Source: Candidatus Jordarchaeales archaeon
Lineage (GTDB): Archaea; Asgardarchaeota; Jordiarchaeia; Jordiarchaeales; Freyrarchaeaceae
Direction of reading: 5' to 3'
Length of the DNA: 64,000 bases
NCBI GenBank assembly: GCA_038889235.1
Contig: JAWAHN010000001.1
Span: 406,499-470,498 of the forward strand
Under the pieces are notes generated by a model that had not been told where the DNA came from, made no database searches, and saw only the letters and a list, made by a program, of their open reading frames with translations. The translations under genes were made by a program, and so were the position numbers. Positions 1 to 64,000 of this stretch are shown here, in pieces (position 1 is the first letter of the stretch; the number at the start of each line of letters is the position of its first letter).

Positions 1-947
1 GCCTTTCGCAGAACTTTATCACCTATTTCCGTACGTGATATTGCAATAGATGTGCCCAATCTATCTGTCCTTAAAATCTCTGGTAGCCATGGATCCCCAA
101 CGGAAATATCGGCATTCTCGTTCATCATATCGGAACAGAACATGCAACCAGTAGGTATGAAAAAGTAAGTGGAAAATAGAGGTCTCCAGTAACTAAAAAA
201 CGGAAAGAAGATCTCGTTCCCATCTCTTAGGCGCACGTAAAGCTTGCCTGGCCACCCACGCCCTCTAAACGATATTTCCTCAACAACGCCTTCACATATA
301 CGTAATTTATGTAACAGCGTTCTAACTCCCATCAGACTTGCAGTTCTAGAGCAGAATAACCCTATCAGCAATGATATGCGCTCCTGCAGCTTTTTTGAAA
401 ACGACATGGCCTTTTTAACCCCTCTGATATGGCAGGGTAGACCTATGATGGCAAACCGCCCTTCAAGGCTGATTATGTCCTTCAACTTTACATTCAGTGC
501 AACGGGCAAATACTTTGACCCCATTGTTGCAAACAGTTCCTTCGAGCTCTTCGCGATAAAAGGAGTAGGCCTTAGGCCCTCCATCCTCACTGTTAAGACA
601 CCATCTATGACACCGTCCTCCAGCATAGACATTAGAACAGCTGTAACAAGCCCCCCTGAAGACGCCTTCCACCTAATATCGCTACGTTTTGAGTACCCTA
701 CGTAGCTGTTAACATATCTGCCTATCAACCCATTATAATTTTCTATATTACTAATTGCCCCACTGGTAATGTCGGAGGTCGGACATACAACACTACATAC
801 GCCACAGAAAGAACATTCATTCTTGAGTATTGGAGTGTAGTTAGATTTTGGATCAAGCACCATCTCTATGTCCTTGGGACAAAAAGCAGCACAAGTACCA
901 CACCCCGAGCAAAGCTCGTTCCAAGAAGGTGGCCTCGTCAAAGCCAT
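1..947 (-). CDS. FrhB-family coenzyme F420 hydrogenase/dehydrogenase beta subunit-like protein (partial)
   Basis: The reading frame stays open to the window edge, so the C-terminus is missing. About 315 residues are visible. Two ferredoxin-type clusters lie at the N-terminus (CSGCGTCAAFCP near residue 13 and CSFCGVCSVVCP near residue 45). FrhB-family hallmarks follow: SSGGLVTAVL, GLPCHIRG and CSDMMNENADISVGDPW. Proteins of this family bind F420 or flavin and pass electrons through 4Fe-4S clusters. Members within glycan clusters are common and probably act on sugar precursors. The start at 947 lies 7 nt beyond the stop of the upstream membrane glycosyltransferase gene and has a GGTGG ribosome site, so the two are co-transcribed. 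The exact substrate cannot be told from sequence. Confidence 0.85.
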   Translation of the reverse strand, partial: MALTRPPSWNELCSGCGTCAAFCPKDIEMVLDPKSNYTPILKNECSFCGVCSVVCPTSDITSGAISNIENYNGLIGRYVNSYVGYSKRSDIRWKASSGGLVTAVLMSMLEDGVIDGVLTVRMEGLRPTPFIAKSSKELFATMGSKYLPVALNVKLKDIISLEGRFAIIGLPCHIRGVKKAMSFSKKLQERISLLIGLFCSRTASLMGVRTLLHKLRICEGVVEEISFRGRGWPGKLYVRLRDGNEIFFPFFSYWRPLFSTYFFIPTGCMFCSDMMNENADISVGDPWLPEILRTDRLGTSIAISRTEIGDKVLRK

Positions 948-953
948 CCACCT

Positions 954-3497
954 TCATATTATTGTTTTTTTGTTTAAACCACGAATAACAATATAAACAA
1001 TGACAAACGAAACAACATAACACAATAGGACAATATGCAGTTCAATAATATAAGAGAACAAAGACAATAAAAGTGTGTAACAAACAGCGTAAATTATGGT
1101 CATCTTTGCTATCTCTGAGGTGAAAATTCTTACACCTGACCTACCGGTTTTTGAGCTGAAAAAGATGTAGTAAGGCCCTAGAGCTATTATTGCCATTAAG
1201 CTATAAGCGGCGGCTTCTACGTCGAGAAGAGGAAGACCATAATATCGTCTTCCAACAGGTATATAACCAATAGTTGAGGTTGATGTGAAATAAATTATTG
1301 ATGCTAGGCTGTAGAGAAGCGTGTATGGTACTAGTTCTACCTTGCGCTTCAAGTAAGCTAGTATTATTAGGAAAGGTACAACCCAAGATAAATGCTGGGG
1401 GTATATCATGTGGTAGTTAAGGTAATGTGAGAGAATGAGTAAAGCCATTGCTGCAGAAATGTTTAGGATGATTGTCTCCCTTCTTTTCGCAGTATACGCA
1501 TACCATAGCACTATTAATGTAATGATGGCCAGGTAAGACCAGGGGTATAGAGGAAGGGAAGGTCTAAAATGCGCAAGTCCTACCCAGGACGTGAGTAAAC
1601 GGCTTGTATAAGTGGTGCGCGTAACGAAATGAGTGAAGAACTCATGGATTCCTCCAAACAGTATGAATGGCATAAATGCAAGTAATGTTGCGCACGTGCC
1701 TATGGTCAGGGCTTTTACTAGTTGATTATATTTCTTTTTAAAGATAGCTGAGGCAATTAGAAGCGCGTAGCCGGCGAATCCAAACGGCTTCGTTAACCCT
1801 GATAGTACAAATAATGTAGTGGCGGCCTGGAACCTCCGCTTCACGAATAAGAAGTAAAGACCTCCTAGGAGAAAAGAGAGAGCCAGCGTATCGTACATTC
1901 CCCATGCACTTGAAATAAAGATTATGAGTGGATTAAAAAGATAGAGAGATCCGTAGAATACGTGCTTGCCCTCGTTTCTCTTGTCGAATATCTTTACGAT
2001 GAAATAGAAGGATGCAACGTCTGCAAGAATAAAGGGCATCTTAATAAAGATAGCTTCTATCATACCCGTAGAATGAGCTAAGAAATAATAGTCCTGGAAG
2101 CCTAGAATCCTCAGCAACGCGTAAAATGAGTAAGAGAAGAGAAGTAGGTATAAGTAAAGGGGCATCGTTGGCCATAATTCTAAGTGAATGGTTCCTGATT
2201 CATAGTACTCCCTTGCGGCCGCTTTCCAAAATTCCATATCGAATGTATGACCTGTAAAGGGAGCAATTAGTAACCTTAAGGAGACCCCGATAATTAAGAA
2301 AATGAGCAGGTCTCTATGACTAATGTTTCTGCCGTAACTTTTAACATAGATACACGCTACAATGAGGGGAGGCACTATGAAAGTTAGCACTATATAATAA
2401 GTAGTAGCCGTTATAGCTATATTTGGATCTATAGGTATCAACGCTGGATATGTGCGGTTTTTTTCGTAGGTAAGTATAACTTTTTCTACATTAAAGAAGT
2501 CAAAGTAACTGTCCGTTAAGAAGATAACGGAAAGGTTTTTCGTTTCGGTTAGAGTTATATTGGCCAACTCTGTTAGGTAACCAAAGACTCTAAAATTCTG
2601 TGGGTAAATCGCTGCCACTTCATAACAAGGTCTTCCTTCAAGAAGATATGTGAAACCTTTACCTATAATAGGGGTTGTCTCATTCCATATGATGGCATAG
2701 ACTGTGTAATTGCCTCCCTTGAATCCCGAAATTGTGTAATACACTCTAATGTGGGTAAGTGTGTAGTTTCCAATTAGCTCCGGCTCTTGAATGTTCAAAA
2801 CAATTGCATACGCCTTCTCATTAGGTTCCCAAACGCTCTTCATCGATGTTAGGGCTTGAAAAGAGATTTCAGAAATAATTAGTATGGAACTAATTACATC
2901 AAAAGGATAATCTTCCATGATTATTATTATCCTCGTAATGTTTATGTCTTCGCGTCCTGTCGCGATGTAAACAAAATCTTTGAGATTGACGGTTACATTT
3001 TCCCATGCATTCTTTCCTTTCCTATCATCTAGCGGAGAAGTTTCCCAAAATACATTATATACATTCCCGTTATTGTCAACGCCTCTGAATCTTATGTGGT
3101 ATAATATGTCCTTAGATACGAGGATTCTCATCTTAAGTAATGGATACTCACTTACGTTAAGATTTAAATCTCTAGAAACATAAACATGTTCTTTTACACC
3201 TTCTTTTGTAAAAGAAGCATTAACAAATAAGCAACCATTGTCGATTGTTAGCTCTGAGTGAGCTGTACCTCCAGACTGCCATTTATTTAATTCGTCCTCG
3301 GCCCAAAAGTCTATTTTAAATTCATCGGCTAACGAAATTTCATAAGGCACTACAAAAGTGTCAGACTGAGCTTCTAAAACTAGATATGTCTTGGGTAACT
3401 GACCTCTTAATGAAAACATGAGTATAACACCGACAAACATGAATATTAGTAGAAGTACGAAAAATCTTCTGCGCCTAATTAGTAAACCCAATCGCAT
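954..3497 (-). CDS. Large membrane protein, GT-C-like glycosyltransferase
   Basis: 847 residues. A single N-terminal membrane segment (about residues 10-30) precedes a roughly 340-residue soluble, beta-rich extracytoplasmic region. Around eleven hydrophobic segments follow from about residue 370 to the end. After the first of these is a loop with acidic residues (HTFDMEFWKAAAREY), the type of lumenal Asp/Glu motif found in polyprenyl-phosphate-sugar-dependent GT-C mannosyltransferases (PIG-M/GT87-like). The inferred role is sugar transfer from a lipid-linked donor at the outer membrane face. The reversed domain order, with the soluble domain first, is less usual. It lies between the GT4 gene and the FrhB-like gene on the same strand. 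Confidence 0.7.
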   Translation of the reverse strand: MRLGLLIRRRRFFVLLLIFMFVGVILMFSLRGQLPKTYLVLEAQSDTFVVPYEISLADEFKIDFWAEDELNKWQSGGTAHSELTIDNGCLFVNASFTKEGVKEHVYVSRDLNLNVSEYPLLKMRILVSKDILYHIRFRGVDNNGNVYNVFWETSPLDDRKGKNAWENVTVNLKDFVYIATGREDINITRIIIIMEDYPFDVISSILIISEISFQALTSMKSVWEPNEKAYAIVLNIQEPELIGNYTLTHIRVYYTISGFKGGNYTVYAIIWNETTPIIGKGFTYLLEGRPCYEVAAIYPQNFRVFGYLTELANITLTETKNLSVIFLTDSYFDFFNVEKVILTYEKNRTYPALIPIDPNIAITATTYYIVLTFIVPPLIVACIYVKSYGRNISHRDLLIFLIIGVSLRLLIAPFTGHTFDMEFWKAAAREYYESGTIHLELWPTMPLYLYLLLFSYSFYALLRILGFQDYYFLAHSTGMIEAIFIKMPFILADVASFYFIVKIFDKRNEGKHVFYGSLYLFNPLIIFISSAWGMYDTLALSFLLGGLYFLFVKRRFQAATTLFVLSGLTKPFGFAGYALLIASAIFKKKYNQLVKALTIGTCATLLAFMPFILFGGIHEFFTHFVTRTTYTSRLLTSWVGLAHFRPSLPLYPWSYLAIITLIVLWYAYTAKRRETIILNISAAMALLILSHYLNYHMIYPQHLSWVVPFLIILAYLKRKVELVPYTLLYSLASIIYFTSTSTIGYIPVGRRYYGLPLLDVEAAAYSLMAIIALGPYYIFFSSKTGRSGVRIFTSEIAKMTIIYAVCYTLLLSLFSYIIELHIVLLCYVVSFVIVYIVIRGLNKKTII

Positions 3498-3587
3498 ATG
3501 TGATTCACCAACAATGTTGTTACATAAAATAACAGTATCTTCTCCTAAAGGATGTGATTTACCACAAATCAGATCATATTACTTTTA

Positions 3588-4790
3588 TCAATTTTTCTCT
3601 CTTTTTTCTAAAGTTAAAGTATCAAGAAGTAGCTTTGCCGACTGCTCTATAGTGAAATTGCTGAGAACCCTTCTTCTGGCCGCAAGTCCCATTTCGTTTA
3701 CAAGTTCATCGTCTTGAAGCAGTATTTCCATCGCTTCAGCTATTTCGTGAACATTGTAGGGGTCTACGAGAAGGCCCGTCTTGTTATGAATAATGCTTTC
3801 ACTTGTCCCGCCAATGCAAGAAACTATGCTGGGTCTTCCATGGAGTGCGGCTTCGAGTGGCGTTAACCCAAAGGGTTCAGCAATTGCAACATGCACTAGA
3901 AATCGGCTACATGAATACAACTTCATTAATTCATCGTCAGTCACTTTCGTCAATATATGAAAGTTCTTCAAACCTGAAGAAGCGCTTAATAAATTCCTCT
4001 TAAGTGGTCCATCACCAACTATAACTGCTCTTATATCAGGATGATTCTTCTGAACAATTTTCAGGGCCTCTATTAATCTTAAATGATTCTTTATTGGAAT
4101 AATAGCTCCAACCGATAAGATGAGCTTCGACTTACCGGGTTCAATCTGCTCCTTCTCGTGAAAGAAGTTATACTCAATGCCCGGATATACTACATGAACA
4201 TTTTTGGCACCATACAAACGCGTTATTACCCTTTTAGTGAAATAACTATTCGCGATCACCATTTTGAAGCTATGGATGCTATTGAGGTCTAATGTTCTCG
4301 CCATATATACTATGGGCTTATAGAAAAGCTCGAGAAGCACCCTAAAGGAAGCCCCATAAAGCGTCTCACAAGTACTTAAGACTGTTTCCTTGTTAATATC
4401 GTAACTTTGCCCAGAAACGTAGTCTTCCCATATCGCTCTTAGAGGCTCTCCGGAATACCAAACGGCCTTATGATCCAGAGTTTTGCTAATAAACCACAGT
4501 AGAGAAGGATCCACATGATGGTGAATCAGTACAATATCAAAAGCTTTTAGGCGTTGAATCGTCTTGTAAGACTTGTGTAGGTTAGGTTTCATATTCTTGA
4601 ACAACAATGGCAGTGTTTGGATGTTTATTTTGTGAGATTCTAGCCGAGAAAGCCAATAAGAAGGTAGTAAACCACCATAGAAAAGAGCAACGTCAATGCC
4701 CATTTTCTTCAGTTCTATTGCATGTAGAATACACAACTTTTCGGCCCCTCCAAATCTGCCCAGCGCTGTATGAACAAAGGCCACTTTCAA
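3588..4790 (-). CDS. Glycosyltransferase family 4 (group 1)
   Basis: 400 residues. The N-terminus MKVAFVHTALGRFGGAEK is the standard GT-B start with a glycine-rich acceptor-site loop (FGGAE). The C-terminal half has the donor-site signature: SVGAIIPIKNHLRLIEAL, then IVGDGPLKRNL, then the E-x7-E element within EPFGLTPLEAALHGRP. It should transfer a sugar from a nucleotide donor to a lipid- or protein-linked glycan at the cytoplasmic side of the membrane. Its start overlaps the end of the upstream small gene by 4 nt, so they form one operon running toward the membrane glycosyltransferase. Confidence 0.9.
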   Translation of the reverse strand: MKVAFVHTALGRFGGAEKLCILHAIELKKMGIDVALFYGGLLPSYWLSRLESHKINIQTLPLLFKNMKPNLHKSYKTIQRLKAFDIVLIHHHVDPSLLWFISKTLDHKAVWYSGEPLRAIWEDYVSGQSYDINKETVLSTCETLYGASFRVLLELFYKPIVYMARTLDLNSIHSFKMVIANSYFTKRVITRLYGAKNVHVVYPGIEYNFFHEKEQIEPGKSKLILSVGAIIPIKNHLRLIEALKIVQKNHPDIRAVIVGDGPLKRNLLSASSGLKNFHILTKVTDDELMKLYSCSRFLVHVAIAEPFGLTPLEAALHGRPSIVSCIGGTSESIIHNKTGLLVDPYNVHEIAEAMEILLQDDELVNEMGLAARRRVLSNFTIEQSAKLLLDTLTLEKREKN

Positions 4791-5140
4791 CCCAAATCAC
4801 CCCCTTTAGCCAGCATCATTATTAATCGTACACTTACATTTGAGACTTGCATTTTAACAATACTGGTCTTCTTGTTTAAATTTAATATGTAATAAATAAT
4901 TATTTTTAGGCTTACAGGTTGAGGCATATTCGTGTTCTTTCTTGCTAGCCTTATTAAAAAGGAATGAACTCTGTTCTGGCTCCTAAACTTCCTTGAGTAT
5001 TGTATTTGACCTTCCAGCCCTGTTTCATGTATTTCTATTAGTCTGCCCGACGGCTTCATGAGCTTTAACCCCTTTATAACGTAAACCTCCACGTCCTGCG
5101 AGGGACTGTCAGCCAGCTTGATTGTCGACTCGACAAACAT
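4787..5140 (-). CDS. Hypothetical protein, 117 residues, first gene of the glycosyltransferase operon
   Basis: I do not recognise a family. The central part (KLMKPSGRLIEIHETG) resembles the end of a nucleotide- or SAM-binding Rossmann domain, and the C-terminal part is basic. The frame is open another 30 codons upstream without a start codon, and an AT-rich TATA-like stretch (about 5192-5210) precedes the ATG at 5140. It could therefore be a genuine small gene or the tail of a truncated methyltransferase-like gene. Its last codons overlap the GT4 start by 4 nt. Confidence 0.45.
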   Translation of the reverse strand: MFVESTIKLADSPSQDVEVYVIKGLKLMKPSGRLIEIHETGLEGQIQYSRKFRSQNRVHSFLIRLARKNTNMPQPVSLKIIIYYILNLNKKTSIVKMQVSNVSVRLIMMLAKGGDLG

Positions 5141-6480
5141 CCTGTCTTTGGGATAAGTCTTAGATATTGTTATGTGAGGATAAATGGGATGAAGAATATT
5201 TAATATTTTTCGTATTATAATCTTGTACTAGGGTGAATTATAAGTGAGAAAAGAATAGTTGCTGTTTACGACATGTTTTGCTAATCTGCCTTCGGGGTCC
5301 CTTAGTGTTTAACAGGCATTCCTAACTATTAGCTTGCTATTAAAAACACTTAACTAATATTCTTCCTCGTTTATAATTCACTTTCCCTTCAAGCACAATC
5401 TACTGAGAGCACGTCTTAAGCTTATACCATGACTAGCTTGCTAGGGCACGGCCTCGAAAATGTGTAATACTTCAACTACAGATTATTCTGTCGAAGTGCA
5501 CCACTCTCCTCCAAGATATTAGGCCATGCTTTTTCTCTTGCCTTACTGTCTTCTCTTCCTTTTGGGAGAGAGACTCGCCACTAAAAGACCTGGAAAACTT
5601 GTGTTCCGCGGGTTAAAAAATGGGTTTACCCCTCCCCTTCTGAAAGTAAAGGGGACCATCAACTTGTGGTATGACATCATCTTGGAAGTGTTAAAAGCAA
5701 ATGTAAGTAAAGCCGAAAATAATACTATGGTTAGCGTTCCCGTGATATTTCCATGCTGTGTTTTTGTGCTGGCTTTTTATTTCTCCGGCTACTTTCTCTT
5801 GGCACCATCAAAAACTAGGGGAGGAGTTTTTTGTTCCCCGCTTGTGTCTGCCTAGGACCGCATATTGGTGTCCTTCGCCGAGAGTTAGAACAATAAATTC
5901 AGCTTATGAAGGCACCATGTTCTTACTTTACTAATTTTTGACTGAGATGGTTTTTAGGATGCCTTGAACAGAGATTCCTAATGCTAGCAGGAGGTACGTT
6001 GCGTTTATTTTATGAGCTTTAATGCTTGGCTGTTAACGTTCCTATTCCTTCTAGTCTTATTGTAAATAAGTGACAGATAGTTTAATGAGCGACATATGTA
6101 AACAAAATAAAACGAGTTACACGCTTGTACTGACGACGACAATTTGTTCTAGTTTGCGTAAAACATTTTTATCAACACCACTATGTTACATGGCTTCTAA
6201 AAAGCAGCTTCTTTTCTATTAACAAAGATAAAGGTCCTGGGAACGAGTGTGAAAAAGGAATGAGAACGCAAATTTATTCTGGGAAGTTTCACTGTCCTTA
6301 GCAGTCCGTGTTCTCTAAATCTTATCTTTCAACTCTTTTGATTTTAATGGTTTCCTTGGTATGGAGCAGCAGACCGTTTATTGATGCTTTTACTCTGCCT
6401 TGTTGTTTGTCGTTTTGTGTAGTAGTATTCCTTCTTCTGTGGCTTTTTTTTAACGATGGTAATTTGCCTCTTTTTTCTCT
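5141..6480. other. Gene-poor AT-rich spacer
   Basis: About 1.3 kb with no open frame that looks coding. A 109-codon frame on the plus strand at 5526-5855 has no family resemblance, no ribosome site and a haphazard composition. The spacer separates the two halves of the glycan region and adjoins a decayed HEPN-nucleotidyltransferase gene, so it may be a graveyard of older sequence. I see no tRNA, CRISPR array or clear repeat in it. Confidence 0.5.
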
Positions 6481-6482
6481 GA

Positions 6483-7080
6483 ACTCTTCAAGTGTGTAGC
6501 ATAATGCGTCGACGTTTAGGGGGTTTCTGTGATAAGCTCGTAGACTTTTATTATTCGCTCCTGAAAGTCCATTTTCTTGAACGTTCTTGATATGACTATG
6601 ATGTCGTAGTCGCTGCTTCTAAGTGCGTCCCCTCTAGTTCTTGAGCCGAACAGTAGGATTAGTTCAGGATCGAATGCGTCCTTGATTTTCTCTATGAAGC
6701 TTTTAATTCTTTCTTCAGCTATTCGAAGAACCTCCTGGTCATCTAGTATTCTTTCGGTTTCCTCTTTGTCTTAGGTTCTGCCGGGACGCCGCCCGCTGCG
6801 TCGGGGTACCTTGAGACTATGAATTCTGGTGTGAGGTTTCCCGCTACTCTTAGAACTTCTTCCGGGAGGGATAATCCAAGTGAAAGGTCTAGAAGGTTGC
6901 TTGTTTGTGGAGGAAAATCTTTCTTTCTGGTGATGTAGAGGGCTTTGAAGGCTTTCTCCACGGCCTGCTGGCAGAAGAAGGCTGAAGCGTAGTGGTTGCC
7001 GTCTTTGAAGCAGCCCTCAGCCGTCTTCATGTCTGCTTTACTTTGCTTAAGCCAGCGCTCAGCTTCCCCCCTCAGACAAG
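6483..7080 (-). pseudogene. Decayed HEPN-nucleotidyltransferase (HEPN-MNT) gene
   Basis: Two recognisable domains run on in different frames. The HEPN part reads EAERWLKQSKADMKTAEG, then ASAFFCQQAVEKAFKALYI, then SRYPDAAGGVPAE. The nucleotidyltransferase part reads ELILLFGSRTRGDALRSSDY, with the GSR-x-RGD and SDYD signature, and after another shift NVDALCYTLEEF. Three frame breaks are visible: at a G6 run just after the ribosome site (about 7070), near 6765 between the domains, and at a C5 run near 6520. HEPN-MNT proteins are normally toxin-antitoxin-like pairs. Here both domains appear to come from one fused or adjacent pair that has lost function. Homopolymer sequencing errors are the alternative explanation. 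Confidence 0.7.
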
Positions 7081-7187
7081 CACCTCCTTCCCCCTTGAGT
7101 CAGATATTAAAATCGCGTTCTACTCCTTTCCTTGATTATTTACGGGTCCGTGTCGAGTTATAGAGAAAAAGTTTCTTTGCAAAGCTT

Positions 7188-8204
7188 TTAACTTGTGGTG
7201 AAGTAGAAGAGCCATTTAAGTAGAGATATTGTTACTAGCATAGCTGACGTGGCGGCGACTGACAGAAGGGTTCTTGTTACGACGTTTTTTCTTGTTCGGG
7301 GGGCGTATATGAATTGTGCCGGCTCGTTTAGGGTTAGCTCCATCTTTTCAGCTATTTTTGGTATGTCTGGTAGTTGTTTTTCGGCTTCCGTGAGGGTTTG
7401 TAGTAGGAGGTGGTACTCGCCGCCTGCCAAGTGGTCGAGTAGTTTTGTGACTATTTGTCTGGCTTTTTGCACATTGTTTTTCTCGCCGTGGATCATTGTG
7501 AGCGTTATCGTGGCTAGATAAGGTTGTGGGTTAATTTCTTCTATTTGTTTTGTGTTTCGCAGTATGGTGTCGGTGACCATGGCGTGAAGGATGACTGTGA
7601 GGATCTCTATTTTTTTGTAGTCTTCTTTGGTTGGTGTTTCGGGTATTTCTTCCAGTAGTTTTTTGCACATGTTTGTTAGCTTAGTTGTTTCGTCGAGGTA
7701 AGGGAGGAGTAGGAGGGTGGTTGAGAAAGCCATGGACGCTGATGTAGTGAAGAAGAGTAGTGAGTATAAGGTTGGGAGGTGTTCTTGGAGGACGTCGAAC
7801 CATATAATGGCCACGGCTGCGGCGTTAACTGCGAGGAAGAGGTATGCAAGGAATAGGAGACCGGCTGAAACGCGCTTGTTTTCTCTCCAATGTTCGAGGT
7901 ATGCTAAGGGGGGTATGTCGAGATTGACTATCTTGCTTGTGAGTTTCTTTTCAGAGAGCTTGGCTGCCAGTAGTAGTACTAGAGTTACGGCAATAAAGAA
8001 TGATACTTTGACTGCGTACTCCCTGACTGTGAATATGTTCGTGTTGACAAAGTAGAGGTATTTTCCTGTTTGTAGTGAAATGAACAATGGGGTGAACGAG
8101 TATCTAATTACTATGTAGAACACTGTAATTAGAGTGAGTGAGGCAGAGGCCCCTATAACATAGGGGGTGATACGCTTACTTAGTGCGGCTTGCAGCGATT
8201 TCAA
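7188..8204 (-). CDS. Hypothetical membrane protein, 338 residues
   Basis: Not a family I recognise. Two hydrophobic segments lie in the first 85 residues, two more at about 115-170, then a soluble helical region of about 130 residues (about 180-310), then a final membrane segment near the C-terminus. The soluble part is Thr/Leu/Glu-rich with no catalytic motif. The start is preceded by GGTGTG-type sequence. It stands between the decayed HEPN-MNT gene and the GT2 gene, on the same strand as the latter and about 100 nt downstream of it. A role in the envelope is a guess from context only. Confidence 0.6.
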   Translation of the reverse strand: MKSLQAALSKRITPYVIGASASLTLITVFYIVIRYSFTPLFISLQTGKYLYFVNTNIFTVREYAVKVSFFIAVTLVLLLAAKLSEKKLTSKIVNLDIPPLAYLEHWRENKRVSAGLLFLAYLFLAVNAAAVAIIWFDVLQEHLPTLYSLLFFTTSASMAFSTTLLLLPYLDETTKLTNMCKKLLEEIPETPTKEDYKKIEILTVILHAMVTDTILRNTKQIEEINPQPYLATITLTMIHGEKNNVQKARQIVTKLLDHLAGGEYHLLLQTLTEAEKQLPDIPKIAEKMELTLNEPAQFIYAPRTRKNVVTRTLLSVAATSAMLVTISLLKWLFYFTTS

Positions 8205-8301
8205 TTGAACACACCCAGAAGCGTTTTTATAAGGGTGGCGTCCTCTTTTAACCCGAATCGTCTCAAACTAATAAATTTTATTTTGTGTGTTCTGCTTTGA
8301 A

Positions 8302-9039
8302 TTAGGTGGGTTGTTTTGTGCCAGTATTGTTGGTTTGAAAAAGCCTTTTTAGAGTTTCGGTTTGGAGTTTGGTGAGGTGTATTACGTAGTTCATGTACTC
8401 GGAGGTTTTTAGCTTGCTTTTCCCTCTTTTGCGGACTTGGAAGGTGTATGGTGTTTCCACTATTTTTTGGAAGTTTCCTTTGGCGATTAGTTCGAGGAGT
8501 ATTTTGAAGCCTTTCGGGTTGAGTTCTAGTCCTTCCACTGCTTGTTTTTTGAAGACGAAAAATCCTGAAAGTGGGTCTTTCACCTTTCTGGCGCGTGGTA
8601 TTGTGAGAGTTGCCATGAGTGTTGCTACGCGTGAGACCAGGCGCCTCCACGTGGACCAGCCTTCCACGCTTCCGCCTTTGGTGTAGCGGCTGGCTATGAC
8701 TAGGTCTGCTCCGTTTATGATCTCTCGAAACATTTGGGGGAGGAGTTCTGGGGGGTGTTGTAGGTCGGCGTCCATAACTGCCACGGTGTCTCCTTCCGCC
8801 ACATTGAGCCCGTCTATTACTGCTGATGCGAGGCCGCGCTTACCCGCTCTGTGGACGACTTTTATGTTTCTGTACTTTTCGGCCAGTTTTTCAGCCAACT
8901 CTCCTGTCCCGTCGGGGCTGTTGTCGTCGACTATTATGAGCTCGTAGTTTATCTCGTTTAACGCTAAGCGGAGGCGTTCAACAAGTTCTCCTAGATTGTC
9001 ACGCTCGTTATATGTTGGAATTATGACGGACAGAAGCAA
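8302..9039 (-). CDS. Dolichol-phosphate mannosyltransferase-like GT2 (DPM1 family)
   Basis: About 245 residues. It starts with LSVIIPTYNERDNLGEL, followed by the GT2 nucleotide-sugar motifs IIVDDNSPDGTG and VMDADLQHPPE (DxD-type metal site), then RYTKGG and a KDPLSGFFVFKK loop typical of DPM1/polyprenyl-phosphate glycosyltransferases. It should load a sugar from GDP- or UDP-sugar onto a polyprenyl phosphate, making the donor used by GT-C enzymes such as the membrane protein at 954-3497. There is no C-terminal membrane anchor. A TTG start at 9039 lies 6-7 nt after GAGGGG; the in-frame TTG at 9045 is too close to it. Confidence 0.88.
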   Translation of the reverse strand: MLLSVIIPTYNERDNLGELVERLRLALNEINYELIIVDDNSPDGTGELAEKLAEKYRNIKVVHRAGKRGLASAVIDGLNVAEGDTVAVMDADLQHPPELLPQMFREIINGADLVIASRYTKGGSVEGWSTWRRLVSRVATLMATLTIPRARKVKDPLSGFFVFKKQAVEGLELNPKGFKILLELIAKGNFQKIVETPYTFQVRKRGKSKLKTSEYMNYVIHLTKLQTETLKRLFQTNNTGTKQPT

Positions 9040-9278
9040 GCACAAACCCCTCTTTCTTCAGAGAGATACAAGATATGATAGATAAGTGAGAAATAAGGTT
9101 TTTTATGTGAGAGCTCTTGACGACGGAAACCTTCTTGTTGCATGGTAACAAGGGGTGTTCGGTGTATGTCGGATTCCGATCACGCGTATTTGTCGCGTTA
9201 ATCGTCGTGGGAGTGAGGCATAAGCTTGCAGGCATTTTCTGAAGACACGAATTTGTGTTGTTTTCCTTTTGAAAACCC

Positions 9279-9286
9279 TTTTATAC
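9279..9286 (+). promoter_or_regulatory. TATA box of the flippase gene
   Basis: TTTTATAC lies about 25 nt upstream of an ATG at 9308. This places transcription start near or at that ATG and argues against the longer in-frame start at 9269, which would lie inside the promoter. Confidence 0.55.
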
Positions 9287-9307
9287 TGTTTGGTTTCCCT
9301 AACTTTG

Positions 9308-10594
9308 ATGTTTTCCGGGATGGTGATGGGCTTGGAGTTGCTGGAGCTCATCAGGAAGGGTCTTAGGGTTAAGGGTTTCCTTTACGTTACTATTGGGAAC
9401 TTCGTTAATGCTGGGTTGGGTTTCTTGTTCTTCTTTATGGCGGCGCGTATAATGCACGTTGAAAATTATGGTGTTTTAAGTTATAATATTTCAGTTGGTT
9501 TCCTTGGCGTTGCGCTCACCGTCCTCGGGCTTCAGACCGCTATTATAACGTTTTACCCTAAGGAGAAGAACTTGGAGTTTGTGAAGCAAGCCGCTACTCT
9601 TAGTTTTTTGCTCGACTTTGTTGCATTGGTCGTCGTGGTAGTGGCGGTAGTCCTTTTTGACGCACCGCTCCTACCTGCAGCGCTCATCGTTTTTGGAGGG
9701 ACAGCGTTTAGCATGTATATCGGTTTCACCCTTGGAAGACAGGAGTACAAGAGCTACGCTTTACTCATAACGGTGATGAGAGTGGGACAATGCGTTTTCT
9801 TGGTCCTATTTTACCTTTTCGTCGCTTTCACCAGTTGGTTCATGGTTTGGCTGGAGGAGGCGATACTCCTCGCCTACGGTATTGCTTACTTGGCTGCTGG
9901 CTATCGCTACTTCAGGCTTCTCAATTTCAACCTTTCGTTTAACGAGGTTTACGCTAGGTGGAGGTTTTGCCTCCCGGCGGCTGTTTCAAGCGTGTTAACA
10001 GCATCCCTAGGAAGCTTGGATAAGGTAATTATAGGGTCTCTGTTTGGAATGCATTCGCTTGGCAACTACCATCTTGCCTTCCAATTTCTCACGGCACTGA
10101 TGGTTATTCCGACCAGTTTGTTCAGCTTTCTCCTCCCGGAGAAAGCTGGAGGGAGGGTTAGAAGGGAGGTGGAGGTGCTTGGCGTGGCTGTGGCGGTGTT
10201 GGTTAGCTTAACGGGAATCATAGCGGTTCCATTTTTCATTAAGGTGTTTTTCCCGGACTTTGAAGGGAGTATTAGCGCCATCCAGCTGCTCAGCTTGTCT
10301 GTCGTACCGGCGAGCATAGCGTACATAAAGTTGAGTGAGCTTTATAGCAGGGAGAGAGCCGACCTAGTGATGGCTTGCCATGCGGCTATGTTTGCTGTTT
10401 ACATAGCGGGTGTTGTTTTGCTTGGCGGCTGGCTTCAGATGGCCGGCTTCGCCCTATCCTATACCGCTGGGCAGATTGTTCTAGCCGTGATTTCATACGT
10501 GTTTACTACGAGCAAGTGGGAGAGGTGGGAGGCTAAAAGGAGGAAGAGACGAGAGGAAGAAGGACAAAAGGGGTGTGCACCCGCACAGATTTAG
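9308..10594 (+). CDS. Polysaccharide/oligosaccharide flippase (Wzx/MATE-like)
   Basis: About 428 residues with some twelve hydrophobic segments. The start LRVKGFLYVTIGNFVNAG is typical of the polysaccharide transporter family, as is the conserved basic/aromatic element LDKVIIGSLFGMHSLGNYHL in the middle. The tail is short and rich in basic and acidic residues. It should flip lipid-linked oligosaccharides across the membrane, completing the set of polyprenyl-sugar synthase, glycosyltransferases and flippase in this region. Start choice: a TATA box at 9279 fits a leaderless ATG at 9308; ATG 9326, behind GGGATGGTG, is the alternative. Confidence 0.8.
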   Translation: MFSGMVMGLELLELIRKGLRVKGFLYVTIGNFVNAGLGFLFFFMAARIMHVENYGVLSYNISVGFLGVALTVLGLQTAIITFYPKEKNLEFVKQAATLSFLLDFVALVVVVVAVVLFDAPLLPAALIVFGGTAFSMYIGFTLGRQEYKSYALLITVMRVGQCVFLVLFYLFVAFTSWFMVWLEEAILLAYGIAYLAAGYRYFRLLNFNLSFNEVYARWRFCLPAAVSSVLTASLGSLDKVIIGSLFGMHSLGNYHLAFQFLTALMVIPTSLFSFLLPEKAGGRVRREVEVLGVAVAVLVSLTGIIAVPFFIKVFFPDFEGSISAIQLLSLSVVPASIAYIKLSELYSRERADLVMACHAAMFAVYIAGVVLLGGWLQMAGFALSYTAGQIVLAVISYVFTTSKWERWEAKRRKRREEEGQKGCAPAQI

Positions 10595-10696
10595 TCTTCC
10601 TCTACACGGAAGGATGTTTCGATGAGCAGTTTCGCCGCATTAAAAATCGGTGTGAAGATTGGCTGTTGTCACGTTTTTCTTTTTAACGTTTTTAGC

Positions 10697-11593
10697 CTAT
10701 GTTGGTGCTACCACTTTGTTTCTGAGGGTTCCTATTTTTTCTATAGTAGCTTCCATGACGTCTCCGGGCTTTAGCAGTTTTGGTGGTTTTGAGTAAACTC
10801 CTACTCCCGCAGGTGTTCCCGTGGCTATAACGTCTCCTGGTTCAAGCGTCATGTCCGCTGAAATGAACGATACCAGAAATGGTATTTTGAATATCATGTT
10901 TCCGGTGGAGCTGTCCTGTCTGGTTTCGCCGTTAACTTTCATCTGTATTCTCAAGTTGTGCGGGTCGGGGATCTCGTCTTTCAGTGCTAGGCACGGCCCC
11001 ATCGGGGCAAACGTGTCGAAGCTTTTCCCCCTAAACCACTGAACTCCTCTGAACTGAATGTCCCTTGCAGAGACATCGTTGAACACGGTGTAACCTGCGA
11101 TGTAGTCGTATGCGTCCTCCTCCGAGATGTCCTTTCCTTTCTTTCCTATTATAACCGCCAGTTCGACCTCGTAGTCAACCTGGCTTGAGACCTTTGGGTA
11201 GATTACTGGGTCCTCGTGTCCTACTACCGCAGTTGCGGGCTTAGAGAACAGTATGGGTTCCTTGGGAGGCTCGAGCCCAGCTTCTTCGGCGTGGTCGGAG
11301 TAGTTTAACCCGAGACATATTATTTTTCCCGGTCTGGGTACGGGGGCCAGCAATTTTACACCAAGGATGGAGTGTACCTCGCCTCGTATGACGCCATTCT
11401 CTAATGCTTCTGGAATGGAGGAAGCGGCCTCCCTAATCTTTTCGAGCAGGGATTCGCCCGCGGATAGAACAGATGTCATGTCCAACATTTTTCCAGGCTC
11501 ACCTAGAAGAGTATCCAAGCTTACCACTTTGTCCCCGACCAGCACACCCACCTTAGGAAGGCCACCGGCAACGAACGAAACAAGCTTCACCAA
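10697..11593 (-). CDS. Fumarylacetoacetate hydrolase (FAH) family protein
   Basis: 298 residues. It has an N-terminal small domain followed by the FAH catalytic fold: KIICLGLNYSDHAEEAG, then PILFSKPATAVVG, the metal-binding acidic set in VDYEVELAVIIGKKGKDI, then GYTVFNDVSARDIQ and GDVIATGTPAGVG. Members split or decarboxylate 2-oxo acids and related diketo compounds using Mg2+ (hydratase, acylpyruvase or oxaloacetate decarboxylase activities). The substrate cannot be fixed from sequence. The ATG at 11593 overlaps no neighbour. The gene is convergent with the flippase gene. Confidence 0.88.
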   Translation of the reverse strand: MVKLVSFVAGGLPKVGVLVGDKVVSLDTLLGEPGKMLDMTSVLSAGESLLEKIREAASSIPEALENGVIRGEVHSILGVKLLAPVPRPGKIICLGLNYSDHAEEAGLEPPKEPILFSKPATAVVGHEDPVIYPKVSSQVDYEVELAVIIGKKGKDISEEDAYDYIAGYTVFNDVSARDIQFRGVQWFRGKSFDTFAPMGPCLALKDEIPDPHNLRIQMKVNGETRQDSSTGNMIFKIPFLVSFISADMTLEPGDVIATGTPAGVGVYSKPPKLLKPGDVMEATIEKIGTLRNKVVAPT

Positions 11594-12163
11594 GCGGGAA
11601 CCCCCTCCTTTTTAAATTACTGAGGGCGCTTGTAAACACTAAAAGTTGTCCAAAGAGTTGGGGACTTTTCCCTCTGACGGCAGACTTCCAAGGACTATGG
11701 GTATTTTAAATTTAGCGTAACAGCTTCAGGAGGTGTGTCGCAACTGGAAACCGTGCTGGATGCGTTCTCCTTTCCAGCTGCCAGTGAGCCCTGTGTGAAA
11801 ACATCGCAGCGCACGTTCAAGGTGCAAATTCAAAGTTTCTTTTCAACATATTCTAGTCCGGCGTGTGCATGAAAAAGCTGGTGTACTCTCACAGCGGCTT
11901 CCAAGGGGGGTAATATTTATATTGCCAAGTGGTTTTTAGATTGGTGTTAAAAAAGCTGGTGTCTCTTTTCGGAAGGGGAGATGGTACTACGAGTCTGGCT
12001 GCCCAGGATTTCAGCGAACCGTGAAAAGGTGGCCGGCCTCTCGGCGGCTTGGGTAGCCATTAGTAGGCTTCTCCCCTCACTTTTAAAGCGTCCCCCTCTT
12101 TCTTCACCCCATCCGAAGTGTTCTCCTCTTACTTCTTTAAAAAAGACAGTAGGAGGTGGTAGG
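11594..12163. other. Divergent spacer and long leader before the polyamine operon
   Basis: About 570 nt. A TATA-like element (TAATATTTATATTG, about 11911-11924) faces right, which would give the AdoMet decarboxylase mRNA a leader of about 220 nt. Within the leader an ATG at 11981, directly preceded by GGAAGGGGAG, is in frame with the decarboxylase. The resulting 61-residue extension has no family resemblance, so this could be a leader peptide or an untranslated regulatory leader. No other gene is seen. Confidence 0.4.
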
Positions 12164-12523
12164 ATGATTCCTAGGGGACACCACATAATAGGCGAAGTTT
12201 TCGCCGACCCGGAAGTATTGGACGACTTGGAGTTTATTAGGGAAGTTTTTCTGGAAGCTACGAAAGTTGCTGGGTTAAACGTCTTGGACGTCAAGTTCCA
12301 CAAGTTTGAGCCAGTGGGGGTCAGCGGCATTATTCTGATATCGGAGTCGCATTTGTCTATCCACACTTGGCCGGAGGACGGGTATGCGGCGATAGACATT
12401 TTCACTTGCGGTGACGTGGAAAAGTGTTGGGAAGCTTACCGCCATGTATTGTCTAGGTTGAAGGTGAAGAGGCACATAGAACTAGAGATAAAGAGGGGGT
12501 TAATAGAAGAGTGGGATGGTTGA
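12164..12523 (+). CDS. speH: S-adenosylmethionine decarboxylase proenzyme, archaeal/bacterial class 1
   Basis: 119 residues, the usual size for the short SpeH class. The self-processing site is in ESHLSIHTWPEDGYAAIDIF: the serine of HLSIHTWPE becomes the pyruvoyl group, with His and the downstream FTCGDV element conserved. It makes decarboxylated AdoMet, the aminopropyl donor for polyamine synthesis. The start was chosen at 12164 because a strong AGGAGGTGG site precedes it and MIPRGHHIIGEVF matches the family start. The stop overlaps the next gene by 8 nt, so supply of the donor and its use are coupled. Confidence 0.92.
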   Translation: MIPRGHHIIGEVFADPEVLDDLEFIREVFLEATKVAGLNVLDVKFHKFEPVGVSGIILISESHLSIHTWPEDGYAAIDIFTCGDVEKCWEAYRHVLSRLKVKRHIELEIKRGLIEEWDG

Positions 12524-13751
12524 CTGCTCATTGAAAGTTGCTATGCTAAGTGCTTTACTGCATGAAAATGTGGGGAAGGTGGTTTGGTTGAAAGTGGATG
12601 AAGTGTTTCTGGAAAAGTTGGTGAGTACTTGTAGGTCCTTAGTCCCCCATGACCCGAACCTTACGGTTTACGAGGTTTTGAGGCTACTTAGGATGCTAGA
12701 AAGGGGGACCACTCTGGGTGGTATAGCGTGTAAGATGAAGGTTTTATCGGTTATGAGTGTCCTGGGATTCCTCTACTATGAAGGAATGCTCAGCGTAGAT
12801 GGGGAAAAGCTCACCGTGAAGCTTCCGTCCAAAGTAGAGTGGAACGTTAAGTCGTTTGTTGAGCTGGAGATTCGTGGGACTGTTTACGCGTTCCCGAGGG
12901 CTGACGCGCTCGAAGAAGCCCTCAGAATGAGGGATAAAGGGTTGATATACGAGTTCTCGCAGCTACCAATAAACTACGACAGCTTGATGAGAAAGTTTGC
13001 TTTCATGCAGTCATTCCAGGACGTTGACGGGAAAGATATCATATTCATAGGGGACGACGACTTCCTAAGCGTCACATGCAGTTTGCTTGGGAGGCCTAAG
13101 CGCGTCGTGGTCGTAGACTTAGACGAGAAGCTCCTAGAGAACATAAAGGAGATTTCTAAGAAGTACGGGCTGGAGATAGAAACTTACAAGCACAATCTAG
13201 TCCACCCCCTCCCGGAGGAGCTTCAGGGCGCCTTCGACACGTTCTGCACGGATTCACCTCACTGTCTTGGAGGGATACTCCTCTTCGTGAGCCGGGGGGT
13301 TTCAGCGCTTAAGAAAAACACCGAGACCGCCGGCTATTTTGTCTTCCAGACCGTTGACGAACCCCTCCTAATGGAGTTTGAAACAAGGCAGAAGCTCCTG
13401 AAGTTTATAATTAACGACATGAACGGGGTAATCCAAGGAATGCTTCCGGCATCCATAAAGTACACGACTCCAAAGAATGAGGAGGAGAAACTCATGGCCT
13501 TTTTCCTGGAAGCGATAAAGCAGCCAAACCTGAAGAAATACTACGAGCATGTTGAAAAGATCGTTAAACCCTCTTCAAGGTTTATAGAGTTCTACCCAGA
13601 GTTCTCCATGGAGGCAGCCATGATAACAAGGGTGGTTTTCAGGGACCCCAAGCCCCTGATAGTCGGAGAATACGACAAAGAGGCGGAGAAAAAGTATGGC
13701 CCAATATACTCGTGGGCTATAATTGAGCAATACGCTGCAGGAGAAAAGTAG
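12516..13751 (+). CDS. bpsA: N4-bis(aminopropyl)spermidine synthase (BpsA-like)
   Basis: 411 residues. An N-terminal winged-helix-like region (about 1-110) is followed by a Rossmann aminopropyltransferase domain with FIGDDDFLSVTCSLLG and VVVVDLDEKLLENIKEIS. The DPP-type active-site loop is present as TDSPHCLGGILLFVSRG. BpsA transfers aminopropyl groups from decarboxylated AdoMet to spermidine to form branched polyamines, which in known producers stabilise nucleic acids at high temperature. Overlap with speH fits this. The family's usual Asp-Pro-Pro is Asp-Ser-Pro here, a modest deviation. It is a sign of a thermophilic lifestyle. Confidence 0.88.
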   Translation: MVDCSLKVAMLSALLHENVGKVVWLKVDEVFLEKLVSTCRSLVPHDPNLTVYEVLRLLRMLERGTTLGGIACKMKVLSVMSVLGFLYYEGMLSVDGEKLTVKLPSKVEWNVKSFVELEIRGTVYAFPRADALEEALRMRDKGLIYEFSQLPINYDSLMRKFAFMQSFQDVDGKDIIFIGDDDFLSVTCSLLGRPKRVVVVDLDEKLLENIKEISKKYGLEIETYKHNLVHPLPEELQGAFDTFCTDSPHCLGGILLFVSRGVSALKKNTETAGYFVFQTVDEPLLMEFETRQKLLKFIINDMNGVIQGMLPASIKYTTPKNEEEKLMAFFLEAIKQPNLKKYYEHVEKIVKPSSRFIEFYPEFSMEAAMITRVVFRDPKPLIVGEYDKEAEKKYGPIYSWAIIEQYAAGEK

Positions 13752-13798
13752 AAAGCGGCTGGAAGTACTTGCAAAACTTTGAGCTGGGGTTCTGAAAG

Positions 13799-14086
13799 CT
13801 AAATTGCTTTTTGCTTGAGTACTTCAGCCCATATCTTCTGGACCAATTTTTTCCCTTCGGGGGTTATCTCAACCCATCCTGCTTTTGTCATCGTTGCAAA
13901 CCCCTTTTCGACCAGCCATTCCACGGTCTCTTCGGGGCTCATTTCTGCTTTACCACACGTCCACGGCCTGTGGGAGCGCTCGAGCCGTTTAACTATGTTT
14001 TTCAACCGTTCTCCCCTAGGTATTTGGGAGAGCAACATGAGGGCGCTTTTGACTTCTTCGGGGAGGTCGAAAACTTGATCCGACAA
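13799..14086 (-). CDS. Small winged-helix protein, possible transcription regulator
   Basis: 95 residues. An N-terminal helix region (LPEEVKSALMLLSQIPRG) is followed by a helix-turn-helix and wing: PEETVEWLVEKGFATMTKAG, then WVEITPEGKKLVQKIW. This is the standard pattern of PadR/MarR-like archaeal winged helices. It lies between the polyamine operon (convergent) and the AOR operon (divergent, 250 nt away). That promoter region (14087-14339) is a possible target. Confidence 0.6.
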   Translation of the reverse strand: MSDQVFDLPEEVKSALMLLSQIPRGERLKNIVKRLERSHRPWTCGKAEMSPEETVEWLVEKGFATMTKAGWVEITPEGKKLVQKIWAEVLKQKAI

Positions 14087-14339
14087 AAAACATCACCCTC
14101 TCTTCATAGAAAAGAAAGAAGAACATAGTAATTAAAGTTTACCTATGAAACACGTAGTCGTAAAATAGTTTCGTTACTTAACCTTCCTCCACCTCTAGGG
14201 TTTCACCAATAAGCTGGGGGCCACCTTCCTTTTGGGGGCTGAACCGAGTTTCCATTTTCCTGTGAAGGGAAGCCGAGCGAAAAATATAAATTGAATTTGC
14301 GTGAATTGTTCCCCTAACTTAAGGGGGTTCTAGGTATGG

Positions 14340-14675
14340 GTGGTTGTCTTCCGAAACAGTGGACTTAGCCGTGCTTCGGGCTCTTTTTCTAGTTTTGACC
14401 CCAGTTTTGCTGGGGGAAGCTCTAACAAGAGTGGGCACATAATCACGGAATTGGAGAAGTGTACTGGGTGCATGCTGTGCATGGTTGCGTGCGCCGTGGA
14501 GCACACGGGTTTGTTGAACCCTTCAAGGTCAAGGCTTAGAGTGGAGAACAGGCTTCCAGTGGTTGAGATCAGATTTCTCGAGGAGTGCGACTTGTGCAGG
14601 TCACTTGGAACAGACGTGCCTGTATGCGTTAGAAAGTGTCCAAGAGGAGCCTTGAAATGGGGTGGTAAGGCTTGA
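14340..14675 (+). CDS. 4Fe-4S ferredoxin-like subunit associated with AOR
   Basis: Up to 111 residues. The C-terminal 75 carry the first cysteine group LEKCTGCMLCMVACAVEH and a second in EECDLCRSLGTDVPVCVRKC, a pattern typical of the small polyferredoxin encoded with aldehyde oxidoreductases. The GTG at 14340 opens the frame, but the first 35 residues are Ser/Gly-rich and unlike the family, so the real start may lie downstream near residue 36. Its stop overlaps the AOR start by 3 nt. It probably carries electrons from the tungsten enzyme to other acceptors. Confidence 0.8.
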   Translation: MVVFRNSGLSRASGSFSSFDPSFAGGSSNKSGHIITELEKCTGCMLCMVACAVEHTGLLNPSRSRLRVENRLPVVEIRFLEECDLCRSLGTDVPVCVRKCPRGALKWGGKA

Positions 14676-16519
14676 AAGGAGGATACATTGGACGAATGCT
14701 TGTGATCGACGTGAGCGATGGGAGCTACAAGGTTATAGACTGGACGACAGAGAAAAACGAGTGGCTAAAATTTGTAGGCGGAAGAGGGTTTGGAGCCAAA
14801 ATTGTTTGGGAGCAAACAGGTAAGCATACGAGCCCCTTGGGTCCAGAGAACGTGCTGGTGATGGCTGCCGGGCCGCTGACAGGGTTGCCCGTGCCCGGTC
14901 CTAGGATTTCGGTTTGCTCGCTCAGCCCGCTCACGGGAATATGGGGGGATAGCGCGGTAGGCGGGTTCGCCGGCCTCAAGCTTAAACAGTGCGGTTATGA
15001 TGCAGTAATCATCAAGGGAAGAAGGAAAAAATTCGCCTACCTGTACATAAGCGAGGACTGCGTAGAGCTCAGGGACGCCTCCCACCTTGTTGGTAAAGGC
15101 AGCATAGAGGCGCAAGAGGAGCTGAGGAAAGAGCACGGGAGCGGTGTTGCAACTTTAACAATAGGTCCCGCTGGGGAAAACCTTGTCCTCTTCGCCTGCA
15201 TAACCAGCGACTATGGGAGGCAGTCTGGCAGGACAGGTACTGGAGCGGTCATGGGGTCGAAGGGGCTTAAAGCCGTTGTTTTTGACGGAGACAGAGATGT
15301 CCCAGTGGCTGACGGAAGGGAGCTGCTCAGATTACTCGAGGAGGCTAAGGAGAGAATAATGACAGAAAATCATGAGCTCTACCGGCAGTTCAGCAAATAC
15401 GGGACAATGATGACTTTTGACTGGGCTCAAGATGTAGCTTGCCTGCCTACGAGGAATTTCCGCGAAAGCGTTTTTGACGGGGCTGAAGGAATAAACGCCA
15501 GTAGCGTTGAGGAAAAGGTTATGATGGGCAAGAGAGCGTGCTACGCGTGCCCGATATCCTGCAGGACCATTAGCGAAGTGAAACTCGATGGTGAGACTTT
15601 CTACCTCGACGGGCCCGAGTATGAAACCATGGCTCTCTTGGGCTCAAACCTTGGGATTAGCAACGTCTACGACCTTGTTGTGGCCCACTACCTTTGTGAC
15701 CACTACGGCATGGACGCCATATCAACCGGGGTAGTTGTGGGCTTTGCAATAGAGTGTGCACAGCGCGGGCTGCTGAAGCTTGACGGGTTGAAGCCTGATT
15801 GGGGAGACAGGGAGACTATTTTCAGCTTGCTTGAAAGCATTGCCTTCCGCAGGGGCATAGGAGGCATACTGGCCGAGGGAGTTAAGAAGGCCGCTGAGAT
15901 AATAGGGGGCGGCTGCGAGAACTACGCTATGCATGTTAAAGGACTTGAGCAGTCTGGGTATGAGACTAGGGCTGCTCCAGGAATGAGCCTTGCTTATGGG
16001 ACGTGCGATGTCGGAGCGCACCACAATAGGTCTACAATAATTGGCTGGGAGTCGAGAAACGACAGGCTCGGTACTGGAAGGGACAAGGTCGAGCTCCAAA
16101 TACTCCTCCAGCACCAGAGGAGCCTTTTCGACGCGCTTGGTGTTTGCAGGTTCCCGTGGTGCGAGACGAAGCTTCCATTCGAGTACTACGTGAAATATTA
16201 CAGAGCTGCAACAGGGATAGATGTAAGCGAAAGAGACTTGTTGAAGGCTTCGGAAAGAATATTCAATTTAACGAGGATGATAAGTGTCAGGCGGGGCATT
16301 TCGCGGAAAGACGACTACCCACCGAAGAGGGTTTTCAGTGAACCTCTCCCAAGCGGGCCATTTAAGGGAGTGAAGCTGGACTTAGAGAAGTACGAGCATA
16401 TGCTAGACATGTACTATGAGCTCAGGGGATGGAGCCGGGACGGAATCCCGACAAAAGAAAAATTGGAGGAGTTAGGTATACTAGAGCTCGTCGAGAAAGG
16501 GATGCAAAACTCATTCTAG
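14672..16519 (+). CDS. Tungsten-containing aldehyde:ferredoxin oxidoreductase family protein
   Basis: 615 residues, normal length. It starts GGYIGRMLVIDVSDGSY, followed by the FVGGRGFGAKIVWE and SPLTGIWGDSAVGG pterin-binding motifs. The 4Fe-4S ligands are in CYACPISCR, with a further cysteine in GVCRFPWC. The element HYGMDAISTGVVVGFAIEC binds the second pterin. The enzyme oxidises aldehydes to carboxylic acids with ferredoxin-like acceptors, using a tungsten bis-pterin site. It starts at TTG 14672, overlapping the stop of the ferredoxin gene. Its end overlaps the convergent coiled-coil gene by 9 nt. Confidence 0.93.
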   Translation: MKGGYIGRMLVIDVSDGSYKVIDWTTEKNEWLKFVGGRGFGAKIVWEQTGKHTSPLGPENVLVMAAGPLTGLPVPGPRISVCSLSPLTGIWGDSAVGGFAGLKLKQCGYDAVIIKGRRKKFAYLYISEDCVELRDASHLVGKGSIEAQEELRKEHGSGVATLTIGPAGENLVLFACITSDYGRQSGRTGTGAVMGSKGLKAVVFDGDRDVPVADGRELLRLLEEAKERIMTENHELYRQFSKYGTMMTFDWAQDVACLPTRNFRESVFDGAEGINASSVEEKVMMGKRACYACPISCRTISEVKLDGETFYLDGPEYETMALLGSNLGISNVYDLVVAHYLCDHYGMDAISTGVVVGFAIECAQRGLLKLDGLKPDWGDRETIFSLLESIAFRRGIGGILAEGVKKAAEIIGGGCENYAMHVKGLEQSGYETRAAPGMSLAYGTCDVGAHHNRSTIIGWESRNDRLGTGRDKVELQILLQHQRSLFDALGVCRFPWCETKLPFEYYVKYYRAATGIDVSERDLLKASERIFNLTRMISVRRGISRKDDYPPKRVFSEPLPSGPFKGVKLDLEKYEHMLDMYYELRGWSRDGIPTKEKLEELGILELVEKGMQNSF

Positions 16520-18133
16520 TTTTTTCGCTTTAAACCACGTCTCCTTTATGGGCCTCGAGAGTTCCTCTATGTAGCCTTCCAGCGTGCTGCATACGGCTAC
16601 CGTTTGCTCCTCTTTTTGTGGTATCCAGGCGAAAACCACTTCCTCCCTGTCCTTAACTGCCCCAATTATTTTTTCCTCGTCAGGGGTGAGAACTCTCAGA
16701 GCGGTATTTGGTCTAGAGGCGATCTTTCTCAGGAGGGATGGATCTCCCGAGGCTGCCATTTGAAGTGACACCCTAGGGCTCATCGACAATATGGCCTCCA
16801 CGTCTCCAGCCTCAACTCTCGGCATTACGAGCAGGAGCGAAGATTTGGCTGATTTAGCCACCTGCCTCACGTATTCCTTAACGTTGTTGTAGCCTGCGAC
16901 GAGGCCTACGCCTACTATTTCGGTGAAAGCTATGCTTTTCATAATACTTACTATTTCCTCTACTTTGCTTTTGACCGTTTTCAGCTCACCTGTAACCCGT
17001 TGGCTGACTGGTACTAGAGCCGAGGAAACCTTCTCTGATGTTTCAGAGCTGATCTTGGATACCGTGCTTAGTGCCTTTGACAGTTCATCTTCAACCTCTT
17101 TCAAAAGTCTAGCCGATGACAACTTGCCGGACTCTAGGGATTCTGAAAGCTTCTTGGAAACCATAATTCGTGCGTCTTCTAGAGCGCGTTTAATTTCCTC
17201 GGAAAGGGATGTCAGAGAGCGATCAACGTTGCTTTTTAAACCTCCCAAAAGCGACTCTACTTTCGACGCCAGGTTGTTAAGTTCCCCTTCCACCAGGCTC
17301 GACAGCGCTTGAGACATTCTCTCAAGACTGAATTTGACTTCCCCGTTAAAAGACGCGAAGTTTTTCTCCGCATCCAGCAGGGCAAGGTTTACTGTTTCGC
17401 CAATCTTTCTCTTAGCTTTCTCCGACTCTTGGGAAACCCTTCCCTTAACTTCTTCCAAGCTGTCCTGCAGGGAGGTGACCGTATCCTGCAACCTCTTCTG
17501 CAGCCCTTGAAGTTGTGCCACGACGTCTGAAATAGCTGACTGGATGACTCCAGACACCCTGCTTAGCGCTTCAAGTGAGAACGAGGACGACGAATCTACG
17601 AGTTCAAGCGCAAACTTCTCTATTGCCGACACGCTGCTCTTAAATGATGAGAACTGTGAAGAGACCAGCGCGGCAACCCTAGATATAGTTCCGCTTGCTT
17701 GCTCACCAACAGCCTTAGCCACGCTGCTGGCAACCTGTCTGCTGAGCGACGAAACTTCGCCTACTGTTGACGCGATAGACGACGAGGACGAATTTGACAT
17801 TTCTTTGATAGACGAGGAAGATGTCTCTAGCAGTGAAGAAGTAGCGGAAGATAGGGTGTTATAAAAGTCTTTCAATGCCGAGGATTCCTGTTCATAGAAG
17901 ACTGCAGTAAAACTTGACACTTTTTCCAAGAGAGATTTGACGGCTGTTTCGAGCTCGGCGACCTTGTCTTTCAACACTACTCCTAACTCGCCTCCCAGGG
18001 AGCTAGCCGAGGAGGAAACATATGCTTCAAGCTCGCTGACTTTCTCAAGGATTTCCTTCACTCGTTCATCTAACGCTCGCCTAGCTTCCTCCACCTTACT
18101 TTTCAACGCGTGAACCACTGACGCATCCGACAA
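16511..18133 (-). CDS. Long coiled-coil protein with C-terminal PLD/TrmB-like domain
   Basis: About 540 residues. Residues 1 to about 390 are almost uninterrupted low-complexity helix rich in Ser, Glu, Lys, Val and Leu (repeated SSxxS and heptad-like patterns), as in chemoreceptor-like or apolipoprotein-like coiled coils. The last 150 residues form a globular domain (GYNNVKEYVRQVAKSAKSSL, then TALRVLTPDEEKI, then REEVVFAWIP) resembling the effector-sensing domain of TrmB-type regulators. No membrane segment and no DNA-binding domain are seen. A TTG start at 18133 follows GGAGGGG by 6 nt; an ATG at 18208 is in frame but lacks a site. It is divergent from the Rab-like gene, so a shared role is possible but only inferred. 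Confidence 0.65.
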   Translation of the reverse strand: MSDASVVHALKSKVEEARRALDERVKEILEKVSELEAYVSSSASSLGGELGVVLKDKVAELETAVKSLLEKVSSFTAVFYEQESSALKDFYNTLSSATSSLLETSSSSIKEMSNSSSSSIASTVGEVSSLSRQVASSVAKAVGEQASGTISRVAALVSSQFSSFKSSVSAIEKFALELVDSSSSFSLEALSRVSGVIQSAISDVVAQLQGLQKRLQDTVTSLQDSLEEVKGRVSQESEKAKRKIGETVNLALLDAEKNFASFNGEVKFSLERMSQALSSLVEGELNNLASKVESLLGGLKSNVDRSLTSLSEEIKRALEDARIMVSKKLSESLESGKLSSARLLKEVEDELSKALSTVSKISSETSEKVSSALVPVSQRVTGELKTVKSKVEEIVSIMKSIAFTEIVGVGLVAGYNNVKEYVRQVAKSAKSSLLLVMPRVEAGDVEAILSMSPRVSLQMAASGDPSLLRKIASRPNTALRVLTPDEEKIIGAVKDREEVVFAWIPQKEEQTVAVCSTLEGYIEELSRPIKETWFKAKKLE

Positions 18134-18198
18134 GAAATCCCCTCCTCTTCCCCCTTCTAGAAAGAGGTTAAGTTCAAGATAAGTTTTCCGTCGGCGCG

Positions 18199-18250
18199 GT
18201 ATAAACAATAAAAGTATATTTTTAAAAATCGCTAAAAAATATATTAACAG
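18199..18250. promoter_or_regulatory. AT-rich divergent promoter region
   Basis: Dense A/T runs (TATAAACAATAAAAG, TTTTTAAAAATC, AAAAAATATATTAAC) lie between the coiled-coil gene and the Rab-like GTPase gene and provide TATA-like elements in both directions. Confidence 0.4.
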
Positions 18251-18357
18251 TAGTAACGTTTACTATGAATTTCCTCTTCGAGTGAGAAATTGTGTGACGC
18301 GATGAACGTAGCATTTCCTGGAAGGAGTGCTTTGAAAGTGGGCTTGGAGGAGTCAAG

Positions 18358-18873
18358 TTGAGCACGTATGTTTTCAAGGTGGTTATGGTTGGTGACCCAT
18401 CCGTTGGGAAGACTAGCCTTGTTATGAGGTATGTGAAGGGGTTCTTCGAATACGACTACAAGGCAACCGTCGGGACACAGATAATGAGCAAGGAGGTTCA
18501 GGTTAAAGGGTTAACGGTCAAGTTGATGATATGGGATATCGGTGGCCAGGAGAAGTTTAACACGTTAGCTCCGGCATATTATAAGGGTGCGGCTGGAGGA
18601 CTCGCAGTTTTTGACTTAACACGAAAAGAGACCTTTGAAAACCTGTCTAAATGGATTTCACGCTTAAGGACTTACGCAAACCCAAACGTGTCCATTGTCA
18701 TAGTTGGAAACAAGTCCGACTTGGTGGACGAAAGACAGGTCTCGCTCGAGGAGGCTATGGAGCTAGCAGAAAAAATCGGAGTCCCCTATATAGAGACGTC
18801 TGCCAAGAGCGGGAAAAACGTTATCAAGGTTTTCGAGATAATCGCTGAGAAAGTAGTAACTAAGAAAATTTAA
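18358..18873 (+). CDS. Rab/Ras-like small GTPase
   Basis: 171 residues, a complete Ras-fold domain. P-loop GDPSVGKTSLVMRYV; switch I threonine in KATVGTQ; G3 WDIGGQEKFNTLAPAYYKGA (the Gln used in hydrolysis is present); G4 NKSD; G5 ETSAKSGKNV. The sequence between switches follows the Rab pattern (tyrosine pair YYKGA, FDLTRKETFENLSKWI). It has no C-terminal cysteines, so no prenylation is expected. A TTG start lies behind GGAGGAG. Such GTPases are common in Asgard and some TACK archaea. The partner is probably one of the roadblock or coiled-coil proteins nearby (inference). Confidence 0.93.
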   Translation: MSTYVFKVVMVGDPSVGKTSLVMRYVKGFFEYDYKATVGTQIMSKEVQVKGLTVKLMIWDIGGQEKFNTLAPAYYKGAAGGLAVFDLTRKETFENLSKWISRLRTYANPNVSIVIVGNKSDLVDERQVSLEEAMELAEKIGVPYIETSAKSGKNVIKVFEIIAEKVVTKKI

Positions 18874-18926
18874 AGAGTAGTAGGGAGCTGGATGATTAAG
18901 GTTTCTAGGGGGGTGGAGTTTTCCGG

Positions 18927-19382
18927 CTACTTTCTTCTGGGCTTCTGCCTTCTATCCCTTCTAGGTTTTTTAACGAAGGGCTCACCTTGACTGAAGAGGA
19001 AGCGCGGCATGCTTGGCTGCCTGTAGACATTGTTGGAGAGATTGTTGTCGGTGTTCACTTCTATTTCTTCTTCGATAATTTCCATGACGCCGTAGCGTCC
19101 GAGGTTGAGGCGCATTTGGCCCTTGTAAAGGCTGACATACCCGTTCTTTATCAGTATTGAAGATCCCGGTGACACTTCGGATATAGCGTCGTCCCACAGC
19201 GTTAATAGTATTGATCCTGTCTCGTCGCCTACCAGCGCTTCTGCGACCTTGTGTACTGAGCCGTCACGTCTCGAGACGACTTCTCGGACGGCACTAACAC
19301 TCACTATTTTAACTTTTAGGTTCACTTTCCTAGAATTAGGGTTTAACTCATTTACGGATACAAGATTGCCTTCTTCTTCCAA
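18927..19382 (-). CDS. Single OB-fold nucleic-acid-binding protein (SSB/RPA-like)
   Basis: 151 residues. One OB fold (about residues 8-105): SVNELNPNSRKVNLKVKIVS, then AEALVGDETGSILLTLWDDA, then PGSSILIKNGYVSLYKG and MRLNLGRYGVMEII. It is the size and domain form of crenarchaeal SSB. The tail is unusual: instead of an acidic C-terminus it ends in a strongly basic stretch (KKPRRDRRQKPRRK). It probably binds single-stranded DNA or RNA. It lies between two Rab-like GTPase genes, likely by chance. Confidence 0.85.
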   Translation of the reverse strand: MEEEGNLVSVNELNPNSRKVNLKVKIVSVSAVREVVSRRDGSVHKVAEALVGDETGSILLTLWDDAISEVSPGSSILIKNGYVSLYKGQMRLNLGRYGVMEIIEEEIEVNTDNNLSNNVYRQPSMPRFLFSQGEPFVKKPRRDRRQKPRRK

Positions 19383-19665
19383 CTTAGACCCTCAAACCTA
19401 CGTTGACACAAGTAGCGAAAGAAGGAAAAGCGTCCTTCCCCCTAAAAGAGAGGAGAAAACGCCTTCACTTCTCTCGCTTGGCAAGATCTAGTACAATACG
19501 CCTTTTAATACTTATCGGTTCACCGGCATAAGCTTACAAAACTCCGACGAACCAGTTGAACTCCAGCTCGATGACAATGTGACCCGTGTTGACGTTTTAA
19601 GATAACTTGTAACTCTCAAATTCAGGTTCATGAAGGAGTTACTCTGTGAGGCTGCGCGGCGGGTT

Positions 19666-20196
19666 TCACTTGGTTATTTTTTGAGCCAAGTTCTTGACTA
19701 TGAGTGAGGCTAGGGATGTGAAAACGTCCTCTACGCACGTGCCAGTTTTGGCCGATGACTCGAAGTAGGGTATGTTAAGTTTGCTTGCAAGCCTTGCGCC
19801 GTCTTCAAAACTTACCTTTCTTTGGGGTGAAAGGTCGACCTTGTTTCCAACGAGGATTAAAGGTATGTTACCACAGTAGCGTTTCACCTGCGCCACCCAG
19901 TCTTCAACGTTTCTAAACGACTCAGGGTTGGTCACGTCGAAGACTACTAGTGCGCCTTGCCCTCCTTTAAAGTAGTTTGGAAGCAGAGGCTTAAACTTCT
20001 CCTGCCCACCAGTGTCCCATATTGTTAGCTTCACGGAGAGGCCGTCTATGTACACTATTTTCGAGTAGAAGTTGACCCCTAATGTCGGCATATAGTTCTC
20101 TTTGAAAGAGCCTGTCGTGAACCTGAGCGTGAGACTGGTCTTACCCACCCCTCCATCGCCAACGACGAGGACTTTGAAGTGGTAATTTGGAAGCAC
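19666..20196 (-). CDS. Rab/Ras-like small GTPase
   Basis: 176 residues. P-loop GDGGVGKTSLTLRFT; switch I YMPTLGVNFYSK; G3 WDTGGQEKFKPLLPNYFKGG; G4 NKVD; G5 ESSAKTGTCVEDVF. All catalytic elements are present, including the G3 glutamine. It lacks a C-terminal prenylation cysteine and differs clearly from the GTPase at 18358, so it is an old paralogue and not a recent copy. It starts ATG 20196 behind GGAGGAGGA. It sits divergent from the 78-residue gene at 20400. Confidence 0.93.
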   Translation of the reverse strand: MLPNYHFKVLVVGDGGVGKTSLTLRFTTGSFKENYMPTLGVNFYSKIVYIDGLSVKLTIWDTGGQEKFKPLLPNYFKGGQGALVVFDVTNPESFRNVEDWVAQVKRYCGNIPLILVGNKVDLSPQRKVSFEDGARLASKLNIPYFESSAKTGTCVEDVFTSLASLIVKNLAQKITK

Positions 20197-20399
20197 TCAA
20201 CAGTCCTCCTCCTTTTTCGGCGCAGTCATTAAACAATAGAACTCGGTAAAACTTAAAAATTAAGCGATGACGGCGCCTTCGACAGGTGGCTGGCAGGGGA
20301 TATAAAAGAGCGGATAAGCATGAGGATCTTCCCCGCGTTTTACTCAATTTCATAATTACTCTTTTTTCCCTTTACTTCCCTCGGAGGGAGTTGGGCGTG

Positions 20400-20636
20400 A
20401 TGTTTAGGAACGTTTTGAGGAGAAGAGGATTCTGGAAAGTTAGAGGAGGAGACGAAGAGGTTTTCATGAAGCACGATGAAAGGATCGGCGGCATATATGT
20501 CACGCTGCAGAACCGTGTGGCCATTGTTAGGTTAGAAGACAGAAACGTTGTAGAAGTGTTCAGGAGCGCGAAACATTTAGAGTTATACCTTAAAAAACTC
20601 GAAGAAGAGAAGTTTAGCAGGTTGCTGCTGAACTAG
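20400..20636 (+). CDS. Hypothetical basic protein, 78 residues
   Basis: Not recognised. It starts MFRNVLRRRGFWKV behind GGAGGGAG (about 20383). The middle (RIGGIYVTLQNRVAIVRLED) alternates hydrophobic and polar residues like a small beta sheet, followed by a C-terminal amphipathic helix. It is transcribed divergently from the second Rab-like GTPase. The clear ribosome site supports it as a real gene. Confidence 0.55.
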   Translation: MFRNVLRRRGFWKVRGGDEEVFMKHDERIGGIYVTLQNRVAIVRLEDRNVVEVFRSAKHLELYLKKLEEEKFSRLLLN

Positions 20637-21007
20637 GAAAGGGAAGCAAACTGCTGGGAAAGTTAGAAATTTTTGAGGGAGATGTTTCCGTCGTTTTAGT
20701 TGTGTTCACAAATCTGGCTCTCTTCGCCTTTAGCTCTTAGCTTCTCGGAGATCAAGGTTTAACGGCACACTGTTAGTGTACTGCATATTCTAAGGGAAGT
20801 GTGAAAGGAGATAGAAGGCTTGTGAAGGGGGAAATTGAGGGGGAGGAGATCTGTCCTTTAACCACTCTCCCTTTTCAGAGAGGGAAGTTTTATTGGTTTT
20901 GTGCTGCGTAGTCCTCTCTCATTTACTGCTCAACTTTTCGAAGTTTCCGAGGGACACCTTGCGGCCACATGTTGACCTGAGGGCAAATGAGTTGTTTTCT
21001 CGGGTAT
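20637..21007. other. Intergenic spacer without visible genes
   Basis: About 370 nt between a plus-strand and a minus-strand gene that converge. No frame looks coding, and I see no tRNA or clear repeat. Short G-rich and T-rich stretches (for example TTTTATTGGTTTTG near 20888) could be transcription end points. Confidence 0.4.
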
Positions 21008-21805
21008 TTAAAGTGATGTTGAAGAGTTGTTTTTCGTGAGCGATTTTGCCGTAGTTTTGCAACTCGCTTTTTGTGACTTACTTAGTGTAGATTTTTGCGC
21101 GCTTCTGGTAACAGGTGCTTCGACTATCTTCCCATTCGAGAAAGAGATCTTTACTTCTATTGGGGTCTTCCCCCTTTGCCGGATCTCCATCTTGTCTTTT
21201 TCCAGGAATATCAGTGCGTTTGCAAGGTGGAGAATTGACTCTGTTTCAGCGTCTTCAGCTAATTTTCGTTCTAGTGTTGCTAGTATAACGCTGTTTGAAA
21301 GCTGTATTTTCGCTTTTAGAAAGAACATGAACCTTAACGTGGCTTTGGGGGAAGCAAGTGATATGATAGAGGAAAGCGAGTCGATCACTATGCGTATGCG
21401 CCCGAGAGAAGACAGCCTCATTATGGCATCAACTATTTTCGAGCTTAGGGCTGCTAGGTCTGTTGGCGCTGAGACATACGTCACCGTGACACTATCTTCC
21501 ACGGAGAAGTCTATCGTGGGGCGGCAAAGGTCTATTATCCTGTATGTCGGGGACGAGCTCTTATACTTGGAGAGATCTACTCCTAGGCTGGCGACTTGGG
21601 ACTCCACCTCCTCAGCGAAGTTCACTGTTGTAACGTATATGCTCCCCTCTCCAAGCCTTAATCCTTCGCAGAAAAACTCCATGGCTATTAGCTCTTTCCC
21701 TCCTAGTGGCTCGCCTATAACTATGCATAAGGAGCCCGGGTTGAACCCTCCGCCAAGAATGCGGTCTAGGAATTCTATTCCAGTTTTTAGCTTCACTCTT
21801 TCCAT
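21008..21805 (-). CDS. KaiC/RadA-like protein with altered Walker A
   Basis: 265 residues. It starts VKLKTGIEFLDRILGGGFNPGSLC, the normal KaiC-family opening. The P-loop reads GEPLGGKEL: the lysine is kept but the following Ser/Thr that binds Mg is Glu. The Walker B-like strand IRIVIDSLSS is present. The last 40 residues are a Ser/Thr/Lys-rich tail (AQKSTLSKSQKASCKTTAKS). It probably binds but does not hydrolyse nucleotide efficiently, so a regulatory or scaffold role is more likely. It is the last gene of the block 23345 to 21008, after the roadblock gene. Confidence 0.75.
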   Translation of the reverse strand: MERVKLKTGIEFLDRILGGGFNPGSLCIVIGEPLGGKELIAMEFFCEGLRLGEGSIYVTTVNFAEEVESQVASLGVDLSKYKSSSPTYRIIDLCRPTIDFSVEDSVTVTYVSAPTDLAALSSKIVDAIMRLSSLGRIRIVIDSLSSIISLASPKATLRFMFFLKAKIQLSNSVILATLERKLAEDAETESILHLANALIFLEKDKMEIRQRGKTPIEVKISFSNGKIVEAPVTRSAQKSTLSKSQKASCKTTAKSLTKNNSSTSL

Positions 21806-21827
21806 GAGTTTTCTCTCCTGCGCCAGC

Positions 21828-22190
21828 TTACGTCAACGCTTCCGCTACACTTTTACATGCTTCCTCAAGTGCCTTAACGAGGTTGGGGGCGGCTGTCTTT
21901 GATGAGAGCACTAGGAGGAACGCCTTGGAGCCTGCACCTATGATGGTGATTACTCCTCCCTCTATTTCTAGGGATAGGTGACGAGCTATTCCTCTCTTGA
22001 CGGTTTCAGCGGCTACTTCCGCGGCTCCAAGCATTGAGGCAGACATAGCGGCGAGCCTGCTAACGTTTATGTCGTGGGGCATGAGCGATTCAAGAACGCT
22101 CCCGTTTCTCATCGCGACGAGACAGCCTTCAACCCCCTCCAATGATTGGAGCCTCGTCAGAACCTTTTTAATCTTTTCCCTAAACTCCAC
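21828..22190 (-). CDS. Roadblock/LC7-domain protein
   Basis: 120 residues, one roadblock domain: LQSLEGVEGCLVAMRNGSVL, then AAMSASMLGAAEVAAETV, then GGVITIIGAGSKAFLLVL. These proteins dimerise and regulate or anchor small Ras-like GTPases (MglB-like). It lies 16 nt from the KaiC-GTPase fusion gene and 22 nt from the KaiC-like gene, all on one strand. It is the likely regulator of the fused GTPase or of the Rab-like proteins nearby. Confidence 0.88.
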   Translation of the reverse strand: MEFREKIKKVLTRLQSLEGVEGCLVAMRNGSVLESLMPHDINVSRLAAMSASMLGAAEVAAETVKRGIARHLSLEIEGGVITIIGAGSKAFLLVLSSKTAAPNLVKALEEACKSVAEALT

Positions 22191-22205
22191 AGCACAACCC
22201 TCCCT

Positions 22206-23345
22206 CTACATAGAGATTATGTTAAGGAGTATGTCAACTAAGAGGAAAGTGTTAACTCTGTTTTTGGCACTGCATCCTACCACTGGAATAGACGGCGGAA
22301 TGCCGAGAATTGATCTAAGCTCTCCTGGAGGTATTGCCGACTCCAAGTCCTGTTTGTTCGCTGCCACAACTACCGGGGCCTTTCCTCGACACTTGTCAAA
22401 GAGCTCCCTAGCTCTTACGAAACTCGAAGTGTCCGCGCTATCAACCACTAGGATGAAGCCGACTGCCCCGCTCATCATCATGTCAAGTATTGGTTCGAAC
22501 TGGGGCTGACCCGGGGTTCCAAAGAACTCTATGAAGAATCCCTTGTAGTCTAGTGTTCCGTGATCAAGTGCCACGGTTGTCCCAGCTCGCTCGACGCTGA
22601 CGGCATCCTCAGCCAGCGCGTGAATAAGCGTGGTTTTTCCTGCATTGTACGGCCCGAGAACAACTATCTTTGGAAGGTATACTCTCAGCTCTCCAGGTGG
22701 GACTACTTTGACCAAGAAGAATAGGTCTTTCACGTCACCTACCCAGGCTGCCTTCTTTACCCTCATTTGGTTCTCTACCAGTAGTAGAGGGTCTGGTCTG
22801 ACTTCTAGAACACCGTCGAAGAAATGCTCTATTTCCTCAACGAGCTCACTGGTGTACGTCCATGAAGAGAAGAGGGCTATCAGTGTGGATGAGCCAACGG
22901 CTTTTAGAACATCGAGTAACGGTTTCACTTCGCCGCCGAGCGACTCCAGGAAAGTGTTTACTGAGTCGAGTACTAGGAGTGTTTTTTCGGTCGAGAGGTC
23001 AGATAACACTCTTTTAATTGAGCTGATGTCATAGGGGTTGACAATGTATCTTTCAAGGCTTTCCGCCCCGCTTAGCATGGAGTAAGCATCGACCATTACG
23101 AATTGGCCCTTTTGCTCGTATGCCTCGAGGTTTAAACGAGATTTCCTAGCTTGCCTTCTCACGCTTAAAGGGGGCTTATTATTCACGAAGTAAACTACGT
23201 TGAAGCCCTCCTCTAAGCCAACCTTAACGACGTGCAAACCGACTATTAGTGGGTCAAAGCTAGGTGAAATAACAAACATGTTTTTAGAGGATATTGGTAT
23301 GCCGCCAACCCTTCGGTCAAAGAGTGGGAGCTTTAGCCGCATCAA
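22206..23345 (-). CDS. Fusion of P-loop-less KaiC-like domain and COG2229-type GTPase
   Basis: 379 residues. Residues 1 to about 215 follow the KaiC/RadA core without a P-loop (KNMFVISPSFDPLIVG, then GFNVVYFVNNKPPLSVR, then KTLLVLDSVNTFLESLGG). Residues about 225-379 are a small GTPase: P-loop LGPYNAGKTTLIHALA, switch GTTVALDHGTLDYKG, G3 FFGTPGQPQFEPILDMM, G4 ANKQD, G5 VGCSAKNRV. The FGTPGQ form of G3 and the overall layout match the archaeal/bacterial COG2229 (SRbeta/MglA-like) group. The association of a dead KaiC fold with a GTPase in one chain is unusual. It is followed immediately by a roadblock gene. Confidence 0.85.
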   Translation of the reverse strand: MMRLKLPLFDRRVGGIPISSKNMFVISPSFDPLIVGLHVVKVGLEEGFNVVYFVNNKPPLSVRRQARKSRLNLEAYEQKGQFVMVDAYSMLSGAESLERYIVNPYDISSIKRVLSDLSTEKTLLVLDSVNTFLESLGGEVKPLLDVLKAVGSSTLIALFSSWTYTSELVEEIEHFFDGVLEVRPDPLLLVENQMRVKKAAWVGDVKDLFFLVKVVPPGELRVYLPKIVVLGPYNAGKTTLIHALAEDAVSVERAGTTVALDHGTLDYKGFFIEFFGTPGQPQFEPILDMMMSGAVGFILVVDSADTSSFVRARELFDKCRGKAPVVVAANKQDLESAIPPGELRSILGIPPSIPVVGCSAKNRVNTFLLVDILLNIISM

Positions 23346-23459
23346 ACTCGCAGCCCACCAGGAGCATTATCGTGAGGGGGGCGCATAGTTGGAGGGACAT
23401 GGGCTTGCAAGTGCCTCTTACACGCGCGATCTGTTAAGCTTCCGGATTTTAGGCAGCTC

Positions 23460-24248
23460 CTAGTAGAGTATCACTATGCCGTTCTCGGTTATCGAGAAGC
23501 GTTTTTTCCCTTCGTAGTGGGGGGACCCCCTCATCTTGTATATTTCGATGTACCTGCTTCTCTTGTCTCCTTCAGGTTCCCAGTATAATATGAAGACTCC
23601 GTCAGCCATGAATTCTTCCACGCCAAACCTCGTTATGCCCGGCTTACCGTACTCGGCTTCTGTTACAAAGATAGAGGTGCACCCGTACCTTTTCAACATG
23701 CGTGATATGACGTTTAGCTCCCTTCTAACCACGCCAATGTTTCCATACTGCAGGAATAGGACGGAGATCGGGTCGAGGACTACCCTCTTGATACTACACT
23801 CTCTAACCGCTGTCTCCATAGTAGAATATAAACCATCCAACGTGAACATGTCGGGGTTAAGAGATAGGGCTTTGTCACCTATGGCGATAGCGCTAAGGTC
23901 CAGCAATACCAGCATCTGCCGCTCTATGAGGTCTTTCAGGTTCCACCTGAAATTCCTCGCATTTCTCAATATACTATCCAGGTGCTCTTCGAGTGAGACG
24001 TAAAGCCCAGGTTCACCATACTCCGCCGCGCCACGATAGAGGAACTCTAAGCAGAAAATGGACTTTCCTGCCCCAGATACACCCGATAGCAGGTAAGTAG
24101 ACCCCCTAAAGAGCCCACCCCTAACGAGCTCGTCGAACCCTCTAATCCCCGTAGGTGTCCTTTCGCCAGGAGATTCTAAAACGCGCGCCTCACGGATAAT
24201 TCTCTCCTTAAGCTCCGCCATGAACCCTGAAGAACTAGGTTTCTTCAC
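23460..24248 (-). CDS. Single-domain KaiC/RadA-like ATPase
   Basis: 262 residues. TGIRGFDELVRGGLFRGSTY leads to an intact Walker A (SGVSGAGKSIF). Then come LYVSLEEHLDSILRNA (the catalytic Glu pair EE), Walker B-like IKRVVLDPISVLFL and the C-terminal IYKMRGSPHYEGKKRFSITE, which is diagnostic of archaeal KaiC-family proteins. It is predicted to be an active ATPase or autokinase. The GTG start at 24248 follows GGAGGAGAG. Its first 14 nt overlap the upstream KaiB-like gene, so the two are translationally coupled. Confidence 0.9.
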   Translation of the reverse strand: MKKPSSSGFMAELKERIIREARVLESPGERTPTGIRGFDELVRGGLFRGSTYLLSGVSGAGKSIFCLEFLYRGAAEYGEPGLYVSLEEHLDSILRNARNFRWNLKDLIERQMLVLLDLSAIAIGDKALSLNPDMFTLDGLYSTMETAVRECSIKRVVLDPISVLFLQYGNIGVVRRELNVISRMLKRYGCTSIFVTEAEYGKPGITRFGVEEFMADGVFILYWEPEGDKRSRYIEIYKMRGSPHYEGKKRFSITENGIVILY

Positions 24249-24522
24249 GCCTCTCCTCCTCCTTCAAAGGTTCTAACACGGCTATAAGCTCTTCCTCACT
24301 AGGCAACCCTATAAAACGCCAGTTCAAGCCCACTATATCTATTGTGGGTGTTGAGATCACTCCCTCCCTCACAGCTATTTCAGGATTCTTAGATATGTCG
24401 ACTTCTTCAACCTCAAGATCCAAGTTAAGCTTTTTCAGCGATGAACGCACCGTCTTAATGACCTGGTGATACTTCGGGGTGCGACTCGACTTAAAGATGA
24501 CTATCTTGTACTCTTTGCTCAT
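24235..24522 (-). CDS. KaiB-like thioredoxin-fold protein
   Basis: 95 residues with no cysteine at all, so not a redox thioredoxin. The order KIVIFKSSRTPKYHQVIKT, then LEVEEVDISKNPEIAVREGV, then ISTPTIDIVGL matches the KaiB/KaiB-like layout: a VD-x-x-KNP-x-x-A element followed by TPT. A glutaredoxin-like relative is the alternative. Its overlap with a kaiC-type ATPase gene supports a KaiB-KaiC pairing. The ATG at 24522 is used; the longer in-frame extension to 24642 runs into the divergent promoter. Confidence 0.65.
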   Translation of the reverse strand: MSKEYKIVIFKSSRTPKYHQVIKTVRSSLKKLNLDLEVEEVDISKNPEIAVREGVISTPTIDIVGLNWRFIGLPSEEELIAVLEPLKEEERREET

Positions 24523-24619
24523 TATATTCCCCCGGGAAGAATAAACAATACTTTTGAATATAAAAATAATTATATCGATTCCTTGGGTGTCTGTTTGCTT
24601 CGCGAAGGGGGGAGTATTG

Positions 24620-25654
24620 TTGAGTGTGAAGGATCCTTGCATTAGAAAAGGAGTTCTTCAAGAGGAGCTTGGTGGTGGTTGGGCTAGGTGTCTTACTTGT
24701 ATGAGGATGTGTAAGATTCCCGAGGGGGGTGTCGGGTTCTGTAAGACGAGGAAGAACATTTCGGGCGAGATTTACACGCTCATTTATGGCGATATTTCAT
24801 CTATGAGCGCTAACCCTATAGAGAAAAAGCCGTTGTTCCACTTTTTTCCGGGTTCTAAGGCGCTCACTGTTGGTTCTTGGATGTGTAATTTTACTTGCCC
24901 GTGGTGCCAGAACTGGGAGATTAGCAAGTTTCCTCCAGACGAGAAGAGACGCAACTACGTGAGCCCGGAGGACTTCATCAGGATAGCTAAGGTTGAGAAA
25001 TGTGAAGGGACTTCCATATCGTTTAACGAGCCTACGTTAATGCTGGAATACTCCCTAGACGTTTTCAGGCTTGCGAAGAAGAACGGGCTCTATAACACTT
25101 ACGTGACAAATGGTTACATGACGCCTGAGGCGCTACGCGTCTTGGTGGAGTCGGGTCTCGACGCCATGAACGTCGATGTTAAGGGATGTGAAGAAGCTGT
25201 CAGAAAGTACTGCGGAGCCGACGTTGAACATGTCTGGAGGAACATTAAGGATGCGTGGAGGATGGGGGTCTGGGTTGAAATAACGACACTCGTCATTCCT
25301 GGAGTGAACGATGACGAAGACTGCTTGAGAAGCATAGCTTGCAGGATACGCGAAATAGACAGCGACATTCCTTGGCATGTTACAAGGTTTCACCCGGACT
25401 ACGAAATGCTGGATAGGCCGCCAACACCCGTCAAAACACTTGAGAGGGCGAGGATGATAGGCATAGAGGAGGGGTTAAAGTTTGTTTACGTGGGAAACGT
25501 ACCCGGGCACAAGTGGGAGAATACGTACTGTCCGTCGTGCGGCGAACTGCTAATTGAGAGGTACATTTTTTCCATAACAAAGGTGAACGTTGAGGGGGAT
25601 AGGTGCCCAAGTTGCGGCGAAAGGATACCTATAGTTGGAAAGGTGAAGAAGTAG
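24620..25654 (+). CDS. AmmeMemoRadiSam system radical SAM enzyme
   Basis: About 344 residues. The N-terminal cysteine pair CLTCMRMCKIPEGGVGFC is followed by GSWMCNFTCPWCQNWEIS, the radical SAM CxxxCxxC with the extra aromatic/Cys context of this family. FNEPTLMLEY and NVDVKG mark the SAM barrel. The C-terminus has a rubredoxin-like zinc site (CPSCGELLIERY, then CPSCGERIP). The family is always seen with AMMECR1 and Memo proteins, though neither is in this window; its reaction is unknown. TTG 24620 is chosen because GGGGGAG lies 6-7 nt upstream. Confidence 0.88.
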   Translation: MSVKDPCIRKGVLQEELGGGWARCLTCMRMCKIPEGGVGFCKTRKNISGEIYTLIYGDISSMSANPIEKKPLFHFFPGSKALTVGSWMCNFTCPWCQNWEISKFPPDEKRRNYVSPEDFIRIAKVEKCEGTSISFNEPTLMLEYSLDVFRLAKKNGLYNTYVTNGYMTPEALRVLVESGLDAMNVDVKGCEEAVRKYCGADVEHVWRNIKDAWRMGVWVEITTLVIPGVNDDEDCLRSIACRIREIDSDIPWHVTRFHPDYEMLDRPPTPVKTLERARMIGIEEGLKFVYVGNVPGHKWENTYCPSCGELLIERYIFSITKVNVEGDRCPSCGERIPIVGKVKK

Positions 25655-25666
25655 ATTAGGTTCTGA

Positions 25667-25713
25667 GTTAAGTAGGAATACATGGTGAATTGTTACTTTC
25701 ATTCCTACTTAAC
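25667..25713. repeat. 13-bp perfect inverted repeat at the end of tnpB
   Basis: The arms GTTAAGTAGGAAT (25667-25679) and ATTCCTACTTAAC (25701-25713) flank a 21-nt loop. The hairpin covers the stop of tnpB and lies just after the radical SAM stop. It may be part of the right-end/omega-RNA structure of the element, or a bidirectional terminator between the two convergent genes. Confidence 0.7.
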
Positions 25714-26823
25714 CCTTCCCTCTCGATTAACTCATTGAGGGCTCTTTGGGGGAACCCTGCTCCCCGCATCTGAAGGTTTAATACCGCTACAACGTCTCTA
25801 TCCATTGTCAATCCGCATTTTTCGCATCGCATTATCCTGCCCCCATAGGAAGCCATGCTTCCTGAACACAGGGGGCAGACCTTGGAGGAGTTTTTAGGAT
25901 CAACATATTTTACTGGTAGGTTAAGCCATTTAAGCTTGTATTCGAGCATGAACTGAAATGCCCTTGCGTTCCACTTTGATAGCTTGCGGTTCATTTTCTT
26001 TGAGCGGTTTAGAATTCGCCTCTTTACGCCTTTCAGGTTTTCAAGTATTGCTCCGCAGCTCTTTTCTTTCAGCTCCTTCGCTATGCTTGCGGTTAGCTTA
26101 TGCATGAAGTCCCTTGCCTTATTCCTCTCACACTTAGAATACTTCTTGAGGAGCATCCTTGATGTATTAGGCTTAATCTTAGATAGCTTTTGTATCCTTT
26201 GCCGCCTGACTTCATAGGCTCTGTGGATGTGATAGAGTCCTCTTAAGTCATAGCGCCTAATCTCGCCATCTATGAGTGCCGTTACGTTTGTCAGGTTCAC
26301 ATCAAAAGAAGCCCACCTATCCGCTTTAGGCTCAACGTCCCTCTTAACCGTAACTATGAGCTCCTTCTCGGTTAGGATTAAACCTCCAACTCTGTCGAAG
26401 TCTTTCGGAATCCATGAATACTTATTCAAGTCAACCTCAAGATACCGCTTATTGGGCTCTATGCTTATCTTTAGTATGCTGTTTCTGAAGCTGAAGAGCG
26501 TGCTCTTAATGTAGACTGTTCTTCTGGTTATCTCAGGCTTACTTTCAGCTCTCCCTCTGTTGTAGAGCGTTATCCAGCCCTTAACAAGCCCTATGACTGA
26601 GTTTATTGCTGAATCGACATAGTGCTTTGAAAACCTCCAGTCTTTCAGCAGCTCACCTCTAAGCTTCCTCCTATCCTCCCTACTGAGGGTTAGACGGGCT
26701 CTATTAGAAAACCTTACATGGGCGAAAATATGCTCCAAGGCTCTCTGCTTAACCTTGAAGTATTCTTCGATTAAATCCCCCTGGAGTTCCTACTGGGATT
26801 CTGTAGCTCTTAACTGCCTCCAC
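25668..26823 (-). pseudogene. tnpB: TnpB (IS607/IS605-type RNA-guided nuclease), N-terminal frameshift
   Basis: About 385 codons in total. The opening EAVKSYRIPVGTP is in one frame; from DLIEEYFKVKQRALEHIF on it is in another. The break is at a G5 run near 26783. After that the 356-residue body is complete: RuvC Asp in WASFDVNLTN, Glu in GAILENLKGVKRR, the zinc finger CPLCSG-x-CEKCG, and the final Asp in MDRDVVAVLNLQMRG. A TTG at 26738 could still give a nearly full nuclease that lacks the first 30 residues. Decay or a single homopolymer error would both explain the break. Confidence 0.75.
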
Positions 26824-26983
26824 AGTCTTCAACCTCACTCTTAGGATAGCGGAGCTTACCAGTCGGAAGCCTAACAGCCCTAATAATACCCCTCTTCTGC
26901 CACTCCCAGAGAGTTTTAACTGAGATGTTAAATATCTTTGCAACATCTTTCGGCCTAAGCAGTTCTTCGTAATCTTCAGACAT
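26810..26983 (-). pseudogene. Truncated IS607 TnpA: helix-turn-helix domain only
   Basis: 57 residues: LLRPKDVAKIFNISVKTLWE followed by KLRYPKSEVED. This is the MerR-type DNA-binding start of IS607 serine recombinases, which normally run to about 200 residues. The frame stops exactly where tnpB begins (GTG 26823), so the catalytic domain has been deleted. It could still make a small DNA-binding protein. ATG 26983 is preferred over 27016, because the TATA box at 27021 leaves no leader for the latter. Confidence 0.75.
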
Positions 26984-27020
26984 CATTAAGATTAAAATTA
27001 AGATTAAAGTAATCAACCTC

Positions 27021-27030
27021 TATTTAAACC
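27021..27030 (-). promoter_or_regulatory. TATA box of the IS607 remnant
   Basis: GGTTTAAATA on the minus strand, about 38 nt before the ATG at 26983. Confidence 0.45.
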
Positions 27031-27180
27031 TATCTACCCCGAAACTGCTGACAACGGCGCTGCGTGGATTTACAGTAAATTTAGAGGAAGGCAACCTGGG
27101 AGAAAAGAGTTTTTATTTTGCGTTAAGTTTTGTGGGTTTGTAATAAAAGGGAACGATTTTTCAGTTGGTGGGATGCTGTT

Positions 27181-27963
27181 TTGAGTCAGGAAGTGGTAGC
27201 TTCAGGAGATTACGTCTTAGTCGTTCTCGACGAGAAGAGGAAGTGGCTTGTTAGGGTCGTGGAGGGGGAAACACTCCACACACATAAAGGGGTTGTAAAC
27301 ATAGGTGCATTGATAGGCATGCCTTACGGCTGCGCAGTTAGAAGCAGTAAGGGGGAGAAATTCTACATTGTAAAGCCCACGCTGGCGGACTTCGCCCTGA
27401 AAGCGAAGAGGGCGACACAGATAATCTATCCAAAGGACCTAGGGTTCATTTTGCTGAACTTGGCTGTGGGGCGGGGGAGCAGAGTGGTTGAGGCTGGTAC
27501 TGGAAGCGGGGTTCTCACAGGGGTTTTGGCGAGCTGGGTTATGCCTGAAGGGAGAGTTTACAGTTACGAGGTAAGGGAGGAGTTCTTAAAGGTGGCTAAA
27601 AAGAACTTGGAGCGCATGGGGGTTGCAGAGTATGTTGAACTTAAGAACAAGGACATACTTGAAGGGATAGAAGAAAAGGAAGTCGACGCGGTGGTACTCG
27701 ACATGGCGACGCCATGGCTAGTCGTACCCTACGCTTACGAGGCGCTTAAAGCCGGGAGGGTCATGGCTTCGTTCAGTCCGACGATAGAGCAGGTCCAGAA
27801 AACGGTGTCTGAAATGGAAAAAGTCGGATTCGTAGATATACACACATACGAGTGCCTATTGAGAGAAATAATAGTTAAAGAGGGTAGGACTAGGCCTGAA
27901 TCCTTTATGGTGGGACACACCGGGTATGTAACCTTCGGACGCAAGGTTATCAGGGAAGCTTAG
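27181..27963 (+). CDS. trmI: tRNA (adenine-N1)-methyltransferase, TrmI family
   Basis: About 260 residues. N-terminal beta domain (VVASGDYVLVVLDEKRKWLV, then LHTHKGVVNIGALIG), then QIIYPKDLGFIL and the SAM motif VVEAGTGSGVLTGVLASWV, acidic ribose-binding YSYEVREEF, and motif IV VVLDMATPW. Archaeal TrmI makes m1A at positions 57/58 of tRNA and is important for heat stability. TTG 27181 is chosen: GGTGGG lies 9 nt before it and the family starts here; the frame is open to TTG 27130. The stop overlaps the convergent gelsolin gene by 4 nt. Confidence 0.9.
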   Translation: MSQEVVASGDYVLVVLDEKRKWLVRVVEGETLHTHKGVVNIGALIGMPYGCAVRSSKGEKFYIVKPTLADFALKAKRATQIIYPKDLGFILLNLAVGRGSRVVEAGTGSGVLTGVLASWVMPEGRVYSYEVREEFLKVAKKNLERMGVAEYVELKNKDILEGIEEKEVDAVVLDMATPWLVVPYAYEALKAGRVMASFSPTIEQVQKTVSEMEKVGFVDIHTYECLLREIIVKEGRTRPESFMVGHTGYVTFGRKVIREA

Positions 27964-28751
27964 CCTAGGAGCTTCCCCACCATCTCCTTTAACTTGGAGA
28001 CCACTTTGTCCCGTTTCTCAGCTAGCCTTGAACCATAAGATATGACTAGGTCTTTTCCATCTATTGTGACCTTGGCTAGGAGACCTTCTGGAGATTCAAA
28101 CGTGAAAAATGGTTTTCCCTCTTCTACTTTGCAGCTAACGAGAAGCTCGGGAAACTCCTCCGAGAGCAGGGTGAACAATAACCCGAGCTTGGCTTTACCT
28201 ATCAGCTCGGGTTCTACTTCAGTTGGCTTCGCTTCAACGATTTTTTCGACCTCAGGTTGGGGTGGTAGTGTCGGAGCTTCCCTAACAAGTTGGGCCTGCG
28301 GAGTCCTAGCAGTTACTTCAGCCTTAGTAGGGGGCGGGGCGGGTATTTCAGCACTTGGCGGAGGCGACTCAACGACTGCTTCAACGAGCACCTTGTCTTT
28401 GGCTACGTAGTGCCTTTTAAAGATGGCATTGAGGGCGTCAAATTTCTCTTTAACTTCGGGCTCGGAGAGCTTGGACTCGTCTATTTCAACCAGTTCTTTC
28501 AAATTCCGTCCCACGTTTAGTTTACCGTACGAAAAACCACCTTTCATAACAGATTGAGCAATTCTTGCGGCGGCTCTCTTATCGACCATGCTTCTGTTCT
28601 TTCCCATCCACAAGTAGAGTCGGCTGTCCACTTCGTCTATAAGTAGAATTAGCGAGTCGCTATTTATTGCGTCTTGGCTGAAGGGAATTGGTGCTTTATC
28701 ACCTGACTCAACCTTAACCATAAGCATATATTTAGGCACGGAAGCAGACAC
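27960..28751 (-). CDS. Gelsolin-domain protein
   Basis: 263 residues. Residues about 7-110 fit one gelsolin repeat: LILLIDEVDSRLYLWMGKN (the gelsolin V-x-LW-x-G-k core) followed by the long helix KRAAARIAQSVMKGG. A Pro/Glu-rich linker (about 118-175) leads to an unrecognised 85-residue C-terminal domain. In eukaryotes and some Asgard archaea gelsolin domains sever or cap actin. No actin gene is in this window, so the partner is unknown. The GTG start at 28751 follows AGGTGG. It could instead bind other polymers or membranes. Confidence 0.75.
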   Translation of the reverse strand: MSASVPKYMLMVKVESGDKAPIPFSQDAINSDSLILLIDEVDSRLYLWMGKNRSMVDKRAAARIAQSVMKGGFSYGKLNVGRNLKELVEIDESKLSEPEVKEKFDALNAIFKRHYVAKDKVLVEAVVESPPPSAEIPAPPPTKAEVTARTPQAQLVREAPTLPPQPEVEKIVEAKPTEVEPELIGKAKLGLLFTLLSEEFPELLVSCKVEEGKPFFTFESPEGLLAKVTIDGKDLVISYGSRLAEKRDKVVSKLKEMVGKLLG

Positions 28752-29154
28752 AAAAGACCACCTACCAAGACTTCTCTGTTAAAACACCCGATTCAAATAG
28801 TATTGGTTCCGGTACTATTTAAGGATTACATTTAAAAAAGGGGAGAGACTGCAGCAAACGGTAAAACACTTACTTCCCTTCTAAAAGAGATGCCTAAAAA
28901 CGGATGTTTGCCGTAATAGGTGCTTGAAGGAGCTAGTACATTAAGAGGGGGCGCACCAAACGTTCTTAGGCGTCACGGGAAAGAATACGCTGCTTGAAAA
29001 GTTGGTGAAAGATAGAGACACTTGGGAGTGTTTTAAGGTGTCTAGAGGGGCGATTACTTCTCTGAGGGAGAGGGGTCGTCGATGATCTTTCCGTGTGAAT
29101 GGAACCTTAAAGGATTCAAGTCGGAGATGTGGGGAGCGAAAAAAAGAAGGGGGT
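28752..29154. other. Intergenic spacer between gelsolin and ATP synthase subunit I genes
   Basis: About 400 nt. It holds a dyad (28795-28820) close to the gelsolin gene. A short frame ending at 29083 (encoding VTGKNTLLEKLVKDRDTWE) looks protein-like but has no start, ribosome site or recognisable family; it may be a gene remnant. Nothing else is seen. Confidence 0.4.
28795..28820. repeat. 26-bp dyad symmetry upstream of the gelsolin gene
   Basis: The arms AAATAGTA (28795-28802) and TACTATTT (28813-28820) flank a 10-nt centre (28803-28812). On the minus strand one arm reads TTAAATAG-like, which overlaps a possible TATA box about 45-65 nt before the gelsolin start. The dyad could be an operator. 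Confidence 0.45.
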
Positions 29155-31584
29155 TTAAAGTGGGGGTTTCTTTTGCACGGTTACTTGGCGTACCACAGCG
29201 AAAGGTTTGAACTCACGCCCGGTACCATGGTAGAATTTCATGAACCACTCTACCCAGTGAAGCCTTAGTGTATGCAGGAATGATAGGAGCCCCTCGAAGG
29301 ACAATATGAGCAGCGAGATCAATATTGCCCCTATCAGGGATTCCTGTACTATCACAGGTATCTTTATGTTGAGAAACTCTTGCGTTGAAAGTGCTACTGC
29401 TAGTGTTGGCGTGTATGGGGGGATTTGTAGTCCTAGATGCGAGAATAGGTAGTGTACTGCCGCTAGAGCGAATATTCGTGCGAAGCTCACCGTGTGTGAC
29501 AGGAGTGATAACAGCTGGTCGAATATTTCCGAGAAACCTTCTGACTTGTCATGGGACACCGCTATTGTTCCAACAAGTGCCAGTATTGCCGGTAATAGTA
29601 CGAGGAAGAACACGCTTATTGATGCTGGAGGCAAGTGTATTTCAAAGCGGGAGGTCGAGTTCCAAAGGAAGAGCTGCTCAACTAAGTGGAGGGTCTCTGA
29701 CATTTTCTCTGGGAGAAGGTGTAATGCTTCGAGGAACTCTAAGGTGTGCCAGATTCCCTTGTCTAAAAGGTTGGGTGCTAGAGGCTCGAATACCTTTAAC
29801 GGCCTTACAGTCATGTAGGAAGTTATTGAAAGTCTCGTTATGAGTTCTTGCGCTGTGCGGGAAGCTTCGATCGCGTTAGCTAGGAGCCCAGCCGGGGTTT
29901 CGTGGTGGGCGTGAAGCAACTCTGTTAAATGCTTGTATAAGGCCTCTGCTGTCGGATCTAGGAACAGTGGAGTGTTTGTTAACGGGTTTACGATTAGCGG
30001 GGGCGTTGTGGAGAACCATTTCACGAAGTCTAATCCATACTGGTCGCTGAAAATTATGGTCATAGCTCCTATATGCGTCCACATTAGGCATATAGGCATG
30101 AAGAAAGCTTCCTTGAGTTTCCCCTCGTGGTAAAGGTTTACTACTCTGAGCAGGAAGCCGAAGTTTATTTCTATTATCGCGACGACTATGACGAGCCTTA
30201 GGAATCTGAAGTTTCCTTCTGGCGTGAACGGGTTAAACCAAAGTGGATCTATGACGTGATGTGAGCCGAAGAACGAGCCGTAAAGGAAGCCGAAAAGCAC
30301 TGACGCTAAGCCGCACCAGAAGAGGAGGGCGCCGGCCTTTAGACCATAGTTCATGATTTCGCCGACAACGGGTTTTCTAGTGCGCCACGCGACTAGAGCA
30401 AGCCCTATTAAGGCTAGTATTGCCCCGTGGGCTACATCTCCAAACATCATGCCGAATATCAGTGGGAAGGTTATTACCATGAACTTTGTTGGGTCGATCT
30501 CGTTATAATTTGGTATTCCGAAGCTCTTCACCAGGGCCTCGTATGGTTCTGCTATCTTCGGGTTTTCTAGCTTCGTCGGGCGCTCCTCTTCAGGCACAGT
30601 TGGCTCTATTACTTCTATAACCGCTGTTCTTTCAGTCGCCGCGTCTATTGCTTGGACGACTTTTTTCGCCGATTTCAGCGGGACCCAGCCCCATAGCTCA
30701 ACTGTGGTCTCGGTTCTCCTAAGGTAGTTTTTGACCTCTATTCTTTCTTTCTCTATGGATAGGATTTCCTTGCAGGCAAGTAGCTTGTAGCCGTACCGTT
30801 CTATTATCTTCCACTTTTCGTCTTCAAGCTTCTTAAGGCGGTCTTCCAGGGATTTAATTTGTTTGCGTGTTTTCTCGATTATTTTTTCAGTTGTCCCTTC
30901 AACCTCTGACGGAATCTTGAACTCTTCGAAGCCGAAGGCGGTTAAGAGACGTTGAACAATTTCCTTTTGCTCCTTGAAGACTGCTACTAGTAGAACTGCT
31001 CTACCTCCGCCTATGCTGGCGTGATGGAAGATGTAGTCACCTTTAGTCACCTCTGCTAGTCTCCATCTCAGCATGCCTATTTTGTCTTCAGAAATTGTTC
31101 CGGCGACTGCGTAAACGTAGCGCCCTTCCCCTATGTGAGCCAGCTCTATTCCAAGTGGTTTAACTGTTTCAGCTATCTTGAGAAGTGCACGCCGCTGCTC
31201 AAGCTCCTGGTTTGCCTTGGTAAATTCTTCTCTGAGCGCGTCAATTTTCGGTGCCGCAGCTTCGAGGGTCTCGCGCGCCATTGCCACTACGCTTGAGAGT
31301 TTTTCGTCGTCCACCGCCATCTTTTTGCTTTCAGGTAGGCGTGCAATGTATGGCACGTATTTCTCGATGTCTAAGTAGTCCACGTATTTTTGGATGTCGC
31401 TGAGCAGCTGTAGTGCCTCTTTCTCATCGTCACTCAGTTTGACTGGTACGACGCCACCCTTCTCTTCTATGTCTATTAATTCGACTTCTCCAAGCTCGTG
31501 TATGCAGCGGATGAGGGCACGCTCGTAATCTTTGTGGCAGACGACCTTCAGTATCCCTTGTTTAGCTGGACGTGGCCAAACCAT
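29155..31584 (-). CDS. atpI: A-type ATP synthase subunit I (a subunit)
   Basis: About 809 residues, typical. The cytoplasmic N-terminal half (to about 380) has two coiled-coil arms. The membrane half follows from PLIFGMMFGDVAHGAILALI, a hallmark of V/A-type a subunits, with further segments and the proton-path basic residue region in LLSLLSHTVSFARIFALAAV (Arg conserved). It couples proton or sodium flow to rotation. It is encoded apart from the H-E and K-C genes at 53-56 kb. ATG 31584 follows GAGGGA, so the 7 residues upstream are not used. Confidence 0.95.
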   Translation of the reverse strand: MVWPRPAKQGILKVVCHKDYERALIRCIHELGEVELIDIEEKGGVVPVKLSDDEKEALQLLSDIQKYVDYLDIEKYVPYIARLPESKKMAVDDEKLSSVVAMARETLEAAAPKIDALREEFTKANQELEQRRALLKIAETVKPLGIELAHIGEGRYVYAVAGTISEDKIGMLRWRLAEVTKGDYIFHHASIGGGRAVLLVAVFKEQKEIVQRLLTAFGFEEFKIPSEVEGTTEKIIEKTRKQIKSLEDRLKKLEDEKWKIIERYGYKLLACKEILSIEKERIEVKNYLRRTETTVELWGWVPLKSAKKVVQAIDAATERTAVIEVIEPTVPEEERPTKLENPKIAEPYEALVKSFGIPNYNEIDPTKFMVITFPLIFGMMFGDVAHGAILALIGLALVAWRTRKPVVGEIMNYGLKAGALLFWCGLASVLFGFLYGSFFGSHHVIDPLWFNPFTPEGNFRFLRLVIVVAIIEINFGFLLRVVNLYHEGKLKEAFFMPICLMWTHIGAMTIIFSDQYGLDFVKWFSTTPPLIVNPLTNTPLFLDPTAEALYKHLTELLHAHHETPAGLLANAIEASRTAQELITRLSITSYMTVRPLKVFEPLAPNLLDKGIWHTLEFLEALHLLPEKMSETLHLVEQLFLWNSTSRFEIHLPPASISVFFLVLLPAILALVGTIAVSHDKSEGFSEIFDQLLSLLSHTVSFARIFALAAVHYLFSHLGLQIPPYTPTLAVALSTQEFLNIKIPVIVQESLIGAILISLLILSFEGLLSFLHTLRLHWVEWFMKFYHGTGREFKPFAVVRQVTVQKKPPL

Positions 31585-31656
31585 TGTCGCTCCCTCATCG
31601 AACAATGTGAAAGAGGTTAATCTTCGAGGGACAGGCAGAAATCGATCAAATACATG

Positions 31657-32538
31657 TTATATACCTTTTGTTTCTTTGGAAGCCTTTTCCTCCTTCATGT
31701 TTGCAAGCTCCCTTAACAATTTTTCTTCTTCTTCTTTTGGGAGCTCGTAAGAGTGTTCTATGGTTGGATAGGCCCCGCTTCTCACTTCGCTAATGTACTT
31801 CTCTACAGCGTCCATTATGAACCTTTTAATGTTGCAGTACTGCTTCACGAACTTCGGCCTAAAGCCCTCGAAGAAGCCCAGTAGGTCGTGTGTCACCAGA
31901 ACTTGACCGTCACAGTGCACTCCAGCCCCTATACCTATCGTTGGGACGGAAACTGATTCCGTTATGATCTTGGCCACCTTCCAAGGGATGCATTCGAGGA
32001 CTATCGAAAATACGCCTGCTTTCTCTAGAATCTTAGCGTCTTCTATGAGTTTCTTTGCGGCCTCAGCTGTCCTACCCTGAACTTTGTATCCACCAAACTT
32101 GTGGATGGACTGTGGGGTTAAACCTATGTGCCCCATGACGGGGATACCGTTGTCCACAAGGAGCTTTACTATTGAAGCCATTTCTCTGCCTCCCTCAAGT
32201 TTAACGGCTTCAACGCCCCCCTCCTGCATGAGGCGGCCTGCGTTCTTGATAGCCAGTTCAGGTGTAGCATACGACATGAAAGGCATGTCTCCGACTACCA
32301 GCGCCCGCTTAACTCCTCTACTAACAGCTGCGCAATGTCTTACCATGTCGTCCATGGTTACTGGTATCGTGTTGGGGTAGCCTAGGATTACGTTGCCCAG
32401 AGAGTCGCCTACGAGTATCACGTCCACTCCAGCTTCGTCGAGAATAAGGGCGGTTGGGTAGTCGTAAGCGGTGAGCATTGTTATCTTCCTGCCTTCCTCT
32501 TTCATTAAGCGTAAGTCTATCACCGTTAACTTACCCAA
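31657..32538 (-). CDS. panB: 3-methyl-2-oxobutanoate hydroxymethyltransferase (ketopantoate synthase)
   Basis: About 293 residues. KITMLTAYDYPTALILDEAG, then ILVGDSLGNVILGY (metal-binding Asp), MPFMSYATPELAIKNAGRLM, AVKLEGG, GHIGLTPQSIHKFGGYKVQG and the catalytic-glutamate segment IVLECIPWKVAKIIT are all standard PanB. It transfers a hydroxymethyl group from methylene-tetrahydropterin to 2-oxoisovalerate in pantothenate/CoA synthesis. TTG 32538 follows GGAGGG by 7 nt and is preferred over GTG 32559. The Glu/Lys-rich tail (EKASKETKGI) is a small extension. Confidence 0.95.
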   Translation of the reverse strand: MGKLTVIDLRLMKEEGRKITMLTAYDYPTALILDEAGVDVILVGDSLGNVILGYPNTIPVTMDDMVRHCAAVSRGVKRALVVGDMPFMSYATPELAIKNAGRLMQEGGVEAVKLEGGREMASIVKLLVDNGIPVMGHIGLTPQSIHKFGGYKVQGRTAEAAKKLIEDAKILEKAGVFSIVLECIPWKVAKIITESVSVPTIGIGAGVHCDGQVLVTHDLLGFFEGFRPKFVKQYCNIKRFIMDAVEKYISEVRSGAYPTIEHSYELPKEEEEKLLRELANMKEEKASKETKGI

Positions 32539-32694
32539 GACGATTGCCCTCCACGGCACACTCTGAGTGGAGAAAGTCGTTTATACGTTTTAAGCGTTTT
32601 CAAAATGGGTGCAGGGTCAATAGTTTCATTCTTTCCCTAAGTCAGGGGCTAGATTTCTGATGTTAAGTTTTAATCCGAGCGTTCTTTGACAATC

Positions 32695-32702
32695 TTTAAA
32701 TA
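32695..32702 (+). promoter_or_regulatory. TATA box of the hdrA-mvhD operon
   Basis: TTTAAATA lies about 50 nt before the TTG start at 32753, giving a leader of about 25 nt that includes the GGAGGAGGTG ribosome site. Confidence 0.5.
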
Positions 32703-32752
32703 AAAATAGATCTTTGTTAAGACGGACAGCATGGAGGAGGTGTTAAAGAGGT

Positions 32753-34693
32753 TTGGGAAGTGAAATTACTCCTCGCATAGGTGTCTTCATATGCCACTGA
32801 GGCAAGAACATAGCTGGCGTCATCGATGTCGAAGCGCTCAAAGACTATGTTTCAACGCTGAAGGATGTCGTCTGGGTTGAGACCTACATTTCTCTCTGCA
32901 CACACGCCGGGGCGGAGCTGATAAAGGCGAGGGTGGAGGAGCACGAGCTGAACAGGGTGGTTGTCGCGGCGTGCACCCCTAAAACCCACGAAGAAGTCTT
33001 TAGGAGAGTGTTGCTCGAGGCTGGTCTGAGCCCCAGCATGTTGGAGTTCGTGAATATCAGGGAACACGATTCCTTCGTCCATATGACGGATCCCAAAAGC
33101 GCCTTAGAAATGGCTAAGGACGTTATAAGGGGAGCGGTGGCTAAGGCGAGACTTCTTGAAGAGATACCACGCATGCTACTTCCCGTGACCCCCAGTGTCC
33201 TCGTGATAGGGGGAGGCATAAGTGGCATACGGGCTGCGCTCGAAGTGGCTGAAAGCGGGTTCAAAGTGTACTTGGTTGAAAAAAGTCCGACGATCGGCGG
33301 GAGAATGGCGATGCTTGACAGAACTTTTCCAACGAATGACTGTGCCATCTGAATACTTGGCCCGTTAATGCTTGAGACTGCCAGGAGGGAGGAAGTGGAA
33401 ATTCTCACTTATAGCGAGGTCGAGTCGGTTGAAGGAAACGTGGGGGACTTCAAGGTTAAGGTTAGGAAGAAACCGAGGTATGTTAACGAGGAGCTCTGCA
33501 ATAGCTGTGGGGCATGCGCTGAGGTCTGCCCTGTTTTCATACCGAGTAGCTTCGATCTAGGGCTTGGAGTGAAGAAGGCGATACACCAGCCGTTTCCACA
33601 GGCTGTCCCACAAACGTACCTCATAGACATTGAGAGGTGTATAAGGTGCGGGCTGTGCGAGAAGGTGTGTGACAAGAAGGCTATAGACTTCAACCAAAAG
33701 GAGCAGGTAATTGAGCTGGAGGTCGGAGCTATAATAGTGGCTTGTGGCGGTGATTCCTATACGCCGAGGTTCGGTGAGTATGGCTACGGCAAGTATGCCA
33801 ACGTGATAACTCAGTTCCACTTGGAGAGAATGCTTGCCCCGAACGGACCAACGGGTGGAGAGGTTGTGAGGCCATCTGACGGAAAGAAACCTAGAAGAGT
33901 TGTCATGATCCAGTGCGTTGGCTTTAGAGATATGAAGAGGAACGAGTATTGTTCCAACGTGTGCTGCATGGTGGCTATCAAAAACGCGATGCTATTAAAG
34001 CAGCACTTGCAGGATGTCGAGGTCTTTGTCTGCTATACTGACGTGAGGTCGTACGGTAAGGGCTACGAGGAGTTCTATGTTCAGGCGAGGGAACATGGTG
34101 TTATATTCCTAAGGGGGCGCGTTGGAGAGGTCGTCGAGGACGCCGATACAGGTGAGCTCTTAGTAGTGGTCGAGGACACGCTTTCAGGCAGAGTAATTGA
34201 GCTAAGAGCTGACCTAGTCGTCCTCTCAACAGGAGTTGTGCCATCAAGTGACTTAAGCAGGATAGCCGAGATTCTGAAGCTCGAGCGGAGCCCAGATGGA
34301 TTCATAAAGGAGTTACACTCACGCTTAGCTCCAACAGACACTAAAATGCGCGGCATATATGTCTGCGGCGATGCGCAGGGGCCAAAGGCCATAGATGCGT
34401 GTGTAGCTCAGGCGAAAGCTGCCGCGGCATCTGTCATCAGCCTTCTTTCTATCGGAAAGGTGGAGCTCGAGCTTGCTACAGCAGTCGTCAAGGATGACAA
34501 GTGTAGTGGCTGTGGGCTTTGCGAGCTCGTCTGCCCCTACAACGCTATAAGCGTCGGCGACGTCGCAACGGTAAACGAGCTCCTGTGTAGGGGGTGCGGT
34601 AAGTGCGCTGCAACATGTCCCTCTAAGGCGATTTATAGGAGGGGTTACAGGGAGGAGCAGCTTGAAGCATACATAGATGAGATCGCGAAATAG
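32753..34693 (+). CDS. hdrA: Heterodisulfide reductase subunit A-like protein with two in-frame TGA codons (probable selenocysteine)
   Basis: 646 residues if both TGA codons are read, the normal HdrA length. TGA at 32798-32800 gives ICH-U-GKNIAG, where HdrA has CHCG. TGA at 33350-33352 gives NDCAI-U-ILGPLM, where HdrA has Cys in its TFPT-x-DC-x-x-C-ILTP segment. Both sit in unbroken HdrA sequence: FAD site VLVIGGGISGIRAALEVAES and VEKSPTIGGRMA, then four ferredoxin-type clusters (CNSCGACAEVCP, CIRCGLCEKVCD, CSGCGLCELVCP, CRGCGKCAATCP). HdrA is the flavin subunit that bifurcates electrons. A TTG start follows GGAGGAGGTG by 10 nt; an in-frame TAA at 32744 excludes longer forms. mvhD follows after 11 nt; hdrB and hdrC are not in the window. 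Confidence 0.9.
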
Positions 34694-34704
34694 GAGGATG
34701 ATGG

Positions 34705-35187
34705 ATGACTGAACCCAAAATCGGGGCCTTCCTCTGCTGGAAAGGGTTTGACAGCCCCCAGAAATGAGGTTATGGTGCTGCAGACATGGCGGGGACGATG
34801 AGGCTGCAGTATCCCGCTGCAATTAGGCCGATAAGAGTGCCGTGCGCCGGCAGAGTTTCAGCGGACTTGATAGCTAGGTTACTGTGGAAAGGTGCGGATG
34901 GCGTAATGGTTGTAGGGTGACGAGTCGGTGAGTGTGCGTTTGAAAACGGGAACATTATGGCAGCAAGGCACGTCGAGATAGTTCAAGACCTGCTGGAACT
35001 TATGGGTCTTGGCGCGGGGAGGGTGACGATGGTTTACTGCTCCTCGGCTGAGGGCAAATACTTCGCTGAGGCGGTTAGAGAAGTAAGCGAAAAAGTGAAG
35101 GCCTTGGGTCCTAACCCTTTAAAGGCGAAAAAAGCGGATGAGCTTGGAGCCAAAAGCGCACGAGCTCCAAGTGACCCCCTCAGCTAA
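34705..35187 (+). CDS. mvhD: MvhD/VhuD-like [2Fe-2S] electron-transfer subunit with two in-frame TGA codons (probable selenocysteine)
   Basis: 160 residues if both TGAs are read. TGA 34765-34767 (residue 21) gives SPQK-U-GYGAADMAGTMRLQY; the family has NWC-x-Y-x-x-ADLAG there. TGA 34918-34920 (residue 72) gives VMVVG-U-RVGECAFENGN; the family has GCHPGDCHY-x-x-GN. The rest is typical: IRPIRVPCAGRVS, then WKGADGVMVVG and VYCSSAEGKYFAEAV. MvhD links a hydrogenase or formate dehydrogenase to HdrA. An ATG start follows GGAGGATG. Without recoding, only a headless C-terminal piece from 34957 would be made. Confidence 0.9.
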
Positions 35188-35213
35188 CGCGTGGGGGCTT
35201 TCATCTCCCACCG
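35188..35213 (+). other. Hairpin just after mvhD: candidate SECIS element or terminator
   Basis: Directly after the TAA stop, GTGGG (35191-35195) pairs with CCCAC (35207-35211), extended by GG/CT pairs inside and by CG/CG outside with one bulged base. The loop is about 7 nt. Archaeal SECIS elements usually lie in the 3' untranslated region, so the position fits, but I cannot show the conserved SECIS core. No T-run follows, which makes a simple terminator less likely. Confidence 0.35.
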
Positions 35214-35275
35214 ATATCTCAATAAAAGTTTCAATGGTTGGTTGTAGTGTGTAACAAAAATGTTCTCTCGGGTTG

Positions 35276-36295
35276 ATGGGTGTGAGCGACAAAGGAGTCG
35301 AGTGGTTAGCATGTAAGAGTGATGTATACGCCTTGCTGCGTAGTTTGGTTAGGTGTTTACTGGAGGAAGGGGAAGTCTCAGGTGTCGCTTCAGGAGAGGT
35401 TAAAGAAGAAAAGATTTCACTGCGCATAGTTAGGGATGTTAAGGAAGTCGACGAGGCGCCTTTAGACCGTGTTTTGCTTTACGGTTACCGTGGACTGGAA
35501 TCGCCTGTCAGAGCCGTTAGAGATAGGAAGGGGGAAAGACTAGCTATTCTTGTGAAGCCGTGCGAAGCGAGAGCCTTGATTGAGCTCTCAAAAAGGAAGC
35601 AAGTTAGCCTAAGTTCGACGTTCGTTGCAGGTTTTGATTGTCCCGGAGTGAGCGTGAACAACACCGAGGGTAGCTTACTGGCTTTGAGCGACGCACCAGA
35701 ATACGAGGTTCTGAGGGAGGCATGTAAAAGGTGTGAGGTGCACACACCCCCATATAGCGACGTGGTGATAAGCCTGCTTGCATCAGCCGACATACCCCTC
35801 GTGAGGGCTGGGACCGAAAGGGGAGTGAAGATGCTCAGGATCCTTGAAAGAAAGGGGATTCGCTTCGGTAATCCGAGCCGAGAGCTTCTTTCGAAAAGGG
35901 AGGAAAAGTTAAAGATGCTGAACGAGAACGGTAAAAGGAGACTGGAGGAAGAGGAGAAGGAGCTGCTTTCAAAACCTGCCGCTGAGAGATTCTCTTGCTT
36001 CATGAGCTGGCTTGACTCATGCATTAAGTGTGGTGCGTGCATAAGGGCTTGTCCAATTTGTTACTGTAAGGATTGCATAGTTACGGCTAGACGAAAAGAT
36101 TACGCTCCTTCATTCTTCCTAGTTACGAAAATGCTCCACATGGCGGATTCCTGCGTTTGCTGCGGTAAGTGCGATGAAGTCTGCCCGAAAAGCATACCGT
36201 TATCGTATATATTCTACCACCTGGGAAGGAGGTTTGCCTCCAGATACAACTACCTAGCAGGAGTAGACTTCTCGAACCCTCCAAGAATAATCTGA
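35276..36295 (+). CDS. FrhB/FdhB-like iron-sulfur electron-transfer protein
   Basis: About 339 residues. The FrhB-type opening contains KPCEARALIELSKRKQ (F420/flavin region) and GFDCPGVSVN. The C-terminal third has two cluster motifs, CIKCGACIRACPICYCKDC and CVCCGKCDEVCPKSIP, and FYHLGRRFASR. This matches the beta subunit of formate dehydrogenase/F420-dependent enzymes that pair with Hdr complexes. All cysteines are encoded by TGT/TGC. It starts 88 nt after mvhD on the same strand, so it probably supplies electrons to the MvhD-HdrA module. The start may be ATG 35276 or GTG 35282; ribosome sites are weak. Confidence 0.8.
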   Translation: MGVSDKGVEWLACKSDVYALLRSLVRCLLEEGEVSGVASGEVKEEKISLRIVRDVKEVDEAPLDRVLLYGYRGLESPVRAVRDRKGERLAILVKPCEARALIELSKRKQVSLSSTFVAGFDCPGVSVNNTEGSLLALSDAPEYEVLREACKRCEVHTPPYSDVVISLLASADIPLVRAGTERGVKMLRILERKGIRFGNPSRELLSKREEKLKMLNENGKRRLEEEEKELLSKPAAERFSCFMSWLDSCIKCGACIRACPICYCKDCIVTARRKDYAPSFFLVTKMLHMADSCVCCGKCDEVCPKSIPLSYIFYHLGRRFASRYNYLAGVDFSNPPRII

Positions 36296-36462
36296 AAACA
36301 CTCTCTAAAATCCAAAAGACTAAACTTTAAAGGGGTTTAGGCGTTTCTAAGTGTGTAAATTGGGAAGGAAGGAGGTTTCACGGGGTTCTTTGCTTTTTTG
36401 GGACTTTTCGGGGAGCTAGGAGGGTTCGTTTAAAAATTGTTTAAAAAATGGATGAGATAGGA

Positions 36463-36744
36463 TTAATCGTATTTTTCGTCCCCTTCAACAATGTAAACTG
36501 CGAATACTCCGTCGTCGAACTCTTCGAACTTATCGATCCGCACTCTTATTCCGAGGTCTTCAAGTATGATGCGTAAGTCATCCAGGTAGTCGTAAACACC
36601 ACATGAGCGGCACCAGAAGGATCCGCTGAAAAATACGCCAAAATCCTTTTCACCTACTTGGACCAGTTCGGCAACCACTTCTGGAGCACGGTACTTGTTG
36701 TATTCCTGAATTGCAGCATGGAGTTTTTCCTTAAAGAGGTTCAA
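36463..36744 (-). CDS. Hypothetical protein with CxxC, 93 residues
   Basis: No family recognised. The sequence FSGSFWCRSCGVYDYLDDLR suggests a single metal or redox CxxC in an alpha/beta fold of about 90 residues with an acidic C-terminus. The TTG start at 36744 follows GGAGGA by 7-8 nt. It lies immediately downstream of tRNA-Gln on the same strand and is convergent with the FrhB-like gene. Confidence 0.55.
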   Translation of the reverse strand: MNLFKEKLHAAIQEYNKYRAPEVVAELVQVGEKDFGVFFSGSFWCRSCGVYDYLDDLRIILEDLGIRVRIDKFEEFDDGVFAVYIVEGDEKYD

Positions 36745-36783
36745 GCAACTACTCCTCCGCAAATGTTGGGAAAAGTAGGGTGT

Positions 36784-36891
36784 TGGTAGCCCGGCCCAGA
36801 TTCGAATTCCTCCCGTGTCTGGGGTCCCGGGGTCCAGAGCCCCGGATGCTTGGCCGCTCCGCGCCCCCTAAAGGCTCTACACCACCGGGCT
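36784..36891 (-). tRNA. tRNA-Gln (anticodon CUG) with two non-canonical introns
   Basis: Acceptor arms AGCCCGG and CCGGGCT pair perfectly and are followed by an encoded ACCA. The anticodon arm is CGGGG-CTCTGGA-CCCCG, with CTG at 36835-36837. Pairing shows two insertions. The D-loop between its 4-bp stem is 29 nt instead of about 9, so about 20 nt (around 36857-36876) is extra. The T-stem CCCAG/CTGGG encloses 12 extra nt (36807-36818) before the normal TTCGAAT loop. Removing both gives exactly 76 nt. There is no intron at the canonical 37/38 position. Exact splice points are uncertain by a few bases. Confidence 0.9.
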
Positions 36892-36915
36892 TCCAGTTTT
36901 AGGAGAATAACGAAG

Positions 36916-36932
36916 AATTTTATATAATTTTC
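36916..36932 (-). promoter_or_regulatory. TATA box of tRNA-Gln
   Basis: AAATTATATAAAATT on the minus strand, 25-40 nt upstream of the tRNA 5' end. Confidence 0.6.
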
Positions 36933-37072
36933 GAGGGCGCCGACTTTCTGTCCAAGTTAATTATTCTTCATAAACCTAGCCACATGTTCTGAAAACTAGC
37001 ACGATAAACCTCTGACCCCTCTGCACGAAGAAGTTCAGCACTCATGTTTAAAGATGCGTGGCTCACACTTGA

Positions 37073-37390
37073 CTAGATTTCCTCGAGGTACCGTTTCCCC
37101 TTGCTTGTTATCTCCCACACCTCTATTTTGTTCACAAAGCCCTTTTCCTCAAGGCCTTTAAGCATCGAAACTATCTGCTCTTTAGATGCGAGCTCTTTAC
37201 CCGTCGCTTTCCGCGGAGCATTGAACTCCGTCATTATTTGGTCGAGGAGTTTTCTCTGGTTAGAGAGTATTTCGAGCAGGAAAAGCTCATCGTCGCTAAG
37301 TTTTTCTTCGAGAGGGGGGTGTTTCAGCTTTTCCTTAGCCCCCACCCACTCTGGCACTTTTCCAGGGACCTCCCCACTTTTCCCGCTCAT
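37073..37390 (-). CDS. Small winged-helix protein
   Basis: 105 residues. A polar, proline-containing N-terminus (about 1-30) is followed by LSDDELFLLEILSNQRKLLD and a winged helix: KEQIVSMLKGLEEKGFVNKI, then VWEITSKGKRYLEEI. It may be a DNA-binding regulator or a winged-helix adaptor. ATG 37390 follows GGGGAGGAGAG; ATG 37414 lies within that site. It is downstream of no clear partner; aEF2 precedes it on neither strand as an operon. Confidence 0.6.
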   Translation of the reverse strand: MSGKSGEVPGKVPEWVGAKEKLKHPPLEEKLSDDELFLLEILSNQRKLLDQIMTEFNAPRKATGKELASKEQIVSMLKGLEEKGFVNKIEVWEITSKGKRYLEEI

Positions 37391-37529
37391 AAAGGCAACT
37401 CTCCTCCCCAACACACAGGTACCATTAGGTAACCATTCTCACATCTTCTACTTATTACTTTCTATGCGCACTTGGCCACGCGCAAAAATAGAAAGAGGGG
37501 ACATGAAAAGATTCTGGGTGTCTGGAGGG

Positions 37530-39763
37530 TTACAGCGTGTCTATGTACTCCTCAGGTTTCGGCGGTTCTGGTTTCAGTCCTTTTCTCTTCCGGATTTCAG
37601 CTATTACTTCACTTAGCAGAGACTTTGGAACTTCAGCCCACCTTGAGAACTGTGTTTGCCAGAAAGCTCTGCCAGAAGTCTTTGACCGCAAGTCATTTGC
37701 AAGCCCGAAGCTTTCTCTTACCGGTATCTCTCCATTCACGAATACTAGCGGGCCACGCTGCTCTATGTTTATAACATGACCTCTGCGCTGGGATAGTATG
37801 CTTGAAACCGCCCCTATGTACTCTGGTGGGACCATTACTTGGATCTTGTATATTGGCTCGAGCAGGGTTGGCTTGGCGCTTAGGAATGCACCCCACGTGG
37901 CACGCCTGCTCATAGGCATGATTTGCGCTGGCCCTCTGTGAACGGGGTCCTCGTGCAGCTGGCAGTCCGTCACTATTACTTTAACGCCTCTCATGGGCTC
38001 CTCGGCAAGGGGACCTGCTTCGCAAGCCCATTTTATCCCTGATATTATTGTCTCCTTCACCTCACGTAGGTACTGGATGCCACGCGTCCTGTCAACTATC
38101 ACATTGCCGTACTCGTCAATCGCCCAAATGTTCCTGGCGTCATGAGGGTCCCAACCAGCTTTTTCTCTCAGAATCTTCGCCCTCTCATCTCTCTCTTGGT
38201 ACTCCGATATTTCGCCCTCCGTGAGCAGGTTTACCGTCTCCTCGTTAAGCGGCTCAACCATGATCCAAATCCTGTTGTGCTTGTTCGGGCTTTTTCCTAG
38301 TACCGGCTGGGAGGACGAGGTGACCGTTTCCCTGTAGACCACTATTGGCGGTGAGACTGTGATATCAACTTCTGACTGGATTTCCTTCAGAGCTATTTCG
38401 AGGTGTAGTTCGCCCATTCCCGAGAGCAGGTATTCTCCGGTTTCTTGATTAATCGTCGTCACTATGTTCGGGTCTTGAATCGAGATTTTCTGCATCAGTT
38501 CCACAAGTTTCGGTAGATCTTTCGGGTGTTTCGGCTCTATGGCTACGGTGACAACAGGCTCTGAAATGTACTTAATTTTTTCAAATGGAACCACGATGTC
38601 CTTTATGTTTTCGGCTACCACGGTTTCTCCAGCTCTAGCCAGCTCCAGTCCGAGCAGAGCCGCTATGTTGCCAGCTGGTATGGAACTGACTATGGCTCGT
38701 TTGGCACCCATGTAAATGCTCGTCTGCTGAACCCTGTAACCTTTCTTAGCTGTGAGCAGGTAAACTTGGTCTCCTTCACTTATCGTGCCGGAGAAAACTC
38801 TCCCCGTCGATACTATTCCCGCGTGGGGGTCGACTATAACCTTGTTTAGACAAATTACAGTTGGGCCGTTCTCATCGCACTCAAGCATCGCTTTTCCTAT
38901 CTCGCTGTTAAGGTCCCCGTGCCAGATCTTCGGCACTCTGTAGCGTTGAGCCTCAATCGGGTTGGGAAGGTGGTCGACGACCATGTCCAACACAGCAGCA
39001 TGAACCGGGAGAAGCTTCTTGAGCTCGTCTACCCTATCTTCCTTGTAATAGGCGACTATGTCACTAAACTTCAACCCTAACTCGAGCATTTGAGGAACAG
39101 TAAACCCCCACCTGTGAAGGGCTGAACCAAAGGCCACGCTACCATTAGCCGGATTAACCTTCCACTTGTTGGCGAACTCCTTCTCACCATAAATGTCGAT
39201 TAAACCATTAAAATCTCGAATAATCCTGTTAAGCTTCTCTTGGACGCCGCGCTCGTCAAGCCTTAACTCGCGGATTAAACGGTCAATCTTATTAATAAAC
39301 AATACGGGTCTGACACGCTCAGATAAAGCCTGTCGAGTAACGGTTTCCGTTTGGACGCCTATCTCCTCTACGGCATCTACCACTACGACCGCGCCGTCAA
39401 TTACTCTTAAAGCTCTCGTAACGTGCCCGGTGAAGTTTACGCGAGCGAGCCAGCCGGCTCGTTCTCTACGTGTCCGGGCGTGTCTATGAGGTTTATGAGG
39501 TACTCTTTCCCGTCGAACTTGTGCACTAGAGATATGTTAGCGGCTTTTATTGTTATCCCTCTTTTCTGCTCCTCTTCAAGGTAGTCCAATGCCCTTGCTT
39601 CTCCCGCTATCGTTGGGGAGAGTAGCCCAGCTTCAGCAAGCAGGGAGTCGCTTAGCGTTGTTTTGCCGTGGTCGACGTGTGCTATTATTCCGAAGTTCCT
39701 TATCTGCTCTTTCACTCGCATCATTCTTTCAACTTCTTCAATGTACTTCATCCTTGCAGACAA
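37530..39763 (-). CDS. fusA: Translation elongation factor aEF-2, interrupted by a 29-nt insertion
   Basis: Joining 39763-39467 with 39437-37530 gives 734 residues, the normal aEF2 length. G1 [16 protein letters not shown]2 [13 protein letters not shown]3 DTPGHV, then [21 protein letters not shown]4 NKID. Domain IV carries the diphthamide loop [15 protein letters not shown] with its His present. It drives ribosomal translocation with GTP. Unspliced, the frame stops 9 codons after DTPGHV. The TTG start at 39763 follows GAGGTGG. A second aEF2 copy is not in this window. A sequence error is unlikely because 29 nt with internal symmetry would have to be added. Confidence 0.92.
39438..39466 (-). 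other. Probable 29-nt archaeal intron within the aEF2 gene
   Basis: GTA occurs at both junctions (CACGTA before, GCGTA after), so the exact cut can shift by up to 3 nt. Inside, CGAGCC and GGCUCG form a 6-bp hairpin with loop GGCU. Further out, exon ACGU can pair with intron-end GCGU (4 bp, one G-U). This helix is flanked by 3-nt bulges AGA and AAA on opposite strands, the arrangement of a bulge-helix-bulge splice site. Cuts after the first base of each bulge would restore the frame exactly. Confidence 0.75.
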
Positions 39764-39810
39764 AGATTTCCACCTCTCACCTTCTTAATGGTGAGATTAA
39801 GATAACAGCT

Positions 39811-39834
39811 TTTAAACCTTTTTTTAAACCTTTT
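39811..39834 (-). promoter_or_regulatory. Promoter of aEF2 with tandem TATA-like elements
   Basis: On the minus strand AAAAGGTTTAAA occurs twice in tandem, about 48-70 nt before the TTG start. Each copy looks like a TATA box with a preceding purine-rich BRE, as expected for a strongly expressed gene. Confidence 0.5.
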
Positions 39835-40022
39835 CAAGTTTAAAAAGCTGCAAGCCCCCGGCCTAGGGGACTTATACCTTAATCAGGAGCTTCTAGTGTT
39901 TTACTGGGGCGCAAACCGCTCACTTTCCGAGTTTTGCACCACGTTCTTTAAATTGGTAAAGGTTAAATAGGTCGCCACTTTCATCTTGTTGACGAAAATT
40001 TCGTTAACAAAGGGGGGCATGT

Positions 40023-41108
40023 TTGCACCCTACGCGTTTGAAGGTCGAAGTTTTGTGCCGAGGACTAAGAGTTGAGGGAGAAGTTGGCGGTGTAAGAAAG
40101 GTGGGAGCTGGCCCGGCTGGCGGTAGACACATTCTCCTGGAAAGAGATGTGGTGGTTAACGCGCCCGTATCCGCTTACTTTGCAAAGAAATCTAGTCTGG
40201 TTTTGAGGAAAGAGGGTGGAAAGTGGTTTATTTTTGACGGGGGGAAGAGGGTCAGCGAGGTGGAGTTTGTCCCTGTGCCCGAGTTTTACTATAAGGTTAC
40301 TTCTAGTGGCATCCCTATGTGGAAAATTGCCCTTCTACATGGAAAGGACTGTGTTGCGACTACGCTCCTTCAAGTGTGTGAACGACAGAGCGTGGGGTTG
40401 GGGTGCAAGTTTTGCGGAATTTCCCTTTCTCTCAAGAGCGGGTTAACCGTTGCCCGTAAGAGGGCTGAAGACCTGGTTGAAGTTGTTGGGGCGGCAGTGG
40501 AGGAGGGGGTTTGCAGGCATGTGACTATAACTACGGGGACACCTGCTTCCCCCGATAGGGGGGCTCGGCTTCTCGCTGAAGCTGCGAGGGCGTTAAAGGG
40601 TAGTTACGATGTTCCCGTGCACGTTCAACTGGAGCCACCGAGGGGAGGGGGCGCCTTCGAAGTATTGGTTAATGCGGGTGTTGACACGGTCGGAGTACAC
40701 GTTGAAACGTTTGACGAGAATGTTAGGAGGAAAGTTTGCCCGGGTAAGTCTGAGGTCTCTCTGCAAGAGTACTTTGATGCTTGGAGGAGGGCCGTCGACG
40801 CTTTTGGAGAGGCGCAGGTTAGCACTTATGTTATTGCGGGTTTAGGGGAGAGCGATGACTGCTTGCTGTGGGGCTTTGAGGAGGCTGCCAGAATAGGCGT
40901 TGTGCCTTTTCTTGTTCCGTTGATCCCGATAGTTGGAACGGAGATGGAGTGGGCGGCTCCGCCGCCGCCGGACAGAATGCTTAGGCTCTATGCCGCCCTG
41001 AGGAGGATCCTTTTGGATTACGGTGTTAACCCTCTAGATAATAAGGCTGGGTGTGTTAGGTGCTCGTCGTGTTCTGCGCTCAGGGAAGCCATAGTTTGGG
41101 GGGTTTAA
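40023..41108 (+). CDS. Radical SAM protein, MSMEG_0568-like family
   Basis: 361 residues. It opens LKVEVLCRGLRVEGEVGGVR, then ERQSVGLGCKFCGISLSLKS, a radical SAM CxxxxxxCxxC-type cysteine region (CERQSVGLGCKFC), followed by HVTITTGTPASPDRGARLLA and VPVHVQLEPP. The C-terminal cysteines GCVRCSSCSALRE may bind a further cluster. The layout matches the MSMEG_0568 family, which in bacteria occurs in a nitrilase-containing gene set of unknown purpose. It ends 6 nt before an acyl-CoA synthetase-like gene, so the two form an operon. A TTG start follows GGGGGG. Confidence 0.75.
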   Translation: MHPTRLKVEVLCRGLRVEGEVGGVRKVGAGPAGGRHILLERDVVVNAPVSAYFAKKSSLVLRKEGGKWFIFDGGKRVSEVEFVPVPEFYYKVTSSGIPMWKIALLHGKDCVATTLLQVCERQSVGLGCKFCGISLSLKSGLTVARKRAEDLVEVVGAAVEEGVCRHVTITTGTPASPDRGARLLAEAARALKGSYDVPVHVQLEPPRGGGAFEVLVNAGVDTVGVHVETFDENVRRKVCPGKSEVSLQEYFDAWRRAVDAFGEAQVSTYVIAGLGESDDCLLWGFEEAARIGVVPFLVPLIPIVGTEMEWAAPPPPDRMLRLYAALRRILLDYGVNPLDNKAGCVRCSSCSALREAIVWGV

Positions 41109-41114
41109 TGTTTG

Positions 41115-42449
41115 ATGCTGGACGAATTTTTTAATCCTACGAGTGTTGTGATCGTTGGCGGTTCTCCTGTTGACAGGAAATTTGGCCACCAAATAATTAA
41201 GAACATTGTTAGCTTGGGGTTTAGGGGTAAGGTCTACGTTGTTAATTTGAAAGGGGAAAGCGTGCTGGGCGTTCCGGCAGTACCAAGGGTTGACATGCTC
41301 AGTGAAGTGCCAGAGTTAGGGGTTGTTGTTCTTCCACCCGACGCGGCTGTTGACGCTTTCTTCGAGCTTTCAGATATTGGTGTTAAGAGAGTGATCATGG
41401 CGTCTTCAGGCTTCTCAGAGGCTGGGTTGGAGGGAAAGGAGAGAGAGGAGGCGATCGTCGAGGAGGCGAGGAGGAAAGGGATCCGCATCCTAGGGCCGAA
41501 CACCATTGGCTTGGTGAACTTTTCCGGGGGTTTCGCTCCAATGCTGACTCCGGTGAGAAAGTTTAGCGCTGGGAGTGTGAGCTATGTGGGGCATAGTGGG
41601 GGGTTGACGTGTGGTCTGGGTTGGTGGCAGCCAGAAGGGGTGCGGTTTAGCAAACTGGTCCATGTGGGAAACGCTTGCGATATCAGTGAGAGAGACGTTT
41701 TGGAGTACTTGTCGGCAGACAAGGAAACGAAGGTTATTCTTTGCCAGCTCTGCAGACTGACGGAGAGCGTCATGAGGGGGGTCGAGGAGGCTGCTAAAGC
41801 AAAGCCCGTTATCGTTCATTACATCCGTGGAGAATCCAGCGTTTTAGAGGATGTGGGTGCTATATGTGTTTCACATTACAGTGAGATGTTCGAGGCTGCA
41901 AGGGTGTTGCTAAGCAGAGTTCCTAGGGGGAACAAGGTTGCCGTTGTCGGCCCCTCTTCTGGAGCGATCTCAATAGTTACGTCTTGTTTTGAAAGATACG
42001 GCTTGGAGCTGGCCCGCCTTTCGGAGGGAACCGAAAAGGTTCTTAGGGAGAAGGTTTTAACGCCTCTTAGCCCGAGCGTCAATCCTGTTGATTACTGGCC
42101 TCCGTCGAGGCTGGATGGTGGGGAGGTAGGTGAGAAGAACAGTGTTGCTGTAAAAGCGCTTGTAGACGACGACGGAGTGGACATTGTGTTTGTGGTGCTG
42201 GAACTCATGGAGGAAATTGCCTTTGACGTTGAGGAGGCTTTTCGGGAGGCTGTTAAGTCAGGAAAAACGTTGATCGCCATCCTCCTTCAAGTGGAGGAGG
42301 GAGTTTCGAGAAGGGTGCAAAGGGGGTTAAAGAAGCTCAATATACCATACTTTTGGGATGCAGAAAGAGCTGTTAGAGTTGTGGGGGAGGTAGTTAAGTG
42401 GGTTAGGCGTAAAGCCTGCAAGGAGCAAAGCGTCGTCATGGTTGAATGA
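41115..42449 (+). CDS. Acyl-CoA synthetase (NDP-forming) alpha-type protein lacking the phospho-histidine motif
   Basis: 444 residues. CoA-binding Rossmann domain: FNPTSVVIVGGSPVDRKFGH, then GKVYVVNLKGESVLGVPAVP and GIRILGPNTIGLVN. Then come ligase-CoA domains with VSYVGHSGGLTCGL and VHVGNACDISERDVLEYL. ADP-forming synthetases carry an SHTGA-type loop with the catalytic His; here the matching stretch reads ESSVLEDVGAICVSHYSEMF, without it. No beta (ATP-grasp) subunit is nearby. It may therefore bind CoA esters without making ATP, or use a different mechanism with the preceding radical SAM protein. Confidence 0.75.
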   Translation: MLDEFFNPTSVVIVGGSPVDRKFGHQIIKNIVSLGFRGKVYVVNLKGESVLGVPAVPRVDMLSEVPELGVVVLPPDAAVDAFFELSDIGVKRVIMASSGFSEAGLEGKEREEAIVEEARRKGIRILGPNTIGLVNFSGGFAPMLTPVRKFSAGSVSYVGHSGGLTCGLGWWQPEGVRFSKLVHVGNACDISERDVLEYLSADKETKVILCQLCRLTESVMRGVEEAAKAKPVIVHYIRGESSVLEDVGAICVSHYSEMFEAARVLLSRVPRGNKVAVVGPSSGAISIVTSCFERYGLELARLSEGTEKVLREKVLTPLSPSVNPVDYWPPSRLDGGEVGEKNSVAVKALVDDDGVDIVFVVLELMEEIAFDVEEAFREAVKSGKTLIAILLQVEEGVSRRVQRGLKKLNIPYFWDAERAVRVVGEVVKWVRRKACKEQSVVMVE

Positions 42450-42458
42450 ATGCCAGGA

Positions 42459-43247
42459 TTAGGCTTTTAAGATGCCTCTTCTCAGGGCAAGCAAATGCAC
42501 TGCGAGCGTAAAGAGAGGAGTTAAGGCTAGCATATATGGATCCTTCCGGTAGTTGTGTCTTAGGTGCGCGAACCTAGTTGCGTGCTTGCACATCCATCCT
42601 TTGAGGGAGAGGGGGATTTTGTTGACAGGCAAACGCTTCCTGAAGACGTAGTAGTAGGAGGCCATTGTGCTCCACTTTACTGCTTCCATGGAGTACTTTG
42701 TGGCTCCTAGGGTGAATGGGGCTATTAGGAGGGCCGCTGTGGAGAGGAGGAGGTTCATGGCGAGGCTTTTAACCAACTGCAATGGGCTGGGGGTTCGAGG
42801 AGGGGGGAGCTCGGCTTCTCCGTAAACCACCTTTGCTCCGTTGAACGCGCTGCTGAGAACTAGCTTTGATGGGGCTAGAAGGGCGGACATCACGCGGCTG
42901 AGCGAGAATATAGAGGAAAAGTCGCCTTTCCTCAGGTCCTCTTCACGGCAGACGAAAAAGGATTTGAACATTCCTGTCTTCATATTAACAGCATCAAGAA
43001 CTTTTTCGATAAACGGAGAAGGGGGTTCAGCTTTTTCAATCCCTCTTAGGGCTGCTGCCACCTTCTTGACAATTCCCTTGTCACCGCTCTTAAGTACGAT
43101 TAGCACATCCACATCACTTAAGGGCGACATTCCTCCATCGAGGACGCTCCCGAAGAAGATGACCGATGAAACGGAGCTTTCTCCCGCAATTTTGGAGACG
43201 AAATCAACTAGTCTGATAGCCATTTTCTCGCAAGAAGCTTCATTCAC
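42459..43247 (-). CDS. Nucleotidyltransferase-domain protein with C-terminal hydrophobic region
   Basis: 262 residues. The fold's GS motif and catalytic acids are in VIFFGSVLDGGMSPLSDVDVLIVL (FGS, then D-x-D). The C-terminal half has a hydrophobic region (LAMNLLLSTAALLIAPFTLG) and a basic tail. It is probably a minimal nucleotidyltransferase-type enzyme, perhaps membrane-associated. The target is unknown. It starts 2 nt after the stop of the HD-domain gene upstream, so they are co-translated, and is convergent with the acyl-CoA synthetase-like gene. Confidence 0.7.
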   Translation of the reverse strand: MNEASCEKMAIRLVDFVSKIAGESSVSSVIFFGSVLDGGMSPLSDVDVLIVLKSGDKGIVKKVAAALRGIEKAEPPSPFIEKVLDAVNMKTGMFKSFFVCREEDLRKGDFSSIFSLSRVMSALLAPSKLVLSSAFNGAKVVYGEAELPPPRTPSPLQLVKSLAMNLLLSTAALLIAPFTLGATKYSMEAVKWSTMASYYYVFRKRLPVNKIPLSLKGWMCKHATRFAHLRHNYRKDPYMLALTPLFTLAVHLLALRRGILKA

Positions 43248-43249
43248 GT

Positions 43250-43765
43250 CTAATACGCCTCCAACAATCTTAGGACAAGCTTGTTAAGTATGCGAGTTAA
43301 ACCGATAAGCTCGAGTAAAGCGTCAAACTTGTCGGCAATCCAAACTATGAGTGCTTCCCTCGTTCTGGGAGGGCTTCCAAGGGGGAACATGTGTGTCTTT
43401 ATGGCTTCAACCACTGCTCGCGGCTCCCCTATTGAGGCGGCAAGCTTAGCTCCTCTCTCAGCGTGGCTTAAAAGCTGTTTCAATGGGCTCGCTAGGTTTT
43501 CGGCGTCATAGCCTGCATCGTGTAAGACGCCTGCTCTAGCGCATGTAAAGGGGTCACACCTAGTGAGCATGGCTAACGAGAAGCTTAAGTAGCCTACGCG
43601 CAGCGAGTGAGTGAAGCGTCCGGAGCCCTTACGCGCCAAGTGTTCAGAAAAAGAGTGGGAAGGGTAATTTTTCAGGTGCGATATCACAGGAACCAGGTTA
43701 GCTACAATGCTGCGAAATGAGCGAGCAGGGTTCAAGGTGGGAACCCTCAGAAGTCGTAGGGCCAT
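43250..43765 (-). CDS. HD-domain (HDIG-type) phosphohydrolase
   Basis: 171 residues. His in GRFTHSLRVGYLSFSLA, the HD pair in RAGVLHDAGYDAENL, then LLSHAERGAKLAASIGEPRA and the final Asp in IVWIADKFDALLELIG. The metal-binding set H...HD...D is complete, so it should hydrolyse a phosphomonoester or a cyclic nucleotide. The substrate is not predictable. It overlaps the end of the subtilase gene by 19 nt and is followed by the nucleotidyltransferase gene. Confidence 0.8.
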   Translation of the reverse strand: MALRLLRVPTLNPARSFRSIVANLVPVISHLKNYPSHSFSEHLARKGSGRFTHSLRVGYLSFSLAMLTRCDPFTCARAGVLHDAGYDAENLASPLKQLLSHAERGAKLAASIGEPRAVVEAIKTHMFPLGSPPRTREALIVWIADKFDALLELIGLTRILNKLVLRLLEAY

Positions 43766-45672
43766 CTGTATGGTTCTCCTCCCAGCGGCGGTCCGGGCTC
43801 AACTGGTTCAGGCGGGAACATCTCTTCCGGAGGGGCACGTCTCATCTTGTAGATTGCGAACGCGAGAAGAAGTGCAGCTGTCGCCATGGGAACCACTAGT
43901 ATTACGAGCATCATTGTAAAGTAGAATGATGAGGCTTCTTGACTTAAGAGGTAGAGTAGCAGAAAGACCGTTGGACCCACGCCCTGTATCTTTACCTCAG
44001 CTATCGTCTCGTTGTTACTGTTAACGAACTTTATTGAGCCAGAGAAGAATGGAGCCATGTATGATGACGGGATGTAAATCGTGGCGGTAACAAACTTATG
44101 CGTGTTGTTAAGATCAAATGGTCCCCCCGGTGACAGAGTTATTAGGCTTGAAATACCGCCTTCAACTTCGACCTTCACGTTGCTTAGGCTATTGTCTCGA
44201 GCCAAACCGCCAACTATAGTGAAGTTTACTGTTACGAGTAACTGGGAGCCGAAACTAGTCAATCTAATCCTGGGAGGGGACACTGCCACTGGAACTTTTC
44301 CGCTGCAAAGCAGTTCGTAAGCTGCTGACACATTGACTAAACCACAACCCTGCGCATACGTATCCTCATCCAAGTCGACCGCAGTAGCCATGAGAGCCGC
44401 CTTCACCGTATGAGGAGTTAAATTTGGATTGTAGCTTAAAAGTAGGGCGACTGCCCCTGAAACGTGGGGGGTCGCCTGGCTGGTGCCACTCATAGCCACA
44501 TAACCCTGGGTATTGTTGTAGCTGAGAGAGATTATGTTCACTCCTGGAGCTACAAGGGTCACGCCTGTCCTATGGTCACGTGTTGGTCCACGGCTCGAGA
44601 AGGAGGGTATATAATAGGAGGGTATATAATTAGAGGATGTGACCGCACCCACACATATTGCGAATGCTGCTTCAGCCGGAGCATTTATCGTACCACTGTC
44701 AGGACCATCATTACCAGCAGCAGCGACCACAACGACTCCTCTTAAAGTAGCATTGTTAACCGCCAGACAAACAGGATCGTTAGGATCATTTATTAAGGCG
44801 CCAGCAGAAATAGAAATAACTTTAGCTCCATTATCCACAGCGTCTTGAATTCCTTCGATCAAGTAATTAAGGTCTCCTTTACCGTCTTTGTTTAACACTT
44901 TTATGTTTAGTAGTAGGGCGCCGGGCGCGACGCCGACATACCTTCCTTCACAGTATCCCGCTATTATGCCGGCTACGTGAGTCCCATGACCGTTAAAGTC
45001 AGCGGGGTCATTTTCGTTCTTGACAAAGCTACGGTTATATATTATCTTACTGGAGGGTAGTGCTTCATGGGTGTTTATTCCTGTGTCGAGGACCGCGACT
45101 TTGACTCCTGTCCCGTTTATGCCTAGCTCGTGTAAGCGTCTTGCGCCTATTTGGTCTATTCCTGCGGAGTAGGTTGTAGTTGCCTGCAGTACGCTGTGTG
45201 CTGTGCTGTGAATTTTGATTTCACGGTTATATGTCACTGATTTCACAAAGTCTAAGGATGCCATGTTTGCCGCCATCCCTATGGGAGCCTTAACCAGGAC
45301 GCCGCTTATTATAGTGTATGTTCTGAGCACCGTGACGGCTTCAAGCGACTTGAAGAGTTCAGCTCCCTCCATAGAGGTGACTCCTTGAAACGTTACGATC
45401 ATTTCGACTTCACGGTTCGGGTCTCCTCCGTTCATCAACGATGCTAATTCCGGATCGATTTTTGACACCTGGTTATTTGTTGGCTGGACGCCCGGTTGGA
45501 GTATCACTACGGCTTGAGCTGGTTGGATGCTTGAAGGCTGAGTTAACATGAGTGATGCAAAGAGGGTCAACAGTAGTATGATGAAAAACAACACCGAATT
45601 TTTTCTTCTAGCAGTCAATCTTGCAACCCCTTTCCACTTTTGGTTTCTCCTCTTTGATATGAGGAGGACCAT
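43747..45672 (-). CDS. Secreted or membrane-anchored subtilisin-like serine protease (S8)
   Basis: 641 residues. Signal or anchor segment (SVLFFIILLLTLFASLML), an inhibitor-like prodomain (about 70-130), then catalytic Asp in VKVAVLDTGIN, His in NGHGTHVAGIIAG and Ser in MSGTSQATPHVSGAVALLL, with oxyanion Asn in AAAGNDGP. A beta domain follows, then a C-terminal membrane helix and a Pro-rich cytoplasmic end (PPEPVEPGPPLGGEP). It is an extracellular protease. An internal tandem repeat (AGGAGGGTATATAAT twice, about 44603-44635) encodes YIPSYYIPS. A start at TTG 45618 behind AAAGGGG is an alternative. Confidence 0.92.
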   Translation of the reverse strand: MVLLISKRRNQKWKGVARLTARRKNSVLFFIILLLTLFASLMLTQPSSIQPAQAVVILQPGVQPTNNQVSKIDPELASLMNGGDPNREVEMIVTFQGVTSMEGAELFKSLEAVTVLRTYTIISGVLVKAPIGMAANMASLDFVKSVTYNREIKIHSTAHSVLQATTTYSAGIDQIGARRLHELGINGTGVKVAVLDTGINTHEALPSSKIIYNRSFVKNENDPADFNGHGTHVAGIIAGYCEGRYVGVAPGALLLNIKVLNKDGKGDLNYLIEGIQDAVDNGAKVISISAGALINDPNDPVCLAVNNATLRGVVVVAAAGNDGPDSGTINAPAEAAFAICVGAVTSSNYIPSYYIPSFSSRGPTRDHRTGVTLVAPGVNIISLSYNNTQGYVAMSGTSQATPHVSGAVALLLSYNPNLTPHTVKAALMATAVDLDEDTYAQGCGLVNVSAAYELLCSGKVPVAVSPPRIRLTSFGSQLLVTVNFTIVGGLARDNSLSNVKVEVEGGISSLITLSPGGPFDLNNTHKFVTATIYIPSSYMAPFFSGSIKFVNSNNETIAEVKIQGVGPTVFLLLYLLSQEASSFYFTMMLVILVVPMATAALLLAFAIYKMRRAPPEEMFPPEPVEPGPPLGGEPYRWPYDF

Positions 45673-45792
45673 TAGCCCATAAAATTTTTGTCTTATACCT
45701 TCCCTATGGAGAGAAAGGTTATTAAAGGGGGTCTGTGACTGCCTCTCATAACATTCCTCTTTTCTCTGTTTCCTTTAAAAGGGGGATCCTCC

Positions 45793-46449
45793 ATGGAAGC
45801 AGATAGGGTTAGGACGCTGTTCTCCCTTAGGGGGTACAAGGTTGTTGAGTTGAAGGAGACTGCCAAGGAAGGGCTTTTTGTTGTTGACGCTGAAAAAGGT
45901 GGGGTGAGCCAAAAATTTGTCGTTAAAGTAGTTCCGTCAAACAAGATAATTGGGACTGCTGTCGTCCGGGAAGTTAGGGAGAAAATTAAGGAGATTGGTG
46001 CTGGTAAGGGAATAATTGTTGGGGGTAAAAGGAGCACACCTATTGCCGAGGATATGGCTGACGAAAGCGGCATCGAGCTACTTGTCGATTACCCGCCCTT
46101 CAATATATTCGAGCATGAACTGGTCCCAAAGCACGAAGTTCTCAGCGAAGAGGAAAAGAAATTGTTGCTTGAAACGTTCCACGTGAAGGAAGACCAGCTG
46201 CCTAAGATAAAGGATACTGATCCAGCTGTCAAAGCCATAGGGGCTAAGCCGGGAGACATAATCAGAATAATAAGAAAAAGTCCGACTGCAGGGGGAACGG
46301 TGTTTTACAGGTATGTAGTTAAAGCAAGGTACGCTCCACAGATAGCCAAGGAGGAGATGGTCACCAGTAGGGGAGCATACATTTTCGCAGAAGAAGAGGA
46401 AGCTGTAGAAGAAAGGGAGGAAAGGGAAGAGGAGTGGGAAGAGCTGTAA
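45793..46449 (+). CDS. rpoH: RNA polymerase subunit H (Rpb5 homologue) with long N-terminal domain
   Basis: 218 residues; archaeal RpoH is normally about 80. The C-terminal part is unmistakable: [20 protein letters not shown], then [20 protein letters not shown] and [11 protein letters not shown]. Residues 1-105 form an extra alpha/beta domain ([20 protein letters not shown], then [20 protein letters not shown]) with the order of a restriction-endonuclease-like fold, as in the jaw domain of eukaryotic Rpb5. The acidic tail ([19 protein letters not shown]) is also unusual. rpoB and rpoA, normally next to rpoH, do not follow here. ATG 45793 is preceded by a weak GGGGGAT. Confidence 0.88.
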
Positions 46450-46518
46450 TGGAAACCGACGCCTCCACCTTTTGAAGAGCTGTTCTCAAAAGAGTATAAC
46501 AGGTTTGAGTGGTGAAGC

Positions 46519-47262
46519 TTAAAGGGAGCCTAGTGTGAGCTCAGCATACTTTAGTGAGAGGGCTATTTGCTCCCGTCCCCTCTTGGTCTCTATGTCAAGA
46601 TGTCCTGGGAGAAGATATGTGACATTTAGCGCGCTTAGCTTTCTGAGGGAGGATATGAGTTGTTGCGGGTCTCCTGTAGGAAAGTCTACTCTCCCGAAGC
46701 TTCCACCGGTGAACACAGTGTCTCCGGAGAAGAGCATTTTTCTCTGGGGCTCGTAGAGACATATTGACCCGGCGGTGTGCCCCGGAGTATTTATGATCTT
46801 AAGAGAGAAGTCTCCTATTTCAATAATGTCGCCATCTTTCAGGCGCACGTGAACCTTCGTAGGGGTGAATGGGAGGCCGAACATATCGGACAAAGTGAGC
46901 TCTCCTCCCTTCTCTATGGACTCTGCCTCGCTGTGAAAAACATAAACTTCGGGGGAGGATTCTTCAACTATTTTAGAAAGGCCGCCGCTGTGGTCGATGT
47001 GCACGTGTGTTAGAACTACTTTTGCCACTTTCTTCATGTCTAACCCGTCTCTTTCCATTTGCCTTTTAAGGGTATTGTGGAATAAACCTGTCCCAGTGTC
47101 GATTACGAGGAGTTCACCTTGACTAGAAATAACGAAGACGTTAGAGTCGAACATTTGTCCCGGGTAATAGTAAACTCCGTCTGCTACTTTCAAGGTTTCA
47201 ACATCCTCCGACGGCTTGTCGTTAGCGAGGTAACTTGTTCCCCCTTCCTGGCTACAAGTCAC
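46519..47262 (-). CDS. Metallo-beta-lactamase-fold hydrolase (glyoxalase II-like)
   Basis: 247 residues. The zinc motif is VVLTHVHIDHSGGL (HxHxDH), with further ligands in INTPGHTAGSI, LFSGDTVFTGGSFGR and LPGHLD. The layout is that of glyoxalase II/persulfide dioxygenase-type hydrolases of thioesters. The N-terminal 20 residues are poorly conserved, and a TTG or ATG slightly downstream is possible. It is convergent with rpoH and divergent from the coiled-coil gene, sharing a TATA-rich stretch (about 47271-47279). Confidence 0.88.
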   Translation of the reverse strand: MTCSQEGGTSYLANDKPSEDVETLKVADGVYYYPGQMFDSNVFVISSQGELLVIDTGTGLFHNTLKRQMERDGLDMKKVAKVVLTHVHIDHSGGLSKIVEESSPEVYVFHSEAESIEKGGELTLSDMFGLPFTPTKVHVRLKDGDIIEIGDFSLKIINTPGHTAGSICLYEPQRKMLFSGDTVFTGGSFGRVDFPTGDPQQLISSLRKLSALNVTYLLPGHLDIETKRGREQIALSLKYAELTLGSL

Positions 47263-47329
47263 CCAACAAGAATATATAGTTCACTCTCTCTTAGGAGAGG
47301 TAGGCTTTTTCGATTGGGGGGAGTCGGTT

Positions 47330-47797
47330 ATGCCTTTTCGTAGAAGGAATTTGGAGAGGAGGAAGGAAGGGGGAGAACTGAAGCTCGGCTTGGTTAGAGA
47401 GAAGTTAGATGCGATAGCAGGTATGATAGTGAAATACACGGGAGAGGTTGAGCGCAGGCTTGAAGTTCTAGAAAAAGTGCTTTTTGGATTCGAGAGGAGA
47501 GTTGCCGAAATCGAGGGGAGGGTGTCCTTGCTCGAAAAGAGGATAGAAGAGCACATTGCGGAGGGGAAAGTGATTAAGGTGCCATCTTTCTTAGTGGAGG
47601 AAGCTAAGGCGCAGCCACCATCTGTAGTGATCGGCGGAAAAGAAGAGGAAAAAATGGCGACTGTTTCAAGTAAAGCAAAGCAAGCTGTAGAAGAATTTGA
47701 TGATTTAAGAAAGGGGTGGGAAGTGGCTGGAGAAAAGGAGGGATTCACTAGTGTAATTGAGGAGTTCAAGAAGCTTCTAGACGACGAAGCGGACTAG
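47330..47797 (+). CDS. Hypothetical coiled-coil protein, 155 residues
   Basis: No family recognised. A basic start (MPFRRRNLERRKEGG) precedes a clear heptad coiled coil (about 20-80: GEVERRLEVLEKVLFGFERR, then VSLLEKRIEEHIAEG). A polar linker and an acidic C-terminal helix (VIEEFKKLLDDEAD) follow. A short C-terminal helix of this kind is often a docking motif, but that is speculation. It is convergent with the gene at 47801, only 3 nt apart. Confidence 0.6.
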   Translation: MPFRRRNLERRKEGGELKLGLVREKLDAIAGMIVKYTGEVERRLEVLEKVLFGFERRVAEIEGRVSLLEKRIEEHIAEGKVIKVPSFLVEEAKAQPPSVVIGGKEEEKMATVSSKAKQAVEEFDDLRKGWEVAGEKEGFTSVIEEFKKLLDDEAD

Positions 47798-47800
47798 CGC

Positions 47801-48286
47801 CTATATGGTCAGTAGGAAGGAGTTGGGGGGTGTCGTGAACCCTACAAGTTCATCCTTATCATCGAACATGGCATATACTATGCCGACTTCCAAATCTCGG
47901 TCTTTGTCGTAGACGTTGAGCAGCGCCCTAGCATACTTAAGCTTTCCTGCAGTGCGCTCCTCTAGGTATTTAACCTGGAAGTTCCCCCTGAAGAGCAGGG
48001 GGTATGCTATTATCACGCATACCTTTTTAGACAATATTTCGTCGTGAGGGAATGAAGCTATGTCGTCGAATATGGAGGCAACGCCTATGTGATCGCTGAA
48101 AGCAGTGTTTATTTCCGATATGGTGTAAATTTCACTCAGCGAAGCCAAGTCTCCTTTGAGAAGACGTAAATCCGAAGTCTTAGAGTAAGAGTCAAGTTTT
48201 TGAAGGTCTACTTGTATTTTCCACATCCAATTCTTGGGGTCAACTTGAAGTGTGCCGCTCACCTTCTTTTTCAGGTCAAACTTCAA
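47801..48286 (-). CDS. Hypothetical protein, 161 residues
   Basis: Not recognised. The sequence alternates short strands and helices (VSGTLQVDPKNWMWKIQVDL, then VCVIIAYPLLFRGNFQVKYL, then GIVYAMFDDKDELVGF) and is soluble with no cysteines or catalytic signature. Codon use is like its neighbours. It is convergent with the coiled-coil gene and about 290 nt from the next gene upstream. Confidence 0.55.
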   Translation of the reverse strand: MKFDLKKKVSGTLQVDPKNWMWKIQVDLQKLDSYSKTSDLRLLKGDLASLSEIYTISEINTAFSDHIGVASIFDDIASFPHDEILSKKVCVIIAYPLLFRGNFQVKYLEERTAGKLKYARALLNVYDKDRDLEVGIVYAMFDDKDELVGFTTPPNSFLLTI

Positions 48287-48577
48287 CTTGTAGCACCTTC
48301 CCGGATTGCTTACTGGATTTTTAAAGTTCGGAATATTGAGAGGTTTCTTGAATTATTAAAACTTGTGGAAAGCTAATTTGTGGAAATGAAGTTTCCAGAC
48401 AAGTGGGATGAACAAAGTTCCGAGAAAAGACTGCCCGGTCGATTTGACCTTGTTGTGAAAATGGAGCAGTTCAGCTCTCCCTAGTTGCCATTAAGGCTAC
48501 TTTTATATCCTACGTGTAAACTAATTCTTACTAAGAGACAAATTGGGTTAAATGTTCTAGAAAAAAGGGTGGATTTC

Positions 48578-49357
48578 ATGCCGGAAGTAGTGAGAGTGTT
48601 GATGGACGAGTTTCACAATGAAGAAACCAGGCTTAGAGTATACGATGATCTAAAGAACACTATAGTGGGCACGTGGAAGATAGACTTGTATATAAACACT
48701 TCGGGGCCACTTACATCCAATCTTTTGAAGGATTATTCTGCGTTAGTGATTATAGGCCCTAGAAAGGGAGCGAGAGGAACGGAATTCAAGCTTGATGAAC
48801 TGCAAGCAATTACAGAATTCGTTCATGACGGAGGAATAGTACTGTTTACCCCAAGTTATAATAGCAAGGAGTATAAGGAAAACTTCGTCAACAAGCTGGG
48901 TATAGATTACCTTGGTGCAAGCTCTAAGATTGCAACGGATTTTTCAACACACCCATTCGTAAAGGGCGTTAGTAAACTGCAAGCGCCGTGGTTCAGGACT
49001 ACGCTAATGACTTTTGAGTGGCAGTCTATTGCAAGAGTACCTCTAGGTGTCAGGTCGTTCCCCGTCGTGGCGGTTAGGGATTATGGGAGTGGAAAGTTCG
49101 TTTATGTGGCAAGCACCATGCTGTTCTCTAAAAGCTTCCTCGGAAAATTCGACAACGACAGACTAGTTGAAAACATATTCACATGGATACGGGACTCGGG
49201 AAAAACCATCCTAGTTGAAGAAAAGAAGACGCAAGTGCCGAAGGGAAAGTTTATACAGACAGCGCCAAGTAAAAAGCACTGCCCGCATTGTGGTTACGAG
49301 GCACCATCATATGCTTTGTACTGTCCGAATTGTGGGGCTTACATTGGGGAGGAATAG
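48578..49357 (+). CDS. GIFT/DUF4350-like protein with C-terminal double zinc ribbon
   Basis: 259 residues. Residues 1 to about 200 follow the class I glutamine-amidotransferase-like fold used as a non-enzymatic binding domain: LVIIGPRKGARGTEFKLDEL, then ITEFVHDGGIVLFTPSYN, then VAVRDYGSGKFVYVASTML. The C-terminus has two CxxC pairs (CPHCGYEAPSYALYCPNCGA). Related domains occur in IFT52 and in ABC-transporter accessory proteins. ATG 48578 follows GGGTGG; about 30 in-frame codons upstream are unlike the family and are left out. The role is unknown. Confidence 0.65.
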   Translation: MPEVVRVLMDEFHNEETRLRVYDDLKNTIVGTWKIDLYINTSGPLTSNLLKDYSALVIIGPRKGARGTEFKLDELQAITEFVHDGGIVLFTPSYNSKEYKENFVNKLGIDYLGASSKIATDFSTHPFVKGVSKLQAPWFRTTLMTFEWQSIARVPLGVRSFPVVAVRDYGSGKFVYVASTMLFSKSFLGKFDNDRLVENIFTWIRDSGKTILVEEKKTQVPKGKFIQTAPSKKHCPHCGYEAPSYALYCPNCGAYIGEE

Positions 49358-49513
49358 GAGTCAAGAATAGAGGCCGCGTCTAAAGAAATATTGAAGGTAT
49401 TTCCCACCTACCCTTTTTTCTCTAATTTTATTTGCTCCCAAAGAGGATAAACTTAAGTTAACAAAAGAGCTAATTTCAGTGAAAGGAGTAGTGATAAGTG
49501 GAGTGAAGGGGAG

Positions 49514-51319
49514 TTGATAAGAGTTAGCGGGGTTTTCGGTAACGGTCGACTTCTTGGGGTTCTTGATAAGAAGGGTGATATGAGGTGGCTTTCGTGGCCT
49601 ATGGTGGACTCGCCGAATCACATTGAAAAATTGGTTTTTAGATTTCACCGAGAAAGGCAAATTTACGATGCTTGGAAGCATAGTGCTAGCTACGTGGAGA
49701 GGACTAATGTTATCTTTTTTGTCAGCCGGGGTCGGGGTTTGCAGGTTGACAGATACGTTTTTGCCTTACCAGAGGATGATGTAGTTGTTTTTTACTTTAA
49801 CATTTTTGGAGGGAAAGGGGAACAGAGGGGTGTTGCAATAAATTTTTGGGGTCATTTTAGAGTGGCCGAGAGTAGTATAGGGAACGCCGCATTCTATGAC
49901 GAGGAAAAAGAGGCTCTTGTATTTTACAAGAAGGGGTATTACTTTGCCGTTGGAGGCGATAGACCTGTTAACGAATATTCCTGTTTTAGAGTGGATGAAA
50001 GGAGGGGGGGTGGTTTCGGGCGGAGGGCGGTAAAGGGAAAAGGTGTTTGCTATACGCTGGGAGATGTTGGAGGTTACCTAAAGTGGGATCTGGGGAGACT
50101 GTCTAGTGGGAGAGGGGAGGTCGCAGTGTATATTTGCTGTGGGAAGAACATTGACGAAGCAATTTCTCTTCTCAACGAAAAAACTAAGAGGCATGCTAGG
50201 AAGCATCTAGAAGAAGCCATTAGTGATGGAGAAAAGTTTACATTTAAGAGTAAGTTGTCCGGAGCCGCTGTTACACGCTCTTTACTGGCAATGCGTTTGT
50301 TGTGCGATCGTGGCGGCGGGATTATTGCTGCTCCAGAGTTTGACCCCAGGTTCCGGCGTAGTGGCGGTTACAGGTATGTTTGGGGGAGGGATGGAGCGTT
50401 CGTTGCCTACGCATTTGACATTGCCGGGCACCATGAGCTGTCAAGAAAATTCTATGCCTGGTGCTCTGGGCTCGAGAAAAAGAATGGTTTACTCTTTCAG
50501 AGGTACTGTTGTGATGGAACGCTTGCATCCCAGTGGAGGGAAGTCCAGTTGGATGAGACCGGAACAGTTCTGTGGGGACTAGAGAAACACGTTGAAATGA
50601 CTGGCGATTACAAGTTCCTCTCTTCTGTCTTAAACATGGTTGAGGAAATGGCTGATGGGTTGGCAAGCTCCGTGGATGAAAGAGGACTCCTATCGCCATG
50701 CTTCGACTTATGGGAGGAGAGGAAGGGAATCCACGCTTACTCTACTGCAGCAGCCCATGCTGGGCTTGAAAGCGCCGTGAAGATGATAGAGGAAGTGGGT
50801 GGAAGCGAAAAGGTGGAAGTGTGGCGTGGTGCGGCTCGTAGGTTGAGGGAAAGCTTTAATAACTTCTTTTGGAACGGGAAGCACTTTGTTCGAACATTGA
50901 ACCAGAGAGATTTGAAAGCGGACACGACACCAGACTCATCTCTCTTAGGGTTAGCGGTCCCGTTTAGTTTTGTAGAACCAACTAATTTCAAAATGAGAGC
51001 AACCGCAGAGTGGATTGAAAAAGAGTTAATGCGTGGAGGAGGTGTTTTGAGGTATAAAAGAGACAAATACTTTGGAGGGAACCCTTGGACCGTCACGACA
51101 CTCTGGTTGGCTCTCTACAAAGCGGAACTAGGACTGGAGGAGGAGGCTATGAAGCTGGCTGAGTGGTGTCTATCACACTCGAACGAACTTGGACTGCTTC
51201 CTGAGCAAGTTCACAGGAGGAAGGGGACACCGCTGTCGGCGACCCCGCTAGGATGGGCTCATGCTTTCCTCGTAATGTTTTTCGATAAACTGGGGGAATT
51301 AAAATGGCAGAGACGCTGA
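49514..51319 (+). CDS. Glycoside hydrolase family 15 (glucoamylase-like)
   Basis: 601 residues. An N-terminal beta domain (GVLDKKGDMRWLSWPMVDSP, then GDVGGYLKWDLGRL) precedes the (alpha/alpha)6 barrel with YRYVWGRDGAFVAYAFDIAG (catalytic-site WGRDG), LDETGTVLWGLEKHVEMTGD and CFDLWEERKGIHAYSTAAA, where the first catalytic Glu lies. The second Glu is in LLPEQVHRRKGTPLSATPLG, with the usual PL-x-W-AHA end. It hydrolyses alpha-glucosides such as glycogen, maltose or trehalose. No signal peptide, so intracellular. The TTG start at 49514 follows GAAGGGGAG. Overlaps the E1-like gene by 16 nt. Confidence 0.92.
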   Translation: MIRVSGVFGNGRLLGVLDKKGDMRWLSWPMVDSPNHIEKLVFRFHRERQIYDAWKHSASYVERTNVIFFVSRGRGLQVDRYVFALPEDDVVVFYFNIFGGKGEQRGVAINFWGHFRVAESSIGNAAFYDEEKEALVFYKKGYYFAVGGDRPVNEYSCFRVDERRGGGFGRRAVKGKGVCYTLGDVGGYLKWDLGRLSSGRGEVAVYICCGKNIDEAISLLNEKTKRHARKHLEEAISDGEKFTFKSKLSGAAVTRSLLAMRLLCDRGGGIIAAPEFDPRFRRSGGYRYVWGRDGAFVAYAFDIAGHHELSRKFYAWCSGLEKKNGLLFQRYCCDGTLASQWREVQLDETGTVLWGLEKHVEMTGDYKFLSSVLNMVEEMADGLASSVDERGLLSPCFDLWEERKGIHAYSTAAAHAGLESAVKMIEEVGGSEKVEVWRGAARRLRESFNNFFWNGKHFVRTLNQRDLKADTTPDSSLLGLAVPFSFVEPTNFKMRATAEWIEKELMRGGGVLRYKRDKYFGGNPWTVTTLWLALYKAELGLEEEAMKLAEWCLSHSNELGLLPEQVHRRKGTPLSATPLGWAHAFLVMFFDKLGELKWQRR

Positions 51320-52047
51320 ACGCGGAGGAACTTGAAAGGTACTGTAGACAAATAGCTATCGAAGGATGGGGGGAGGAGGGGCAAAAACGGCTTAAGAAAT
51401 CGACTGTAGCTGTAATAGGGGTTGGTGGTTTAGGATCACCTGTTTCGCTTTACCTTGCGGCGGCGGGTGTGGGTAAACTGATTCTCGTCGATGACGGCAA
51501 AGTAGAGTTAAGTAACTTGAACAGACAAGTGCTCCACTGGAGTAAGGACGTTGGAAGACCCAAGGTTGAAAGCGCCATGGAGAAAATTAGGGAGCTAAAC
51601 CCCAAGGTCATAGTTGAAAGTATTAAGGGGAGGGTTAGCGAGGGAAACGTTTACGAGATAGTTAGGAAAGCGGATGTAGTAGTTGACGCCATGGATAACT
51701 TTGCGTCCAGAATGCTGGTTAACAAGGCATGCATTGACGAGGGGAAAGTTTTCGTTCACGCTGGGGTTTATGGATTTCAAGGTCAGTTGACGACGATAAT
51801 TCCAGGGGAGGGGCCATGCCTCCAGTGCATCTTCCCTAACCCACCGCCTGTTGAAGACGCTATCCCCGTGGCGGCACCAATCCCCGGTATATTGGGTTGC
51901 ATGCAGGCAAACGAAGTGATAAAAGTTGTGACGGGGATAGGTAGACCCCTCGTCGGGCGACTGTTAATATATGACGGGGAGGACTCCAGCTTTATCATCG
52001 TTGACGTGAAAAGAGAAGAGAAATGCCCTGTGTGCGGCGTCACCTAA
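51304..52047 (+). CDS. ThiF/MoeB/HesA-type E1-like adenylyltransferase
   Basis: 247 residues. The opening YCRQIAIEGWGEEGQKRLKK is followed by the ATP motif VIGVGGLGSPVSLYLAAAGV, LSNLNRQVLHWSKDVG (the Arg finger) and VVDAMDNFASRMLVNKACID. Then HAGVYGFQGQLTTI, CLQC and, at the C-terminus, CPVCG: a complete zinc site of four cysteines. It adenylates the C-terminal Gly of a small beta-grasp protein (ThiS/MoaD/SAMP-like) for sulfur transfer or conjugation. The partner is not in the window. Translationally coupled to the glucoamylase gene by overlap. Confidence 0.92.
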   Translation: MAETLNAEELERYCRQIAIEGWGEEGQKRLKKSTVAVIGVGGLGSPVSLYLAAAGVGKLILVDDGKVELSNLNRQVLHWSKDVGRPKVESAMEKIRELNPKVIVESIKGRVSEGNVYEIVRKADVVVDAMDNFASRMLVNKACIDEGKVFVHAGVYGFQGQLTTIIPGEGPCLQCIFPNPPPVEDAIPVAAPIPGILGCMQANEVIKVVTGIGRPLVGRLLIYDGEDSSFIIVDVKREEKCPVCGVT

Positions 52048-52061
52048 TGAGTTGTGAGGCT

Positions 52062-52568
52062 TCACAATTTGGTTCCACAGTTTGGACAGTAGATAGCCCA
52101 TTCAGGGGGTTCAAAGCCGCACAGCGGGCATGCACGCTTTTTCAGGGGGGAATATTCCACTGTTCCGAAAACGTAGAACTGAGCTGCTTCAAGCGCACTC
52201 CAGATCTCGCTTTCAGCTTTTTCAATATTCCAGAAACCTACCACTAATGGGAATAAGAAGAGGAAGAATATGAAGCCGAAAAGGAAGAACAGTAAGGATA
52301 CCGTGATGGAAGCGACGGCTATAAGAAGCGACAGTGCTAGTGGGATTCTGCTCAGCCCTAACGAGAACTCGTAGTGTAGATCGTCGTATACGCGAGACAG
52401 GCGGAGGGAGCCCTTAACTCCAAGCCCCATGCGTAGCTTCCACTCGTAAACCCCAACTCTTTTAGCTTTCAGGCTGCTAAATGAAAGCTCGCGGTCGAGC
52501 GCGTCTGCAAAAGCATCTATGCGGCTTCCTCCGCCTACTATCACACCGCTATAGTTGCGCTCCATCAA
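52062..52568 (-). CDS. Membrane protein with C-terminal zinc ribbon
   Basis: 168 residues. About 85 soluble residues precede two adjacent hydrophobic segments (ALSLLIAVASITVSLLFFLF and GFIFFLFLFPLVVGFW), a short helix, then a zinc ribbon CPLCGFEPPEWAIYCPNCGT. The ribbon is very like that of the GIFT-like protein at 48578. Function unknown. Convergent with the E1-like gene and 33 nt downstream of the epimerase gene. Confidence 0.65.
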   Translation of the reverse strand: MMERNYSGVIVGGGSRIDAFADALDRELSFSSLKAKRVGVYEWKLRMGLGVKGSLRLSRVYDDLHYEFSLGLSRIPLALSLLIAVASITVSLLFFLFGFIFFLFLFPLVVGFWNIEKAESEIWSALEAAQFYVFGTVEYSPLKKRACPLCGFEPPEWAIYCPNCGTKL

Positions 52569-52601
52569 ATGAGACCACCACTAGGCGAGACTTCCTCAAC
52601 T

Positions 52602-53081
52602 CTAATGCGTTTTCGATTTCTGTAAAGCTTTCGGGTTTATTTTTCCGTCTGGAAGGAAAAGCCCTCTTTTTATGACCTGTATGAGGACGCCGTGAGCATG
52701 CTTCGGATGGAAAAACACTGAAAAAGTTTCGCCTATAGGGTTTTCTCCTGCGATTGGAATACCGGCTTCCGCGAACCTTTCAACCACAGACTGCACGTCG
52801 TCCGTTTCAAAAGCGACGTGAAAGAGTCCTTCACCTTTCTTTTTGAGAAATCTCATAGTGGGCCCATCACTTATAGGCGACACGAGTTCTATAAAAACAC
52901 CATTGCCTAGGGGGATGAAAGCGTACTCGAACTCTTCCACTTCACCGCTACTAGAAGAGTAAATGCCGTGGTGCACTGTCACTTTATCATTTTCCATGCC
53001 AAGCGCGCGGCAAAACTTCGAAACTGCAGACTTTAAATCTTTCACCACAATCCCGACGTGGTGCAGGCTAAGCAAGCGCAT
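52602..53081 (-). CDS. mce: Methylmalonyl-CoA epimerase (VOC superfamily)
   Basis: About 159 residues. LHHVGIVVKDLKSAVSKFCR, then EFEYAFIPLGNGVFIELVSP, the metal-binding EGLFHVAFETDDVQSVVERF and KHAHGVLIQVI. Metal ligands His, Glu and His fit the epimerase. It interconverts the S and R forms of methylmalonyl-CoA. No mutase or carboxylase gene is nearby. The C-terminal 15 residues are an extension. ATG 53081 or TTG 53075 (7 nt after GGTGG) could start it; a longer TTG start at 53093 is less likely. Confidence 0.85.
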   Translation of the reverse strand: MRLLSLHHVGIVVKDLKSAVSKFCRALGMENDKVTVHHGIYSSSSGEVEEFEYAFIPLGNGVFIELVSPISDGPTMRFLKKKGEGLFHVAFETDDVQSVVERFAEAGIPIAGENPIGETFSVFFHPKHAHGVLIQVIKRGLFLPDGKINPKALQKSKTH

Positions 53082-53257
53082 TCCACCGCTCAACAGCTCA
53101 AGTAAAAGATGTGCTGCGAAAAATGATAAAGCTTTTCATAAAGTGATGTACAACGTATCCCCTAGATAAGCTGTGGCTCCTTGTGCCCTTCAGCATTATT
53201 GATCGAAAAGTTAATGTGCTTGTGCCTCTCTTTGAGGACGCGTAAGAGGTGGTTGCA

Positions 53258-53575
53258 ATGGCTTCCGAGGTACTCAAGAGAATCAGAAATTTTGAAGCTG
53301 AAGCAGGAAAGAGAATTATCGATGCAAATGAGGAGGCAAAAAGGATAGAGAAAGAAGCGGAGGAGAAGGCGAAGGAGATAGAGAGCGAAAAAATTGAGAG
53401 AGCAAAGAAAGAGGCGGAGGAAAAGCTGAAAACGGCAAGAGAGGAGGCACGCAAGGAAGAAGAAAAAATTATTAGAGAAGCTGAGGAGGAAGTAGCGGCA
53501 ATTAAGAGTCAGGTGGAGAAGAAGCTTAAGGAGGCGGTCGAAGAAATTTTGAATTCAATACTGGCAGGGGGATAA
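53258..53575 (+). CDS. ahaH: A-type ATP synthase subunit H (peripheral stalk)
   Basis: 105 residues, nearly all charged coiled coil (AKEIESEKIERAKKEAEEKL and similar). This is the usual form of AhaH/subunit H, which pairs with subunit E to form the peripheral stalk that holds the catalytic head. ATG 53258 follows GAGGTGG; an in-frame GTG at 53249 lies inside that site. The stop is 2 nt before the subunit E start. Composition alone would be ambiguous, but this context settles it. Confidence 0.85.
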   Translation: MASEVLKRIRNFEAEAGKRIIDANEEAKRIEKEAEEKAKEIESEKIERAKKEAEEKLKTAREEARKEEEKIIREAEEEVAAIKSQVEKKLKEAVEEILNSILAGG

Positions 53576-53577
53576 AG

Positions 53578-54237
53578 TTGAGCGAGGAAGTTGAGGTCAA
53601 AGTTTTTGAAGAAACACCTTTGGAGGAGCGGCTTGAAAGGATAAAGAGTAAAATTATGGAGCAGGCAGAGAAGCAAGCTAATGAGATTTTAGAAGAGGCA
53701 CGTAAAAGAGCAGCCAAGGTTATTGAGGAGGCCGAGAAAAGGGCGGAAAGGAAGGCTAATGAAATACTGAGGAGGGGTAGTGAAGAAGCTGAAAGGGAGA
53801 AGCGAAAAATAATAGCCGAGGCGAAGCTGAAAGCTAGACAAATGGTGACAAAAGCTAAAGAGGAAGGAATAAAGAGAGCGTTTGAAGAGGCGAGGAAAAA
53901 GCTTGAAGAAATTGCATCATCAAAGGACTACGCACAGATCCTTGAAAAGATCATCGAAAGAAGTGCGGTAACGTTAGGCGGCGGAGAACTAGAGGTCGTC
54001 CTTCCAGTGCAGCACGCAGACATAAACTTAAACCTAGGGAAAATATCGGAGGAAGTAAGTAAGAAAACCGGGGTAAAAACAACACTAGAAAAAGCAAAAG
54101 AAACAGTCTACGCTACTGGCGGTGCAATAGTTCGAAAAAAGGACGGAAGCCTACTAATAAATAACACGTTCGAAGCGATATTCGAAAGAGAAGAGAAAAA
54201 TTTCAGAATCAAGACAGCGAAGATATTGTTCGGCTAG
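53578..54237 (+). CDS. atpE: A-type ATP synthase subunit E (peripheral stalk)
   Basis: 219 residues. The long N-terminal helix (about 15-110, EQAEKQANEILEEARKRAAK and onward) continues into the globular C-terminal domain: YAQILEKIIERSAVTLGG, then LEVVLPVQHADINLN, ETVYATGGAIVRKKDGSLLI, NNTFEAIFER. This matches archaeal subunit E, which binds H and the catalytic B subunit. The TTG start at 53578 lies directly after the H gene with GGGGG-type sequence. A and B subunit genes are not in the window. Confidence 0.92.
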   Translation: MSEEVEVKVFEETPLEERLERIKSKIMEQAEKQANEILEEARKRAAKVIEEAEKRAERKANEILRRGSEEAEREKRKIIAEAKLKARQMVTKAKEEGIKRAFEEARKKLEEIASSKDYAQILEKIIERSAVTLGGGELEVVLPVQHADINLNLGKISEEVSKKTGVKTTLEKAKETVYATGGAIVRKKDGSLLINNTFEAIFEREEKNFRIKTAKILFG

Positions 54238-54240
54238 TTC

Positions 54241-54432
54241 CAATTAATCTTTTAAATAATTCCCATTAAATTTTCCTCCGTTATTTTTACGTAAAAAGGG
54301 CGGCACTCCTATTTTTGGGGATTTTTGAAAAAATGGGAGCCTTAAAAAGATAGCTAGGCAAGTTTGATCGTTTTTCCTGTAAACTTTTCCTGTAAAAAAT
54401 GTAGAGAAAGATGATGAAAGAATGTTTTGTTT
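54241..54432. terminator. T-rich convergent terminator region
   Basis: About 190 nt between the convergent E and K genes. Several T-runs (TTATTTTTAC, CCTATTTTTGGGG, GATTTTTG) on the plus strand and A-runs for the opposite strand look like archaeal poly-U termination signals. No hairpin or gene is obvious. Confidence 0.4.
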
Positions 54433-54765
54433 TTATATGAGCATGAACGCAACAACCAGTCCGTAGATTGCAATAGCCTCTATGAAGACTATGTATATCA
54501 TCGTCCTACCGAAAACTTCGGGCCTCTCTGTTATCGCTCCAATTGCTGCTGCACCCGCAGTCCCCATGCCTACTCCTGCACCAAGACCTGCTAAGCCGAT
54601 GGCCAATCCAGCACCAATGCCTCTCAGAGCAGACTCAAGAGACGGCTGCTGTATTATGTATAATTCTTGTGCTACTACGAGTGACGTCGCATAGGCTAAT
54701 GCCATTGCTAAGGCTATCACTGCAATTTGTAGCAAAAGCATTCTTTTAAGTGGAGACAGGGCCAT
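54433..54765 (-). CDS. atpK: A-type ATP synthase subunit K (proteolipid c ring)
   Basis: 110 residues. An N-terminal hydrophobic segment, possibly a signal, is followed by one helical hairpin: ALRGIGAGLAIGLAGLGAGV, TAGAAAIGAITERPEVFGRT, and the second helix with the ion-binding Glu in IVFIEAIAIYGLVVAFML. One hairpin per subunit gives a simple ring. Lack of a clear Gln/Ser sodium-ligand set in the first helix suggests protons, but this is uncertain. Followed by the C subunit gene upstream on the same strand (19 nt). Confidence 0.93.
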   Translation of the reverse strand: MALSPLKRMLLLQIAVIALAMALAYATSLVVAQELYIIQQPSLESALRGIGAGLAIGLAGLGAGVGMGTAGAAAIGAITERPEVFGRTMIYIVFIEAIAIYGLVVAFMLI

Positions 54766-54784
54766 TTAAACCACCTTTGAATTT

Positions 54785-55858
54785 TCATGGCGTTACTAAT
54801 ATTAGTTCGCGTATTATTGAGGGGTTCACGCCTTCACTTTTCCCTACGAGGATTATTTTAATGTTTCGTATTTCGTAGTATTTGATGTCGAAGTAGGCGA
54901 GTACAGTGCCTATGTGGAATGGGTAGCCGACCGTGAGGAGGTATGTCTCCTGAATAGAGTACTCTTCAAACGCGTGCTCAAGTGACATTACGGTTGGGTT
55001 TTTTTCATATGCTTCTTTAAGTCTGTGAGCGAGTTCTCTATACGGGGTCGTAGCAAGCATGTTTAAGGCTTCTTCTATGTTTCTAGCAGCTAGTAAGCTT
55101 CTGGCTATTAAAGCCGCTTGAAGAGTGACAACTATCAGGAGGTTTTCGATTACTTGGGGCTCTATTCCCCGCATTTTAGCCCTTATAACAGTCATTATGT
55201 TCGATAGGTCTATTCGTAACCTGAAAAGCTCGTAAGCGTATTTTCGGTCAGCGTGATCTAAGCGCTTTATTGCTTCCCAAATGTCACTATAGAAGTGCTT
55301 GTCTAACTCGGCCTCGAGGGGTATTGTAGACTTTGTTGTCTCGTAACTCTGAAGCGCTTCTTGAAGACGTCTTTTAAGACGCGGGTCGGAGATTCTATCC
55401 ACGAACTGAGTAATATTTTGCGCTGCCAGTAGGCGCTCGTATTCCTCGCTTTCTTCCGGTGTTATGGCGATGAGGTGCTTCTTTACGTGGTCCCTAGGTT
55501 CGCCGCTGTGTATAGCCCGCATTATGGTTTTCAGATTACTGTAGTAGTAAGCACCTTTTAGGTATTTTAAAGTGAAATCCTTAATTTTTTTAGGCAAACC
55601 TTTTATCAAAGAGCTTATTTCCTTCGTGTATACTCGTCTCAGCGCAGCATCCACTTCTTCCATGTCCACTCGGGGCTGTGAAAGAAGCCCAGATAACTCA
55701 TCCCAGTAAGGTGTCGTACTTAGAATGTTTATTGCTTCATTTAAATCTGAGGCTTGGATCATTTTCTCATACTGGGAGATTGTAAGCATCTTCGATTTGA
55801 GGCCCTTTACCCTGGCATTTACAAACGCGTAGTTTCTTGGACCTTTCAGAAAAGACAT
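54785..55858 (-). CDS. atpC: A-type ATP synthase subunit C
   Basis: 357 residues, all-helical. It starts with RNYAFVNARVKGLKSKMLTI, a standard AtpC opening. Further family elements are YYYSNLKTIMRAIHSG, LFRLRIDLSNIMTVIRAKMR and, at the end, VLAYFDIKYYEIRNIKIILV. It joins the central stalk to the c ring. It overlaps no gene; the K gene follows after 19 nt, giving an operon of AtpZ-like, C and K. Confidence 0.92.
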   Translation of the reverse strand: MSFLKGPRNYAFVNARVKGLKSKMLTISQYEKMIQASDLNEAINILSTTPYWDELSGLLSQPRVDMEEVDAALRRVYTKEISSLIKGLPKKIKDFTLKYLKGAYYYSNLKTIMRAIHSGEPRDHVKKHLIAITPEESEEYERLLAAQNITQFVDRISDPRLKRRLQEALQSYETTKSTIPLEAELDKHFYSDIWEAIKRLDHADRKYAYELFRLRIDLSNIMTVIRAKMRGIEPQVIENLLIVVTLQAALIARSLLAARNIEEALNMLATTPYRELAHRLKEAYEKNPTVMSLEHAFEEYSIQETYLLTVGYPFHIGTVLAYFDIKYYEIRNIKIILVGKSEGVNPSIIRELILVTP

Positions 55859-55944
55859 CCCAGACCACCGTCTCCACCTGTGTAAAAGGCGGCCGCCTTA
55901 AATACCACGCTTCAATTTAACCAGCCTGATTCTTAAAAAAATTT

Positions 55945-56337
55945 TTATTCATGGCTCCCTGAGGGTCGCTTGGCGGCTCGCTGGGGCTCGGTCTCAGCGT
56001 CTTTCTGTTGCAATCTTAGTAGTTCGAGTATTTCTGAAGAGCGACTACCAGCCTTCCTCTTGTCAACCTCGCTCCTCATGCGTGTCCTTCCAGCAACGGG
56101 CGTCACACTCAGTCTCTCTTTCCTTTCTAGAACTTGGATAAGTTTATAGGTATTGTATACTCCAAGCATGAATCCTAGAAAGGCTCCAAGGAACGTCGAG
56201 AACGGTTCAACCCACGGAATCTGTTTTCCTATGTAGTATCCTATGTAGGCTCCCGCAACAACCATTACAGGTATCTCGCTTCCAACCATAATCCAACGTC
56301 CAACACTCACCTTAGTGAACCTATCGCTCCTCGGCAA
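55945..56337 (-). CDS. AtpZ-like small membrane protein upstream of ATP synthase C and K
   Basis: 130 residues. Two membrane segments: SEIPVMVVAGAYIGYYIGKQ and FSTFLGAFLGFMLGVYNTYK, with a G-x-x-x-G pattern, a short loop (IPWVEPF) and the GVYNTY end. This resembles bacterial AtpZ, which sits at the head of F-type ATPase operons. A charged 65-residue C-terminal tail (EILELLRLQQKDAETEPQRA) is extra. Its place upstream of atpC-atpK in an A-type operon is unusual and suggests an assembly factor for the rotor. ATG 56337 is used. Confidence 0.65.
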   Translation of the reverse strand: MPRSDRFTKVSVGRWIMVGSEIPVMVVAGAYIGYYIGKQIPWVEPFSTFLGAFLGFMLGVYNTYKLIQVLERKERLSVTPVAGRTRMRSEVDKRKAGSRSSEILELLRLQQKDAETEPQRAAKRPSGSHE

Positions 56338-56473
56338 AGTAAAACCTCGCCACTAAAAAGTAGACTTTAAGAAGTTTTAAATTATTCTCTTTTACTTTTA
56401 GATTTAATGGGGGGAGGGGTAGGATTAATAAACTTAGGGCGCTCAATAGGTAATTTACTTGGGGGGCCGTAGC

Positions 56474-59400
56474 ATGGTAAGTAGGCTTAGGGACTTCGGA
56501 GATAAATGGTCCCTTGAAAAGGCTAATAAGTTGTTTGTTAAGGGGGTGGAGGCGGAGGCAAGGGGAGATTTAAGGGAGGCCATTAAGAGGTTCAAGGAGG
56601 CGAGCGAGGGATATGCTTTTCTTGGTGAAAGAATAGCCCTAGCCGACTCCGAGCTGCGTCGGGGCCACTGCACTGCTTTCCAAGCTTTTTCCGAGTGTTT
56701 TGCTGACAAGTTTAAAAGGACCATTGGAGAAGCTATTGAAATAATTAATGAAGCTAGGAAAATATACATTAAAGATTACACGTTGAAGAACGCTGAAAGG
56801 GAGGTTTTAATCAATTGCTGCGTGAATTTCATTAACGCCCTGCAATGTTTGGTGGAAGAAAACATACCAGTCAGATTGGAGATATGTGAAAGGGTTATGA
56901 GGGAGGGAGAAGCGTGCACCGAGCGGCTAGAAAAATTGGAGGATGTCGAAAAGGCAGGCATACTCCTCTTCTGGATTGGACTTGTGTGTTTAAGGTGCGC
57001 GCCGTGGTTTGAAGGAAAAAAGAGGATTAACGTCCTGCAAAAGGCTGCTGAGAGCTTCAGTAAAGCGAAAAAGTATTTTGAAGCAGTTAAGCGGCCGCGT
57101 ACATATCTTTGCCTTGAACAAATGCAAAAGTTATGTGAAGTTATGGTTGTCGTGGAGGGGGCAAACGAGTCGTTTCATCTCCCAACAATGGAGCCGAAAG
57201 ATGAGCGCTGCAGGAGGGTACACAGGTATAGCCTCGCATTTTTAGAGTTAGAAACAGCTGTGAAGGAGAAGTTTTTCGCCGGGAGATGGCAGAGGGTAAG
57301 CGATGTTTTGAACAAGATGAGAGAGATTGTTAGGGAGGTAGAGAACAGTAAAGACTACGTTTTAGCCGCAGACGTTTACTACCTTTTAGCGAAGGCATAC
57401 TGTGAGGCTTTCAAGCTAACCACTTCGAACAATAGGAGAAGAGAGTGGTTAGAGAAGTGTTATGATGTGCTTAAAAAAGCTTACATGTACGCGAAGGGAC
57501 ACATGAGAAGTGACTTAGTGCTCGAAGCCCTCATCATGATGATCAAAGTTATATCGGAATACGTTAGACTAGCTGAGAGCAACGCGTTAAAAATCAGGCT
57601 AGTTAATGAGGGGGCCACGTACAGCCGCGAGGCTTTAAACGAGTTGAAGAAGCTGCATGAAGAAGCAATGGTTATTGGCAAGTTCTACAACAACGTGATT
57701 GGTTACTTGGTTGCCGCAACCGAAATTGAAACAGATGAAAATAAAGCCAGGGAGTTATTGGAAAGCGCGGTTGAGTATAGTGAAGTGGCGTTAGAATACC
57801 TGGAAAAGCTTCCGGAAAAGAGCCCAATAAAAGGAGAACAACTGTACAATCTAGCTGAGGCATACTACAGGCTTGGTAGGAGTGGGATGGGGGAGCTACT
57901 TGAAAAAGCTGCAGAACTAGCTAAGAAGGCGCATGAAAGCTTTGTTATAACTGAGGACCTGGTGGGTGTTATCAGATCATCCATTCTTTCCGGAGACATA
58001 CACAGAGGTATTTTGAAGTGGAGTGGAGAAGAAAGGTATCTTAGGGCGCGACAAGACTACCTAGAAGCCTTGAGGGGGGCTGCAGTCATAGACTGGAAAG
58101 AAATGGAGGGGGAGGTGTTAGTTAGACTAGCGGAGTTGGAGGATGAAGCGGGTAATTATGTTCAATCATCTGAGTATTACATGCAAGCTCTTGAAAAGTT
58201 CAGTAAGGTGATAATTGAAGACAATGAAGTAAAAAATAGGAAGAAAGAGGTCGAGGCGAGAGCTAACATAGAAAAGGGCAAGGATTTGTTGAAAAAGGAA
58301 CCCTTCGAGGCGGCATCTTACTTCAAGAAGGGAGGCGAGCTGCTACTGGGTATTAGCCAGAGAGAGGCGGCGTTCTATCAAGTTTTCGGTGAATTTTTAG
58401 AGGCGGAAGCGGTGGGAATATTGAAGCCAAGTGAGGCTGTGGAACGGCTAAGGAAAGTTGGCAGGCAACTTAAAACCTTGGAGGAAAAGGCCATTAACGG
58501 AAAGGTAAAAACCCTCTTAAAAGTTTGTGAAGGGAGGGAGTACTTGGAGGAGGGGTTGGCGTTTTACGCTAGTGGAGAGAACGCGGCTGCGCTTGTAAAG
58601 TTTTCTATGGCTGCGAAAACACTAGAGGAGGCTGCAAAAACTGAGAGCGACTGGGAAAAAATTGAGGGATACGTGTACTTTGCAAAAGGATTGGAGCGGT
58701 TTGCTAAAGGACAATTAGGATTCAAAGAAGAGTTTTTAGAGGCCGCCAATTTCTTCAAGGAAAGTGTCAAAGTGTTTGTGACCAATAAAATGAAAAATGC
58801 GTCTCTTGGATTCACAGACCTGTGTTATGGATGGTACAAGCTTTTGGAGTTTTCTGAGGAGAGGGGAGAAGAAAACGACTATATTGAGGCGAGGACGCAC
58901 CTAGAAAGGTGCCTGAAGTTTTTCATGAACGCCGGACTGGAGAACTACATTAAGTATGTTGAGGGGTTAGGGTTTCTGCTCGATGGAGAAAGGTACGTTA
59001 AAAAAGGAACAGAGGGAGGGGACTCTGCTGAGAAGTACTATTCGCTCGCAGAGGAGAGTTACGGTAAAGCGAGAGAAAGATTCTTAGAGGCGGGCTATAC
59101 TGGATTAAAAAAGTTGATGGAGGAAAAAATACAAAAATTAAGAGAGGAAAGGGCGAGAAAGGAGTACATTGAGGTTATTTTTGGCAGTCCGACCAGTGAG
59201 GTCCTAGAGGAATTAAAGGATGGTTTTGCTGTCATAAAAATTGAGGAGCCAGCTGATAAAAGCGTCTTCAAAATGGGGGACAAAGTCGACTTGAAATTAG
59301 AGCTGGTGAACGTTGGGGAGGCAAGCGTCCTACTAGAAAGATTGGAGAATGCCGTTCCACAGGAATTTAGAACTATAAGTTCGTCCACGGTGACTATAAA

Positions 59401-59584
59401 AGACGGTGATATAGTCCTCGGTAAAGAGGTGGCACCGTGGGAAAAAACCACTATAGAGTTAAGAGTTGTGGCTGAGAGGAAAGGAGAAGTAATGTACCAG
59501 CCGGTGCTTATTTTTAGGGATAGTAAGAACAGGAAACGGTACTTTAAACCAAGGGGAGTCTCAATACTTATTAGGGAGGATTAG
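56474..59584 (+). CDS. Very large TPR-repeat protein with C-terminal beta domain
   Basis: 1036 residues. The first 900 are degenerate helical hairpins of TPR type (for example EKANKLFVKGVEAEARGDLR, then KGEQLYNLAEAYYRLGR and VLVRLAELEDEAGNYVQSSE). The last 120 form a beta-rich domain (EPADKSVFKMGDKVDLKLEL, then GKEVAPWEKTTIELRVVAER) of CARDB/Ig-like type. There is no signal or membrane segment, so it is cytoplasmic. ATG 56474 follows GGGGGG. It is followed after 3 nt by a longin-like gene, which suggests a scaffold for that protein. Confidence 0.75.
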   Translation: MVSRLRDFGDKWSLEKANKLFVKGVEAEARGDLREAIKRFKEASEGYAFLGERIALADSELRRGHCTAFQAFSECFADKFKRTIGEAIEIINEARKIYIKDYTLKNAEREVLINCCVNFINALQCLVEENIPVRLEICERVMREGEACTERLEKLEDVEKAGILLFWIGLVCLRCAPWFEGKKRINVLQKAAESFSKAKKYFEAVKRPRTYLCLEQMQKLCEVMVVVEGANESFHLPTMEPKDERCRRVHRYSLAFLELETAVKEKFFAGRWQRVSDVLNKMREIVREVENSKDYVLAADVYYLLAKAYCEAFKLTTSNNRRREWLEKCYDVLKKAYMYAKGHMRSDLVLEALIMMIKVISEYVRLAESNALKIRLVNEGATYSREALNELKKLHEEAMVIGKFYNNVIGYLVAATEIETDENKARELLESAVEYSEVALEYLEKLPEKSPIKGEQLYNLAEAYYRLGRSGMGELLEKAAELAKKAHESFVITEDLVGVIRSSILSGDIHRGILKWSGEERYLRARQDYLEALRGAAVIDWKEMEGEVLVRLAELEDEAGNYVQSSEYYMQALEKFSKVIIEDNEVKNRKKEVEARANIEKGKDLLKKEPFEAASYFKKGGELLLGISQREAAFYQVFGEFLEAEAVGILKPSEAVERLRKVGRQLKTLEEKAINGKVKTLLKVCEGREYLEEGLAFYASGENAAALVKFSMAAKTLEEAAKTESDWEKIEGYVYFAKGLERFAKGQLGFKEEFLEAANFFKESVKVFVTNKMKNASLGFTDLCYGWYKLLEFSEERGEENDYIEARTHLERCLKFFMNAGLENYIKYVEGLGFLLDGERYVKKGTEGGDSAEKYYSLAEESYGKARERFLEAGYTGLKKLMEEKIQKLREERARKEYIEVIFGSPTSEVLEELKDGFAVIKIEEPADKSVFKMGDKVDLKLELVNVGEASVLLERLENAVPQEFRTISSSTVTIKDGDIVLGKEVAPWEKTTIELRVVAERKGEVMYQPVLIFRDSKNRKRYFKPRGVSILIRED

Positions 59585-59587
59585 ACG

Positions 59588-59962
59588 TTGATACGCGCCG
59601 TGTGGATAATAGATGAGAAGAACTCCTTTTTCAGGTCGTACGAGAAGAGCGATGTAGATTATAGTTTGATAAGCGGGCTTTTAACAGCGATCAAAACGTT
59701 TGTCAAAGACATGTCAGGAGGAAATGTGTCGTCAATAGATCTTGAGGATAGGACGTTCGTGTACAAGATAACGGGGGAAAAAATATTCATAATTTATAGT
59801 GATGAGAAGGAAGAGTTGGATAAAGTATTCGAAAAACTGGAAGAGCTATGCTTATCGATTGGAGAGAAGGAAGAACTGTCTAGAAGGATAGACAAAGTGA
59901 TTGAGAGTTATAATAGAAGGAAGAGGCTTGAGAAGCTCGATGAGCTTCTTCAAAAAATATAG
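59588..59962 (+). CDS. Longin/roadblock-like small protein
   Basis: 124 residues. It starts IRAVWIIDEKNSFFRSYEKS, then DYSLISGLLTAIKTFVKDMS, then VSSIDLEDRTFVYKITGEKI and FIIYSDEKEELDKVFEKLEE. This order is that of a longin domain: strand-loop-strand, helix, three-strand sheet, then a long helix. In eukaryotes and Asgard archaea such domains bind small GTPases. The C-terminal helix is extended (RRKRLEKLDELLQKI). TTG start 9 nt after GGAGG, 3 nt beyond the TPR stop, so the pair is co-translated. Confidence 0.65.
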   Translation: MIRAVWIIDEKNSFFRSYEKSDVDYSLISGLLTAIKTFVKDMSGGNVSSIDLEDRTFVYKITGEKIFIIYSDEKEELDKVFEKLEELCLSIGEKEELSRRIDKVIESYNRRKRLEKLDELLQKI

Positions 59963-60138
59963 TCAAAAAATATAGTTCGATTCATAATGCTTTTTAGTGA
60001 AATGTAGAGCTGCCTTCTTAGGCCTTAAAAATGAAGAGTCCTCTTTCAGTGAGAAACCAAAAAAGTAAAAAGGAGGTATGTGGGCGAAGAGAAAAGTGAC
60101 ACTGAGAAGGTTTTGGGAGAAAAAGAGGTGCACGGTGG

Positions 60139-60966
60139 ATGGCTGAGGAAGCTCTGCAAAAGGCGAGAGAGTTTGAGGAGAAAGGATTACTTGACGAGGC
60201 TGAAAAGAAGTATTTGGAGGCTGTGAAAGAAGCCGAAAAAGAGGATGGTTCTGCTCTCGGCGAAGTATACTTGGAGGTCGGCCTCTTTTACACCAGGATC
60301 GGAGAGCTTGAGAAGTCCATTGAGTTTTACATGAAGAGCTTGGAGGTTTACGAGAGAAAGGGGGATGAGGAGGGCGTTGCAGATGCAGCGTATAACCTAT
60401 CTGTTTCTTACCTCGAACTTGGGGAGTATGATGAAGCCGAAAAACACTGTGTGAAAGCACTTGAAATGTATAAGAAGATGGGGTTGAGGGAGGGGGTTGC
60501 GGATGCAATGTATGCTCTGGGGCTAATCTCCATTGGAAGGACGGAGATAGAGAAAGGTATTGAGAAGCTTCAGGAAGCACTCAAGATTTACAGTGAAGAG
60601 GGGAACGAGGACGGTATGGGAAGCGTCCTCTTAGACCTAGGTGAAGCATATTACCGGTTGGAGGAGCTCGATAAGGCTATCGAGCACTATCAAAGTGCAG
60701 TGAAGATTCTGGAGAAGAGTGGGGACAAGCTGACTAGTGCTTACGCTATTAAGAGAATTGGGGACTCGTATAGCGATAAGGGGGACATGCGCAGAATGCT
60801 TGATAACTACCTGAAGGCTGCAAAAATCTACATAGAGGAGGGCGACCAGGAAGCTGCTCAGGACATCATAGACGAAATTGAGGACAGATTTTGGGATTTA
60901 CCAAAGGCTACGAGGAGGACGGTCTCAAAAAAACTAGACGAGCTGAGAGCATTGATGAAGAAGTAG
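60139..60966 (+). CDS. TPR-repeat protein, 275 residues
   Basis: Six to seven regular TPR hairpins, for example YLEVGLFYTRIGELEKSIEF, YNLSVSYLELGEYDEAEKHC, YALGLISIGRTEIEKGIEKL and DLGEAYYRLEELDKAIEHYQ. These are much better conserved than in the large TPR protein two genes upstream. The family is related to LGN/Rapsyn-type TPRs. The ATG follows GGTGG. It is probably an adaptor; the partner may be the longin-like protein. It is convergent with the subtilase gene, 18 nt apart. Confidence 0.85.
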   Translation: MAEEALQKAREFEEKGLLDEAEKKYLEAVKEAEKEDGSALGEVYLEVGLFYTRIGELEKSIEFYMKSLEVYERKGDEEGVADAAYNLSVSYLELGEYDEAEKHCVKALEMYKKMGLREGVADAMYALGLISIGRTEIEKGIEKLQEALKIYSEEGNEDGMGSVLLDLGEAYYRLEELDKAIEHYQSAVKILEKSGDKLTSAYAIKRIGDSYSDKGDMRRMLDNYLKAAKIYIEEGDQEAAQDIIDEIEDRFWDLPKATRRTVSKKLDELRALMKK

Positions 60967-60984
60967 TTTTGAAGCGTGCGCTGG

Positions 60985-63900
60985 CTACTCTCCTATCATT
61001 TCAGCCAGTGTCTTCAGCTTATTTAGTATGCGTTTCAGTCTCGGAAGCTTTTCGTGAATTATTCGTATTTTTTCGAAATCATCTATGCTCTCGTCGGAAA
61101 GTGGCAAATCAAGCTCTTTGAATACTGCTCTCAACTCGTTTATTGTTGTCCGCATGTGGTAAGCGAGTTCCCGGTCAAGTTCGGGTATGAACGTCTTACT
61201 TTGGAAGCGCATCCTTCTTGCGATGTAAGCTCCGATAGCCAAAGCCAGCATAAGGGAAGAGACGAGGAAACCTATTATGATGTCTTGCGTCGGAGACGGC
61301 TGATAGACCGGAAGGGGGGTCTCTGGGGGGCTTGGGAGCACAGTGAAGGTTAGAGTTTTAAACGACGAGACGTGTTTTGGGGAGTCAGCCCATATGATTA
61401 GCGTGTAGTCTCCACTATCCCCTATGAGCTCGGTGAAGAGCAACGTCGTATAGTATCCATCCTTGTAGTGGAAGCACCACATCGGTATAGAAGTGCCGTT
61501 CGGAAGGTTGAATATGGCGAAAACGGACAGATTACTGCTGGTATCTCCATCTATAGAGGTTACATGGATTAGAAAGTATACCCTGTCTCCGAGACGTATT
61601 CTCCCGTCCCCTTTGGGCGTGCTTACAATTACATCGATGCTAAGCTTCCTCGCCATGAGCCACTCTAAGGTATTAAAGAGAAGTAGGGAGTTGTCACCTT
61701 CTTCAACGTGAAAAAGAGAGGCGAAGTCCGAGTCGCCGAAAACCACAACTCTGCCGTCTCCATGCATGGCGCCCACAATGAAGAAATGCTCATCAGTCAA
61801 TGCGAATGCGCCCTTCGATTCGTCAACCTCAAAGACAACCGGTGAGTATAAAGTGACTAAGCTCAACCCGCTAGTTATCCGGTGGTTCTTGAAGCTCGTG
61901 ATGGTAATGTTTCCATTAACACTTGAAACCGCCCTTATCCCATAGGGTTCTAAGAGCTCGTTTACCAGCGCTAAGTTTTCAGGTTCAACCATTACTAAGA
62001 GACTACCGCCGCTCTTCACGAACGACTCTATCGCTTCCAGCTCTGCCGGGCTGAAAGGTAAATCTGGGTCGCACACGATCAGGGTGTCATATAGCCTTAG
62101 GATCGTCTTGTTGATTTCTTGCAGGAAAGGTATCTCGTCAAGCTCATACAGGTTGAGCTTAGCTATTTCGTAGAGGCTGAAGTACCCTGTAAACGTGCTG
62201 TCCAATAGTTCTTCAATGTGTTCGACGTCCACCAGGTTGTGGGAGCTGTCAAAAAGTATTCTACCCTGAGGATAATCAATACTGAATGATACTGATACTG
62301 GAAGCTTGGCGTCATTCACTGTTACCGCTATAACCCCACTATACCATCCGGGGTTTGGAAAGTTAAAGAATTCGAACGGGAGCTGTATCCCTTCAAGTTT
62401 TATATTTGACGGAGTTGTGGTGTTTATCGAGACTTCAACTGTTCCGAAGCGATCGACTTCTACAAGCATCCTATGTACAGTGATAAACTTTGATGCGTTC
62501 CCCTCGATCGAAATATTAATTCTGTTTGTGGTACCCGTAAGTATTACACTCAAGTTGTAGTATGCCAGATCTACTGGGAAATTTATTGGGAACGGGTTAC
62601 ATGGTATCTTCGCCGGGAACACCAACTGGTCTGGCGGAGGGGAGCCTATAAAGGCATTCCTAGCCATGTAGTTGTCTAGCAAGTAGAACTCTGTCATGTT
62701 AAGCTGTTGCAGAAGCTCTGTTGCATTTGTGAGCAAATCGGGGTTTAGCAGGTGTTCTAATGACAATGGAAAGTCACTCCACGCGACCCAGCCGACCGAG
62801 TATGCGCCACCGCTGGTCGGGCGCCACACCGCTCTCAGTTTAACCGGTTCGTATGGCTTTAAAGGTGTGATCTTGAACTCTTCAGCATAATATATAGTAC
62901 TGCCATCCCCGGACCTGTTTGCGAAGAAGATAGCCGAAGCGTTGACAGCAATGTTTCCCACGTTAAGCAACACGCACTCTGAAGTGTAGTCTGCTCCAAG
63001 CCCGTGTAGGCGAGCCATCGACGGGGCAAGCAAACATAAGTCAGCAATAGACAACTGTTCCTGTGCGGCGACGGCCTCTAATGCTGATTCTCGAGCAGCA
63101 GCCTGGTCCTCTCCAAACGAAAGAGAGGCTGCAAACGAGGACGAGGTGCCTGGCTCGATGAGATCGGAAAGTAGCCATACTGCTGCAAGACCTAAATCAC
63201 CGAAGTACTCCGACTTGTTTGATAAAAGACCGCTTGAAGCAGCACTAAACACTTCGTCTTTTCTACCAACTTCGTAGCCCGCGACGGACAGGTTTCCTTT
63301 GAACGCCAGCCACAGCACTTGGCTTCCGTCTGAACTTGTGTCTCCGACCTCTAACGTTTCAGTTTCACTGTTGAAAAAGCCGTGTTCGTCTGGCGGCCCG
63401 CTTTCGCCCAAGAAAAGGGAAGGATTCCAGAAGAACACAACACGGACATTTGAAACCGCCTTATCACCTGTGTTTAAGAAGGTCACGGTAATTTTAAAGG
63501 CGTTTATGGCGCCGCTCACGTTATAGTTGCTCCAACACTCGAATAGCATGACGACGATGAAGCAATCCACTTTCACTACCGAGACCAGTTTCTCATAACC
63601 AGTGGTCTCATTTATATGGGAAATGTGGAGTTCGCGGAGTATGGTCCCCGTGGTCAGCCAGGTAGTCTTTCCACCGTTGTAGGAGACACCGAACATGCCA
63701 TACAAGATGTGAGACGAGTTGAAGTTAGCCGTCCTGTTAGAGAGGGACATTGCCACGAAGGTTCCATAGCTTCCTACGAGACAATAACTTGAAACTCCCG
63801 TTCCATTAACGAAGAGGGGGGCGGGTGTAAGTCCGGGAGTGTATGTTCTCACATGCAAGTCTAGCGAGATGCCGCCCTTCGACTTAAGGTAGCTGTAGGC

Positions 63901-64000
63901 GGAGTACGGGTCAACAAGGCCAGCCCCCTGAACATTTGGGGATTCACCGAGGTCTACTGCCGTTCTCATGAAGGCTATCTTGACGGATTCTGGACTGGCA
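60985..64000 (-). CDS. C-terminal part of a very large subtilase with GIFT-like and membrane domains (partial)
   Basis: The frame is open to the window edge; about 1004 residues are visible. The first part (SPESVKIAFMRTAVDLGESP, then NVQGAGLVDPYSAY) is the end of an S8 protease domain; the Asp, His and Ser must lie outside. Long beta-rich regions with many Asn-x-Ser/Thr sites follow, then a GIFT/DUF4350-like domain (GRILFDSSHNLVDVEHIEEL, then ELEAIESFVKSGGSLLVMVE), an Ig-like domain, one membrane helix (IIIGFLVSSLMLALAIGAYI) and a helical cytoplasmic tail. It is extracellular and membrane-anchored. Confidence 0.85.
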   Translation of the reverse strand, partial: ASPESVKIAFMRTAVDLGESPNVQGAGLVDPYSAYSYLKSKGGISLDLHVRTYTPGLTPAPLFVNGTGVSSYCLVGSYGTFVAMSLSNRTANFNSSHILYGMFGVSYNGGKTTWLTTGTILRELHISHINETTGYEKLVSVVKVDCFIVVMLFECWSNYNVSGAINAFKITVTFLNTGDKAVSNVRVVFFWNPSLFLGESGPPDEHGFFNSETETLEVGDTSSDGSQVLWLAFKGNLSVAGYEVGRKDEVFSAASSGLLSNKSEYFGDLGLAAVWLLSDLIEPGTSSSFAASLSFGEDQAAARESALEAVAAQEQLSIADLCLLAPSMARLHGLGADYTSECVLLNVGNIAVNASAIFFANRSGDGSTIYYAEEFKITPLKPYEPVKLRAVWRPTSGGAYSVGWVAWSDFPLSLEHLLNPDLLTNATELLQQLNMTEFYLLDNYMARNAFIGSPPPDQLVFPAKIPCNPFPINFPVDLAYYNLSVILTGTTNRINISIEGNASKFITVHRMLVEVDRFGTVEVSINTTTPSNIKLEGIQLPFEFFNFPNPGWYSGVIAVTVNDAKLPVSVSFSIDYPQGRILFDSSHNLVDVEHIEELLDSTFTGYFSLYEIAKLNLYELDEIPFLQEINKTILRLYDTLIVCDPDLPFSPAELEAIESFVKSGGSLLVMVEPENLALVNELLEPYGIRAVSSVNGNITITSFKNHRITSGLSLVTLYSPVVFEVDESKGAFALTDEHFFIVGAMHGDGRVVVFGDSDFASLFHVEEGDNSLLLFNTLEWLMARKLSIDVIVSTPKGDGRIRLGDRVYFLIHVTSIDGDTSSNLSVFAIFNLPNGTSIPMWCFHYKDGYYTTLLFTELIGDSGDYTLIIWADSPKHVSSFKTLTFTVLPSPPETPLPVYQPSPTQDIIIGFLVSSLMLALAIGAYIARRMRFQSKTFIPELDRELAYHMRTTINELRAVFKELDLPLSDESIDDFEKIRIIHEKLPRLKRILNKLKTLAEMIGE

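Follow-up and report, generated by a model that had tools for sequence, protein, structure and literature searches.

A conserved gene cassette of Candidatus Jordarchaeia contains a small GTPase fused to a P-loop-less KaiC domain

Does a single archaeal protein join a KaiC fold that has lost its P-loop to a Ras-type GTPase, and do the genes around it belong to one signalling unit? The outputs of archaeal KaiC ATPases are mostly unknown, and Makarova reportedly proposed in 2017 that these ATPases are signalling hubs of archaea. Here we analyse a 64,000-nucleotide stretch of a Candidatus Jordarchaeales genome (hereafter the window), in which the original prediction had placed such a fusion, followed by a roadblock protein and a KaiC-like protein with an altered Walker A motif. 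The order of these three genes is conserved in two families, and the unit is in fact larger, comprising five genes, with a canonical KaiC and a KaiB/thioredoxin-like protein added upstream (Table 1).

Table 1. Genes of the cassette and the neighbouring Rab-like GTPase, with positions in the window
Feature	Position	Strand	Remarks
KaiB/thioredoxin-like protein, ~95 aa	~24235..24528	-	ATG at 24522; longer ORF to 24642
Canonical single-domain KaiC ATPase	23460..24248	-	GVSGAGKS, LEE, VVLDP
P-loop-less KaiC domain (~3-215) fused to CvnD/COG2229-type small GTPase (~222-377)	22206..23345	-	379 aa
Roadblock/LC7 protein, MglB/CvnB-like, probable regulator of fused GTPase	21828..22190	-	Robl_LC7
Second KaiC-like protein	21008..21805	-	Degenerate Walker A GEPLGGKE
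Rab-like GTPase, ~0.8 kb downstream of cassette	19666..20196	-	Cassette membership uncertain

A P-loop-less KaiC domain and a GTPase in one chain

Both halves of the fusion are recognized by Pfam. KaiC (PF06745) matches residues 35-182 with 39.9 bits (cut-off 26.6), and at residues 226-365 Arf scores 52.7 bits (cut-off 22.3) and Ras 44.6 bits (cut-off 21.6); in the copy at locus L023, from another family (f2), the KaiC match extends over residues 3-223 (E = 7e-18, 65.3 bits). The P-loop of the KaiC half is lost in all seven copies, the Walker A position reading SPSFDPLIVG in the window and (A/S)P.(I/F)DPSIxG-like in the other six. The paired Glu (LEE/FEE in the neighbouring KaiC) is also missing, and the Walker B Asp (hhhhDS) is retained. 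Judged by these motifs, this half is a member of the KaiC fold family and not an active ATPase, in agreement with the predicted union of a dead RadA/KaiC domain and a GTPase. In the GTPase half, GxxxxGKTT, the switch I TT, TPGQ and NKQD are present in 7/7 copies. An AlphaFold monomer model of the fusion, built from a two-row alignment, has a pLDDT of 40, too low to draw on.

The reading frame is uninterrupted and the linker conserved in seven genomes of Ca. Jordarchaeia, a class of Asgard archaea (G000 and G002-G007), at identities to the window copy of 79%, 69% and, for four relatives, 47%, and dN/dS is ~0.05-0.15 in each half for unsaturated pairs. The ORF is thus a real fused protein with both halves under purifying selection. 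The open frame and the conserved linker rule out with near certainty that two genes were falsely joined in assembly or by a frame error, the latter held up as a possible refutation.

Among 227 Asgard genomes scanned, the full fusion occurs only in these seven; it was not found in G001, a genome that is 70% complete. In the rest of the scanned genomes, the listed matches to this GTPase family fall in ORFs of ~170-310 aa. The dead KaiC half gave no match in plasmids (tblastn), and a contig scan with the single fusion protein returned one Jordarchaeial record only; distant fusions may still exist outside Asgard. A cluster in G034 (L107:907-7623) looked similar to the cassette, but its layout differs. 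It encodes one intact KaiC, two KaiC-like proteins in which no P-loop can be recognised and a GTPase of 380 aa that has additional N-terminal sequence, and it is perhaps another KaiC-GTPase association. Separately, ORFs of 415-436 aa (L136, at G007:C40:49353, with similar ORFs in G004-G006) combine a divergent KaiC-like domain with a C-terminal region of ~190 aa.

Five genes in conserved order

On the minus strand, the cassette runs from the KaiB/thioredoxin-like protein through the canonical KaiC, the fusion and the roadblock protein to the second KaiC-like protein. The same five-gene order is found in L021, from the genus of the window, and in L023-L026, from family f2; in L022 the roadblock gene is the last one before the contig ends. 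Beyond the five genes, no matching neighbours are common to the flanks of families f1 and f2. The upstream KaiC is intact at Walker A, at the Glu pair and at Walker B. The gene after the fusion encodes the roadblock protein that had been predicted (Robl_LC7, 45.0 bits against a cut-off of 23), and the last gene the expected KaiC-like protein, in which GEPL(G/C)GKE stands in place of GxxxxGK(S/T) in 6/6 copies and the Glu pair is absent as well. The Rab-like GTPase downstream also occurs near the cassette in G002 (L021, 506-1066) and was not found beside the cassette in family f2.

Assignment of the small upstream protein is borderline between KaiB and thioredoxin, going by its sequence matches. 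By profile it matches an MJ0307-type thioredoxin at E = 1e-8 and KaiB at E = 8e-6, and the Pfam KaiB scores (cut-off 27 bits) are 19.4 for the window copy, 29.8 for L023 and 26.9 for L024, with similar scores for thioredoxin_3; the L023 copy passes the KaiB cut-off and ranks KaiB above thioredoxin_3. The CxxC active site of thioredoxin is absent in 7/7 copies. A monomer model of the window protein (pLDDT 80) has the order beta-alpha-beta-alpha-beta-beta-alpha, that of thioredoxin; the switched form of KaiB has this order too. Thioredoxin-like relatives with a CxxC (L101-L103, family f13) do not adjoin KaiC.

Several other genes of the window lie around the cassette. A TnpB-type transposase (Cas12f1-like TNB, OrfB_IS605; 25668-27016, minus strand), with an adjacent MerR/HTH_17 ORF, is IS607-like; no TnpB match was found between the same two flanking genes in L021 and L022, and the gene therefore looks like a lineage-specific insertion. 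A weak gelsolin-repeat protein (27960-28751, minus strand; 19.1 bits against a cut-off of 21) is conserved in G002 and G003. On the other side lies a gene for a 565-aa Ser-rich coiled-coil protein (16511-18208, minus strand), whose relationship to a coiled-coil protein beside KaiC in L106 is unconvincing (E = 0.011).

The GTPase is CvnD-type and adjoins a roadblock gene

The predicted COG2229-like character of the GTPase is borne out by its GTT...TPGQ motifs and by its best plasmid relatives, CvnD-type 'ATP/GTP-binding proteins' of Streptomyces, Thermus and Deinococcus. A roadblock gene is present in 3/3 of the plasmid loci inspected. In the cassette, a Robl_LC7-domain gene directly adjoins the fused-GTPase gene; by profile, its product matches CvnB5 (3leq, E = 6.7e-7) as well as MglB (E ~ 1e-3). 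In the Mfp conservon, MfpB (CvnD) reportedly has MfpD (CvnB) as its GAP, and the CvnC homologue is given as a probable GEF (PMC13343842). Because of the CvnD-type relatives with roadblock genes, the CvnB5 and MglB matches and the MfpD report, we propose the roadblock protein as a regulator of the fused GTPase. Given the 12 roadblock matches and 17 KaiC matches in genome G000, partners may also come from elsewhere.

Two known systems invite comparison. As in conservons (CvnA-D; Mfp), a COG2229/CvnD-type GTPase has an MglB-type roadblock gene nearby and a sensor/ATPase protein upstream. However, neither a CvnA histidine kinase nor a CvnC DUF742 protein is found in the conserved five-gene block, where KaiC and the KaiB-like protein take their place, and the GTPase forms one chain with a dead KaiC. 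By analogy, the cassette would work like a conservon without being a member of that group. As in the MglA/MglB polarity switch, a small GTPase adjoins a roadblock regulator of the homodimer type. The usual Asp of DxxGQ is absent from the fused GTPase and PGQ is retained, a state that MglA shares. By contrast, the MglA/MglB system has no KaiC and occurs in other hosts, whereas the Jordarchaeial GTPase bears an N-terminal dead KaiC.

A parallel cassette in Thorarchaeia

We traced weak hits of the small protein and of the KaiC half to a second cassette, in family f4. Its order is the same in 13/13 loci (roadblock, thioredoxin with CxxC (CAFCPR), KaiC, KaiC-like protein with intact P-loop and a ~765-aa protein); these loci were chosen for matching the probes, so the count describes consistency of layout and not prevalence. 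A divergent Rab-like GTPase gene is a neighbour in 12/13 loci. In G198, this Rab (L104:7928-8476) is identical to Thor-Rab (PDB 7ezb) over 174/174 residues, which identifies family f4 as Thorarchaeia. Since the Thor-Rab gene lies divergently beside a roadblock-thioredoxin-KaiC-KaiC cassette, the cassette, whose roadblock gene lies at L104:7412-7807, provides a candidate regulator for Thor-Rab. Arg37, which Tran et al. aligned with the Arg finger of MglA, is retained in 11/12 cassette Rabs. As among Asgard Rab and roadblock proteins (Thor-Rab 7ezb, PMC10933270), a roadblock gene is near a small GTPase, the Thor-Rab gene itself lying beside the Thorarchaeial cassette; in contrast, the fused GTPase of the window is of CvnD rather than Rab type. 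The roadblock of the Thorarchaeial cassette does not resemble a crystallised one: against the PDB, the L091 copy reaches no better than E = 5.6e-5.

A KaiC tree joins neither the KaiCs of the Jordarchaeial and Thorarchaeial cassettes nor the fusion KaiC domain and the third Thorarchaeial gene. Recurrent assembly and old divergence are therefore both possible. A single operon inherited in both lineages is unsupported by this tree, whose branches are long, and the parallel may reflect independent assembly.

A proposed KaiC-coupled G-protein module

Given the observed gene content, conservation and motif states, we consider it an even chance that the five genes form one KaiC-coupled G-protein signalling module; from knowledge of the families, we infer its physical interactions (binding and ring docking), direction, GAP activity and output. 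The canonical KaiC would be an ATP-driven hub, presumably a hexameric ring, which the KaiB-like thioredoxin-fold protein would read. The dead KaiC domain of the fusion would dock on or insert into this KaiC assembly and would thereby put the CvnD/MglA-type GTPase under KaiC control. A dimer of the adjacent roadblock protein would bind the fused GTPase and determine its nucleotide state. The dimer would most likely act as a GAP, the role reported for MfpD, and MglB is its structural model. The second, degenerate KaiC could be a non-catalytic adaptor or inhibitor, and output would pass through the GTP-bound GTPase to an effector.

The main rival to this module, which we regard as unlikely, treats the dead KaiC half as a ligand sensor of the MEDS/DcmR type; this sensor would switch the GTPase of its own chain, and the neighbouring KaiCs would work separately. 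Weak MEDS-like matches (PF14417) at residues 39-92 of the fusion (E = 0.009 for the window copy and 7e-4 for L023) make such a sensor possible, and loss of the P-loop from an otherwise conserved KaiC half would fit it; but these matches score well under the MEDS cut-off (16.3 and 19.8 against 29.8 bits), whereas KaiC passes its own in both proteins, and the conserved neighbours of the fusion are KaiCs. Less likely still, the genes could be functionally separate neighbours kept together through shared expression only (operon hitch-hiking), as might happen in a genome with many KaiC, roadblock and GTPase genes. Against this, the KaiC fold and the GTPase are covalently fused, gene order is conserved while the flanks are rearranged, and a similar gene set occurs in Thorarchaeia. 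It is very unlikely that the module is a thiol-redox device, in which KaiC would receive redox information from the thioredoxin-like protein and the GTPase would pass it on: the Thorarchaeial protein at the same position has an intact CxxC, but SRTPKY replaces CAFCPR in the window copy, and both redox Cys are gone in 7/7 Jordarchaeial copies. This rules out thiol exchange by the small protein in Jordarchaeia, and a redox reading could fit Thorarchaeia only.

Discussion

The unit had been called undescribed, which holds for the fusion and not for the gene pairings of the unit. No paper treating KaiC, a small GTPase, an archaeal host and a fusion together was found in the literature covered, which did not extend to the 2017 KaiC-hub review. 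GTPase-roadblock pairs (MglA/MglB, CvnD/CvnB) are known, as are archaeal KaiCs with a thioredoxin-family KaiB-like partner (arCOG01174, PMC4858521). As in those pairs and in KaiBC, a single-domain KaiC directly follows a KaiB/thioredoxin-fold gene; unlike them, the Jordarchaeial cassette adds a GTPase and a roadblock protein. The cassette thus seems to connect known switch components in a new way.

A broader reading of KaiC-coupled switching is tentative and, in our estimate, rather improbable: Asgard KaiC rings, read by a thioredoxin-derived KaiB-like protein, would time or gate small-GTPase switches via roadblocks, with Jordarchaeia having hard-wired the GTPase to the ring by fusion to a dead KaiC and Thor-Rab acting in a sister circuit. 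In Lokiarchaeon MK-D1, small GTPase genes as a rule do not share an operon with a roadblock gene (Tran et al. 2024), so that their cognate regulators are hard to name. The cassette described here names a concrete candidate for a KaiC output, a Ras-type GTPase, together with its probable regulator. It would provide a GTPase-roadblock pair for Jordarchaeia and, through its Thorarchaeial counterpart, a roadblock candidate to pair with Thor-Rab, whose structure is solved.

What the first reader, a model, noticed from the sequence alone, without database searches (positions are those of the whole stretch)
34705..35187. MvhD/VhuD with two UGA codons at its conserved cysteines
TGA at 34765 replaces the Cys of the NWC motif and TGA at 34918 replaces the first Cys of GCHPGDC. 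The intervening 50 residues and all residues after are typical MvhD. Four UGA codons at four conserved cysteines in two adjacent genes cannot be chance decay. The [2Fe-2S] site of MvhD may thus contain two Sec ligands or a Sec pair.
Basis: partly seen in the sequence, partly recalled or inferred. Interest (0 to 1): 0.9.

Follow-up and report, generated by a model that had tools for sequence, protein, structure and literature searches.

The report
Selenoprotein gene split by tiny intron
In an Asgard archaeon the small hydrogenase-linked protein MvhD really is encoded with two selenocysteine (UGA) codons, which is already a known kind of protein, but its gene also carries a previously unreported 21-base hairpin that looks like an RNA-spliced intron, and two other genes of the same organism (selD and elongation factor 2) carry such introns too.

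Summary
TGA at 34765 and 34918 lies in frame in an mvhD/vhuD gene of a Jordarchaeum-like Asgard archaeon; hdrA upstream has two more. Related MvhD genes carry UGA at site 1 in 16/16 cases and UGA or Cys (13:3) at site 2. The genome holds SelB, SepSecS, PSTK, SelD and a UCA-anticodon tRNA-Sec candidate. A eukaryote-like SECIS at 35138-35174 is the only strong hit in 64 kb. UGA is an ordinary stop elsewhere. So both UGAs are almost surely selenocysteine. That is not new: HdrA and MvhD selenoproteins are published for Jordarchaeia, and PDB 9sfi/9t1s show a close MvhD with non-standard residues at both sites.

New: 34743-34763 is a hairpin insertion directly before the first UGA. Three congeners have 22 nt there, out of frame, with both flanks under codon-level selection. 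All four fold as a bulge-helix-bulge (BHB) whose excision gives the same CWKU motif as intron-less homologues. selD (30-34 nt, all seven informative Jordarchaeia genomes, strong covariation) and EF-2 (29 nt, here and one congener) have similar introns; unspliced, they do not read through. The genome has two splicing-endonuclease genes. Known coding BHB introns were limited to cbf5. Splicing is inferred; no transcript was seen.

The parts
32753..34693 (+). hdrA, two in-frame UGAs at 32798-32800 (CHUG) and 33350-33352 (DCAIU); TTG start assumed
   Evidence: NCBIfam HdrA2 838 bits
34705..34742 (+). mvhD exon 1 (MTEPKIGAFLCW + first two bases of the Lys codon)
   Evidence: PKIGAFLCWK differs only at synonymous positions among four species
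34743..34763 (+). putative 21-nt BHB intron (AGGGTTTGACAGCCCCCAGAA); 22 nt in three congeners
34764..35187 (+). mvhD exon 2, starting one base before the first Sec codon; continues to the TAA stop
34765..34767 (+). UGA, Sec site 1 (CxxU after splicing)
   Evidence: UGA in 16/16 related genes; residue X at this site in PDB 9sfi_K
34918..34920 (+). UGA, Sec site 2 (GURVGEC)
   Evidence: UGA 13/16, Cys 3/16; residue X at this site in PDB 9sfi_K
35138..35174 (+). type I eSECIS-like element AUGA-9 bp-CAAAAG loop-GA, inside the 3' end of the mvhD reading frame
   Evidence: only hit of score >=9 on both strands of 64 kb, 0.05 expected in mononucleotide shuffles; counterparts in three congeners
35273..36295 (+). 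third gene of the cluster: iron-sulfur protein (Fer4_8, FrhB_FdhB_C-like); ends in UGA as a normal stop
39437..39465 (-). putative 29-nt BHB intron in the EF-2 gene (same kind of element)
37530..39763 (-). EF-2 gene in two ORFs (39763-39437 and 39383-37530); excision joins them into one frame of 734 codons (upstream start not fixed) with HVDFTGHV

Best explanation
The gene encodes a double-selenocysteine MvhD/VhuD, the electron-transfer subunit that works with HdrA. Ribosomes read both UGAs as Sec with the archaeal/eukaryotic machinery (SerRS, PSTK, SepSecS, SelD, SelB, tRNA-Sec) directed by an eSECIS-like hairpin at the 3' end of the mvhD frame, probably shared with hdrA. Before translation, a 21-nt bulge-helix-bulge intron (34743-34763) is cut out of the pre-mRNA by the tRNA-splicing endonuclease and the exons are joined, so that the mRNA reads UGC UGG AAA UGA (C-W-K-Sec) as in intron-less homologues. 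Similar introns interrupt selD and EF-2. Shown by sequence: UGA/Cys alternation, machinery genes, SECIS fold, BHB geometry, compensatory changes (selD), selection on both flanks and restoration of frame and motif. Inferred: actual splicing, Sec insertion and the protein's function.
For: Sec: SepSecS 412 bits; SelB 306 bits, about 0.7 kb upstream of SepSecS; PSTK 192 bits, below the model's cut-off; SelD; tRNA-Sec candidate, UCA anticodon, conserved in 5 of 8 genomes; UGA/Cys alternation; UGA the stop of 11 of 43 other window ORFs; SECIS; PDB 9sfi/9t1s. Intron: 35 and 40 (22 nt out of frame in JNZ, LHC, QC4; LHC and QC4 have no start codon between an upstream in-frame TAG and the UGA), 48 (upstream PKIGAFLCWK codons change only at synonymous sites; exon 2 dN 0.08-0.16 against dS 0.39-1.9), 49, 75 and 91 (one BHB register in each of four species, the same spliced product; 0.0017 chance per sequence), 52, 55, 58, 62, 64, 65, 70, 71, 74 (selD intron: frame break or TAA in all informative Jordarchaeia, absent in other Asgard SelD; 7 of 8 inner-helix pairs change on both sides, 84/84 cells paired), 92, 97, 100, 101 (EF-2), 60 (two PF01974 endonuclease genes).
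Against: No transcript, protein or selenium data. In the window itself the insertion is in frame and without a stop, so it could be translated as seven extra residues. The mvhD helix has few variable pairs and no double-sided change. The outer helix is short or weak in all three introns. The tRNA-Sec scores below Rfam's gathering cut-off because it seems to hold introns of its own. A SECIS inside the reading frame is unusual for archaea. Huang et al. 2024 (PMC11227280) did not count Jordarchaeia as Sec users.
Confidence: 0.86

Rival explanations
1. Double-Sec MvhD without splicing: in this species the 21-nt insertion is translated as GFDSPQK and only the congeners need another trick.
For: 21 nt is in frame and stop-free here.
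Against: It would lengthen CxxU to Cx9U, unlike all 12 insertion-free Sec-type relatives; three congeners with the orthologous hairpin have 22 nt, out of frame; the BHB geometry is kept in this copy too.
Confidence: 0.08
2. Programmed translational bypass or frameshift over the hairpin, as in T4 gene 60, with AAA as take-off and landing codon just before the Sec codon.
For: Identical AAA codons flank the hairpin in all four species.
Against: selD and EF-2 have insertions of the same geometry without matching codons at the junction, and selD in JNZ and the second family contains an in-frame TAA. One mechanism (BHB splicing) explains all three.
Confidence: 0.03
3. Decaying pseudogene: the UGAs and insertion are disabling mutations.
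For: Standard annotation would see a broken gene.
Against: dN/dS about 0.1 in exon 2, UGAs only at conserved Cys positions, second intact double-UGA copy (L005), same UGAs across two families.
Confidence: 0.01
4. Genetic-code change (UGA = Cys or Trp throughout the genome).
For: UGA alternates with Cys codons.
Against: UGA ends 11 of 43 other ORFs in the window; SelB, SepSecS, PSTK and SelD are present.
Confidence: 0.01

Closest known systems
MvhD/VhuD with two Sec residues (review table PMC13188914: PF02662, CxxU, 2 Sec; PDB 9sfi chain K and 9t1s)
   Same: Family, and both Sec positions: 9sfi_K reads CYQX-GYGAAD and GXKPNEC, aligned with CWKU-GYGAAD and GURVGEC. That X stands for Sec is my inference.
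   Different: The gene here is interrupted by a BHB intron one base before the first UGA; the SECIS lies inside the reading frame.
Jordarchaeia selenoproteins HdrA, MvhD, Prx (Sun et al. 2021, PMC9723677)
   Same: Same class of organism and the same genes; its MAG LHC_1308 is G002/L029 here.
   Different: I found no mention of introns in the passages read. SelD is not among the three selenoproteins listed there, perhaps because its frame is broken by the intron.
cbf5 pre-mRNA BHB introns of Crenarchaeota (PMC2738675)
   Same: Size 16-44 nt, BHB-like fold, EndA-dependent excision, gain and loss between lineages.
   Different: Different phylum (Asgard) and genes (mvhD, selD, EF-2); in mvhD the splice site abuts a Sec codon; splicing not yet shown here.
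Asgard eSECIS-like elements (PMC11227280)
   Same: Type I: AUGA, stem, A-rich loop, GA; one element near the hdrA-frhD pair.
   Different: Inside the coding region in Jordarchaeum mvhD instead of the 3' UTR.

Membership tests
MvhD/VhuD (PF02662) | Profile match over the Pfam cut-off | tested here: met
   135.2 bits against 22.3
MvhD/VhuD (PF02662) | NCBIfam VhuD exception model NF045873 cut-off | tested here: not met
   149 bits against 215; it is an MvhD-type protein but not Methanococcus VhuD in NCBI's narrow sense
Selenoprotein | In-frame UGA at conserved Cys positions, alternating with Cys in relatives | tested here: met
Selenoprotein | Sec machinery in the genome (SelB, SepSecS, PSTK, SelD, tRNA-Sec) | tested here: met
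   tRNA-Sec below Rfam's gathering score, PSTK below the NCBIfam cut-off
Selenoprotein | SECIS element on the transcript | tested here: met
   structural candidate, not functional proof
Selenoprotein | Selenium present in the protein | not testable with these tools
   needs mass spectrometry or 75Se labelling
Archaeal BHB intron | 4-bp central helix between two 3-nt bulges on opposite strands | tested here: met
   mvhD 4/4 species, EF-2 2/2; selD 7/7 for central and inner helix and 5' bulge, with the 3' side only weakly closed by an outer helix
Archaeal BHB intron | Excision at symmetric bulge positions restores the reading frame and conserved protein motif | tested here: met
   CWKU, SDVYAKGAT, HVDFTGHV
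Archaeal BHB intron | Splicing endonuclease present | tested here: met
   two PF01974 genes
Archaeal BHB intron | Spliced RNA observed | not testable with these tools
   no transcriptome held
T4 gene 60-type bypass | Identical take-off and landing codons around the gap | tested here: inconclusive
   met for mvhD (AAA/AAA), not met for selD and EF-2

The most novel reading that the evidence does not exclude
Jordarchaeia carry many EndA-spliced BHB introns in protein-coding genes, essential ones included, i.e. an Asgard lineage with general non-spliceosomal pre-mRNA splicing; in mvhD, selD and tRNA-Sec it sits in the selenium pathway and could gate selenoprotein synthesis.
Probability: 0.45. Interest if true: 0.87.

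Novelty: new variant of a known kind. Interest (0 to 1): 0.72.

Why it matters
Protein-coding BHB introns have been known essentially from one gene, cbf5, in Crenarchaeota (a 2020 paper, PMC7714728, still counts only that one plus a 5'-UTR case it adds). Finding them in three further genes, one of them the essential EF-2, in Asgard archaea, the closest known prokaryotic relatives of eukaryotes, would show that enzyme-driven mRNA splicing is broader in archaea than thought and that gene callers miss such genes. It may also explain why SelD was not among the Jordarchaeia selenoproteins reported in 2021 and why the 2024 survey did not count the class as a Sec user. In mvhD two rare decoding layers, splicing and UGA recoding, meet within one codon.

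Tried and rejected
Rfam tRNA-Sec search first pointed to a tRNA-Leu; the true candidate scored 27.8 bits because it holds insertions. Weak Rfam hits in the region (RF_site8, mir-133, lncRNAs) are chance. A permissive BHB scan of the window gave hundreds of hits and cannot find introns on its own; homology breaks were needed. SECIS search in the 3' UTR and after the third gene found nothing until the end of the coding region was included. PDB codes 9SFI/9T1S gave no paper in the library, and Mariotti 2016 is not held. Frameshift, bypass, code change and pseudogene were considered and rejected as above.

Full report
OBSERVATION. hdrA directly upstream (32753-34693) has two further in-frame UGAs, at 32798 and 33350. 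A third gene, an iron-sulfur protein, follows at 35273-36295.

HOST. HdrA finds Candidatus Jordarchaeum MAGs at 82-85% identity (JNZ_1113, LHC_1308, QC4). Four further genomes of a second family in the order were available.

SELENOCYSTEINE. The genome has SelB (306 bits) about 0.7 kb upstream of SepSecS (412 bits), a PSTK homologue (192 bits; the model's cut-off is 290) and SelD. A tRNA-Sec candidate with UCA anticodon (C1:336000-336136) scores only 27.8 bits because it seems to contain introns; it is conserved in G002, G003, G005 and G007. In 16 Sec-type MvhD genes site 1 is always TGA; site 2 is TGA in 13, TGT in 2 and TGC in 1. HdrA has UGA at DCxIU in 16/16; at CxUG the window and QC4 have UGA, JNZ and LHC have Cys. 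UGA is an ordinary stop in 11 of 43 other window ORFs, so the code is not changed. An eSECIS-like hairpin (AUGA, 9 bp, CAAAAG loop, GA) sits at 35138-35174 inside the last part of the mvhD frame; it is the only hit of score 9 or more on both strands of the window, with 0.05 expected in mononucleotide shuffles; LHC and QC4 have the same element, JNZ a weaker one with mismatches. In the paralogous operons of own, LHC, QC4 and three second-family genomes, similar elements lie in the 3' UTR.

KNOWN PART. Jordarchaeia HdrA, Prx and MvhD were reported as selenoproteins in 2021 (PMC9723677). The 2026 review lists two Sec in FrhD/MvhD/VhuD with the motif CxxU and one in HdrA (PMC13188914). PDB 9sfi chain K (also 9t1s) is an MvhD with X at exactly both sites (CYQX-GYGAAD, GXKPNEC), and 9sfi chain A an HdrA with X at the DCxxX site and Cys at the first. 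I infer that X is Sec. The double-Sec MvhD is therefore not new. A Sec at HdrA's N-terminal CxUG site may be less well known, but I did not search it exhaustively.

THE INSERTION. All homologues without insertion read C-W-K-U or C-L-K-U. The window reads C-W-K-GFDSPQK-U because 21 nt are inserted. JNZ, LHC and QC4 have 22 nt at the same place, which puts the N-terminal part and the UGA part in different frames. Both parts are under coding constraint: the PKIGAFLCWK codons vary only synonymously among the four species, and the downstream part has dN 0.08-0.16 against dS 0.39-1.9. The start codons (ATG, or GTG in JNZ) and an upstream purine-rich stretch are kept in the N-terminal frame; in LHC and QC4 the UGA frame has no ATG, GTG or TTG between an upstream TAG and the UGA.

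FOLD. The four insertions fold alike: outer helix CCUC(U)G:UGAGG, central helix CUGG:CNGG of exactly 4 bp, a 3-nt bulge AAA on the 5' strand, inner helix GGGYG:CGCCC (or its equivalent in the window), and a 3-nt bulge AAA on the 3' strand. This is the bulge-helix-bulge recognised by archaeal splicing endonuclease. In each species only one register fits, and cutting both bulges after the second base gives the identical product CCTCTGCTGGAAATGAGG, i.e. L-C-W-K-U-G. A shuffled insert between the same flanks shows such a fold in 0.17% of cases. Covariation in mvhD alone is weak: three pairs vary, all on one side only.

SECOND INTRON, selD. In the own genome and LHC selD is broken into two frames; in JNZ and all four second-family genomes it is in frame but holds a TAA. 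The insertion is 31, 34 and 30 nt in own, LHC and JNZ and 30 nt in the second family by the same register. Excision gives SDVY-AKGAT (own, JNZ, LHC) or NDVY-AIGA/GT (second family), matching the intron-less NDIYAMGA of other Asgard SelD. SelD of the other Asgard genomes sampled carries only the Sec UGA and no break. The inner helix has changes on both sides in 7 of 8 pairs with 84/84 cells paired, above all 500 shuffles for cells paired and covariation score.

THIRD INTRON, EF-2. On the minus strand of the window the EF-2 gene is two ORFs, 39763-39437 and 39383-37530. Removing 29 nt (39437-39465) with the same BHB geometry gives one frame of 734 codons reading [18 protein letters not shown]. 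JNZ has a 29-nt insertion at the same point with a different inner helix (9 of 9 pairs) and the same spliced product. EF-2 is essential and I saw no intact second copy among the GTPase hits, though that search was not designed to find one, so a working mRNA must be made somehow.

MACHINERY AND PRECEDENT. The own genome and five of its seven relatives hold two PF01974 genes each; LHC and JNZ, which are incomplete, show one. Two genes suggest a heteromeric enzyme of the broad-specificity kind known from Crenarchaeota; this is inference. Known precedent: cbf5 pre-mRNA introns of 16-44 nt in Crenarchaeota (PMC2738675); a 2020 paper still called that the only additional BHB intron reported besides its own 5'-UTR case (PMC7714728). 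I found no report of BHB introns in Asgard protein-coding genes in the library, which lacks most subscription papers.

MECHANISM. Most likely: transcription of hdrA-mvhD-Fe/S gene; excision of the 21-nt intron by splicing endonuclease and ligation; translation with Sec inserted at both MvhD UGAs, and at those of HdrA, through SelB and the SECIS at the end of mvhD; assembly of an Hdr-Mvh electron-transfer complex. The splicing, decoding and assembly steps are inferred.

LIMITS. In this window the insertion is in frame, so an unspliced product cannot be ruled out for this species.

Noticed in passing
37530-39763 (-), intron 39437-39465: EF-2 gene split by a 29-nt BHB-type insertion; congener JNZ has one at the same site (L161).
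   Followed up: yes
G000:C1:553189-554197 (L174 about 3190-4200; intron from 3442): selD with a 31-nt BHB-type insertion and an N-terminal Sec UGA; insertion shared by all seven informative Jordarchaeia genomes, absent in other Asgard archaea sampled.
   Followed up: yes
32700-32800: hdrA has no clear conserved start codon: TTG in the window, ATG/GTG upstream in QC4, none of ATG/GTG/TTG after the upstream in-frame stop in JNZ and LHC, while a seven-codon ORF with a purine-rich leader overlaps the start in all four. A further intron, or an unusual start, is possible.
   Followed up: partly
32798-32800: Sec UGA at HdrA's N-terminal CxUG site, alternating with Cys between congeners; the 2026 review lists only one Sec for HdrA.
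   Followed up: partly
36786-36895 (-): tRNA-like gene missed by ARAGORN, apparently intron-containing (CUG-like anticodon in GGGGCTCTGGACCCC).
   Followed up: no
L146 (G000:C1:336000-336136, -): tRNA-Sec candidate with apparent insertions in D-loop, anticodon loop and T-loop, scoring far below Rfam's cut-off.
   Followed up: partly
L159 (G000:C1:748885-749298): Second hdrA-mvhD pair with UGAs at the same sites, no mvhD intron, and a textbook eSECIS-like element in its 3' UTR.
   Followed up: partly
18358-18870 (+), 19669-20196 (-), 21831-22190 (-), 51304-52044 (+): Eukaryote-like signature genes: two Ras-family GTPases, a Roadblock/LC7 protein; also a ThiF-family (E1-like) gene.
   Followed up: no
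25668-26738 (-): Cas12f1-like/OrfB (TnpB-type) transposon protein.
   Followed up: no

Follow-up and report, generated by a model that had tools for sequence, protein, structure and literature searches.

A predicted bulge-helix-bulge intron in the elongation factor 2 gene of a Jordarchaeum genome and its counterparts in other Asgard archaea

The gene for archaeal elongation factor 2 (aEF2) in Ca. Jordarchaeum, a member of the class Jordarchaeia within the Asgard archaea (Promethearchaeati), is interrupted by 29 nt that are very probably (about 0.93, judged from sequence) an archaeal bulge-helix-bulge (BHB) intron of the pre-mRNA, excised by the splicing endonuclease EndA and ligated by RtcB. 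We analyzed a 64,000-nt stretch of this genome (the window) together with the rest of the assembly (2.14 Mb, 8 contigs, 95% complete) and other Asgard genomes. The intron interpretation of the original prediction is favored by the observed sequences on several counts: excision restores a full EF2, the predicted cuts fall in BHB bulges, substitutions among relatives preserve pairing, a sister species has an empty site, changes behind the insert are exclusively synonymous, and the genome carries genes for both EndA and RtcB.

Gene anatomy, predicted fold and splicing machinery

On the minus strand of the window, the aEF2 frame opened at 39763 runs into an in-frame TAA within the insert, and a second ORF ends at 37530, so that the unspliced gene reads as one ORF of 108 aa and another of 617 aa. 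The insert shifts the frame and introduces a stop in the unspliced reading of an essential gene with aEF2 sequence on both flanks, as the original prediction had it. Removal of 29 nt joins the two pieces, restoring a complete EF2 that contains the invariant motif DTPGHVDF, and the Pfam domain GTP_EFTU becomes one continuous match, as opposed to two halves before excision. A second intact aEF2 gene, which was to count against splicing, does not occur in the genome, where aEF2 is single copy. The insertion itself is real, but the coordinates first proposed for it, 39438-39466, are off by 1-2 nt and give HVNF, with Asn in place of Asp. Two excisions, 39436-39464 and 39437-39465, yield the invariant HVDF and are equivalent for the Asp; only with the second do both cuts follow nucleotide 2 of 3-nt bulges, making 39437-39465 the best boundaries (Table 1). 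The cut would then split the invariant DTPGHVD Asp codon after its first base, the predicted spliced junction joins ...CACGTAG to ACTTCACC..., and the predicted peptide spanning it is DTPGHVDFTGHV.

Table 1. Features of the interrupted aEF2 locus and the neighboring tRNA gene (window coordinates)
Feature	Position	Strand	Remarks
aEF2 exon 1	39466..39763	-	start TTG 39763 or ATG 39751; ends at first base of Asp codon in DTPGHVD; Pfam GTP_EFTU half-domain
29-nt BHB intron (predicted), AGAACGAGCCGGCTGGCTCGCTCGCGTAA	39437..39465	-	cuts TAG^A and TAA^A; site common to G001 and G002, absent in G003
aEF2 exon 2	37530..39436	-	runs to stop codon; Pfam
Central 4-bp helix, 5' strand ACGU	39468..39471	-	
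Central 4-bp helix, 3' strand GCGU	39439..39442	-	
5' bulge AG^A with 5' splice cut (predicted)	39465..39467	-	
3' bulge AA^A with 3' splice cut (predicted)	39436..39438	-	
Intron inner hairpin h'	39443..39464	-	
tRNA-Gln(CUG)	36788-36891	-	20-nt D-arm intron and 11-12-nt T-arm intron, non-canonical positions

In the transcript, ...ACGU at the end of exon 1 would pair with ...GCGU of the intron as a 4-bp central helix with bulge AG^A on one side and AA^A on the other; the body of the intron would fold into a hairpin in which 8 of 9 positions are paired. This agrees with the hairpin, 4-bp helix and two 3-nt bulges described at the outset. The central helix of 4 bp, the 3-nt bulges and a predicted cut behind nucleotide 2 that restores the codon are all present, and a BHB motif forms at the boundary needed in only 0.55% of dinucleotide-shuffled inserts. 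In the window sequence, the fold of lowest energy places extra pairs inside the 5' bulge, which counts against the BHB reading. The outer helix h at this site (site a) is weak, with a mismatch followed by AU, GU and GC; elsewhere it is absent (EF2 site b), has two pairs (site c) or has four (site d), and most cbf5 introns have three to four. The BHB intron family also takes in relaxed motifs, and the weak outer helix brings the EF2 intron close to that class; sites a and b would be relaxed BHB motifs. Such motifs are cut efficiently only by broad-specificity types of EndA (PMC6379350).

The genome contains two PF01974 (EndA) genes and an RtcB gene. The first EndA aligns with the alpha subunit of A. 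pernix across the Crenarchaea-specific loop without gaps there, carries the Lys of the KP pair in the loop and has the Tyr, His and Lys all present, and the second subunit lacks the catalytic His. The loop is important for EndA specificity (PMC6379350). The original prediction had anticipated an endonuclease of broad specificity and left its type to be identified; the gene sequences point to an (alpha-beta) EndA with a Crenarchaea-type loop, which together with RtcB makes up a predicted machinery able to act on relaxed motifs. The catalytic and non-catalytic subunits would cut both bulges after nucleotide 2 and RtcB would join the exons; the spliced product would be intact EF2 as a consequence of the cut position within the Asp codon. 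We infer from sequence both that the cell splices this transcript and that EndA and RtcB are the agents. The excised intron would probably be circularized, and we likewise infer any regulatory effect. Two or more PF01974 genes occur in 30 of the 34 Asgard genomes checked, and since most of these 34 have two, with or without mRNA introns, the enzyme type permits these introns but does not alone explain them.

A further presumed substrate of the same enzyme lies 2.5 kb from the EF2 intron. The non-canonical tRNA introns that had been noticed there are real: tRNA-Gln(CUG) holds two, and the gene is missed by ARAGORN and Rfam (gathering score) until they are removed. Because this tRNA needs both inserts removed, non-canonical splicing would be at work in the cell. 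Splicing of the EF2 transcript by another route, as a self-splicing ribozyme remnant or by some other enzyme, is very improbable, as a group I or II ribozyme would need far more than 29 nt and the geometry matches EndA substrates.

Counterparts in Asgard EF2 and cbf5 genes

The original prediction advised a check for small BHB insertions in other genes of the genome, and cbf5 carries one: 29 nt that split the catalytic Asp codon (GTL/D/P) after its first base, with bulges (AG^A/AA^A) identical to those of the EF2 intron. The cbf5 intron is found in all of G000-G007, which represent two families of the order, and also in G011 (family f6), in G021, G028 and G041 (f13) and in G066 (f16; 12% contamination). 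Shorter forms, 19 nt in G083 and 17 nt in G052, sit in additional cbf5 copies that may be contaminants. Four congeners have introns of 29, 30, 31 and 35 nt at this one position in cbf5, a set of lengths that covers all three frames.

EF2 has introns at further sites in other Asgard lineages. At site d (DTPGH/VD) the intron is 33 nt in G156 and 31 nt in G180, both of family f26. Site b (RG/ITI) holds 31 nt in four genomes of genus g17 (G023, G030, G048, G053), with a compensatory change of the central helix from GGGG:CCCC to GAGG:CCUC, and the P-loop Lys codon (site c) holds 31 nt in G017 and G070 (genus g12), with a compensatory change from AUGG:CCAU to ACGG:CUGU. All EF2 sites fall within the G1, G2 or G3 motifs. 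An EF2 match is listed for 187 of 196 genomes, and among the matches listed most of the others read through unbroken. The EF2 introns look like several separate gains. In G017, an EF2 paralogue has a 30-nt intron at the same P-loop Lys site, and the introns of EF2 and paralogue (L155, C200; L128) differ in sequence, which suggests transfer or repeated insertion.

The 27 predicted Asgard introns have a common geometry, with a 4-bp helix, 3-nt bulges, a cut after nucleotide 2 and a restored codon, and their structure is conserved under substitution, with helix changes that span exon and intron. For six representative gene/site cases, the chance of the motif arising in shuffled inserts is 0.3-2.8% each, with a product of ~4e-13 if the cases are independent. 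By predicted structure, the EF2 intron belongs to a wider Asgard set found repeatedly in EF2 GTPase-motif codons and the cbf5 catalytic-Asp codon. These comparisons also bear on the alternative that ribosomes are programmed to hop over the insert (bypassing), as they do in gene 60 of phage T4. GTA could serve as both take-off and landing codon (GTA/GAG...GTA/AAC) and the insert is predicted to be a stable hairpin; however, a GTA-to-GTA hop gives HVN, not the invariant HVD, and what the Asgard inserts share is the BHB motif and compensatory exon-intron helix changes, which bypassing does not need. Insert lengths in all three frames at one site, along with the exon-intron helix changes, argue against recoding at translation, and we regard bypassing as very unlikely.

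BHB motifs joining two coding frames were sought de novo in the window and 400 kb of the same genome (~22% in all), which recovered the EF2 and cbf5 introns. No further intron was accepted from this portion by a scan of poor specificity and limited sensitivity (2 of 7 known loci were missed among the top hits), as the other top hits inspected resemble gene junctions, non-coding frames and, in one case, a homopolymer frameshift. Five genes for EF1A-like or related GTPases, marked as having 'stops', proved intact on reading. At a run of six T, a deoxyhypusine-synthase-like gene (L215 ~9110-9140) seems to be frameshifted by 1 nt, probably through an indel introduced by sequencing. An HdrA-like gene on the plus strand of the window (~32775-34693) has two in-frame TGA codons (CH-TGA-GKN near 32797; CAI-TGA-ILGP at 33350-33352), which are probably selenocysteine.

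Shared and empty sites within the genus

Candidatus Jordarchaeum JNZ_1113 (G001) and Candidatus Jordarchaeia QC4 (G002) have a 29-nt EF2 intron at the same base as the window genome, such that three species-level genomes, each assembled separately, share the insert. The three copies differ at 4-6 positions with pairing kept: substitutions preserve or wobble pairs (GC to GU, CG to UG, AU to GU), and an A.C mismatch becomes A-U in JNZ_1113. Pairing is found in 100% of cells in the predicted register versus 17-42% when the register is slid, in a set of three few and close sequences for which a shuffle control on them alone is uninformative. Candidatus Jordarchaeum LHC_1308 (G003) has an uninterrupted site reading HVDF; placement of this intron-less genome in Jordarchaeum has only 42-62% support and changes from gene to gene, so its empty site may reflect either a gain in the others or a loss here. 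Across the 18 codons that follow the intron there are 7 and 8 synonymous changes but none that alters an amino acid, as expected if those codons are translated. This pattern speaks to the possibility that the gene is truly split into two polypeptides, for which the two ORFs might be taken as evidence, or is a pseudogene. The break lies inside the GTPase core, all changes in the stretch from the stop to the next start are synonymous for EF2 codons, and a pseudogene is unlikely for the sole EF2 gene of a genome; a split or decayed gene is very unlikely. Assembly error, of which raw reads lacking the insertion were proposed as a sign, was addressed through the relatives: although the genome has at least one homopolymer-type 1-nt frameshift, in the deoxyhypusine-synthase-like gene, three separate assemblies have the insert at an identical base, with 4-6 pairing-neutral differences, which leaves assembly or sequencing error with a negligible probability. 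An mRNA intron spliced by EndA and RtcB is the most economical reading.

Relation to known systems

Archaeal pre-mRNA splicing has so far rested essentially on one gene and one branch. In the open-access literature, confirmed introns are reported only in crenarchaeal cbf5, other protein-gene introns being predictions (PMC2738675), in keeping with the original remark that archaeal mRNA introns are very rare and cbf5 is the known case. We found no report of an EF2 or Asgard pre-mRNA intron in that literature; against it, the EF2 intron would extend archaeal BHB pre-mRNA introns to a new gene and a new phylum. The earlier view that none was described in aEF2 therefore stands within this scope, but the case in the window is not isolated.

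If true, the EF2 and cbf5 introns would make protein-enzyme mRNA splicing recurrent in Asgard, the archaeal phylum nearest to eukaryotes. Natural pairs of species with and without an intron make it possible to test where BHB introns came from and whether they are mobile, and EF2 and cbf5 genes in Asgard genomes are open to mis-annotation as broken. We speculate, at less than even confidence, that Asgard BHB mRNA introns insert recurrently into critical EF2 and Cbf5 codons and are perhaps mobile, that the cbf5 intron of Asgard and Crenarchaeota is ancestral or spread between them, and that EF2 splicing ties the whole rate of translation to the tRNA-splicing machinery.

The closest known system is the cbf5 intron of Crenarchaeota (Sulfolobales, Desulfurococcales), which shares a BHB-type motif (16-44 bp there), an essential Asp codon split after its first base, cleavage behind nucleotide 2 of the bulge, absence from particular lineages and a hetero-oligomeric EndA (PMC2738675). 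The position of the Asgard cbf5 intron matches this definition. The EF2 intron differs in its host gene, its phylum and the several separate sites within one gene, and splicing is predicted here from sequence. Archaeal tRNA introns at non-canonical positions, with relaxed BHB motifs (PMC6379350), are similar in size, motif and presumed enzymes, whereas the EF2 intron resides in messenger RNA, with the reading frame as a constraint. A third comparison is with inteins at GTPase or catalytic motifs, which likewise occupy highly conserved host genes and are found in EF2 and cbf5 of Asgard relatives. EF2 of G016 (L016 ~960-1490) has an intein-like P-loop insert, and cbf5 of G051, G102 and G047 (L105, L106, L107) has an in-frame insert of ~490 aa, which in G051 matches LAGLIDADG, with intein-splicing domains matching below the cut-off. 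Inteins explain some other interruptions of EF2 and cbf5 (G016, G051). Unlike the EF2 intron, they splice at the level of protein and consist of large in-frame ORFs, often with an endonuclease.
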